DNA of 33,743 nucleotides from an uncultured Ruminococcus sp. (GTDB taxonomy: Bacteria; Bacillota; Clostridia; Oscillospirales; Ruminococcaceae). The position numbers and the translations under genes are program-made. The notes under the pieces are model-generated. The model saw only the letters and a list, made by a program, of their open reading frames with translations, made no database searches and had not been told where the DNA came from. The stretch lies in the NCBI GenBank assembly GCA_947345935.1, contig CAMZZN010000029.1:1-33743 (forward strand). Direction: 5' to 3'. Shown in pieces: positions 1 through 33,743 of the stretch (position 1 is the first letter of the stretch; each line of letters opens with the position of its first letter).

Positions 1-76
1 GACCATTAGCTCAGTTGGTCAGAGCTCCCGGCTCATAACCGGTCGGTCCGGGGTTCGAGTCCCTGATGGTCCACCA
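1..76 (+). tRNA. tRNA-Met (CAT), first base outside the window
   Basis: The cloverleaf folds with anticodon CAT at 34-36, a T arm with TTCGAGT loop, and an encoded CCA at 74-76. The 3' acceptor strand (66-72, ATGGTCC) needs a 5' strand GGACCAT, but the window opens with GACCAT, so base 1 of the tRNA lies just before the window. The outermost anticodon-stem pair (27-43) is a C/T mismatch. The body lacks initiator hallmarks such as three G-C pairs closing the anticodon stem on both sides, so elongator Met is preferred; an Ile2 (lysidine) identity is not formally excluded. Confidence 0.93.
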
Positions 77-84
77 AATTATTG

Positions 85-126
85 AATTTCCCACTTGATA
101 GAAAGGCGTCAAGTGGGAAATTTTTT
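85..126 (+). terminator. Rho-independent terminator of tRNA-Met
   Basis: A perfect 14-bp stem (85-98 with 109-122) surrounds a 10-nt loop and runs into a T tract that ends near 126. It lies nine bases after the tRNA CCA end. It may also stop minus-strand transcription from the gene ending at 150, but the tail on that strand is less T-rich. Confidence 0.92.
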
Positions 127-149
127 ATACTTTTGATTATGGACAGGTT

Positions 150-671
150 CTAAAATTCTATGCCTTTTCGTGCTTTGATTCCTATAGTATAGGGATGACA
201 GGCTGCTTTGATGATGCTGTGATAGTCGGCGTGCTTTATAAATTCCTCTTGCGGCGAGCGACCTGTTAGCACAAGCTCAGCACAATTTTTCTCTGAGCAG
301 ATATGCACAATTCTCAATGCCAGTTCCCTATCGGCAAGTCCTGTATTGTATGCACTGAAAATTTCATCCATAATTATCATGTCAGTTTGTTTGGAAACGA
401 CGAGCTGTTCTATTTCAAGGAGCATTTTGTCGTGTGAATTCTTTACAAGCGCTTTTTCTTTATCGTTCATCTGAAAAGAAAACTTATCGCATACGTCGCA
501 GTAATGCACGGTTATACTGTTTATTTGTCTTAAAACTGCTATTTCTGATGAGCTTCCGTTCTTTAGAAACTGACAGAAATGTATTTTCAGTCCTGCCCCA
601 GCTGCACGGATCGCAAGACCTACAGCTGCTGTTGTTTTGCCTTTTCCATCACCGCTGTAAATATGTATCAT
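150..671 (-). CDS. cobO: cob(I)yrinic acid a,c-diamide adenosyltransferase (CobA/CobO/BtuR family)
   Basis: This 173-residue cytosolic enzyme transfers the adenosyl group from ATP to cob(I)alamin or a corrinoid precursor, giving the active coenzyme B12 form. A P-loop GDGKGKTT lies at residues 8-15, directly after a short beta strand. The family motif with an acidic pair (IIMDEI) is near residue 100, and LTGRSP is near residue 136. Its length matches the short CobA/BtuR type. The start is fixed by AAGGAG seven bases upstream. It follows tRNA-Gln on the same strand with a terminator between, so read-through or a weak own promoter must drive it. No other cobalamin gene and no B12 riboswitch is visible nearby, so the role may be corrinoid salvage (inference). 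Confidence 0.9.
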   Translation of the reverse strand: MIHIYSGDGKGKTTAAVGLAIRAAGAGLKIHFCQFLKNGSSSEIAVLRQINSITVHYCDVCDKFSFQMNDKEKALVKNSHDKMLLEIEQLVVSKQTDMIIMDEIFSAYNTGLADRELALRIVHICSEKNCAELVLTGRSPQEEFIKHADYHSIIKAACHPYTIGIKARKGIEF

Positions 672-690
672 AGCAGAGCTCCTTTTTTAC

Positions 691-730
691 ATAACAAAAG
701 CCCTCAAAAATATTTGAGGACTTTTGTTAT
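691..730 (-). terminator. Terminator/attenuator between tRNA-Gln and cobO
   Basis: The arms 691-700 and 721-730 pair perfectly (ATAACAAAAG with CTTTTGTTAT) and continue after one mismatch through CCTCAAA/TTTGAGG, with a 4-nt loop. On the minus strand the 3' arm is itself T-rich. It sits 8 nt after the tRNA-Gln CCA end and about 20 nt before the cobO start codon. Confidence 0.75.
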
Positions 731-737
731 AATTAAT

Positions 738-813
738 TGGTTGGGGTGGAAGGATTTGAACCCTCGGAATAACGGAGTCAGAGTCCGCTGCCTTACCGCT
801 TGGCGACACCCCA
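738..813 (-). tRNA. tRNA-Gln (CTG)
   Basis: Read on the minus strand, the acceptor stem is TGGGGTG/CACCCCA, with discriminator A and an encoded CCA at 740-738. The anticodon stem GCGGA/TCCGT encloses loop CTCTGAC, giving anticodon CTG. The T loop is TTCAAAT. The first acceptor base U is typical of bacterial tRNA-Gln. Confidence 0.95.
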
Positions 814-844
814 TTCTTTTATTACTGCTTGCTTCAGCTTTATT

Positions 845-873
845 ATTATAACACTAATTTTATAGGATGTCAA
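845..873 (-). promoter_or_regulatory. Consensus sigma-A promoter of tRNA-Gln
   Basis: On the minus strand, TTGACA (873-868) and TATAAT (850-845) are separated by exactly 17 bp. The predicted transcription start lies about 25 nt before tRNA-Gln. Both hexamers match consensus perfectly. Confidence 0.9.
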
Positions 874-917
874 TAGGTTTGTATATATTTTTTTATTTTA
901 ATTAATACTCTGCATAC

Positions 918-945
918 TTGTATTTTTTTGAAAAAGTATTATAAT
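918..945 (+). promoter_or_regulatory. Possible promoter of the lipid kinase gene
   Basis: TATAAT at 940-945 is preceded after 16 bp by a weak -35 TTGTAT (918-923). The region is very AT-rich, so other -10 choices exist. Confidence 0.4.
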
Positions 946-978
946 TATATTATGACAATATACAGGAGGCACAATAAA

Positions 979-1971
979 ATGAAAAAAATGTATTTTATCG
1001 TTAATCTTGTTGCCGGCAAGGCGCTCATTGCAAAAAAATTGGGCAAGATAATTGACGAATTTGTGAAAGCGGATTATGAAGTGACTGTTCATACTACTCA
1101 AAGCAGCGAGGATGTTGTAAATGTTGCACAGTATGCTTGCAAATCTGGTTTTGATCTTATAGTTTGCGCCGGGGGAGACGGAACGCTCAGCAACTGCCTA
1201 CAAGCGCTTATGAGGAGCGAGAAGAAGATACCTCTTGGTTATATTCCGGCTGGTACTACAAACGATTTTGCAAAGGGTCTGCGCATTCCTAAGGATACTA
1301 TGGCGGCCGTCAGACAGATAATTGAGGGAACTCCGGTTCCGCAGGATGTTGGAGGCTTTAACGACGATTATTTTACGTACATTGTTGCATTCGGGGCTTT
1401 TACAAACATTACGTATGAGACCTCCCAGCAGATAAAAAATCTCTTCGGACATACGGCGTATATCCTTAACGGTATTCTGCAGCTTACAAATATCAAGGCA
1501 ACACGAATGAAAATAGAGTACGGCAGCAATGTTATAGAGGATGATTTTGTTTTTGGAATGGTCTCGAATACGGCGTCGGTGGCGGGATTGTTTTCAATGG
1601 AAGATTTTATGCTTGACGACGGTGTTTTTGAGGTTCTCCTTATTAAGAAACCGGCAAATCCGCTGCAGCTCCAGCAGATTATTCATTCGCTTCTGAACAT
1701 GAAAGGAGACATCGACAAGGATTACATCAAACTTTTCCGCACTAACAAGATTACATTTACCTGCATCGGCGACGAGCCTATCGCATGGACACGTGACGGC
1801 GAGTATGGCGGCGATTCAAGGGTTAACACGGTTTTTAATTATAACAAAGCGGTTTCATTTATAGTCGGCAAGGAGGGCAATCCTAATCTTTCAGCTGATG
1901 AAGAACCGGAGTCCGATGAAGATTATATTTACGATTATTCTCTGGATTACGGTGGAGAATTCCTTGATTAG
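979..1971 (+). CDS. Diacylglycerol kinase-family lipid kinase (YegS/DgkB-like)
   Basis: This 330-residue protein belongs to the DAGK catalytic superfamily, which phosphorylates diacylglycerol or related lipids with ATP at the membrane face. The N-terminal half carries the diagnostic glycine-rich motif GGDGTLSNCLQAL near residues 60-72 and the follow-up GTTNDFAKGLRIP near 89-101. The beta-rich C-terminal half has the typical DGVFEVLLI strand. It ends in an acidic tail of about 30 residues that is not part of the core family. I chose the ATG at 979 because AGGAGG lies nine bases upstream; an in-frame ATG at 928 has no ribosome binding site. It is monocistronic by orientation and spacing. Lipid specificity (DAG, undecaprenol or other) cannot be read from sequence. 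Confidence 0.9.
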   Translation: MKKMYFIVNLVAGKALIAKKLGKIIDEFVKADYEVTVHTTQSSEDVVNVAQYACKSGFDLIVCAGGDGTLSNCLQALMRSEKKIPLGYIPAGTTNDFAKGLRIPKDTMAAVRQIIEGTPVPQDVGGFNDDYFTYIVAFGAFTNITYETSQQIKNLFGHTAYILNGILQLTNIKATRMKIEYGSNVIEDDFVFGMVSNTASVAGLFSMEDFMLDDGVFEVLLIKKPANPLQLQQIIHSLLNMKGDIDKDYIKLFRTNKITFTCIGDEPIAWTRDGEYGGDSRVNTVFNYNKAVSFIVGKEGNPNLSADEEPESDEDYIYDYSLDYGGEFLD

Positions 1972-1981
1972 AGCTTTCTGT

Positions 1982-2014
1982 TAATGATAAACGATAAATA
2001 ATTATTGTTATATA
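1982..2014 (+). repeat. Direct repeat copy 1 (contains GATAAACGATAAAT)
   Basis: This 33-bp stretch matches 2068-2100 at 28 of 33 positions. Each copy contains two GATAA half-motifs seven bases apart. It lies between the lipid kinase stop and the DUF2975 gene. Confidence 0.75.
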
Positions 2015-2030
2015 TGCATATAATCGAATA

Positions 2031-2044
2031 AGCATTGCAATGCT
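2031..2044. repeat. 14-bp perfect palindrome
   Basis: AGCATTGCAATGCT is a perfect inverted repeat without a spacer, located between the two direct repeat copies. No T tract follows, so it is not an obvious terminator; it could be an operator. Confidence 0.55.
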
Positions 2045-2067
2045 GTTTATGTATAATATTACAATTT

Positions 2068-2100
2068 TAATGATAAGCGATAAATTTTTATTGACATATA
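2068..2100 (+). repeat. Direct repeat copy 2, overlapping the -35 of the DUF2975 promoter
   Basis: Second copy of the 33-bp repeat, 86 bp after the first. Its 3' part contains the TTGACA -35 box at 2091-2096. In copy 1 the corresponding bases are TTGTTA and no -10 follows at proper spacing, so only copy 2 forms a promoter. This suggests a duplicated regulator binding site. Confidence 0.75.
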
Positions 2101-2119
2101 AGAAATCTTCTGCTATAAT
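2091..2119 (+). promoter_or_regulatory. Consensus sigma-A promoter of the DUF2975/HTH operon
   Basis: TTGACA (2091-2096), 17 bp, TATAAT (2114-2119): both boxes are perfect. The predicted start near 2126 leaves a leader of about 35 nt. The -35 box sits at the edge of the repeated GATAA element, a placement suited to repression. Confidence 0.92.
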
Positions 2120-2160
2120 GTAATTATCGGAAACGAAATTGGTTTTAAGGAGATTTTATT

Positions 2161-2814
2161 ATGGACAATGAAAATGTTGTAAAAATTAATAAGTTAGGGA
2201 AAGTAAGCAGGATTCTCATTACTATTACGATGGTAATTATAGTAATAACCTTGGTCTGCCTGCCGATTCTTATGATCCTCACATTTTGCATCCCGAATGA
2301 TGGGGTACGGATTAACGGTGATGCTTCGGTCAACATTATTGTAGAAAATGAAAACATTGTCAATCATATCGTTAAGATAGACGAATCCGATTTTAACGGC
2401 AATATACTCGGTACTGCACTGAAGTGGATAGTTAAAGATGAGGGTGTGGTAAATGGTGAGCATCTGTTTACAATTAGGGGAGGAATTAATGATCTGACTG
2501 GAAAACAGTTGAAACCTGTTGTTGCTGTCGCTTGTATGTGCGGAGAAATTGTTCTTATATGTTTATATATAGCATTGATATTTGCTAAGAGGCTTGCAAA
2601 GGCTCTTGAAACTTGTAGATCGCCGTTTGAAGAAGAAGTGATTAAAAAAATGAAACCATTCGGAATAGCGCTTGCTGTATGGGCAGCCGCAGTTCTTCTT
2701 ATCAATGGTATCAGCGGACTGCTTGCTGTTTTTGCAGTTATAATTGTGCTTTTGTTTATTTCAATATTTAAATACGGTGCACAGCTTCAGCAGCAGTCAG
2801 ACGACACTATATAA
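2161..2814 (+). CDS. DUF2975-type four-TM membrane protein
   Basis: A 217-residue integral membrane protein with four hydrophobic segments: about residues 18-43, 119-141, 162-181 and 185-204. An extracytoplasmic loop of about 70 residues separates the first two. The layout and the partner gene, a small YozG-like HTH protein 10 bp downstream, fit the DUF2975 family (compare B. subtilis yoaS-yozG); this is recognition by architecture and context. The start ATG follows AAGGAG at good spacing and a consensus promoter. Such pairs are thought to couple a membrane sensor to a small DNA-binding protein, but no ligand is established and I do not assign one. Confidence 0.75.
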   Translation: MDNENVVKINKLGKVSRILITITMVIIVITLVCLPILMILTFCIPNDGVRINGDASVNIIVENENIVNHIVKIDESDFNGNILGTALKWIVKDEGVVNGEHLFTIRGGINDLTGKQLKPVVAVACMCGEIVLICLYIALIFAKRLAKALETCRSPFEEEVIKKMKPFGIALAVWAAAVLLINGISGLLAVFAVIIVLLFISIFKYGAQLQQQSDDTI

Positions 2815-2824
2815 GGCGAGCGAC

Positions 2825-3043
2825 ATGGCAATAATATCAAGACTCGACCGTGTAATGGCAGACCGTAAAATAAGTCTTAACGAGCTTAGCGAGCGTGTCG
2901 GGGTGAGCAACGTGAATCTTTCGAAGCTGAAAACAGGAAAAGTCAGCGCTATAAGATTTTCCACCCTTAACGCAATATGCAGGGCGCTGAACTGCCAGCC
3001 AGGGGATATATTGGAATACAGCAGCGACGAAGAGGAACAATAA
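2825..3043 (+). CDS. Small Cro/C1-type HTH transcriptional regulator (YozG-like)
   Basis: A 72-residue cytosolic DNA-binding protein consisting almost only of an XRE-family helix-turn-helix. The segment LNELSERVGVSNVNLSKLK (about residues 19-37) is the HTH, and the pattern continuing through CQPGDILEY is characteristic of the HTH_26/YozG group. The acidic tail ends EEEQ. The ATG at 2825 is chosen because an AAGGCGAG ribosome binding site overlaps the stop of the preceding gene; upstream in-frame codons would extend it into that gene without homology. It is co-transcribed with the DUF2975 gene and plausibly autoregulates through the repeated GATAA element (inference). Confidence 0.85.
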   Translation: MAIISRLDRVMADRKISLNELSERVGVSNVNLSKLKTGKVSAIRFSTLNAICRALNCQPGDILEYSSDEEEQ

Positions 3044-3046
3044 GAA

Positions 3047-3076
3047 AAGGCGGACATTGTGCGTCCGCCTTGTTTG
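3047..3076. terminator. Bidirectional terminator between convergent genes
   Basis: The 9-bp stem AAGGCGGAC/GTCCGCCTT (3047-3055 with 3063-3071) has a 7-nt loop. The flank is moderately T-rich on the plus strand (TGTTTGTC) and the minus strand reads TTCTTATT after the stem. It lies between the convergent HTH and glutaredoxin-like genes. Confidence 0.85.
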
Positions 3077-3077
3077 T

Positions 3078-3308
3078 CTATTCGACCCTGTTCAGTGCCC
3101 GGTCTATAGCTTCCGGATCAAAGCCGACAACTGCCGTCTTTCCGATAACAGTTATCGGAACTGTCTGTTGTCCTGTCAGGGTAAACGCCCTGTGCGCATT
3201 GTCGGGATCGGAAATACTTTTTGTTCTGAACCGAACGCCCTTTGAGTCAAGATAATCCTTTGTTTTTCTGCACCAGAAGCAGTTGTCGGAACCATATACT
3301 TCTATCAT
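3078..3308 (-). CDS. Glutaredoxin-like / NrdH-type redoxin
   Basis: A 76-residue thioredoxin-fold protein with the redox motif CFWC at residues 10-13 and the conserved TVP cis-proline segment near residues 49-51. The C-terminal VGFDPEAID matches the usual glutaredoxin G-F motif. Such proteins reduce disulfides, often those of ribonucleotide reductase (NrdH) or other thiol enzymes. AAAGGAG lies six bases before the ATG. It is transcribed alone, from an extended -10 promoter with a large palindrome just upstream. The reducing partner is not visible in the window. Confidence 0.88.
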   Translation of the reverse strand: MIEVYGSDNCFWCRKTKDYLDSKGVRFRTKSISDPDNAHRAFTLTGQQTVPITVIGKTAVVGFDPEAIDRALNRVE

Positions 3309-3370
3309 GAAAGTCTCCTTTCAAAACTTATTATATATTTAGTACCGTTATTTTTTCCGCAATACAAAGA

Positions 3371-3379
3371 ATTATACCA
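3371..3379 (-). promoter_or_regulatory. Extended -10 promoter of the glutaredoxin-like gene
   Basis: On the minus strand the sequence TGGTATAAT gives a TATAAT -10 with an upstream TG. No good -35 is seen; the -35 zone is occupied by the palindrome 3379-3415. Confidence 0.65.
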
Positions 3380-3415
3380 GAGTGTGTTCACATAAAATAA
3401 ATGTGAACACACTCT
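3379..3415. promoter_or_regulatory. Perfect 15-bp inverted repeat, possible operator
   Basis: The arms 3379-3393 (AGAGTGTGTTCACAT) and 3401-3415 are exact reverse complements separated by 7 A/T bases. Neither strand has a T tract after it, so it does not look like a terminator. It covers the -35 region of the glutaredoxin-like gene's promoter, which suggests an operator; a structural role in the htpG 3' region cannot be excluded. Confidence 0.6.
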
Positions 3416-3458
3416 AAAAACCCGTACCAATAACGTTGCTCACGTTTATCGGTACGGG
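3416..3458 (-). terminator. Terminator of htpG
   Basis: CCCGTACC (3421-3428) pairs with GGTACGGG (3451-3458), with partial pairing inside. On the minus strand the hairpin is followed by TTTTT (3420-3416). It begins 8 nt after the htpG stop. Confidence 0.88.
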
Positions 3459-3465
3459 TATGATA

Positions 3466-5370
3466 TTACATAAGCTCGCAAATGAGATTTGAAAATTCTA
3501 CAGGATTTTCAATGCTTATTCCCTCGATAAGCAGAGCCTGATCGTAAAGTAGACGTGCATACTTACCGAGCTTATCGCCGTCTCCGGATTCTTTTACAGA
3601 GTTGAGCTTTCCGAAGATCTCGTGGTCCGGATTGATTTCCAGAATTCTTTGCGCATGGACTTTCTGGTCGGTGGGCATGGAGTTGAGGACTTTCTCCATT
3701 TCAAGAGAGATTTCGCCTTCGCTTGTGAGGCATACAGGATGCGTTTTAAGTCTCTGAGAGAGCACCACCTTTGTTACCTTGCCGTCAAGAGCCTTTGCAA
3801 GCTCATCGAGCATTCCGGAAGCAGCTTCTTCTTTTGCCTTGAGTTCCTCCTTCTTTTCAGGTGATTCAAGACCAAGATCGTCAGAAGAAACTGACTTGAA
3901 TTCCTTATCCTTGTATTTTCCGATAGATTTTACTGCGAATTCGTCAATATTATCTGTGAGATAAAGAATCTCAAAGCCGTTGTCCTTAACAAGCTCTGTC
4001 TGCGGCAGCTGACTGATCCTTGCAATGCTTTCTCCTGTTGCGTAGTAGATGTACTTCTGTTCCTCACGCATACCTGTAACGTATTCGTCCAGGGTAACAA
4101 GCTTATTGTCGTTGGATGATGTAAACAGCAGCAGATCCTGGAGTTTTTCCTTGTTCATGCCATAATCGCTGTAGATGCCGTACTTCATCTGGAGACCAAA
4201 TGCTTTCCAGAATTCCTCATATTTTTCACGTTCGTTTTTAAGCATCTTTTTCAATTCGCTGCTGATAGTTTTTTCAATGCTCTTGGCAATGATTTTAAGC
4301 TGTCTGTCGTGCTGAAGCATCTCACGTGAGATATTCAGGGACAGATCCTCAGAATCCACCAGGCCTTTTACAAAGCTGAAATAGTCCGGGAGAAGATCGG
4401 CGCATTTATCCATGATAAGAACGCCGTTGGAATAAAGCTGGAGACCCTTTTCATACTCTTTTGAGTAGTAGTCGTAGGGAGCTTTTGACGGGATATAGAG
4501 CAGAGCGTTGTAATTTGCAGCGCCCTCGTTCTTGACGTGGGAATATTTCAGCGGTTCGTTATAGTCAAAGAATTTTTCGGTATAAAAATGCTTGTAATCC
4601 TCTTCTTTAAGCTCAGATTTGTTCTTTTTCCAGAGGGGAACCATGCTGTTAAGGGTTTCGATTTCAAGATATTCTTCGTATTCCGGAGTCTTTCCCGCTT
4701 CTTTGTCCTCCTCGGATTGTTCTTTCGGACGGCTGTGAGTTACCTCCATTTTAATGGGAAAACGGATATAATCAGAATACTTCTTAACAAGAGATTTCAG
4801 TTTGTACTGATCGAGGAATCCTGAGTAGTCTTCATCTTCGGAATCAGGGAGCAGCTCCAGTATGATATCAGTACCGACAGACTTCTTGTTGGTTTCGGTG
4901 ATCGTGTAGCCGTCAACGCCTTCAGATTCCCACTGATAAGCTTTGTCGCTACCGTATGCCTTTGAGATAACGGTTACTTTTTTTGCGACCATAAATGCCG
5001 AATAAAAACCCACGCCGAACTGACCGATGATCTGGTTGTCCTCTTCAAGCTTGTTCTCGCTCTTGAATTTAAGAGAACCGCTTTCGGCGATAGTTCCCAG
5101 ATGTGCTTCAAGCTCCTCGGCTGTCATACCAATGCCGTTATCGGAGATCTTGAGTCTGTTTCCCTCTCTGTCGGCAGAGATCCAGATAGCAAAATCATCC
5201 TTGCCGAGTCCCACCTGGTCGTCAGTCAGGGATTTGAAATATAGCTTGTCGATAGCGTCGCTGGCGTTTGAGATAAGCTCACGGAGAAAAATCTCCTTAT
5301 GTGTATAGATTGAATGAATCATCATATCCAGTAGTTTTTTGGATTCTGCTTTAAACTGTTTTGTTTCCAT
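3466..5370 (-). CDS. htpG: Molecular chaperone HtpG (Hsp90)
   Basis: A 634-residue cytosolic ATP-dependent chaperone of normal family length. The GHKL ATPase motifs are in order: [14 protein letters not shown] (around residues 30-43), DNGIGM (near 78), [11 protein letters not shown] and [12 protein letters not shown] (near 115). The middle and C-terminal dimerisation domains follow, including the conserved [11 protein letters not shown] segment near residue 340. An AAAGGATCG ribosome binding site precedes the ATG. It is monocistronic, with its own promoter, a CIRCE operator and a terminator. The CIRCE implies HrcA control, unlike B. subtilis, where htpG is outside the HrcA regulon. Confidence 0.98.
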
Positions 5371-5406
5371 TTTTAACGATCCTTTCTGTAATCTGAAATT
5401 AATGAA

Positions 5407-5433
5407 TTAGCACTCTATATGTTTGAGTGCTAA
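5407..5433. promoter_or_regulatory. CIRCE element (HrcA operator)
   Basis: TTAGCACTC, 9 bp, GAGTGCTAA: an exact match to the canonical CIRCE inverted repeat. It starts 5 bp after the -10 box of the htpG promoter and covers the predicted transcription start, the standard position for HrcA repression of heat-shock genes. Confidence 0.97.
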
Positions 5434-5437
5434 TTGT

Positions 5438-5466
5438 ATTATATAACTTTTACAATAAAAAATCAA
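5438..5466 (-). promoter_or_regulatory. htpG promoter
   Basis: On the minus strand, TTGATT (5466-5461), 17 bp, TATAAT (5443-5438). The CIRCE element lies directly downstream, so this is a sigma-A promoter relieved by heat through HrcA (inference from the site). Confidence 0.88.
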
Positions 5467-5518
5467 GCGTGCAGGAAAATGTTTACAAATTATTCATAAA
5501 TAGAAAAGAAAAAAATCG

Positions 5519-5547
5519 TTGACAATTCTCCCGGTATGGTTTAAAAT
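5519..5547 (+). promoter_or_regulatory. Promoter of the antitoxin-like gene
   Basis: TTGACA (5519-5524), 17 bp, TAAAAT (5542-5547). The predicted start is about 30 nt before the ATG at 5583. Confidence 0.85.
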
Positions 5548-5582
5548 AATATTATAGGCATCCTATGAAAGGAGTGCAGACT

Positions 5583-5858
5583 ATGATAAGTATAAAAAAG
5601 GATGATTTCAATCGCAACTATGAACTTTTTGCCAGACTGTGCGAAATAACCTCAGAGCCGCTTAAAATCGTCACAGAGGGAATGCCGGATCTTGTCGTTA
5701 TAAATGCCGAGACATATACAAGACGCAAAAAGATGCTCGATCTTCGTGAAAAGCTTCTGAAAATAAACGAAGACGAACTCTTTGAAGAAAAGGGCGTTAC
5801 TTTTGAGGAACTTGAAAAATATCTTGACGAGGTGGAAAACGAGACGGAAAAGTTCTGA
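5583..5858 (+). CDS. Solitary Phd/YefM-type antitoxin-like protein
   Basis: A 91-residue protein. The first half carries the Phd/YefM pattern: a short N-terminal strand, then LKIVTEGMPDLVVINAETY (about residues 29-47), resembling the family core in which the protein states a small-molecule-like strand followed by the V-x-N/S-x-E-x-Y helix cap. The second half is a charged, probably helical segment of the kind that binds a toxin. The ATG at 5583 is preferred because AAAGGAG lies eight bases upstream; the earlier in-frame ATG overlaps that ribosome binding site. No RelE, Doc or other toxin gene is adjacent: the next gene is pspA with its own promoter. It may be an orphan antitoxin or a small regulator built on the same fold. 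Confidence 0.65.
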   Translation: MISIKKDDFNRNYELFARLCEITSEPLKIVTEGMPDLVVINAETYTRRKKMLDLREKLLKINEDELFEEKGVTFEELEKYLDEVENETEKF

Positions 5859-5888
5859 TGAAAATTTGATGAAATTATAGGGTATTTC

Positions 5889-5917
5889 TTGACAAATCCA
5901 TTATTTGATATTATAAT
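5889..5917 (+). promoter_or_regulatory. Consensus sigma-A promoter of pspA
   Basis: TTGACA (5889-5894), 17 bp, TATAAT (5912-5917), both perfect. No sigma-54 type GG-GC element is seen, so this PspA is not driven like the proteobacterial psp operon. The leader is about 57 nt. Confidence 0.92.
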
Positions 5918-5980
5918 GGATATAACGGCAATGGGGTTGTCGTTAAAATTAAATTAGACATGAAAAAGGAGGATTTTTAA

Positions 5981-6676
5981 ATGGGTATTTTTCGTAGATT
6001 AAGCGATATGCTTAAATCAAACATCAACGATCTTATTGACAGGGCAGAAGACCCTGAAAAAATGGTAAAGCAGATCATAATGGATATGCAGAAAGAACTT
6101 ACCAAGGCCACTCAGAATTATGGTAAGGCTAAGGCAAGTGAGCGTCTGGCTGAAAAGAAATATCTTGATGCCAAGAAAGTCTCTGACGGCTGGGAAACTA
6201 AGGCAAAGGCTGCGCTGTCACAGGGCAATTCAGATCTGGCAAAGCAGGCTCTTGCTAAGAAAGTCAAGGCTGACGAGGATGTTGCCGCATACAAGGAAAT
6301 GTACGATTCTATCTCAGCTCAGACCGAGGCTATCGGCGATCAGGTAGAGGTGCTCAAGTCAAAGCTGGATGAGGCTAAGGCACGCCAGGCAATGCTTATT
6401 GCACGTTCACAGATGGCTGATACACAGAAAAATCTTGCAAAGTCATCAGGAGGGTTTGACGGCAATTCCGCTATGGAAAAATTTGACAGAATGGAAGAAA
6501 AGATCAAGTACAAAGAGGCTGAGGCTGCCGCTTTTACCGAAATCGCCGGAGCAGGTGAGGACAGTGAACTGAACGAAACGTTTGAACAGCTTGAATCTGC
6601 CGCAAAGGTCGATGCGGAGCTTGCAAGACTTATGGCGGAAATGAACGGCGGAACTGACAGCGCAGACGCTGAATAA
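5981..6676 (+). CDS. pspA: PspA/IM30 family membrane-stress protein
   Basis: A 231-residue, almost entirely alpha-helical protein. The N-terminus MGIFRRLSDMLKSNINDLID is the amphipathic membrane-binding helix typical of PspA/Vipp1, followed by DPEKMVKQIIMDMQKEL and long heptad-rich coiled coils. These proteins are ESCRT-III-like and form rods or rings that protect the inner membrane under envelope stress. The C-terminus ends in an acidic, Asp/Ala-rich tail. AAGGAGG lies eight bases before the ATG. It is followed after 22 bp by a gene for a 54-residue membrane protein and a shared terminator, forming a two-gene operon. No PspB, PspC or PspF is seen. Confidence 0.93.
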   Translation: MGIFRRLSDMLKSNINDLIDRAEDPEKMVKQIIMDMQKELTKATQNYGKAKASERLAEKKYLDAKKVSDGWETKAKAALSQGNSDLAKQALAKKVKADEDVAAYKEMYDSISAQTEAIGDQVEVLKSKLDEAKARQAMLIARSQMADTQKNLAKSSGGFDGNSAMEKFDRMEEKIKYKEAEAAAFTEIAGAGEDSELNETFEQLESAAKVDAELARLMAEMNGGTDSADAE

Positions 6677-6698
6677 ATATTTTGAACAGAGGTTTTAT

Positions 6699-6863
6699 AT
6701 GGGTGAAAAGAATTATTCGTCACGCAGGATTATAAGAGATACGCTTCCGGTTCTCGGAGCAGTATTTATAGCGATAGCATCGGTTGTATATATACTGTGC
6801 AGAAGTTGGAGCAACAAGCTCTATGCTGAAAAATGGAAAGATTATGCAGACTGCGGAATCTGA
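6699..6863 (+). CDS. 54-residue single-pass membrane protein downstream of pspA
   Basis: The frame encodes 54 residues: a short basic N-terminus (SSRRIIRDT around residues 7-15), one hydrophobic segment (LPVLGAVFIAIASVVYIL, residues 16-33), then a charged C-terminus rich in Trp, Lys and Tyr. Positive charges before the helix suggest the N-terminus is cytoplasmic. A modest AGAGG precedes the ATG. It begins 22 bp after the pspA stop and is followed 16 bp later by a strong terminator, so it is the second gene of the pspA operon. I do not recognise a family. A PspA membrane anchor or sensor is a reasonable guess from context only. Confidence 0.7.
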   Translation: MGEKNYSSRRIIRDTLPVLGAVFIAIASVVYILCRSWSNKLYAEKWKDYADCGI

Positions 6864-6878
6864 TATAATATTAAAAAT

Positions 6879-6915
6879 AAAGGCTGCTGCATCAATGTGA
6901 TGCGGCAGCCTTTTT
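6879..6915. terminator. Bidirectional terminator between pspA operon and convergent repeat-protein gene
   Basis: A 15-bp stem (6880-6894 with 6898-6912, one G-T pair) closes a 3-nt loop and runs into a T tract that ends at 6915. On the minus strand the stem is followed by TTTATTTTTAA, so it serves both convergent units. Confidence 0.93.
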
Positions 6916-6916
6916 A

Positions 6917-8029
6917 TCAGTTTTTGTCTTTTTTGAAGAAGAGACCTACGGCTTCGCTGGCAGATAACATAAAAAATACAACGATCGTACAGATAAGAGA
7001 AGCTGCATAAAGCGCTCCTACAAGTGCAAGACTGCCCTTGTGCTGCGGGATCATGACGATCCCAGGGAATATCTGTATAATGCCGAAAAGCAGAAACACG
7101 AAAGATGCAAGCGATTTGCAGCCGCCGATACCTGTAATAAGCAGTAAAGAACAGAGTCCCACGACAACGGCGATATACATTGCCGAACTCTCGACAATTT
7201 TGCCTATACCGTCGAAGTCGGGCTTGTATCCGAGACCAAGCTTTCCGGAATAAAGCAGATAGAACACTACGGCGGCAACCACACCGAGCACGGCAAGAAG
7301 AATGGAAATTTTAAAGCCTTTCTGAGCAAGTTCGGCCCTGCGTTCCTCTTTGAGCTGAAGCATCATTCTCAGACTTTCTTTTGAATCCTTCTGCTCTGAT
7401 ACCAGCTGAGAAGATACGGCTTTTTTTGCGCCTTCCCGTTTTGCTCTCTCCAGATCTTCGTCAACAAATTTAGGAACGTATTTTGGCGGTTCGGGAGCTT
7501 CATCAAGAACAGGCGCTTTAATCGGCTCGGCAGGCTTCACAGGTTCTTCTTTTTTCGGTGGAGGGGTATAGTTATCCTCGTCAAGCACAGGAGCAGTCAC
7601 GACCGGCTTCGGCGCTTCTGCACCAAGCTGCGCTCTTCTGAGGTCAAGTACTTTCTGCTGATTTGCAGGCGGAAGCTTGTTGAAGGTCTCCATCTGTTCT
7701 GGAGTAAAGCCGGCAATGATCTCATCGTCTGACATAATCAACTTTTTCGGTTCAGCCGTCTGACCGAGATCAGAGGGATCGTCCAGTACTGGAGCAGTGA
7801 TACCTGTAGGATCGCCTTTTTTCGAGGTGCTTGGGGAATATGAGTCCATATCGTCAAGTATGGGAGCGGAAACTCCCTGTGGACCGCCCTTTTTTGATGA
7901 AGGGGCAACATAGTCTATATCGTCAAGGACAGGAGCTGTGACGTTCTGAGGAACGTCCTTTTTCTTTGCAGCGGCATTATATTCTATTTCATCCAGTGGA
8001 GAGCCTCCGAAGTTGTTTTCGTCATTCAT
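6917..8029 (-). CDS. Four-TM membrane protein with repeated APVLDD motifs, function unknown
   Basis: This 370-residue protein has a disordered, Pro/Lys/Asp-rich cytosolic N-terminal half and a membrane C-terminal half. The motif [TSK]-A-P-[VI]-L-D-[DE] recurs at residues 31-37, 54-60, 78-84, 145-151 and 171-177. A degenerate SPLDEIEY stands at 10-17. The first units repeat every 21-24 residues and share a K-K-[GD]-x-P-x-[GN] spacer. A short helical segment (about 100-135) lies between repeats three and four, and a charged helix (about 190-236) leads into four hydrophobic segments between residue 241 and the end. I chose ATG 8029 because AGAGG lies eight bases upstream; the in-frame GTG at 8038 overlaps it. 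It follows purA by 45 bp with no terminator, so they are probably co-transcribed. The repeats look like docking motifs for a partner protein. Confidence 0.8.
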   Translation of the reverse strand: MNDENNFGGSPLDEIEYNAAAKKKDVPQNVTAPVLDDIDYVAPSSKKGGPQGVSAPILDDMDSYSPSTSKKGDPTGITAPVLDDPSDLGQTAEPKKLIMSDDEIIAGFTPEQMETFNKLPPANQQKVLDLRRAQLGAEAPKPVVTAPVLDEDNYTPPPKKEEPVKPAEPIKAPVLDEAPEPPKYVPKFVDEDLERAKREGAKKAVSSQLVSEQKDSKESLRMMLQLKEERRAELAQKGFKISILLAVLGVVAAVVFYLLYSGKLGLGYKPDFDGIGKIVESSAMYIAVVVGLCSLLLITGIGGCKSLASFVFLLFGIIQIFPGIVMIPQHKGSLALVGALYAASLICTIVVFFMLSASEAVGLFFKKDKN

Positions 8030-8074
8030 TTTTTTCACCTCTGTTAAAGTATTTTCTGATAGGTGCTGTTTTTA

Positions 8075-9352
8075 TTATCTTTCCAGTATCTGCGCTCTGT
8101 CCGGGCCGATACCTACCATGCTTACATGACAGCCTACGAGTTCTTCAAGACGTGCAATGTAGCTCTTACAATTGTCGGGAAGCTCGTCAAAGCTTGCGCA
8201 TTTTGAAATATCCTCGCTGAATCCGGGGAATTCCTCATAAACTGGCTCGCATCCTTCAAGTTCTTCAAGAGTCGGCGGGAAATTTTCGGTTACAGTGCCG
8301 TCAGGTTTTTTGTAGGCAACGCACATTTTGAGCGTCTCGATGCCTGCCAGCGTATCAAGCTTGTTAATAGCCAGACTGTCAAGTCCGTTTACTCTTACAG
8401 AATGACGGATAATAACGGCGTCAAACCAGCCTGTTCTTCTGGGACGTCCGGTAGTTGTACCGAATTCTCCGCCCACGTTTCTTATTCTGTCGCCGATCTC
8501 ATCGTCAAGCTCTGTCGGGAAGGGACCCTTACCGACACGTGTGGTATATGCTTTGGCTACGCCTATAATGTTGGAGATCACCTTTGGACCAACGCCTGTT
8601 CCTACACATACGCCTGCTGAGAGAGGGTGAGATGAGGTTACATAGGGATATGTACCAAAGTCAATATCCAGGAGAGTTGCTTGTGCGCCCTCGAACATGA
8701 TAGTTTTTCCGGCTTTTTCAGCTTCAAATGTGAGAACTGAAACATCGTCGACATATGGAGCAAGGCGTCTGCCGTATTCTGTGTACTGAGCCGTTACAGC
8801 GTCCAGATCGAAAGCTTCGCCGCCGTACACTTCAGTTATGATCTTATTTTTAAGCTTGCCGGTCGACTGAATTTTCTCGGCAAGAACTTCAGGGTGTACA
8901 AGGTCGTACATCCTTATGCCGCAGCGTTCGTATTTGTCCATGTATGTAGGACCTATACCACGCTTTGTAGTTCCGATATCTTTTCCGCCTCTGAAAGCTT
9001 CTGAAAGACCGTCCAGAGTGATGTGCCACGGCATTACGATATGTGCACGGGGATCAACTTTCAGATGTCCCTCAGTTTTGATGCCTCTTTCAGCAAGGCT
9101 GTCAAGTTCTCCGATAAAGTCCTTGGGATCAAGCACAACGCCGGCACCGATAAGACAAAGTGTATTAGGGTAAAGAATACCCGAGGGTATAAGGTGAAGC
9201 TTGTAAACTTCTCCGTTGTTTACAACAGTATGACCGGCATTATTACCGCCCTGTGAACGAACGACTACGTCTGCACGGGAAGCAAGGATATCAATTATCT
9301 TTCCTTTTCCTTCGTCTCCCCACTGAGTTCCGACAACAATATTAGCAGGCAT
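8075..9352 (-). CDS. purA: Adenylosuccinate synthetase
   Basis: A 425-residue cytosolic enzyme that joins IMP and aspartate using GTP, the first committed step to AMP. The N-terminal GTP-binding loop VVGTQWGDEGKGK (about residues 5-17), the GGNNAGHTVV IMP loop (near 36-45), the TTKRGIGPTY segment and GVGPKVISNIIGVAKAYTTRVG are all present, as is the C-terminal TGRPRRTGW motif. Length is normal for the family. ATG 9352 is chosen because AGAGGA lies six bases upstream and the protein then starts MPANIVVG. It has its own promoter and no purB next to it. The repeat-motif membrane protein gene lies downstream in the same unit. Confidence 0.98.
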   Translation of the reverse strand: MPANIVVGTQWGDEGKGKIIDILASRADVVVRSQGGNNAGHTVVNNGEVYKLHLIPSGILYPNTLCLIGAGVVLDPKDFIGELDSLAERGIKTEGHLKVDPRAHIVMPWHITLDGLSEAFRGGKDIGTTKRGIGPTYMDKYERCGIRMYDLVHPEVLAEKIQSTGKLKNKIITEVYGGEAFDLDAVTAQYTEYGRRLAPYVDDVSVLTFEAEKAGKTIMFEGAQATLLDIDFGTYPYVTSSHPLSAGVCVGTGVGPKVISNIIGVAKAYTTRVGKGPFPTELDDEIGDRIRNVGGEFGTTTGRPRRTGWFDAVIIRHSVRVNGLDSLAINKLDTLAGIETLKMCVAYKKPDGTVTENFPPTLEELEGCEPVYEEFPGFSEDISKCASFDELPDNCKSYIARLEELVGCHVSMVGIGPDRAQILER

Positions 9353-9408
9353 TTGTTTTCCTCTTTTCATTAATAGTAATTTAATGTACAGAAGCACACT
9401 TACACTTT

Positions 9409-9437
9409 ATTATAGCATATATTTCTTGTTATTGCAA
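9409..9437 (-). promoter_or_regulatory. purA promoter
   Basis: On the minus strand, TTGCAA (9437-9432), 17 bp, TATAAT (9414-9409), with TG one base before the -10 (extended -10). No PurR box or purine riboswitch was recognised in the leader of about 50 nt. Confidence 0.85.
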
Positions 9438-9460
9438 TAGGAAAGAGAAATTTATATTTG

Positions 9461-9498
9461 AATAAACAAAAGAAGCCGCCGTCACAGACAGCAGCTTC
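9461..9498 (-). terminator. Terminator of spoVM
   Basis: A 12-bp stem with two G-T pairs (9498-9487 with 9483-9472) closes a 3-nt loop and is followed on the minus strand by TTTTGTTTATT. It lies about 50 nt after the spoVM stop. Confidence 0.88.
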
Positions 9499-9547
9499 AC
9501 AGCGGAAGGCTTTAAGCAGTACCTTACAATCTTTATGAGGGATGCTT

Positions 9548-9634
9548 TTATTCGCATTCTTCCTTTTTGATCTTAAAAATAACTCTAAGTATTCCGGAGA
9601 GAAATTTCGGACTTCTGATAACAACTACTTTCAT
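9548..9634 (-). CDS. spoVM: SpoVM-like micropeptide (stage V sporulation protein M), 28 residues
   Basis: The 28-codon frame starts MKVVVIRSPKFLSGILRV and ends in charged residues. It aligns without gaps to B. subtilis SpoVM (26 residues) at Met1, Lys2, Ile6, Pro9, Lys10, Phe11, Leu12, Gly14, Ile15 and Arg17, including Pro9, which is needed for that peptide to recognise membrane curvature. In Bacillus it is an amphipathic helix that sits on the forespore membrane and recruits the coat ATPase SpoIVA. A strong AAGGAGG lies eight bases before the ATG. Its position just after thiN is the same as in B. subtilis, which strongly supports orthology. A longer overlapping reading frame here is a shadow. 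Sporulation is not typical of cellulolytic ruminococci, so its present role is uncertain. Confidence 0.88.
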   Translation of the reverse strand: MKVVVIRSPKFLSGILRVIFKIKKEECE

Positions 9635-9662
9635 ATGCAGTTCCTCCTTTTCGTGATATAAT

Positions 9663-9691
9663 ATTATATTCACTTGTGGGAATTATGTTAC
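9663..9691 (-). promoter_or_regulatory. Possible spoVM promoter
   Basis: On the minus strand, GTAACA (9691-9686; four of six match TTGACA), 17 bp, TATAAT (9668-9663). It lies between the thiN stop and spoVM. The inverted repeat CACTTGT/ACAAGTG (9671-9677, 9706-9712) overlaps it. Read-through from the thiN operon is an alternative. Confidence 0.5.
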
Positions 9692-9692
9692 A

Positions 9693-10319
9693 TTATGATT
9701 GTATAACAAGTGCAATACCATATTCAATATCAAGAAAGGCTTGTCCGTCAGTTATTTCATTGCTTACTCCTATGGGATAAGAGGGCTTCATATTATAGTT
9801 TTCGAGAGGATATTTTACTCCTCTGAGGCTTTTTATCCTGACCGTATCAGTAAGAGCGAATACAGAAAAATATTTTTCTCCGTACTCTTTTTTTCTGGGA
9901 TACATTGCTTCTCCTTTTCCCTGAAGGCATATCGTTTCATTTCCGACAAGAATAAGTTTTGCGCCATGCTCATGTGCATAAAGCATTGTCTGGATATTTG
10001 CAAAAGCATGATCGAATCTGGGACCTCCAAGAGCTCCGTAAAGATATATCAGATTATATCCACGTTCTATGGCTATTTTTACAGCCATAAGCGTATCAGT
10101 ATCATCTTTTTCCGGCACAGAACGGTGTATTTCTGTATTTTTAGGCAGCTTACCGGTATATGAATCAAAATCGCCTACTATGATATCAGGTTCAAGACCG
10201 ATTTTTTTTGCGTGTTTGTAACCGCCGTCGGCACAGATAATAGTACCATTATGGTTATTGAACCATGAATTATCAACTTTTCCAAGATCTCCGCCGGCAA
10301 AAATATGGCATCTTTTCAT
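9693..10319 (-). CDS. thiN: Thiamine pyrophosphokinase
   Basis: A 208-residue cytosolic enzyme that pyrophosphorylates thiamine with ATP to make thiamine pyrophosphate. Family motifs are clear: ADGGYKHAKKIGLEPDIIVG followed by DFDS, then EKDDTDTLMAVKIA and GALGGPRFDHAFANIQTM. The C-terminal thiamine-binding domain carries SNEITD near residue 186. The ATG at 10319 overlaps the rsgA stop as ATGA, so the two genes are translationally coupled; the in-frame GTG 12 bp upstream would sit on the GGAG ribosome binding site. It is the last large gene of the operon. In B. subtilis rpe lies between the rsgA and thiN orthologues; here it is absent. Confidence 0.95.
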   Translation of the reverse strand: MKRCHIFAGGDLGKVDNSWFNNHNGTIICADGGYKHAKKIGLEPDIIVGDFDSYTGKLPKNTEIHRSVPEKDDTDTLMAVKIAIERGYNLIYLYGALGGPRFDHAFANIQTMLYAHEHGAKLILVGNETICLQGKGEAMYPRKKEYGEKYFSVFALTDTVRIKSLRGVKYPLENYNMKPSYPIGVSNEITDGQAFLDIEYGIALVIQS

Positions 10320-11194
10320 TTTATCTCCCACTCCTTCAGCTGTTTTGCCTCGTCATACATAGCGCAGTAGCTTGCGTGGCGGCTCAGTGGAATTTTTCCT
10401 TCACTGACGGCTTCAATCACGGCACAGTCTTTTTCACAGGTGTGAGAACAGTCGCTGAAACGGCATTTATCTATAAATTCTGCCATTTCACGAAAACATC
10501 CTGCAAGTTCTTCCTTGCGTATTATATCATAGCGATTCGTATCAAAAGTAGAGAATCCGGGAGTGTCTGCTATATATCCGCCTGCATTCAGCCTGTAAAG
10601 TTCTGCATGGCGTGTGGTATGCCGCCCCCTGCCGAGTTTTTTACTGATCTCAGCGGTTGGGATATTAAGTGAAGGGTCAACAGCGTTGAGCAGCGTAGAC
10701 TTTCCTGCGCCGGAATTGCCCGTAAAGGCGCTGATCTTTCCAGCAAGGATATTCCTTACGGCGTCGATCGTACTATCGCTGCCGTAGTCGATCTCAAGAA
10801 CGTCGATGCCGGCGCTGCGGTATATGCCGGATATTTCGCTGCCGCTGCCAAGATCGGTCTTTGTTATGGCTATAACCGGTTTTATGTCTTTGTATTCCGC
10901 AATAGCGATAAATTTGTCAAGAAGCAGATAATTCGGAGCAGGGGAGCAGGTAGAAACGATAAAAACCAGCTGATCGAGATTGGCAAGAGGGGGACGTATA
11001 ATGCAGTTCCTGCGGTTGATCACAGCAGTTATGACTTCATCCTGAAATTCAACGCTGTCGCCTACGCAGGGAGTAATGCCTTTGCTGCGGAAAACGCCTC
11101 TTGCTTTGCAGCTGAATATGCCGTCAGGGGACTCTACGGTATAGAGTCCCCCTAAGCATCTTGTTATTATTCCGCTTTGTACTGTGCCGTTCAT
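10316..11194 (-). CDS. rsgA: Small ribosomal subunit biogenesis GTPase RsgA
   Basis: A 292-residue circularly permuted GTPase that acts late in 30S subunit maturation. Motifs come in permuted order: TKTDL (G4) near residue 115, GNSGAGKSTLLNAV (G1) near 167, then DTPGFS (G3) near 215. The zinc finger CRFSDCSHTCEKDC follows near residues 246-259. An N-terminal OB fold precedes them. ATG 11194 shares its A with the prkC stop (TGATG), so translation is coupled; an in-frame TTG 15 bp upstream has no ribosome binding site. Placement behind prkC is conserved in Bacillota, where the orthologue CpgA is a PrkC substrate (established for B. subtilis). Confidence 0.97.
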   Translation of the reverse strand: MNGTVQSGIITRCLGGLYTVESPDGIFSCKARGVFRSKGITPCVGDSVEFQDEVITAVINRRNCIIRPPLANLDQLVFIVSTCSPAPNYLLLDKFIAIAEYKDIKPVIAITKTDLGSGSEISGIYRSAGIDVLEIDYGSDSTIDAVRNILAGKISAFTGNSGAGKSTLLNAVDPSLNIPTAEISKKLGRGRHTTRHAELYRLNAGGYIADTPGFSTFDTNRYDIIRKEELAGCFREMAEFIDKCRFSDCSHTCEKDCAVIEAVSEGKIPLSRHASYCAMYDEAKQLKEWEIK

Positions 11195-13554
11195 CAATAC
11201 CACTGCCAAATTGTCTGACCTGTTGTTTCATCGTATACCCAGTCGCCGTTTACGCCGGATTGATAATATACCCATATATCGTTAACATATTCGCCAGTTA
11301 CGCCATATTCAGAAGGATCAATAACGGGAGGATTTGTTGTAGGATCAACAGCGGGTGGGTCAACAACAGGCGGATCGTCAATAACGGGCGGGTCTGTTTC
11401 AGGTTCAGGTTCAGGGAATCCGCCGACTCTTGCGAAAGCGCCGTCTACATCTTCGCTGATAACAGATACTGTTCCGTCAGCAAAGTTGAAGTAGTACTGT
11501 CCAAGCTGTGCCTTTGAGCCTGAATCAAGATTGGTAAGCATAACGGTTACGAGAATGTTTTCTCCCGATCCCTTGATCTGCTGTTCCCAGGAGCTCATTT
11601 CAGGGACGATCAGCGTAGTTGAACTGATAGTGCTTGTCTTATTGTCCTCGCCTCTGATAATAAAGTCAATTATAAAGCGTCCGTTTGCGCTTACAGGGAA
11701 TCCGATGCTGAACGGTATCTCTCCGTCGGGGCTGACTCCCGTACTGATAAACAGAGTGATCTCTGTGCCTTGTTCTACCTTTGTGCCTTTTTCGATGCTC
11801 TGTTCAACGACTTTGCCTTCGTCCTCATATGAGTCCTTCGGTTCGGTTTTTACTTTGAGACCAAGGTACTGAGCTGTCATGGCTGCTTCTCTTGCGTCCA
11901 TTCCAACATAGTTGTCTACTTCGACCTGTTCAAGATTTGAGCCCATGCTTACATATACAAGGATCTTTGTACCCTTTTGCACCTGTTCGCCTGCTTTGGG
12001 TTCGGTCTTGATAACTTTGTTTTCAGCAATGTTGGGGTCGGACTGCGTTTTTATTTCAGCTACCAGTCCACGCATTGTGAGCTGATCTTTAGCCAGTTCC
12101 TGATTCATATTGGTAACGTCAGGGACTTCCGTAGTTTCCTGACCTTTACTGATCTTTATCTTGAGTGTATCGCCTTTTTTATACTCAGTGCCGGGGTCGA
12201 TACTTTGCCAGATAATGGTGTTTTCATCGGCAGGATCGTACTCGTATCCATCGACAACAAACTTGATACTGTTACCGTACTTACTTTTTGCAGTATCGTA
12301 ATCCATACCGGTAAAGTCTTTCATTTTGTAGTCGTTTCTGACTTTGTCTCCCTTAAAAAGACCACTGAGCATGGTAGCTACGAAAATTACCGCAACAATG
12401 ATAACAACTACTACAACGGCTGTAAGTACGGGAATAACCAGCGACGAGCGTTCTTCTTCCTCATCGTCCTCATCATCGTCATCGTAATAATCCTTATATG
12501 TTACCGGTTTGCCGGGAGGCGGCGCAGGAACCTGTCTCTGAGCTGCGGATGCTCCTGCGTAGGCGGCGGCAGCGCCCATTCCAGCTGCTGCCGTTGCACC
12601 TCTCGGAGCAAAAGCAGAATCATTGCTGTCAGGGATTTCAGGCTGTATTTCGTTGTTTACCGGCGTACTGAAATTAATAGTATTTTCGGTTTCATCCTCC
12701 TCTTGGTAATAACCGAAAGTTATCAGAGGATTAGCCTTGAATTTTTCAATATCAGCAATCATATCTGCTGTAGTCTGGTATCTGTCCTCCGGAGCCTTTT
12801 CCATAGCTCTGAGAACTATTTCCTCCAGACCGTCCGGAATATCAGGATTTATCGCCCTGGGTCGATCCGGGATATCGTGCATATGCATTACGGCAATAGC
12901 TACGGGATTATCACTGTCAAACGGCTTTCTGCCCGCCAGCATCTCGTACATCATTGCGCCGACGGAATAAATATCGCTCTTGGCGTCTGTTACGTTTCCG
13001 CTTGCCTGTTCAGGGCTGATATAATGAACGCTGCCGATGGCCTGGTCGGTCGCCGTTTTGCCTTCTTCACGTGCGAATTTTGCAATTCCGAAGTCCATGA
13101 CCTTGATGGTTCCGTCCGTGAACATCATTATGTTCTGCGGCTTAATATCACGGTGGACTATGCCCTTATCATGAGCGTGCTGGAGAGCTCTGAGTATCTG
13201 GATAACGAAGTGAACCGTATCTTTCCAGGTGAGAACCTTTTCCTCCTCGATATATTCCTTCAGGGTAATTCCGTCAATGTATTCCATGACGATATACTGG
13301 ATCTTTTCGGAAAATCCGACGTCATATATCTTAACGATATTTGGATGAGAGAGAACCGCTATTGCCTTTGATTCGTTTCTGAATCGGCGCAGAAACTCTT
13401 CGTTTTCTGCATATTCTTTTTTCAGTATCTTGATAGCTACCGTCTTGTTGTCAATTACGTCGACGCCCTTATAAACCTCAGCCATTCCTCCGACGCCGAT
13501 GAGTTCGGTTATCTCATATCTGCCGTCGAGCTTTTTGCCAATGTTCTTATCCAT
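11194..13554 (-). CDS. prkC: PASTA-domain Ser/Thr protein kinase PrkC with a long C-terminal extension
   Basis: A 786-residue transmembrane kinase. The kinase domain (about residues 1-270) has GVGGMAEVY (20-28), Lys42, HRDIKPQN (134-141) and DFG (154-156), so all catalytic residues are present. An Ala/Pro and Asp/Glu-rich linker leads to one TM helix (about 371-398). Outside are three PASTA domains (about 405-600), which bind peptidoglycan fragments. Beyond them are some 180 extra residues: a beta-rich segment, a PPVIDDPPVVDPP-type linker (about 711-743) and a Trp/Tyr-rich tail ending IWQWY. The extension is not part of B. subtilis PrkC. ATG 13554 follows TTAGGAGG, which contains the prpC stop. 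Together with PrpC it forms the growth and cell-wall signalling pair. Confidence 0.96.
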   Translation of the reverse strand: MDKNIGKKLDGRYEITELIGVGGMAEVYKGVDVIDNKTVAIKILKKEYAENEEFLRRFRNESKAIAVLSHPNIVKIYDVGFSEKIQYIVMEYIDGITLKEYIEEEKVLTWKDTVHFVIQILRALQHAHDKGIVHRDIKPQNIMMFTDGTIKVMDFGIAKFAREEGKTATDQAIGSVHYISPEQASGNVTDAKSDIYSVGAMMYEMLAGRKPFDSDNPVAIAVMHMHDIPDRPRAINPDIPDGLEEIVLRAMEKAPEDRYQTTADMIADIEKFKANPLITFGYYQEEDETENTINFSTPVNNEIQPEIPDSNDSAFAPRGATAAAGMGAAAAYAGASAAQRQVPAPPPGKPVTYKDYYDDDDEDDEEEERSSLVIPVLTAVVVVVIIVAVIFVATMLSGLFKGDKVRNDYKMKDFTGMDYDTAKSKYGNSIKFVVDGYEYDPADENTIIWQSIDPGTEYKKGDTLKIKISKGQETTEVPDVTNMNQELAKDQLTMRGLVAEIKTQSDPNIAENKVIKTEPKAGEQVQKGTKILVYVSMGSNLEQVEVDNYVGMDAREAAMTAQYLGLKVKTEPKDSYEDEGKVVEQSIEKGTKVEQGTEITLFISTGVSPDGEIPFSIGFPVSANGRFIIDFIIRGEDNKTSTISSTTLIVPEMSSWEQQIKGSGENILVTVMLTNLDSGSKAQLGQYYFNFADGTVSVISEDVDGAFARVGGFPEPEPETDPPVIDDPPVVDPPAVDPTTNPPVIDPSEYGVTGEYVNDIWVYYQSGVNGDWVYDETTGQTIWQWY

Positions 13555-13564
13555 TCTGTTCCTC

Positions 13565-14290
13565 CTAATCCGATACGACCGCAACTGTTATGTTGTCACG
13601 ACCGCCCTTGCTGAGAGCAAGCTTTATCAATTCGTCTGCGACGTTATCAAAAGATGAGTTAAGGATAACGTCATATATCTCATTGTCGCTGCAGTAGCCT
13701 GAAAGCCCGTCAGAGCAAAGCAGCAGACTGATTTTATCCTCGTAGTCAAGTATAAATGTATCAGGGAGTACAGTTTTTTCAACTCCTACAGCTCTAGTAA
13801 GCATATGCCGCTGTGGATGTACTTCCATTTCCTCTTCGGTGATCTGCCCCTTTTCATAGAGAAGAGCGGCAACATTGTGATCGGTGGTTATCCTGAGCAG
13901 CTTTTTGTCGGTTATCAGATAAGCCCTGCTGTCGCCGACATTGATTATAAAAGCCGATTTATTGTTTATGAACGCTGCAACGCAGGTCGTTCCCATACCG
14001 AAATTCTTGAAATCAAGCCTGGCACGTGTGTAGATAACAGAGTTTGCCGCCGAAACCGATGATATAAGAAGTTTTCTGATCTCCTCATCGTCAAGGCTTT
14101 CAGAGTATCCTGCCGAAAAGCGCTGGAAAAATTCCTCGACAGCGACCGCGCTTGCTTCCTTTCCGGCACGCTCGCCCCCCATACCGTCGCATACGACGGC
14201 AAGGACGTTATGACCAAAATATTCGCACCTTACGGCGTCCTGATTTTCGTCACGCTTCAGACCAATATCCGTTCCGAATCTGAATCTCAA
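13565..14290 (-). CDS. prpC: PP2C-type Ser/Thr protein phosphatase PrpC (TTG start)
   Basis: A 241-residue PPM-family phosphatase that reverses PrkC phosphorylation. Metal-binding motifs are intact: TDIGLKRDENQDA (about residues 7-19), VCDGMGGERAG (near 33-43), CSDGLSGY (near 193) and GGRDNITVAV at the end. The start is TTG at 14290: AAGGAGG lies nine bases upstream, no ATG or GTG fits, and the conserved N-terminal strand requires this start. The TTG overlaps the rlmN stop by four bases (TTGA), so translation is coupled. The prkC start follows the prpC stop by 10 bp. Confidence 0.95.
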   Translation of the reverse strand: MRFRFGTDIGLKRDENQDAVRCEYFGHNVLAVVCDGMGGERAGKEASAVAVEEFFQRFSAGYSESLDDEEIRKLLISSVSAANSVIYTRARLDFKNFGMGTTCVAAFINNKSAFIINVGDSRAYLITDKKLLRITTDHNVAALLYEKGQITEEEMEVHPQRHMLTRAVGVEKTVLPDTFILDYEDKISLLLCSDGLSGYCSDNEIYDVILNSSFDNVADELIKLALSKGGRDNITVAVVSD

Positions 14291-15333
14291 TTATGCAAAC
14301 CTCCTTCGCTGCCGGCGTCACGTCTGAGCTGACCGCACGCCGCCTCTATATCGCTGCCGAGAGTTCTTCTGACGGTAGCGTTGATGCCTCTTTGTCCGAG
14401 ACGCTTTGCAAAATCTGCAACCCCCGAACGGGCAGTTCTGTAACTTCGTTCTTTTACCCTGTTCACAGGGATAAGATTTACATGGCAGTTCATGCCTCTC
14501 AGCAGATCCGCCAGCTTGTCCGCATCTTTTTCCGATGAATTAACGCTGTTGATAACGGCGTACTCAAAAGTGATGCGGCGACCTGTTTTTTCGATGTAAT
14601 AATTACAGGCTTTCATAAGCTCGTCTATATTATATGTTCTGTTGACGGGCATTATTTCACTTCTTTTGTCGTCATATGGGCTATGAAGGGAAACTGACAG
14701 AGTAAGCTGGAGTTTCATATCTGCCAGTTGACGTATTTTTGGAACTATGCCGCAGGTCGAAAGGGCGACATGGCGCAGACTTAGATTATTACCGTTTTTG
14801 TCTGAAAGAAGTTTCAGAAATTCAAGGACGTTGGCAAAATTGTCAAGCGGCTCGCCGATGCCCATAAGAACTACTCCGGTGACCCGGACTCCTGCGTCTC
14901 TTTCGGTTTCGTATATCTGCATAAGAATTTCTGACGGCGTCAGCGATCTTATATACCCTGCGATAGCGGAGGCACAGAATTTGCACCCCATTTTACAGCC
15001 GACCTGAGTTGATACGCAGATACTTTTTCCGTAGTTGTAATCCATTAAAACTGTTTCGACAAAGTTCCCGTCAGGCAGCCTATAAAGATATTTTACAGTA
15101 TTATCTATAGCAGATTCAAGTCTTTTTTGTATAAATAGTCTATTTATACAAAATTTTTCCTTCAGACACTGTCTCAGTTGGACAGATATATCAGTCATTT
15201 TATCAAAATCCATGACTCTTTTTACATGAAGCCATTTAAAAATCTGTTTTGCCCGGAATTTTTTTTCTCCGTTTTCAACGAGCAGCCGCTCAAGTTCGTC
15301 AAGGTTTAGACTGAGAATATCTGTTTTTTCCAA
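14287..15333 (-). CDS. rlmN: 23S rRNA (adenine2503-C2)-methyltransferase RlmN
   Basis: A 348-residue radical SAM enzyme that methylates A2503 of 23S rRNA and A37 of some tRNAs. The iron-sulfur cluster motif C-x3-C-x2-C is at residues 113, 117 and 120 (GCKMGCKFCAS). GIGEPLDN and the LSLH segment typical of RlmN follow. The protein probably starts at TTG 15333 (MEKTDILSLN after initiator Met): AGAGG lies eight bases upstream, while the in-frame GTG at 15342 is inside that ribosome binding site. It follows the rsmB stop by 12 bp. Confidence 0.96.
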   Translation of the reverse strand: MEKTDILSLNLDELERLLVENGEKKFRAKQIFKWLHVKRVMDFDKMTDISVQLRQCLKEKFCINRLFIQKRLESAIDNTVKYLYRLPDGNFVETVLMDYNYGKSICVSTQVGCKMGCKFCASAIAGYIRSLTPSEILMQIYETERDAGVRVTGVVLMGIGEPLDNFANVLEFLKLLSDKNGNNLSLRHVALSTCGIVPKIRQLADMKLQLTLSVSLHSPYDDKRSEIMPVNRTYNIDELMKACNYYIEKTGRRITFEYAVINSVNSSEKDADKLADLLRGMNCHVNLIPVNRVKERSYRTARSGVADFAKRLGQRGINATVRRTLGSDIEAACGQLRRDAGSEGGLHN

Positions 15334-15345
15334 TTGATCCACCTC

Positions 15346-16650
15346 TTATCTGATTTTACGGAATTTTGCAATGAAAAATCCATCGCTTCCGAAATGCATG
15401 GGAAATATACTTGCTCTGCATCCGAATTTTTCACCGGCAATTCCGTCAAGCGTGCAAGGTTCAAGCTCCGGGTGAACTGCCAGGAGCTTATCGCATACTT
15501 CGTCATTTTCGGCACGACGGAGCGTGCAGGTAGAATATACCATTTCGCCCCCCGGAGCAAGATATCTGACAGCATTGTCCGCAATGGCGTACTGAATATC
15601 CGGAAGTCCGGAAAAATCGGAAATGTTCTTGTATTTTATCTCCGGCTTGCGCCCGATAACCCCGATACCGGAGCAGGGAACATCGCATAGAATTTTTGTA
15701 AATTCAGGAAGTTCAGGATTGAATTTCGATGCATCTCCCACATCGGCAATAATGTTTTTCAGTCCGAGTCTGTCTGTGCCGTCACGTATGAGTTTGACAC
15801 GCTTTTCGTGAAGGTCGAAGGCGAATATCTTTCCTTTTCCCTTCATCATTTCAGCCATTGTAAAGGTCTTTCCGCCGGGAGCGGCGCAGATATCGAGAAC
15901 AAGATCGCTTTCGGACGGAGCAAGGGCGGAGCAGCAAAGCTGCGAGGACAGATCCTGAACGTGAAAAAAACCGTCCCTGAAAGCGTTCAGTCCTGCTGGA
16001 TCGCCGCAGTCGAGGCGATAACAGCATTCCAGAACCTCTGACTTTTCAGCGGAGATATCTCCGAGAGCTGCCAGAAATTCTTCATCAGTGCATCTCAGAG
16101 GATTGCGCCTGACAGAAATATCCGGCTTGCCCAAAGCGGATTCAAGAAGATCTTCCGCATATTCTCCGCCGTAATCTTCGGTCAGTGATGACACCAGTCC
16201 GCAGGGAGCGGAATATTTTATTGAAGCTTTTTGTATTTCATCGTCCGGCAGCTTTATTTCTTTTCCGCTGCGGATAAAATTCCTGAGTATCGCATTTATC
16301 ATGCCCGAAGCGCTTGTTTTTTTCATTGTCTTTGCAATACCAACGCATTCGTTTACCGATGCATTGTCAGGTATACCGTCCATATAGAGGATCTGGAAGA
16401 TGCCGCAGCGGAGAATATTCAGCACGGAATCGTCAAGTTTTGACAAGGGGCGTGAGGAAAGTCTTCCGATGATATGATCGAGAGTAAGCTTTCTTTCGAT
16501 TACTCCGTAATACAGAGCTGAGCAGAGCTTTTTTTCCCTTGGCTCCATGTCTGCGGAGCCAAGGGCGCTGTTTAACTGAATGTTTGAATAGCTTCCGCTG
16601 CCAAAAGTCTTGCACAGAAGCTTTACTGCAAGATAGCGTGGATCCGGCAT
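15346..16650 (-). CDS. rsmB: 16S rRNA (cytosine967-C5)-methyltransferase RsmB
   Basis: A 434-residue enzyme with an N-terminal NusB-like RNA-binding domain (about residues 1-130) and a C-terminal SAM-dependent m5C methyltransferase domain. Motifs seen are DICAAPGGKTFTMAE (SAM binding), DVPCSGIGVIGRKPEIK with the Cys of motif IV, and YSTCTLRRAEND with the catalytic Cys of motif VI. Both catalytic cysteines are present. The ATG is only 2 bp after the preceding peptidase stop and lacks a clear Shine-Dalgarno sequence, so it probably depends on coupled translation. Confidence 0.96.
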   Translation of the reverse strand: MPDPRYLAVKLLCKTFGSGSYSNIQLNSALGSADMEPREKKLCSALYYGVIERKLTLDHIIGRLSSRPLSKLDDSVLNILRCGIFQILYMDGIPDNASVNECVGIAKTMKKTSASGMINAILRNFIRSGKEIKLPDDEIQKASIKYSAPCGLVSSLTEDYGGEYAEDLLESALGKPDISVRRNPLRCTDEEFLAALGDISAEKSEVLECCYRLDCGDPAGLNAFRDGFFHVQDLSSQLCCSALAPSESDLVLDICAAPGGKTFTMAEMMKGKGKIFAFDLHEKRVKLIRDGTDRLGLKNIIADVGDASKFNPELPEFTKILCDVPCSGIGVIGRKPEIKYKNISDFSGLPDIQYAIADNAVRYLAPGGEMVYSTCTLRRAENDEVCDKLLAVHPELEPCTLDGIAGEKFGCRASIFPMHFGSDGFFIAKFRKIR

Positions 16651-16652
16651 AA

Positions 16653-17327
16653 TTAGTTATCTCTGAACATTGAAAGGAGTCTGAGGAGCTGCATTATAGA
16701 TGTTATCAGAGCGGTAACATATGTGAAAGCGGCAGCCTTGAGAACCTTTCTTGCCATCGGTATTTCGTTGAAGTCGAGGATACCGTCGGCTTCCAGCGTA
16801 TTGATTGCTCTTCCGCTTGCGTCAAGCTCAGTGGGGAGAGTTACTAACTGGAACAGAACAACGGCGGAGAACATGATAACTCCGAGCCATGCGATCATAG
16901 GCATAGCCTCGAAAAGGAGAACGCCTAAAAGGAATGTAATATACCAGAGCTTTGAGCAGATGTTAGTGATCGGAACGATAGCTGTTCTGAGCTTGATAGG
17001 AGCGTATTCCTGAGCGTGCTGACAGGCGTGGCCGCATTCATGTGCAGCTACTCCGATAGCGGCAACGGATGTGTTGCCGTAAACAGAGTCGGAGAGTCGG
17101 ATAACGTTTGCCGTAGGATCAAAGTGATCGGTAAGATTTCCGCCGATCCTTTCGATTCGGATGTGATAAAGACCGTTGCTGTCAAGGATTTGTCTTGCGA
17201 CCTGATCGGCTGTAAGTCCTCTTGAATTGTGTACGGTTTTGTATTTGTTGAACGTTGAAGTTACCCTTATCTGTGCGATGAGCGGGAGAATGAGCATTAC
17301 GAGAAAGAAAATGATTGATGACGACAT
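16653..17327 (-). CDS. YugP-type zinc metallopeptidase, membrane-bound
   Basis: A 224-residue membrane protein with the zincin motif HECGH at residues 96-100, followed by ACQHA. Hydrophobic segments flank it: one at the N-terminus (about 4-21), two in the middle (about 130-165) and one near the C-terminus. The N-terminal pattern with RGLTADQVARQIL and the IGVAAHECGHACQHA block are characteristic of the neutral zinc metallopeptidase family (B. subtilis YugP). AGGAGG lies seven bases before the ATG and overlaps the fmt stop. Its position between fmt and rsmB interrupts the canonical gene order. Substrates are unknown. Confidence 0.92.
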   Translation of the reverse strand: MSSSIIFFLVMLILPLIAQIRVTSTFNKYKTVHNSRGLTADQVARQILDSNGLYHIRIERIGGNLTDHFDPTANVIRLSDSVYGNTSVAAIGVAAHECGHACQHAQEYAPIKLRTAIVPITNICSKLWYITFLLGVLLFEAMPMIAWLGVIMFSAVVLFQLVTLPTELDASGRAINTLEADGILDFNEIPMARKVLKAAAFTYVTALITSIMQLLRLLSMFRDN

Positions 17328-17329
17328 AA

Positions 17330-18268
17330 TTATACCTCCTGGTTTAAAATAGTACCGGCTGTGAGTTTATTTCCCCGAAGAAAATCCTGTACCCTCATGC
17401 GTTTTTTGCCCTCGGGCTGTACTTCAAGGAAGCGTATGATTTTTCCGTCTCCGCATTTTACATCGAAGGAGGAAGCGTCTGTGATCTCTCCGTTGGCTGC
17501 GCTGCCGGATGATTTTCCGGTGAGCATGGAAGCGAAGATTTTCAGCCTTTTACCTCCGAGAATTGCAAATCCGGTAACGCCTCTGATAGTATTGTGTACC
17601 TCAGCGGCAGTTTTTGAGAAATCCAGAGAGCTCATTTCCTTAGTTATCATAGGAGAGTAGCACGACAGTGAATCGTCCTGCTTTTCCGGTATGAGCGAAC
17701 CGTTTTCGATAGCGGCAAGAGTCTCGGTGAGAACCTCAGCACCCATTTCTGACAGGCGGCTGTAAAGCTCCTGGTATGTTTCGTTTTCACCGATCACGGT
17801 TGACCTCTTTATAAGCATATCTCCGGTATCAAGCCCTTCGCTCATCTGCATTGATGTCACTCCGGTTTCGCTCTCGCCGTTCAGTATGACCCAGTTTATA
17901 GGAGCGGCGCCTCTGTATTTCGGCAGGAGCGAAGCGTGGATATTAATGCAGCCGTATTTCGGCAGCTCCAGAACCTCCCTGGGGAGTATCTGACCGTATG
18001 CCGTAACGACTATAATGTCGGGAGCAAGCTCATAAAGGAGCTTCATTGCCTCTTCTGCGTCCTCTCCTTTTCTCAGAGAAAGCGGCTGGTAAACCGGAAA
18101 TCCACATTCGGCTGCCGCCGTTTTAACAGGTGTCGGGATCATCTTGTATCCTCTTCCTTTAGGTTTGTCAGGCTGGGTAAAGACTGCGGCGACCTCATGG
18201 CTGCTCTCCGCTAATGCTTTCAGGCATGGAACGGCGAAATCCGGAGTTCCCATAAATATTATTTTCAT
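17330..18268 (-). CDS. fmt: Methionyl-tRNA formyltransferase
   Basis: A 312-residue cytosolic enzyme that formylates initiator Met-tRNA with 10-formyl-THF. The N-terminal MKIIFMGTPDFAVPCL, the catalytic segment CINIHASLLPKYRGAAPINW with Asn and His (near residues 107-126), and GLDTGDML are present. The smaller C-terminal OB-like domain follows from about residue 205. GAGGAGG eight bases upstream sits in the end of def, with a 3-bp gap between the genes. Pairing with def is functional: formyl added here is later removed by deformylase. Confidence 0.98.
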   Translation of the reverse strand: MKIIFMGTPDFAVPCLKALAESSHEVAAVFTQPDKPKGRGYKMIPTPVKTAAAECGFPVYQPLSLRKGEDAEEAMKLLYELAPDIIVVTAYGQILPREVLELPKYGCINIHASLLPKYRGAAPINWVILNGESETGVTSMQMSEGLDTGDMLIKRSTVIGENETYQELYSRLSEMGAEVLTETLAAIENGSLIPEKQDDSLSCYSPMITKEMSSLDFSKTAAEVHNTIRGVTGFAILGGKRLKIFASMLTGKSSGSAANGEITDASSFDVKCGDGKIIRFLEVQPEGKKRMRVQDFLRGNKLTAGTILNQEV

Positions 18269-18271
18269 GTA

Positions 18272-18733
18272 TCATTCCTCCTCGGGAACGAAAAATTCTT
18301 CTACGATCTCAGTGAAAACGTGACCTTCAAGATGATCGTTTTCATGACAGGTGCATTGGGCGCCGAGTTCCGTGAAATCACGCTCAAACCAGTTTCCGAA
18401 ACGATCCTGAGCCTTGAGGTGGCAATGCATCGGACGTGTGACGTATCCCCAGATGTTCGGGCAGGAGAGACATCCCTCCTGGACACGCTGCTTTCCCTCA
18501 CGCTTTGTCACTTCAGGATTTATTGCTTCAACCGGACCTTCATCCAGGTGCATTATGAATATCCTGCGGCAGACGCCTATTTGTGGGGCGGCGAGCCCCA
18601 GTCCCTGAGCCTTGTCAAGAGTCTCGTGCATATCGTCGAGGAGCTGAGCAAGCTTTTCGTCAAATTTTTCAACTGGTTTGCATACTTTATGCAGCATCTC
18701 GTCCTTGTCAGTAAGAATTTTTCTTAGTGCCAT
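18272..18733 (-). CDS. def: Peptide deformylase
   Basis: A 153-residue metalloenzyme that removes the formyl group from nascent proteins. The three signature motifs are GLGLAAPQ (residues 44-51), EGCLS with metal-ligand Cys88 (86-90) and HENDH with His130, Glu131 and His134 (130-134). The residue before HENDH is Cys rather than the common Gln, a minor variant. AAAGGATG precedes the ATG. It lies 18 bp after priA and 3 bp before fmt, the classical arrangement. Confidence 0.98.
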   Translation of the reverse strand: MALRKILTDKDEMLHKVCKPVEKFDEKLAQLLDDMHETLDKAQGLGLAAPQIGVCRRIFIMHLDEGPVEAINPEVTKREGKQRVQEGCLSCPNIWGYVTRPMHCHLKAQDRFGNWFERDFTELGAQCTCHENDHLEGHVFTEIVEEFFVPEEE

Positions 18734-18751
18734 TGTTTAGCATCCTTTCCG

Positions 18752-21202
18752 TCATACGCCCGTATCACCGTTCATATCGGCGTAGAGCGTGACTTTTTTC
18801 ATTTCTTTTATCTTCGCCGCTTTTACGGTAAGATCACGTATAAATCCACGTATTTCGGCAGTATTTTTACATTTTATAATGATCCTGTATCTGTATTTGC
18901 CGCTTATTTTTCCGTATGAGCATTTTACGGGTCCCAGAACTCTCACAGGAGTTTTGGGTTGAAGTTCTCTGAGCAATCCGTTCATCAGAATGATAACGGC
19001 GTCTGCACCGTTTTTCACCGCAGATTCGTCAGCCGACGTAAAGCAGAGAATGCACATATCGCACAGCGGCGGAAATATCATAGCCCGGCGTATGGCGATT
19101 TCTTCTTTGTAGAAGCCTTTGTAATCCTGCATCGCCGCCAGATTCATTACATAATGTTCAGGCATAAATGTCTGAAGCACCGCTCTTCCCTGACGTTTTC
19201 CACGTCCTCCTCTGCCTACGACCTGGGTTATAAGCGAGAAAGTTCTCTCATAGCTCCGGAAATCTCCGGCATAGAGCGCCTTATCGACAGAAAGCACACC
19301 GACCAGCGTAACATCGGGAAAATCAAGTCCCTTGCCGATCATCTGCGTACCTATCATTATGTCGTATTCTCCGTTCCGGAAGTCTGTGAAATTTTTTTCG
19401 TAGGAGTACCGGGAAAAGGCTGTATCTGCATCCATACGCAATATTCTTGCCTGCGGAAACATCATATTAAGCTCCGCTTCCAGCTTCTGCGTTCCGAATC
19501 CCATGTTTTTCAGGCGCTGGGAGCCGCAGACGGGACAGACTGTTAGCGGTTCGCAGCTATATCCGCAGTAGTGGCACATCATCCTGTCATTTTTCCTGTG
19601 ATATGTCAGCGGAACAGAACAATTCGGGCAGTATACCGGCTGGTAACAATCGCAGCAGCTTATAATGGTATGGAATCCTCTGCGGTTGAGCAGAAGTATC
19701 GTTTGTTCGCCCTTTTGCAGATTATCGTTTATTTCTGCCGCAAGGCGCCGGCTGAATTCCGAAGGGTTTCCCTCGGTGCGTTCTACATTCATATCTATCA
19801 CGCTTACCTCCGGAAGAGGGGTGCTGTGAAAGCGGTTTTTCATTTCCAGAAGCTTGTATACGCCCTTTTCAGCAAGATAATAACTTTCTATAGAAGGGGT
19901 AGCTGAGGCAAGGAGCAGCGCAGCGCCGTGACAGGCACATCTCTGCCGGGCGATATCATGCGTTGAATAACGGGGGGAGGTTTCCGATTTGTAGGAACGC
20001 TCTCCTTCCTCGTCGATTACTATAAGTCCGATGTTGTCAAGCGGAGCAAAAACTGCACTTCGTGTGCCAATAACTATATCTGCGTCTCCACGCCGAATTC
20101 TTTTGTATTCGTCAAGCCGCTGTCCCATTGAGAGTCCGCTGTGAATAACGGCAACTCTTTCTCCGAATAAAGCCCTGAACCTACGCAGCACCTGCGGTGT
20201 AAGTCCGATTTCCGGGACAAGGAGCATAGCCTGACGTTTCAGTTTTACGGTATCGGAAATAAGTTTTTCAAATACGGAAGTCTTTCCGCTGCCTGTCACT
20301 CCGTGAAGCAGAAAAGTTCCGGATTTTTTTTCAAATATTCTGGCAAAAACGGCATCATGAGCACGCTGTTGTTCCTCAGACAGCGTTATATCTTCGGGAT
20401 CACACCGCTCGTTTGCTCCGTCCCGAACGTTTCTGAGAACCTCTGCTTCATACTCGGCAGCAGCTCCGTTGGCGCAGAGACGTTTTATTACGTCAACCGT
20501 GACTCCGCACATATATGCAGCTTCCTTTACGGCAGCCGAGCCGAATTCGCTCAGAAAATCAGCCGTCTTTTTCTGCTTTGGAGTAAGTCGGAATTTACCG
20601 GGATCACTGAGATATTCGTTTGTAAGTCTCACCATTCTGACCGCTGCGTCTCCCGTTGCCTGACGAAAAATATTGTCCGATGTCATGGCTCCGATTTCAA
20701 GAAGTTCGTCTATCAGCGCTCTGCCATTTTTTTCGATGTGGTCTGCGATAAGAACGTTAAGTTCTTTAACGTCTGCGGCAGATGTAAAATTTTCCAGCAG
20801 TCCGGCAGCGTTTTCTGATAATGCAGAACGATCGCAGAAACTTTTGTTAAGAGAAAATTTTTCCCTGACAGAAATGCTCATAGCGGGCGGCAGCATGACT
20901 TTCACCGCATCGAAGTAGGTGCAGAAAGTCTGCTCCCGCAGGTAAAAAGCAAGCTGTATCAGTTCTTCGGATACGACCGGTTTTTTATCGGCAAGGGAAA
21001 TCACGGATTTCAGTCCGTCCGTCTCTCCCATTGAAAGCCTCATCACAATGCCGATCCTGCGTTTTCCGCCCTTTCCGAACGGCACAAGAACTCGGCATCC
21101 GCAGGCGATATCTTCGGTCATATGATCCGGCACGTTGTAGCTGAACAGTTTATCAAATGAACTGGCAGTTCCGCTGACAGCCGTTTCGGCGATAAGCGGC
21201 AT
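18752..21202 (-). CDS. priA: Primosomal protein N' (replication restart helicase PriA)
   Basis: An 816-residue superfamily 2 helicase that reloads the replisome at stalled forks. It has an N-terminal DNA-binding region, Walker A GVTGSGKT (about residue 300) and the Walker B-type box IDEEGERSYKS (Asp397-Glu-Glu-Gly400). A zinc-binding cluster follows (about 515-560) with CCDCYQPVYCPNCS and CHYCGYSCEP...CPVCG, then helicase motifs including TQMIGKGLDFP and VVGRGGRG. The box reads DEEG where Escherichia and Bacillus PriA have DEEH. ATG 21202 shares its A with the rpoZ stop (TAATG), implying coupled translation; upstream in-frame starts would overlap rpoZ with no ribosome binding site. Confidence 0.97.
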   Translation of the reverse strand: MPLIAETAVSGTASSFDKLFSYNVPDHMTEDIACGCRVLVPFGKGGKRRIGIVMRLSMGETDGLKSVISLADKKPVVSEELIQLAFYLREQTFCTYFDAVKVMLPPAMSISVREKFSLNKSFCDRSALSENAAGLLENFTSAADVKELNVLIADHIEKNGRALIDELLEIGAMTSDNIFRQATGDAAVRMVRLTNEYLSDPGKFRLTPKQKKTADFLSEFGSAAVKEAAYMCGVTVDVIKRLCANGAAAEYEAEVLRNVRDGANERCDPEDITLSEEQQRAHDAVFARIFEKKSGTFLLHGVTGSGKTSVFEKLISDTVKLKRQAMLLVPEIGLTPQVLRRFRALFGERVAVIHSGLSMGQRLDEYKRIRRGDADIVIGTRSAVFAPLDNIGLIVIDEEGERSYKSETSPRYSTHDIARQRCACHGAALLLASATPSIESYYLAEKGVYKLLEMKNRFHSTPLPEVSVIDMNVERTEGNPSEFSRRLAAEINDNLQKGEQTILLLNRRGFHTIISCCDCYQPVYCPNCSVPLTYHRKNDRMMCHYCGYSCEPLTVCPVCGSQRLKNMGFGTQKLEAELNMMFPQARILRMDADTAFSRYSYEKNFTDFRNGEYDIMIGTQMIGKGLDFPDVTLVGVLSVDKALYAGDFRSYERTFSLITQVVGRGGRGKRQGRAVLQTFMPEHYVMNLAAMQDYKGFYKEEIAIRRAMIFPPLCDMCILCFTSADESAVKNGADAVIILMNGLLRELQPKTPVRVLGPVKCSYGKISGKYRYRIIIKCKNTAEIRGFIRDLTVKAAKIKEMKKVTLYADMNGDTGV

Positions 21203-21411
21203 TACTCGGCGTTCTGATTTGCAGTGCTGATTATTTTGCACTTTCCGCTGGCGATTTCCTCAACAGCAGTTTTTACAGGCTTTTCCTCAAGTGTTTCATT
21301 TTTTTTGTAAAGTTCCTCCGAAATTTCTCTTGCACGTTTTGCAACGGCAATAACAAGAGAGTAGCAGCTTTCGTTTTTTGAAATTATCTGATTTACAGCA
21401 GGTCTGAGCAT
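21202..21411 (-). CDS. rpoZ: RNA polymerase omega subunit
   Basis: A 69-residue protein. The omega signature is visible: MLRPAVNQI, then CYSLVIAVAKRAREISEE (about residues 16-33), followed by KPVKTAVEEIASGK (about 44-57). Omega assists assembly and stability of core RNA polymerase. GAGGTG lies eight bases before the ATG and overlaps the gmk stop; the intergenic gap is 5 bp. Position between gmk and priA is conserved in Bacillota, although coaBC, usually next, is missing. Confidence 0.95.
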   Translation of the reverse strand: MLRPAVNQIISKNESCYSLVIAVAKRAREISEELYKKNETLEEKPVKTAVEEIASGKCKIISTANQNAE

Positions 21412-21416
21412 ATTAA

Positions 21417-22022
21417 TTACACCTCATTTAAAATTTTATCTATAAGTTCTGCGGAATATCCGCTTTTTAACTTTTCGGCACGTATAACGGCAAAAAAGTC
21501 ATTAACAGCATCCTCAAGAGCGTCATTTACGATAACATAGTCATAATTTTCGGCAAGTTCTATTTCACCTGAAGCTTTTGAAATCCGTTCCTCGATGACA
21601 TCGTCGGATTCCGTCCCCCTCTTTTTGAGACGGCGGCGCAGCTCCTTGACGGACGGCGGAGCGATAAATACGAAAAGAGCGTCCGGACGCAAAGCTCTTA
21701 TCTTCATAGCCCCCTGTACTTCGATTTCCAGAATAACGTCAATTCCTTGTTCAATGTACGGGTCAACCTCACTTTTAAGCGTACCATAGCAGTTTCCGCA
21801 GTATTCTGCGTGCTCCAGAAACTCGTCGTTGCTTATTTTTTTGTCAAAGTCCTCACGGCTGAGAAAATGGTAAGAAACGCCGTTTTTTTCTCCCTCACGT
21901 GGGTTTCTCGTAGTTGCCGAGACTGCTGTTCTGAAATTTTTGTTTTTCAGTATCTCTTCAAGCATGGTTCCTTTGCCACAGCCCGATGGAGCCGAAAAAA
22001 CGATCAGCTTTCCTTTATTCAT
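21417..22022 (-). CDS. gmk: Guanylate kinase
   Basis: A 201-residue enzyme converting GMP to GDP with ATP. The P-loop [10 protein letters not shown] (about residues 8-17), [20 protein letters not shown] with the GMP-binding Arg and Tyr residues (about 37-56), and [13 protein letters not shown] are typical. ATG 22022 lies inside the end of remA (8-bp overlap). AGGAGG is 11 bases upstream, somewhat far, and an earlier in-frame ATG precedes that AGGAGG, so the start is likely but not certain. Confidence 0.96.
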
Positions 22023-22272
22023 TGTCGTCGCTGCCTCCTGTTTCATTGATTCTGGCTGCAAGAGTATCTGTTATAAGGGATGAGAGGACAACATGACCGC
22101 TGTCCATTATTATAACGGCTCTTGTTTTTCTGCCAAATGTTGCGTCGATAGCCATTCCGCTGTCACGAGCTTCCTGAACCAGACGTTTTATCGGCGCTGA
22201 TTCCGGGCTTACGATTGAAATGATTCTTGTGGGAGATATCATATTGCCGTAGCCTATATTTATCATCTTCAT
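22015..22272 (-). CDS. remA: RemA family regulatory protein (DUF370)
   Basis: An 85-residue protein with the strongly conserved core [20 protein letters not shown], then [14 protein letters not shown] and [21 protein letters not shown]. subtilis RemA is a DNA-binding protein, assembling into rings, that activates biofilm matrix and osmoprotection operons. ATG 22272 is preferred because family members begin right before the INIG strand, although its Shine-Dalgarno is weak and the gene starts only 4 bp after the yicC stop, suggesting coupling. The order yicC-remA-gmk is the standard one. Its targets here are unknown. Confidence 0.95.
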
Positions 22273-22276
22273 GGCA

Positions 22277-23155
22277 TCACTCGACATTCTGGATCTGCTC
22301 ACGGATCTTTTCAATTTCCGATTTCATATCCACGACTATTTTTGTGATGCTCAGATCCTGTGCCTTTGAACCTATGGTATTGACCTCACGGTTGATTTCC
22401 TGAATAATAAAATCCAGCTTTCTGCCGACAGGCTCATTGGATTCAAGTATATCCCGGAGCTGGGCAATATGGCTTCGGAGACGGACTGTTTCTTCGTCAA
22501 CAGCGATTTTCTCGGAAAATATAGCTGCTTCGGTAATTATGCGCTGTTCGTCGATATTTTTATCCGCAAGAACTTCGCTGAGTTTTTTGTACAGTCTGTT
22601 TCTATAAGCTTCGACGGTAACGGGGGATTGAGCTTCCACCATTCCGACACGTTCGATTATGAAATCTGCCTTTTCAAGAATGTCCTTTTTAAGACGCTCT
22701 CCCTCTGTTTCACGCATGACAACAAAACGTTCAAGCGCTTCGGAAGTCACCTCGGAAACATCTGCGCAGATTTGCTCCTCATCGTCCGGAGTTTTTTGGA
22801 TATTGAAAATATCCGGGATTTTTATAAGCTTTGAAAGTACAAGGTCATCTTTCAGACCGAGTTCTTCAGAAATGCTTCTAAGCGCCGCAACATAACCCTC
22901 TGCAATGTCTTTATTTATTGCGATCTGTGCATCCTTGCCCTCAATATTGTTTATAGTGACCGAAACTTCAGCCTTTCCTCTTGAAATTGCTGATTTGAGA
23001 AGTGATTTCAGCTTCTCGTCGATGTAGCTGTATGTTCTGGGAATTCTTGATGTATATTCGTAGTATCTATGATTTACCGAGCGGATCTCAACCGAAATAT
23101 CTCTTCCGTTCAGGATTTTCTGCGCTCTGCCGTAGCCGGTCATACTTCTGAGCAT
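22277..23155 (-). CDS. yicC: YicC/YloC family endoribonuclease
   Basis: A 292-residue protein. The N-terminal [12 protein letters not shown] and [18 protein letters not shown] blocks and the C-terminal [20 protein letters not shown] with [25 protein letters not shown] end are hallmarks of the YicC family, shown in E. coli to be an RNA endonuclease involved in small-RNA turnover. AAGGAGG lies seven bases before the ATG. It is the first gene of the long minus-strand operon and has the only clear strong promoter of that operon. Confidence 0.96.
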
Positions 23156-23212
23156 TTTTCGCCCTCCTTCGTGTTTTGATACGTTTATGGCGTTATATAA
23201 GTATACAAATAT

Positions 23213-23241
23213 ATTATAACACCAAACTCATGAAAATGCAA
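23213..23241 (-). promoter_or_regulatory. Promoter of the yicC-thiN operon
   Basis: On the minus strand, TTGCAT (23241-23236), 17 bp, TATAAT (23218-23213). The predicted start leaves a leader of about 50 nt before yicC. No other strong promoter was found inside the 13.5-kb operon, although weak internal ones cannot be excluded. Confidence 0.85.
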
Positions 23242-23253
23242 GCTTTTTGTAAA

Positions 23254-23284
23254 CAAAAAAAGACGGCGCCGAAGCACCGTCTTT
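23254..23284 (-). terminator. Terminator of the GH48 gene
   Basis: An 11-bp stem (23284-23274 with 23269-23259, one G-T pair) with a UUCG tetraloop continues on the minus strand into a T tract and TTTG. It lies 12 nt after the GH48 stop. Confidence 0.93.
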
Positions 23285-23296
23285 GGTTATATTGGA

Positions 23297-25786
23297 TTAT
23301 TCCTTAACAAAATCCTTGGGATCGAGAGAAGTTACAAGATGAACAAGATACTTCTGGATCTGGAGAGCATCATTGTTTGTAAGCAGTGTACCGTTCTCAT
23401 AAACGTCAGCGTTCTTGATACCCTGAGTTGTGATGTGTAAAGGATCTGAACCGTTTTCACCGTAAACATCCGGGTTACCAACAGCCTGCATTACGAGTAT
23501 AGCATCGTTCAGGAGAACCTGACCGTCGCAGTCTGCGTCGCCCCAGAGTACAGTATCGTTCTCATCTTCATTGATGGGTTTAACATTAGGATAGAGGAGA
23601 GCCATTCCGCCATATGCCATAAGAGCATCGCCCATATGCCAGAATCTGTGAAGCTTGAACTCGAATTCGTCTGTTGCGCCAGTTTCCTTGTAAACCTTTT
23701 CAAGTTCCTGGAACATAGGATCTTCGTGGTATTTCTCACGGATAGAGATAAATGTTGCACCGTTCTCAAGCTTTGATTTACCATCAGGCATTACACCCTT
23801 GTAGTTAGTAGGAATGTAGACCTCCTGCTTGAATATTCTATCAAGGCTGCTGTTGTGGTCTGTGAATGCGATACCAACTTCGTCACGACCCTGATTCCAC
23901 TGAGCTGAGAGGAGCTTGTTAGCGAGACGGAGACCCTGAGCAGCTATTGAATCGTCCTTAGCTGTTTCTTCGTAAGCCTCAGAAGTAGGAACGCCCTTAG
24001 CAGCAGCATAGTAGATAAGAGTATTACAGAGTGAAGAAACGCATCCAACGTCTCCCTGACCATAACCTGTGATCTCGCAGTGGAGCTTCTGGTTACCGTT
24101 AGGATCATACTTACCTGTCCATGTGTCAGGAGCAACGGAATAGTCTGTATCATTTTTACCCCAGTCAAGATTTGACGGGATAGCATAAGACATAAATGTG
24201 CCGTCTTCTGTAACGTAATCAAATTTAGTATTTTCTTCGAACCAGCCGATCCATCTTTCGAGGAGAGCGTCGAGAGCGTCCTCAATAGACATACCAGCAG
24301 GCTTAACGCCTGTATCATCGCCGTTCTTTGTTACATAGTAATAAAGTTCAGCAAGACGCTGTGTTGACCATACCTGGTTACCGATCCAGTGGTTTGAGCC
24401 AGGGTCAGCATATACAGGGTGGGGAACATAAACCATGTTGTAGAATGTCGGATAACCATCCGGATATTTTTCGTAACGACCTCTGTAAGAGTTTGTACAT
24501 CCGCCTGCAAAAGGACCTTCAACAGACTGGAGCCAGAGGTACATTTCGATCTGTCTCTTGAGAGACTCCTTGTAGTCGCTTGTAGCCTGGCTGCCTGATG
24601 CCATACCGCTGTTAATCCACTTGTCTGCAACAAGAGCGTAAGCAGCGAGAGGATTCTGGTAGAACTGATGTGAATGTGAGCAGCCGATCTGCCAAGCCCA
24701 GTCATAATTGCCGAGAGCTCCGCCCCATGATGTGTACCAAGCCATGAGGTAGTGCTGCGACTTTGTGCCTGCCTCACCTGAGGAGTTGATGTTCTGACAG
24801 CCTATTTCGTGATAGTACTTATCAAACATGTCGTTACGGCACTGGTCTCCCATCTTACCTGCAAGACCTGAAAGTTCGCCGCAGTCAACGCCCCACTGGT
24901 TAGCAAAGTAGATAGCCTGGATAGCACGGTCTTCTGCGTCAGGAGCATTGGTAAATGCATACTGAGGAGAAACGTTGCCCACTCCGTTGAAGATACCCTT
25001 GATACCGTCCTGGCTGTTGCCGTACTTGAGTTCTTCAATACATGGATGAGGAACTGTTTCAAAACATGACTCCTGCTCACCACGCTGGAATGTGTTGATA
25101 AATGTGAATTTGCCGTTGCCGCCGCCGAAGCCGTACCAGTCGTCAACGTCAGCCAGCCAGTGCATGAGGTAGTAACCGTTGTCGCCGCCGTAAGTGGATT
25201 TAAATTCATTGAACAGCGGGTTGATGGCGTCTACGCCTGCGTTTTTTGTAGGATATTCCTGAGGAGTATCAAGCTCAAATGCCGTATCGGCTTTAAGTCT
25301 GTTCTGTGTCCAGATGGAGCTGTATTTTATAGATTTGCTGATTCCTGAAGCTTCAGACCAGCCAGGAATAATAGCTTCCAGTGTTTTCCAGCCCTTCTGA
25401 AGGTCGCCGGTCTGACCGTCGATCTTGTTCTGCTGAACGAGAACGTCATGCATTGCCGTTACCCATGCAATGTAGGACATAGCCTCTGATGTTGTTTCGT
25501 GACCGTAGTCAGGAGCTTCGACAACAACAGTTTCGATTGCGTGGTAAGGAATTCCGAATGAATCGCCGCCGTTGTTCTGTGAGCTGAGATAGCCGCTCTG
25601 CTGACCGTTTGTGATAACGTCGTCGTAAAGTGAGCTGAACATAGCAGCATAGCTTTCGTTAGCGCCGTTTTCTGAAGCATACTGATTTGTTTCTGCTGCT
25701 GAACCCATTGCAGGCATTATAGCGGAAGCAGAAGTAGCTGCTGCAAGAATTCCGGCAACGAGAGCCTTGTTCTTTTTGCTAATCAT
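23297..25786 (-). CDS. Secreted GH48 exo-cellulase (cellobiohydrolase) with C-terminal dockerin
   Basis: This 829-residue protein has a signal peptide (KK, then a hydrophobic Ala-rich stretch, cleavage probably near residue 31), a glycoside hydrolase family 48 domain (about 32-735) and a C-terminal dockerin (about 745-825). GH48 enzymes cut cellobiose processively from the reducing end of cellulose. EAPDYGHETTSEA (residues 90-102) holds the proton-donor Glu101, aligning with Glu55 of C. cellulolyticum CelF; DVDDWYGFG is also conserved. The first dockerin calcium loop is canonical (Asp750, 752, 754, 761). The second (794-806) has Tyr at a ligand position and one extra residue. No CBM is fused. 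ATG 25786 has GAGGGG eight bases upstream. The dockerin should anchor it to a cohesin scaffold outside this window. Confidence 0.98.
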   Translation of the reverse strand: MISKKNKALVAGILAAATSASAIMPAMGSAAETNQYASENGANESYAAMFSSLYDDVITNGQQSGYLSSQNNGGDSFGIPYHAIETVVVEAPDYGHETTSEAMSYIAWVTAMHDVLVQQNKIDGQTGDLQKGWKTLEAIIPGWSEASGISKSIKYSSIWTQNRLKADTAFELDTPQEYPTKNAGVDAINPLFNEFKSTYGGDNGYYLMHWLADVDDWYGFGGGNGKFTFINTFQRGEQESCFETVPHPCIEELKYGNSQDGIKGIFNGVGNVSPQYAFTNAPDAEDRAIQAIYFANQWGVDCGELSGLAGKMGDQCRNDMFDKYYHEIGCQNINSSGEAGTKSQHYLMAWYTSWGGALGNYDWAWQIGCSHSHQFYQNPLAAYALVADKWINSGMASGSQATSDYKESLKRQIEMYLWLQSVEGPFAGGCTNSYRGRYEKYPDGYPTFYNMVYVPHPVYADPGSNHWIGNQVWSTQRLAELYYYVTKNGDDTGVKPAGMSIEDALDALLERWIGWFEENTKFDYVTEDGTFMSYAIPSNLDWGKNDTDYSVAPDTWTGKYDPNGNQKLHCEITGYGQGDVGCVSSLCNTLIYYAAAKGVPTSEAYEETAKDDSIAAQGLRLANKLLSAQWNQGRDEVGIAFTDHNSSLDRIFKQEVYIPTNYKGVMPDGKSKLENGATFISIREKYHEDPMFQELEKVYKETGATDEFEFKLHRFWHMGDALMAYGGMALLYPNVKPINEDENDTVLWGDADCDGQVLLNDAILVMQAVGNPDVYGENGSDPLHITTQGIKNADVYENGTLLTNNDALQIQKYLVHLVTSLDPKDFVKE

Positions 25787-25841
25787 AATTTTTTCCCCTC
25801 TCATTTAAAATATAGTTTTAAGTGGTTTGAAAATGAAATTT

Positions 25842-25882
25842 GTTCCGCAGTCAAGATTATTATATAGTAATAGAAGCGGAAC
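25842..25882 (-). promoter_or_regulatory. Hairpin in the GH48 leader
   Basis: GTTCCGC (25842-25848) and GCGGAAC (25876-25882) pair perfectly, and a second short stem TATTA/TAATA lies within. The structure sits in the 5' untranslated region, about 55 nt before the start codon. It could stabilise the mRNA or be a control site; there is no T tract. Confidence 0.5.
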
Positions 25883-25952
25883 TACGAAAATATCGCATAC
25901 TGTGAACTGCCAAACGGGACAAGCACACAATTTTCAAATTATTTTCACTATA

Positions 25953-25981
25953 ATTATATTCCACATTTCACCGCCTGTCAA
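25953..25981 (-). promoter_or_regulatory. Consensus promoter of the GH48 gene
   Basis: On the minus strand, TTGACA (25981-25976), 17 bp, TATAAT (25958-25953), both perfect. The start is predicted near 25946, giving a leader of about 160 nt. Such a strong promoter fits a highly expressed cellulosomal enzyme. Confidence 0.92.
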
Positions 25982-26163
25982 CAGTTTTAGAGATTTTCGC
26001 TTTTTATTAACCAATATTTTGGTGCAATGCACACAATCCCAATGCCCTTTTTGTTTATTTTGTCCATTAGGAATTTTAAATAAATCCTATAATATTAAAT
26101 ATTTGTTTATAAAATTAGATATTTAAAAATAACTTCCAAAATTCATCTTATACTCAATATTCT

Positions 26164-26193
26164 TTCACAAAATTCTCACAGTGCAGTTATAAT
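26164..26193 (+). promoter_or_regulatory. Promoter candidate of the ABC/Gld-like operon
   Basis: TTCACA (26164-26169), 18 bp, TATAAT (26188-26193). The predicted leader is about 130 nt. Other AT-rich -10-like hexamers nearer the gene lack a matching -35. Confidence 0.6.
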
Positions 26194-26331
26194 ATTTATT
26201 TAACTTAGCACATATTGCTTTCTTGGAATTAATAAATTATTCATAAAAAATCAATCTGGTGTCTATATTTTTCTGAGATAATATAGTATGCTACAATCAG
26301 ACTTACAATCTTTTTCAGAAAGGAGAAGCTC

Positions 26332-27366
26332 ATGATTACAATCGAAAATTTAACGAAGTATTACGGCAAGAATAAAGCCGTTAATAATATCAGCTTTACG
26401 ATCAACGATAATGAGATTCTTGGTTTCCTGGGCCCGAACGGCGCCGGAAAATCCACGACGATGAATATGATTTCCGGTTTTCTGCCTATGTCTTCAGGAA
26501 CAGTCAGTATCTGCGGAACTGACATAACGAGAGATCCGGTAAAGGCAAAAAGGAATATTGGCTACCTTCCGGAAAATCCGCCCGTCTACCCCGATCTTAA
26601 GGTGTCTGAATACCTTTCATTCTGCGCAGGCCTTAAAGGAATTGCAAGAGACAGGCGCGGGGAGGAGATCAAGCGTGTGACGGAATTGTTAAATCTCGGT
26701 GACGTTTCCGGGAAGCTTATCCGCAACCTGTCAAAGGGCTATAAGCAGCGTGTGGGATTTGCACAGGCTCTTCTTGGAAATCCTAAGTTTATTATTCTGG
26801 ACGAGCCTACAGTCGGTCTTGACCCGAATCAGGTGATCGAGGTTAGAAGGCTTATAAAGAGCCTGAAAAAAGATCACACCGTTATTTTTAGTTCCCACAT
26901 CCTCAGCGAAGTAAGCGAGGTCTGCGACAGGGTAATAATTATCAACAAGGGCGACATAAGGGCGATAGACACTATTGAAAACCTGGAAAAGTCCTTCAAT
27001 GCAGCCATGAATCTTCATATTAAAGTAAAGGGTTCAAAGAGCCGGGCAGCTTCTATTATTGAAATTACCGACGGAATCAAAGAGATTGTTTCGATTGATG
27101 ACGAGGGCAGCGATATATGGTCGTTTGAGGTGATGCTTGACGGCGATACCGAGGATGTCCGTGACAGGCTTATGGCTGAACTGGTGAAGAATCATGTCAG
27201 CATTATGGAGATATATGCCGACAAGCCGAATCTTGAAAACGTCTTTATCGAGCTTATCAACCGCCCTGTTAAAAAGACGAGTTTGTCTGATCTCATAGAC
27301 GAGATAGTCCCTGAAAACGACGGAAGCGGCGATAATGACGGCGATGACGAACAGGAGGTAGAGTAA
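26332..27366 (+). CDS. ABC transporter ATP-binding protein (GldA-like)
   Basis: A 344-residue ATPase of the ABC-2 exporter type. Walker A GPNGAGKST (about residues 35-43), signature LSKGYKQR (about 133-140), Walker B FIILDEPTVGLD (about 152-163) and the switch His in IFSSHILSE are all intact. After the ATPase core lies a domain of about 110 residues ending in a very acidic tail (DGSGDNDGDDEQEVE). AAAGGAG precedes the ATG. It is the first gene of a four-gene operon; the permease ATG follows its stop with no gap. Confidence 0.95.
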   Translation: MITIENLTKYYGKNKAVNNISFTINDNEILGFLGPNGAGKSTTMNMISGFLPMSSGTVSICGTDITRDPVKAKRNIGYLPENPPVYPDLKVSEYLSFCAGLKGIARDRRGEEIKRVTELLNLGDVSGKLIRNLSKGYKQRVGFAQALLGNPKFIILDEPTVGLDPNQVIEVRRLIKSLKKDHTVIFSSHILSEVSEVCDRVIIINKGDIRAIDTIENLEKSFNAAMNLHIKVKGSKSRAASIIEITDGIKEIVSIDDEGSDIWSFEVMLDGDTEDVRDRLMAELVKNHVSIMEIYADKPNLENVFIELINRPVKKTSLSDLIDEIVPENDGSGDNDGDDEQEVE

Positions 27367-28113
27367 ATGTTTTCGATATATAAAAAGGAATTGCAGTCCT
27401 TTTTTTACACACCCTTTGCTTACGCACTGACTGCATTGTTTATGCTTCTTTTTACTTACATATTTGCAAACAAGATCGGTTCTCTAGAATCGGGCAATAC
27501 CGTTCTTGTGCCCTTTGTAAGTATATTCTATGACGTAATTTTCTTCTTTATGTTTCTGATACCTCTTATTACAATGAGAACGTTTGCCGACGAGCGAAAA
27601 TTCGGCACCGAAGTGCTGCTCATGAGTTCTCCTGTCAGCGTATTAAAAATCGTTATGGGAAAATTCTTTGCAAACATCACTGTTTTCATTTTCATGCTTG
27701 CAGGAACAGCGATCTTCCCGATAGTGACTCAGCATTATGCCGGAGAGGGCGGCGGAGTTATCGCCAGCCAGCTTATCTGCGCATATATAGGATTCTTCTT
27801 CTGGGGCGCAATGTTTATTACGCTTGGAATGTTGATCTCATCATTCACTGAAAGTTCCATTATTGCCGCTATTATCGGCGAGCTTGTAATGTTCGTATTC
27901 CTTTTCCTTGACGATTTCGCATATACGGCGTTTATTGAGCAGTATCCGAAGCTTCAGTCGGTACTCATTGCCTTTGCGGCTCAGTCAAGATTCCATTATT
28001 TCTCGCAGGGCGTTATCAGACGCTCCGATCTGATATTCTTTGTATCGGCAATAATCGTTCTTCTTTCATGGACTTATATCTCCATTGAAAAGAGACGCTG
28101 GAAGAGGGGGTAA
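27367..28113 (+). CDS. ABC-2 type permease (GldF-like)
   Basis: A 248-residue integral membrane protein with about six hydrophobic segments. The cytoplasmic N-terminus begins MFSIYKKELQSFFYTPFAY, and TMRTFADERKFGTEVLLMSSP near residues 70-90 is the conserved loop of the GldF/NosY-like ABC-2 permease group. AGGAGG in the end of the ATPase gene lies eight bases before the ATG, so the two are translationally coupled. It should form the membrane half of the transporter, probably as a homodimer. Confidence 0.93.
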   Translation: MFSIYKKELQSFFYTPFAYALTALFMLLFTYIFANKIGSLESGNTVLVPFVSIFYDVIFFFMFLIPLITMRTFADERKFGTEVLLMSSPVSVLKIVMGKFFANITVFIFMLAGTAIFPIVTQHYAGEGGGVIASQLICAYIGFFFWGAMFITLGMLISSFTESSIIAAIIGELVMFVFLFLDDFAYTAFIEQYPKLQSVLIAFAAQSRFHYFSQGVIRRSDLIFFVSAIIVLLSWTYISIEKRRWKRG

Positions 28114-28119
28114 ACTTTG

Positions 28120-29691
28120 ATGGAAAAGAAAAAAGAAGCTGTAAATCTTGATAAGGCAAAAAAGAAAAAGATAAATCTTTCAGGTCCGATAGCTTTCGTA
28201 ATGGCATTTCTGGTGCTTCTGGTGTTTGTTCCTGTTAATCTTATCGTAAGCTATTATGATGATTTTTACGATATGACTCCCAACAAGAAGTACACGCTTG
28301 ATCCTGTGACTGTAAAGCTTATTGAGGATAACAAAGATAAAGATATAGAGATCTATTTCCTGGCAGAACTTCGGGGACTCAAGGAAGATCCGTCCACGCT
28401 TCCGCTTTATCATACACTTACAAGACTTGATAAGTATGACAACGTCAAGCTCACCTGTTTTGAACCCGACGACGATCCTACGCTGGCGCAGTCTCTTGAT
28501 CCTACGGGCATACACGGCATCAGCCGTGCGGATATATTCGTCAAGTGCGGCGATGTTATCAAGAAGGTCAATAAGCGTATGATATTTCAGAATTACAATG
28601 AGGAAAACGGCACATCTGACTATTCCGGCGAGGAGCAGATAGCAAACGCCGTCAAGATCGTTACAAACGGCTCGCTTCCGACAGTATATTTCCTGACAGG
28701 ACACGGTGAAAAGTCTATTGAGGATTCTTACCTTGAATACGCAAATCACCTCAAGGCAAATACCTATGATGCGAAAGAACTGAATCTTGACAAAGCCGGA
28801 GCTGTTCCGTCGGATGCGGAGATCATCTGTATTGCCGGACCGAGGAATGATATTACCGACAAGGAGAGAGAGCTTCTTGAAGGTTATCTCAGCGATCCGG
28901 CAAATCCCGGTTCCGTTTCATTTTTCATGTCTCCCTGCGATACGGAGGGAACTTTTGACAACATCGAAAGCATTCTCTATGACTATGGTCTTACAATGGA
29001 CTATAATATTGTCAAGGAAACAAATACGATCAATATGCTCAATGACAGAAACAACCAGCAGCTTCCTGAATTCATGAGGATACATTATATGCTCCCGTCG
29101 GAAGATCTTAAGGTCGATCTCACCACCGATGTTATAACTCTCTGTAACGAGGGCGGTCTGACAGCGGGTATCTCCAATACACGAAGCATCGGAAGAATTG
29201 ACGACGATAAATTTCCGGAATATGAACAGTTTGAACGTGCTTCGATCATTGAGAATATTCCTGAAACTACCGAATCTGACGACGGTATAGCAGCCAATGT
29301 AAGCTATTCTACGGAGAGTTTTGCAATGGGCGGTGACAAGAGTACTGCCGCTCAGGCAGAAAGACTTACCGGACAGCAGCTTGCATATGCATATTATTCG
29401 CATAATAAGAAAAACAACAGCAAAATTGTTGTTTTCGGTTCGACTGATATGATCGACGGAGATATGCTTTCCGATTCTGTAAGCGCCACAAATATGCTTG
29501 CACTTTTCTCAAATACATGGCTTTATGATACCGAAGTTTCCGCCGGCGTTAATGTCAAGAAAGAAGCGATAGACAAGATGACTTTCAAAGATGCAAAGGA
29601 AGCTACGACGGCTATTGCTATTACCGTTATCGTTCCGATATGCGTTGCAGTTTTCGGCGTTGTTGTATGGCTCAGGAGACGTCACGCATAA
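28120..29691 (+). CDS. GldG-like ABC transporter auxiliary protein
   Basis: A 523-residue protein anchored by an N-terminal TM helix (about residues 25-47) and a C-terminal TM helix (about 498-516) ending RRRHA. The large extracytoplasmic middle has the GldG/ABC_transp_aux features: NKKYTLDPVTVKLI after the first helix, then a VYFLTGHGEKS segment near residue 192. ATG 28120 is chosen because GAGGGGG is nine bases upstream; the TTG just before it is less likely. It starts 6 bp after the permease gene. In Bacteroidetes GldA/F/G support gliding and type IX secretion, but in this Gram-positive setting the substrate is unknown. Confidence 0.88.
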   Translation: MEKKKEAVNLDKAKKKKINLSGPIAFVMAFLVLLVFVPVNLIVSYYDDFYDMTPNKKYTLDPVTVKLIEDNKDKDIEIYFLAELRGLKEDPSTLPLYHTLTRLDKYDNVKLTCFEPDDDPTLAQSLDPTGIHGISRADIFVKCGDVIKKVNKRMIFQNYNEENGTSDYSGEEQIANAVKIVTNGSLPTVYFLTGHGEKSIEDSYLEYANHLKANTYDAKELNLDKAGAVPSDAEIICIAGPRNDITDKERELLEGYLSDPANPGSVSFFMSPCDTEGTFDNIESILYDYGLTMDYNIVKETNTINMLNDRNNQQLPEFMRIHYMLPSEDLKVDLTTDVITLCNEGGLTAGISNTRSIGRIDDDKFPEYEQFERASIIENIPETTESDDGIAANVSYSTESFAMGGDKSTAAQAERLTGQQLAYAYYSHNKKNNSKIVVFGSTDMIDGDMLSDSVSATNMLALFSNTWLYDTEVSAGVNVKKEAIDKMTFKDAKEATTAIAITVIVPICVAVFGVVVWLRRRHA

Positions 29692-29716
29692 TAAGCATAT
29701 TTTAGGAGCTGAAAAA

Positions 29717-31111
29717 ATGAAAAAAATTATTATCTCATTTCTGATACTTCTTATAGCTGCCGGAGGATCTCTGGGAATTTACATGAATATCAGAAGCAAA
29801 AATGAAAAAGAAACGAAAAAACAACAGGAAAAAGTTGCCGATCTTCAGCTGTTCAGCTTTGCTTCCGATACCATTGATAAAATCGTTATAAATAATCCCG
29901 ACGCCAGTTATACGGCTGAGCTTCAGGATGACAGATGGGTTCTTACAGACGGCGGCGACTTTGATCTTGATAATGAATATATGGAACTTATCCGCAGCTA
30001 TTTTTCAACGCTGACAGCTGCCGGAAAACATACTGGCGATCTTGCGGATTACGCCCTTGATGACGAGCACGTAAGCACAGTCACCCTCAGCGGCGGCGGT
30101 CAAAGCTACACTGTAAGTATAGGCGGTATTTCCCCCACGAAAGAATATTATTACGTTATGGTTGCCGGAAAACCGGACATCTACTCGGTTGAATCTGTTT
30201 ATGGCAGCGGCAGTAATTTCAGCACGGAAAAAATGATGCTTAAATCAAAGGATCTTGTTCCGTATGACGATGACGAAATTGAACGTATTACTGCGATAAA
30301 AGACGGCAAGGTTACGTTTGATCTGACGTACGACCAGGAGAGCGGCGAATGGAGTCTGCCGGAAGAGTATTCAGATTTCGGGTTTGATATAACGGCTGTT
30401 ACATCTATGATAAATGTACTCACACGTCTCCAGGCAGAGCAGATGCTTGACGAGAATCTTGAGGATATGGAAAAATATGGTTTTGACGATCCGTATGCCG
30501 AGGTGATAATAAAGGGAAAAGACGGCACGGAACGTCATATTATTGCAGGAGATTTCTCCGAGGACGGAACTTATGCAAATCTGCTCGTTTATAACAGCGG
30601 CAGCGAGGATAAAAATCAAGTGGAGGTATATTATAAATCAGATGTTGATTTTGTGGATTATACTCCTATCGACTTCATAACCACAACGGTGTATAATCCC
30701 AGTCAGTATGATGTCAGCAGGTTTAAGGTTTCATATGACGGGAAAGAGTACGAATTTATCATGGATCAGGAGCAGAAAAAATGTCAGTATAACGGACAGA
30801 CCATTCAACTGGCGGTTCAGAACATTCTGACCGAATTTACCAATTACTACAATTCCTTCTCTATATACGTGGTGAAAAGGCTTGATCTTGAAGCTGAGCC
30901 TGAATTAAAAGACCCGCTGCTTTCTGTTGAATATGATCTCACAGACGGAACAAAGAGAACGTATCAGCTTACCGATGCCGGAAATCAGCAGTGCTATGTA
31001 TTTATTGACGGCAAGTATACGGGCGAGATAGTCAGCGACAGCAGTCTTATCGGAAACAGTTCAGTTCAGAATTATTTTGATATTCTCTGCAAGCAAGCAG
31101 ATATCAGTTAA
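29717..31111 (+). CDS. DUF4340 membrane-anchored extracytoplasmic protein
   Basis: A 464-residue protein with an N-terminal TM/signal anchor (about residues 4-23), a short Lys/Glu-rich linker and a beta-rich extracytoplasmic region. The DUF4340 pattern is seen near residues 70-90 (DDRWVLTDGGDFDLDNEY) and in the repeat-like later segment YGFDDPYAEVIIKG. AGGAG lies eight bases before ATG 29717; a longer frame starting upstream would overlap the GldG-like gene and lacks a ribosome binding site. DUF4340 genes commonly follow GldG-like genes, so it is probably part of the transporter complex. It is followed by a terminator-like hairpin. Confidence 0.88.
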   Translation: MKKIIISFLILLIAAGGSLGIYMNIRSKNEKETKKQQEKVADLQLFSFASDTIDKIVINNPDASYTAELQDDRWVLTDGGDFDLDNEYMELIRSYFSTLTAAGKHTGDLADYALDDEHVSTVTLSGGGQSYTVSIGGISPTKEYYYVMVAGKPDIYSVESVYGSGSNFSTEKMMLKSKDLVPYDDDEIERITAIKDGKVTFDLTYDQESGEWSLPEEYSDFGFDITAVTSMINVLTRLQAEQMLDENLEDMEKYGFDDPYAEVIIKGKDGTERHIIAGDFSEDGTYANLLVYNSGSEDKNQVEVYYKSDVDFVDYTPIDFITTTVYNPSQYDVSRFKVSYDGKEYEFIMDQEQKKCQYNGQTIQLAVQNILTEFTNYYNSFSIYVVKRLDLEAEPELKDPLLSVEYDLTDGTKRTYQLTDAGNQQCYVFIDGKYTGEIVSDSSLIGNSSVQNYFDILCKQADIS

Positions 31112-31131
31112 GGTTACCTGAATATATTTAA

Positions 31132-31160
31132 AAGGGAGGGCAGAACCTCCCTTGATTTTT
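31132..31160 (+). terminator. Terminator/attenuator between DUF4340 and the toxin-like gene
   Basis: AAGGGAGG (31132-31139) pairs with CCTCCCTT (31146-31153) around a 6-nt loop and is followed by GATTTTT. The next ribosome binding site begins directly after the T tract and the ATG is 14 nt away, leaving no room for a promoter, so downstream genes depend on read-through or an upstream internal promoter. Confidence 0.75.
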
Positions 31161-31174
31161 AAGGAGTCAAGTTT

Positions 31175-31639
31175 ATGAGCAATAAGATCAAAGGTCTTGC
31201 CATATCCGGAGCGTCTGCGTTTATTATCCTGATTGCAGCGATTTTTGGAATAAATCTTTCGTCCGATAAGGATACTAAGACGTCTGATACTTCGGATACA
31301 GCTGTAATAACAACAGCCGCAAAGGAGACAGAGACTAATGCATCGGATGATGATTATGTTGAATATCATTTCAGAACAGAAAAGCTGAGGGATGACCATT
31401 TCAGTAAGCACGGCGTGGAGTTCAGCATCGGTTTTGATTACGAGACCGCCGAGGATTACGAAAAGGGCGCAAGTGACGTTATAAATGATCCTGATGCGCT
31501 GTATAAAACAGAGGCAGAGGACGGAGACGGAATTTATTATATTGAAGAATCAAACGAATTTGTTGTTTTGTCCACGGACGGTTATATCAGGACGTATTTC
31601 AGACCAGGCGGAAGAAAAGCATACTTTGACAGGCAATAG
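31175..31639 (+). CDS. Membrane-anchored protein with a polymorphic-toxin-like RNase domain (putative)
   Basis: A 154-residue protein. An N-terminal signal anchor (about residues 9-27) is followed by a Thr/Ser/Asp-rich linker (about 30-60) and a compact domain (about 63-154). The domain reads FRTEKLRDDHFSKHGVEF, then a TAEDYEKGA helix, a DPDALYKTE turn and strands with NEFVVLSTDGYIRTYF, ending YFDRQ. From memory this resembles C-terminal RNase domains of polymorphic toxins of the BECR type, where a His/Lys pair and a Thr/Ser near the last strands are catalytic; here His75, Lys78, His79, Lys111, Thr134, Arg139 and Thr140 are candidates. This assignment is inference. AAGGAG precedes the ATG. 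No immunity-like gene is adjacent: uvrC starts 11 bp later. Confidence 0.6.
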   Translation: MSNKIKGLAISGASAFIILIAAIFGINLSSDKDTKTSDTSDTAVITTAAKETETNASDDDYVEYHFRTEKLRDDHFSKHGVEFSIGFDYETAEDYEKGASDVINDPDALYKTEAEDGDGIYYIEESNEFVVLSTDGYIRTYFRPGGRKAYFDRQ

Positions 31640-31650
31640 GCGGTGTAAAA

Positions 31651-33471
31651 ATGAATCCAAGACTTCCATATCTCCGTGAGAAAACCTCAAAGCTTACAGT
31701 TTCTCCCGGAGTGTATATAATGAAAAATCGGGAAAGCGCTATAATCTATATCGGAAAGGCAAAAAATCTTCATAACAGGGTAAGCAGCTATTTCCGTGAA
31801 AATCCTGACCATACCCCGAAAGTGGCAGCAATGGTGTCGAATGTTTTTGACTATGATTTTATTGTCACCGACAGTGAATATGAAGCTCTTCTTCTCGAAT
31901 GCAGTCTTATCAAGCAGCACAAGCCGAAATATAATATCCTGCTGAAGGATGACAAAGGATATCACTATATACGCATCTCTGACGGAGAATTTCCGAGGAT
32001 AACCACGGAAAAAAACACCAAAGAGAGCGGAAAGTACCTTGGACCGTATACAAGCGGATTTATCACAAGGGAAGCGGTAAATGAAGCCAACCGGGTATTC
32101 ATGCTGCCAACTTGCACACGTGTTTTTCCACGTGACTTCGGTAAAGGCAGACCATGCCTGAATTATCATATCAAAACCTGTATGGGTCTTTGCCGGGGAA
32201 AGATAAGCCGTGAGGAGTATAGAAATACCATTGCACAGGCAGTAGAATTCATAAAAAGCGGCAGCGCTGATTCAGTGGAACGTATGCGTCAGGAAATGGA
32301 AGAAGCATCGGAAAATCTTGATTTTGAGAAAGCAGCCCTGCTTCGTGACAGGATAACCGCAGTAAAAAAGGCGTCGGAGAAGCAGAAGATCATCAACAGC
32401 GTAGTGGACTCTGCGGACGTTGTCGGGATCGCAGAATTTTACGACGGGGTATATGTTTCCGTGCTGATGTATCGTGAAAGCCGGCTGTACGATAAGGCAG
32501 TATTTGAATTTGAAAAGCCGGACTCCGGGGATGATATTTTAAGTTCGTTCCTTATGCAGTTTTATTATGGCAGAAGCGATATTCCGAAATTAGTCGTGAC
32601 CGATCGGCTGCCGACGGATTACAGGCTTCTGGAAGAACTTATGGAAAAACAGTCCGGGCATAAGGTAAAGTTTCATGTTCCGCAGAAAGGAAAGCAATCG
32701 GAGCTTCTTCGTCTGGCAAAGAATAACAGCGCCGAATATGCAGCGCTGAAAAACAACCGTACGGGCAAAGAGGTTATTGCTCTGGAGCAGCTGGGCAGAA
32801 GTCTGGGGCTTAAAAAGCCACCGAAATATATCGAGGCATATGATATCTCAAATCTCTCGTCTGAATCCATGGTTGCGGGAATGGTCGTGTTTGAGGACGG
32901 CAGACCTCTGAAAAAGGCGTATAAACGCTTTACGATAAAGGAACAGCAGTATCAGAACGACTACGGCAGTATGCAGGAGACTCTGCGGCGCAGGCTTATT
33001 CATATCGTTACCGGGGAAGGGGACGAATATTTTACCCGTGTTCCCGATCTTATCCTTCTTGACGGCGGAAGTGGGCACGTTCATGCAGTTGAACCGGTAA
33101 TACGTGAACTGGGACTGAATATCCCGGTTTTCGGAATGGTCAAGGACAACAAGCATCGTACCCGTGCTATTGCCACAGGGGGCATGGAGATCCAGATAAA
33201 CGAAATGAAATCCGTATTCAATCTGGTCACCAGGATACAGGACGAAGTGCATCGCTTTTCCGTGAGCTTCATGCATTCAAGGCATAAGAAAAAAAACTAT
33301 GCCTCCGAGCTGACAAGCGTCCGGGGGATAGGTGAAAAAAAAGCGGCAAAGCTTATGATGAAGTACAAAACAAAGGAAAATCTCGGCTGCGCATCACCGG
33401 AGGAACTTGCAGCAGCGGCAGGAGTTTCCGCTGAGACCGGGCAAGAACTCTGGAATCTTATCCACAGTTGA
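31651..33471 (+). CDS. uvrC: Excinuclease ABC subunit C
   Basis: A 606-residue nuclease that makes both incisions in nucleotide excision repair, acting with UvrA and UvrB. The N-terminal GIY-YIG domain (GVYIMK, then IIYIGKAKNL, about residues 20-42) makes the 3' cut. A UVR motif for UvrB binding (ENLDFEKAALLRDRI) is near 212-226. The RNase H-like domain with DLILLDGG and the C-terminal double helix-hairpin-helix (LTSVRGIGEKKAAKL near 550) follow. Length is normal. A weak AGGCGGTG precedes the ATG. It is 11 bp after the toxin-like gene and probably shares its transcript. Confidence 0.98.
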   Translation: MNPRLPYLREKTSKLTVSPGVYIMKNRESAIIYIGKAKNLHNRVSSYFRENPDHTPKVAAMVSNVFDYDFIVTDSEYEALLLECSLIKQHKPKYNILLKDDKGYHYIRISDGEFPRITTEKNTKESGKYLGPYTSGFITREAVNEANRVFMLPTCTRVFPRDFGKGRPCLNYHIKTCMGLCRGKISREEYRNTIAQAVEFIKSGSADSVERMRQEMEEASENLDFEKAALLRDRITAVKKASEKQKIINSVVDSADVVGIAEFYDGVYVSVLMYRESRLYDKAVFEFEKPDSGDDILSSFLMQFYYGRSDIPKLVVTDRLPTDYRLLEELMEKQSGHKVKFHVPQKGKQSELLRLAKNNSAEYAALKNNRTGKEVIALEQLGRSLGLKKPPKYIEAYDISNLSSESMVAGMVVFEDGRPLKKAYKRFTIKEQQYQNDYGSMQETLRRRLIHIVTGEGDEYFTRVPDLILLDGGSGHVHAVEPVIRELGLNIPVFGMVKDNKHRTRAIATGGMEIQINEMKSVFNLVTRIQDEVHRFSVSFMHSRHKKKNYASELTSVRGIGEKKAAKLMMKYKTKENLGCASPEELAAAAGVSAETGQELWNLIHS

Positions 33472-33590
33472 TGATTAATAAAATGCCTGTAAGCACAGTA
33501 ATCGCTTTTGATCGTTTATGTTATTTATAGGTGAATACTTTCTCGTTAAGTCTCCGTTGAATAAGGAGCACTTCATTGACAATCTATTAT

Positions 33591-33631
33591 AAATATTTAA
33601 AATGCCCCTTTACGGGGCTTTTTAAATATTT
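33591..33631. terminator. Strong terminator after uvrC
   Basis: An 18-bp stem with one mismatch (33591-33608 with 33614-33631) and a 5-nt loop. GCCCC/GGGGC forms the GC core, followed by TTTTT on the plus strand and TTTTAAA on the minus strand, so it can act in both directions. Confidence 0.88.
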
Positions 33632-33659
33632 AATAATGGGTTTCCAAAGGGGGGGAAAG

Positions 33660-33672
33660 GGGACAGCGTCCC
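33660..33672. repeat. Short GC hairpin after a G-rich run
   Basis: GGGAC-AGC-GTCCC is a perfect 5-bp inverted repeat with a 3-nt loop, directly after a G-rich stretch (33649-33662). It is unlike the AT-rich flanks and may be a fragment of a dispersed repeat or of a transposon end; nothing else of a mobile element is in view. Confidence 0.45.
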
Positions 33673-33679
33673 ATATGCG

Positions 33680-33708
33680 TTTACTTAATAGAAGAAATAT
33701 GATATAAT
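33680..33708 (+). promoter_or_regulatory. Promoter for a gene at the window edge
   Basis: TTTACT (33680-33685), 17 bp, TATAAT (33703-33708). The predicted transcription start falls on or within one base of the ATG at 33716. Confidence 0.6.
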
Positions 33709-33715
33709 AAGAAAT

Positions 33716-33743
33716 ATGGAAACAAAAATAAAAGAAATAGAAA
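33716..33743 (+). CDS. Start of a gene running off the window (possibly leaderless)
   Basis: Only nine codons are visible, METKIKEIE, and no stop is reached before the window ends. There is no ribosome binding site, and the ATG lies 7 nt after the -10 box, so the mRNA would start at the ATG. It may be a leaderless gene, or the true start may lie further on. No function can be given. Confidence 0.35.

Follow-up and report, generated by a model that had tools for sequence, protein, structure and literature searches.

An open reading frame upstream of uvrC in a Ruminococcus genome encodes a membrane-anchored protein whose C-terminal domain is homologous to the RNase of a CdiA toxin, and the gene lies in most genomes of the genus with no CPCC immunity gene beside it. 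We give about an even chance to the reading that the protein is an RNase tethered to the membrane outside the cytoplasm, with a role that is conserved and non-antagonistic, RNase activity being predicted. On this reading, a ribonuclease of the kind seen in colicin D and in the CdiA C-terminal toxin (CdiA-CT) of PDB entry 8EY4 would be held by a short tether at the outer face of the cytoplasmic membrane, and RNA reaching the space between membrane and wall, whether released by lysed neighbours, present in rumen or gut fluid or arriving otherwise, would be cut there. A tethered RNase would stay on its producer and would not be delivered into other cells, the gene serving the cell itself instead of forming a toxin cassette; because the domain would act outside the cytoplasm, the cell could keep it without the CPCC immunity protein. 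Catalysis, the substrate and a scavenging or clearing role are what we infer for the domain. Bacteria of the Ruminococcus flavefaciens group may accordingly handle RNA at their surface.

The window, by which we mean the whole stretch of 33,743 nt that was analysed, comes from a source genome of 2.73 Mb that is 99.98% complete (G000). The reading frame in it is real, with 154 codons, ATG at 31175 and TAG at 31639. The features of the region are as follows.

31132..31153, + strand: terminator-like hairpin in the interval between the DUF4340 gene and the tethered gene (weak evidence, from shuffles)
31161..31166, + strand: Shine-Dalgarno sequence AAGGAG (from the sequence)
31175..31639, + strand: open reading frame of 154 aa, membrane-anchored, with a C-terminal toxin-type RNase-like domain (reading frame and homologues)
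31175..31258, + strand: N-terminal signal anchor, residues about 1-28 (sequence, and a script run on orthologues)
31259..31354, + strand: Thr/Asp-rich tether, residues 29-60 (8 Thr and 7 Asp in 32 residues)
31355..31636, + strand: RNase-like domain, residues 61-154, the 94 residues at the C-terminal end of the protein (homology to the CdiA toxin chain of 8EY4)
31397..31420, + strand: HxxKHxxE motif with H75, K78, H79 and E82, candidate catalytic part (orthologue conservation)
31589..31594, + strand: R139-T140, with T140 the candidate Ser/Thr of the BECR/colicin D motif (orthologue conservation)
31651..33471, + strand: uvrC, a recurrent neighbour, 11 nt past the stop of the tethered gene (Pfam)

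The motifs that a sequence-only reading had quoted are present as written in this frame, as are the signal anchor and the Thr/Asp-rich linker (8 Thr and 7 Asp in residues 29-60) that it had described; its statement that the domain is not attached to a delivery protein also held, as the anchor and tether alone precede it. Positions 26332-31111, upstream, are occupied by an ABC transporter operon (ATPase, ABC-2 permease, ABC_transp_aux protein and DUF4340 protein), which is kept in a few relatives (L032, L040, L049 and L050). The DUF4340 gene is the last gene of that operon by Pfam, and the hairpin (1 observed, against a mean of 0.6 in shuffled sequences) may separate it from the tethered gene. 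Spacing and recurring gene order suggest that the tethered gene and uvrC are co-transcribed.

When the protein was compared as a single sequence with all PDB sequences, residues 74-154 matched 8EY4_A at E 1.7e-5, with the second-best match at E 0.64. A profile of 23 tethered relatives matched the same chain at E 2.5e-9 and a 13-member family profile at E 1.1e-18, so that the kinship with polymorphic-toxin RNases proposed earlier is supported by homology to a solved CdiA toxin chain. Chain A has the PDB title 'PT-VENN domain-containing protein', and the entry is probably the toxin-immunity complex of E. coli O32:H37. The CdiA toxin of that strain is a colicin D-like, non-specific RNase that needs EF-Tu in vitro, and its immunity protein holds Fe3+ by cysteines (PMC12585627). 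The source genome has a second copy of the domain, at the C-terminus of an RHS protein (contig C75); it shares H75, H79, Y122, N127, T140, Y150 and Q154 with the window copy, and the candidate residues H...H and Thr are common to the RHS copy and the 8EY4_A alignment. Homologues at E <= 0.01 numbered 696 (best 120 listed), and among the 80 of 394 relatives listed those with names were mostly Ruminococcus flavefaciens and uncultured Ruminococcus.

Profile databases gave fainter signals. The domain alone scored 13.2 bits against Pfam Colicin_D (PF11429), below the cut-off of 25 (E 0.12); seven of the 23 tethered relatives matched that model at E <= 1 (best 0.0098), and none of 13 domain sequences of the family did so at E <= 0.1. 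One of these 13 gave a weak Pfam match to PBECR3 (E 0.0064), NCBIfam gave no match for the domain, and for this domain family all Pfam and NCBIfam scores stayed below the model cut-offs. Comparison by hhalign with a colicin D-domain protein of the same genome returned low probabilities (2.8 with the tethered alignment, 17.7 with the mixed family alignment), despite which both placed the motif in a consistent register; these comparisons carry no weight for family membership. Taken with 8EY4, the weak Colicin_D and PBECR3 matches suggest a BECR fold, a class named in the available text of PMC9086364. In the open-access PMC literature, titles and opening lines of abstracts described no such surface family. 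The kind of enzyme is already known, and its tethered, immunity-free setting is what is unusual.

Conservation was assessed over 94 distinct proteins from 141 loci, with identical proteins collapsed. Loss of the candidate His, Lys and Thr residues across orthologues had been named beforehand as a refuting condition, and in all 94 proteins H75, K78, H79, R139 and T140 were invariant (E82 in 93/94). The aligned toxin forms carry T or S at the T140 position. In excerpts of PMC3482391, the Tox-Colicin D motif is given as [KH]K, Hxx[ED] and [ST], and the essential residues of colicin D as K607, K608, H611, D614 and S677. The alignment register sets H79xxE82 on H611xxD614 and H75 on K607, and by our own reading T140 would correspond to S677. 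At the K608 position the orthologues have Phe (91/94) or Trp (3/94) and no Lys, and a check against the Pfam Colicin_D motif likewise found H75, HxxE and T present with the second Lys replaced by Phe/Trp. The replacement at K608, the Colicin_D score below cut-off and the fast divergence of two loci (L040 and L050, below) count against the tethered RNase.

We consider it unlikely, with a modest chance of being right, that the domain lost its RNase activity, or never had any, and is instead an envelope module with a structural task or one in binding RNA, wall polymer or protein. The invariant positions (33 of the 94 in the domain) extend beyond the candidate catalytic ones and would fit a conserved interaction surface; the unmatched K608, the guard that was not retained and the PepSY lipoprotein that comes next in 25/83 carriers point the same way. 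Against such a module, H79, E82 and T140 (in register with H611, D614 and S677), together with H75, are kept across very different tethers.

A script working on sequence patterns assigned a lipobox to 56 of the 94 orthologues, a TM helix to 36 and neither to 2, which gives 92/94 with an export-type N-terminus; with a looser anchor pattern the numbers were 60, 33 and 1. The anchor of the window copy is a TM helix, seen as a hydrophobic N-terminal stretch with two Lys ahead of it, and one relative (L215) carries the domain on choline-binding repeats. As the anchors alternate between lipobox and TM helix, the domain should lie outside the membrane, and the attachment of one domain to exchangeable anchors argues that exposure there has been selected. 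The tether differs in length and sequence between orthologues, the residues preceding the domain ranging from 30 (a contig-end fragment) to 153, with a median of 109. The window copy, with about 60, is the shortest except for the contig-end fragment, so short that its domain should remain near the membrane. The location also raises an objection to the RNase reading: should 8EY4 indeed be the O32:H37 enzyme, it needs EF-Tu in vitro, whereas a surface domain would normally have no contact with EF-Tu. In three further proteins (L099, L100 and L101) a treble-clef zinc domain stands ahead of the TM helix (PF13451 from Pfam for L099), and these may join a cytosolic zinc domain to an RNase-like domain outside.

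The tethered gene was found in 83/100 Ruminococcus genomes and in 51/55 of those that are near-complete (completeness of 90% or more, contamination of 5% or less). The 100 genomes contain 90 copies, a count that leaves out two fragments, and 76 of the 83 carrier genomes have a single copy. As four near-complete genomes lack it, the gene is not essential; all four keep uvrC, and in two of them the order is uvrC-rsmD-coaD with the tethered gene absent. Among 61 genus loci, the gene lay directly upstream of uvrC in 22 (gaps of 5-65 nt, median 11), touched or overlapped uvrC in one more (L060), and was 0.2-3.5 kb ahead of it in 13. Seven loci had it between a ybaK-like gene and rsmD, nine had a PepSY lipoprotein next and uvrC not near, and nine had other surroundings. 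Across the genus, a PepSY-domain lipoprotein (named by Pfam for one representative) directly follows the tethered gene in 25/83 carriers, 13-182 nt past the end of the domain. This frequency rules it out as an obligatory partner; a functional partnership is possible.

Outside the genus, the full protein found matches in 24/247 genomes of the family, four of these 24 being genus members, and at least two of the matches from other genera lay in long toxin-type frames. The domain profile matched in 11/295 genomes of the order and 6/398 of the phylum, own genome included; these matches comprise tethered and toxin forms, and at least two look like chance. Two chance-like matches (L192 and L199) were dropped. 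In two records titled Alistipes (L110 and L166) a tethered gene is present with 75% identity over residues 58/60-154, and these are probably mislabelled or mixed metagenome bins.

Substitution rates were compared in 15 pairs drawn from 60 possible loci. Over these pairs dN was 0.02-0.25 for the domain, 0.03-0.21 for UvrC and 0.15-0.84 for anchor plus tether, and in 13/15 the domain evolved within about 1.5-fold of the UvrC rate, or slower. The other two pairs (L040 and L050) are exceptions: there the domain has diverged at about three times the UvrC rate, and the tether is hardly quicker than the domain. The closest pair (L032) had a domain dN of 0.022 and a dS of 0.338, dS being saturated in most pairs. 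The domain is under purifying selection. Polymorphic-toxin domains turn over rapidly and need an immunity gene, whereas this one is slow, near-universal in the genus and without linked immunity.

The same domain also ends RHS proteins, phage Mu F-like proteins (L219 and L220, by Pfam) and other, partly phage-type proteins. A clear toxin form was present in 3/100 genus genomes (G000, G091 and G098), each time with an adjoining CPCC gene. At one toxin locus (L191), a CPCC stretch shares an open frame with the domain and matches 8EY4 chain I, the partner of toxin chain A, at E 3.5e-17. A CPCC model built from four proteins (from L002, L188, L191 and the tethered L196) found a Cys-rich CPCC gene next to 10 of 11 toxin-form loci (L002, L186, L187, L188, L189, L190, L191, L211, L212 and L219), of which three had contributed to the model and seven were independent; the eleventh, L198, a weak family member, was the sole one with no CPCC match. 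Outside this count stand 15 further proteins and two long or partial family matches (G207 and G125).

No CPCC-type gene lies in the 33,743-nt window, where the downstream neighbour is uvrC. With the 10/11 toxin-form loci as a control, none of 61 genus neighbourhoods of the tethered form (740 kb; the window and 60 other copies) had one, and a survey of homologues for domain fusions and neighbouring immunity genes thereby agrees with the earlier remark that no immunity gene is in evidence. The same was true of 80 named neighbourhoods, largely on the same contigs as the 61, and of another 12 copies, tethered or wall-bound, from a set of 14 loci; a single one of these belongs to the genus, and for nine the flank covered was just 1.5 kb. 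Alongside this absence of CPCC, a linked immunity protein of another kind may be conceived of. Elsewhere in the genome, 25/51 near-complete carriers had a CPCC match at E 0.01 and 19/51 at 1e-10, leaving 26 and 32 with no match. As an unlinked immunity gene such a copy was rejected, as its presence showed no association with the tethered gene in six comparisons (Fisher p 0.17 to 1.0; near-complete carriers against the four non-carriers, 0.61 at E 0.01 and 1.0 at 1e-10).

These counts bear on a second alternative, in which the domain is an antagonistic toxin that is shed or presented, enters neighbouring cells and cuts their RNA, as in SitA or CDI, with an immunity protein that is unlinked or of another kind. 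Homology with polymorphic-toxin tails speaks for it, as do relatives, tethered in L213 and secreted in L225, whose gene is immediately followed by one for CPCC, a CPCC match somewhere in about half of the near-complete carriers (25/51 at E 0.01) and the existence of lipoprotein toxins such as SitA (consulted sections of PMC5562445). We nevertheless judge it quite unlikely: 0/61 genus loci have a linked CPCC gene, and in 26/51 near-complete carriers the search at E 0.01 gave no CPCC match. A near-core, slow domain behind a variable N-terminal part is the reverse of a polymorphic toxin, there is no delivery domain, and the roughly 60 residues ahead of the window domain would be unlikely to span a thick wall. 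The features that mark polymorphic toxins are thus lacking, as no carrier or delivery domain was seen, the domain is conserved while the N-terminus varies, and none of the 61 loci has a linked CPCC gene.

The tethered RNase, which we prefer, can be set beside several known systems. Barnase is an exported RNase whose inhibitor is barstar; the Ruminococcus protein would resemble it in being exported and, provided that it has the BECR fold, in its class of RNase, and differs in being tethered rather than released and in having no CPCC inhibitor gene linked. With the CdiA-CT/CPCC pair of 8EY4 it shares homology over residues 74-154, the HxxKH...T pattern and the C-terminal position, but a CdiA carrier is absent, the tether would place the domain outside the membrane of the cell that makes it, and CPCC is not linked. 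The RHS and phage Mu F-type toxins (C75; L219 and L220) belong to the same domain family, yet have long carriers and adjoining CPCC genes and occur in 3/100 genus genomes as against 83/100 for the tethered form. The Colicin D tRNase domain (PF11429) has like positions of Hxx[ED] and [ST] (motif from the same excerpts of PMC3482391), whereas our domain falls below the Pfam cut-off, lacks Lys at the K608 position and is not a colicin. Myxobacterial SitA likewise has a nuclease-type C-terminal domain on a lipoprotein, as 56/94 orthologues here have a lipobox; according to the accessible part of PMC5562445, SitA is polymorphic, has SitI immunity and travels by outer membrane exchange, whereas the window copy has a TM anchor, a single membrane and no linked CPCC immunity.

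Surface forms with a guard do occur. In a member of the same phylum (L196/L213) a TM-tethered version has a CPCC gene 12 nt downstream, and a secreted version (L225, MT836265.1, 7324-8223) has one 9 nt downstream. The L225 record is labelled 'Bacteriophage sp.' and, read by eye, looks like a bacterial chromosome (lgt, folD, argG and argH). At another locus (L195/L217) a DUF3737-CPCC fusion gene lies directly upstream of the domain gene. That L213 and L225 have CPCC counts against a non-antagonistic role, as toxin-immunity pairs may persist among the surface forms. It further suggests an early guard in the surface lineage, later lost from the Ruminococcus line, since these surface relatives retain a CPCC gene behind them, and it makes the domestication of a toxin domain directly testable.

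An unrooted tree was built of 49 rows, 24 surface and 25 toxin, leaving out P0139 (damaged motif region) and L225. All surface forms fell on one side of a single branch, apart from the toxins, with support of 98/96; long-branch warnings applied to L186, L191, L197, L198 and P0138, and L198 joins beside the surface group. A surface group minus L196 was likewise not rejected (p-AU 0.22). The best reading is that the tethered domain is derived from, or sister to, toxin RNases, and since the tree is unrooted the domain may be either domesticated or ancestral, with L213 and L225 leaning towards loss of a guard in the Ruminococcus line. A fuller scenario, in which a toxin-immunity pair became a standing component of the envelope, with the RNase outside, CPCC dropped in Ruminococcus and the PepSY lipoprotein as a possible extracytoplasmic regulator, is tentative and in our view possible but doubtful. 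It would make these proteins a class of tethered surface ribonucleases, free of immunity genes, that process RNA on fibre-degrading gut bacteria.

A barrier against invading elements, in which the tethered nuclease would attack RNA, or the nucleic acid of phages or plasmids, during its passage through the envelope, would suit a domain presumably located where incoming nucleic acid passes, and PHROG superinfection-exclusion families weakly match some members. We regard it as very unlikely. The PHROG matches in P0062 and P0095 cover anchor and tether and end before or at the start of the domain core, 13 family members gave no PADLOC match, the nearest solved relative is an RNase toxin whereas most phages carry DNA, and the domain hardly diversifies. 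A superinfection-exclusion identity was dropped, the match being to anchor and tether only in the members inspected singly. With PHROG 15528 (phage portal protein), 22/23 members matched at E <= 1 (best 2.3e-6), and in five proteins inspected singly the match starts in the tether and runs through the domain, which we take to mean that the phage protein has a related tail. Of 25 pattern matches in IMG/VR none was a relative, and INPHARED gave one match, on a chromosome-like piece (L225).

Six Ruminococcus proteins with a CPCC domain (L204, L205, L206, L207, L208 and L210) are about 80-90 or 208-222 aa long. In all but L204, the gene immediately ahead encodes a polysaccharide-type ABC exporter ATPase, and no toxin is seen nearby, so CPCC is not solely an immunity domain. 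On contig C75 (L002, 3673-6918), the RHS protein ending in the domain is followed by a CPCC gene and then by a reading frame with a full Colicin_D domain (PF11429, E 2.2e-29), a locus that looks like an array of toxin tail cassettes.
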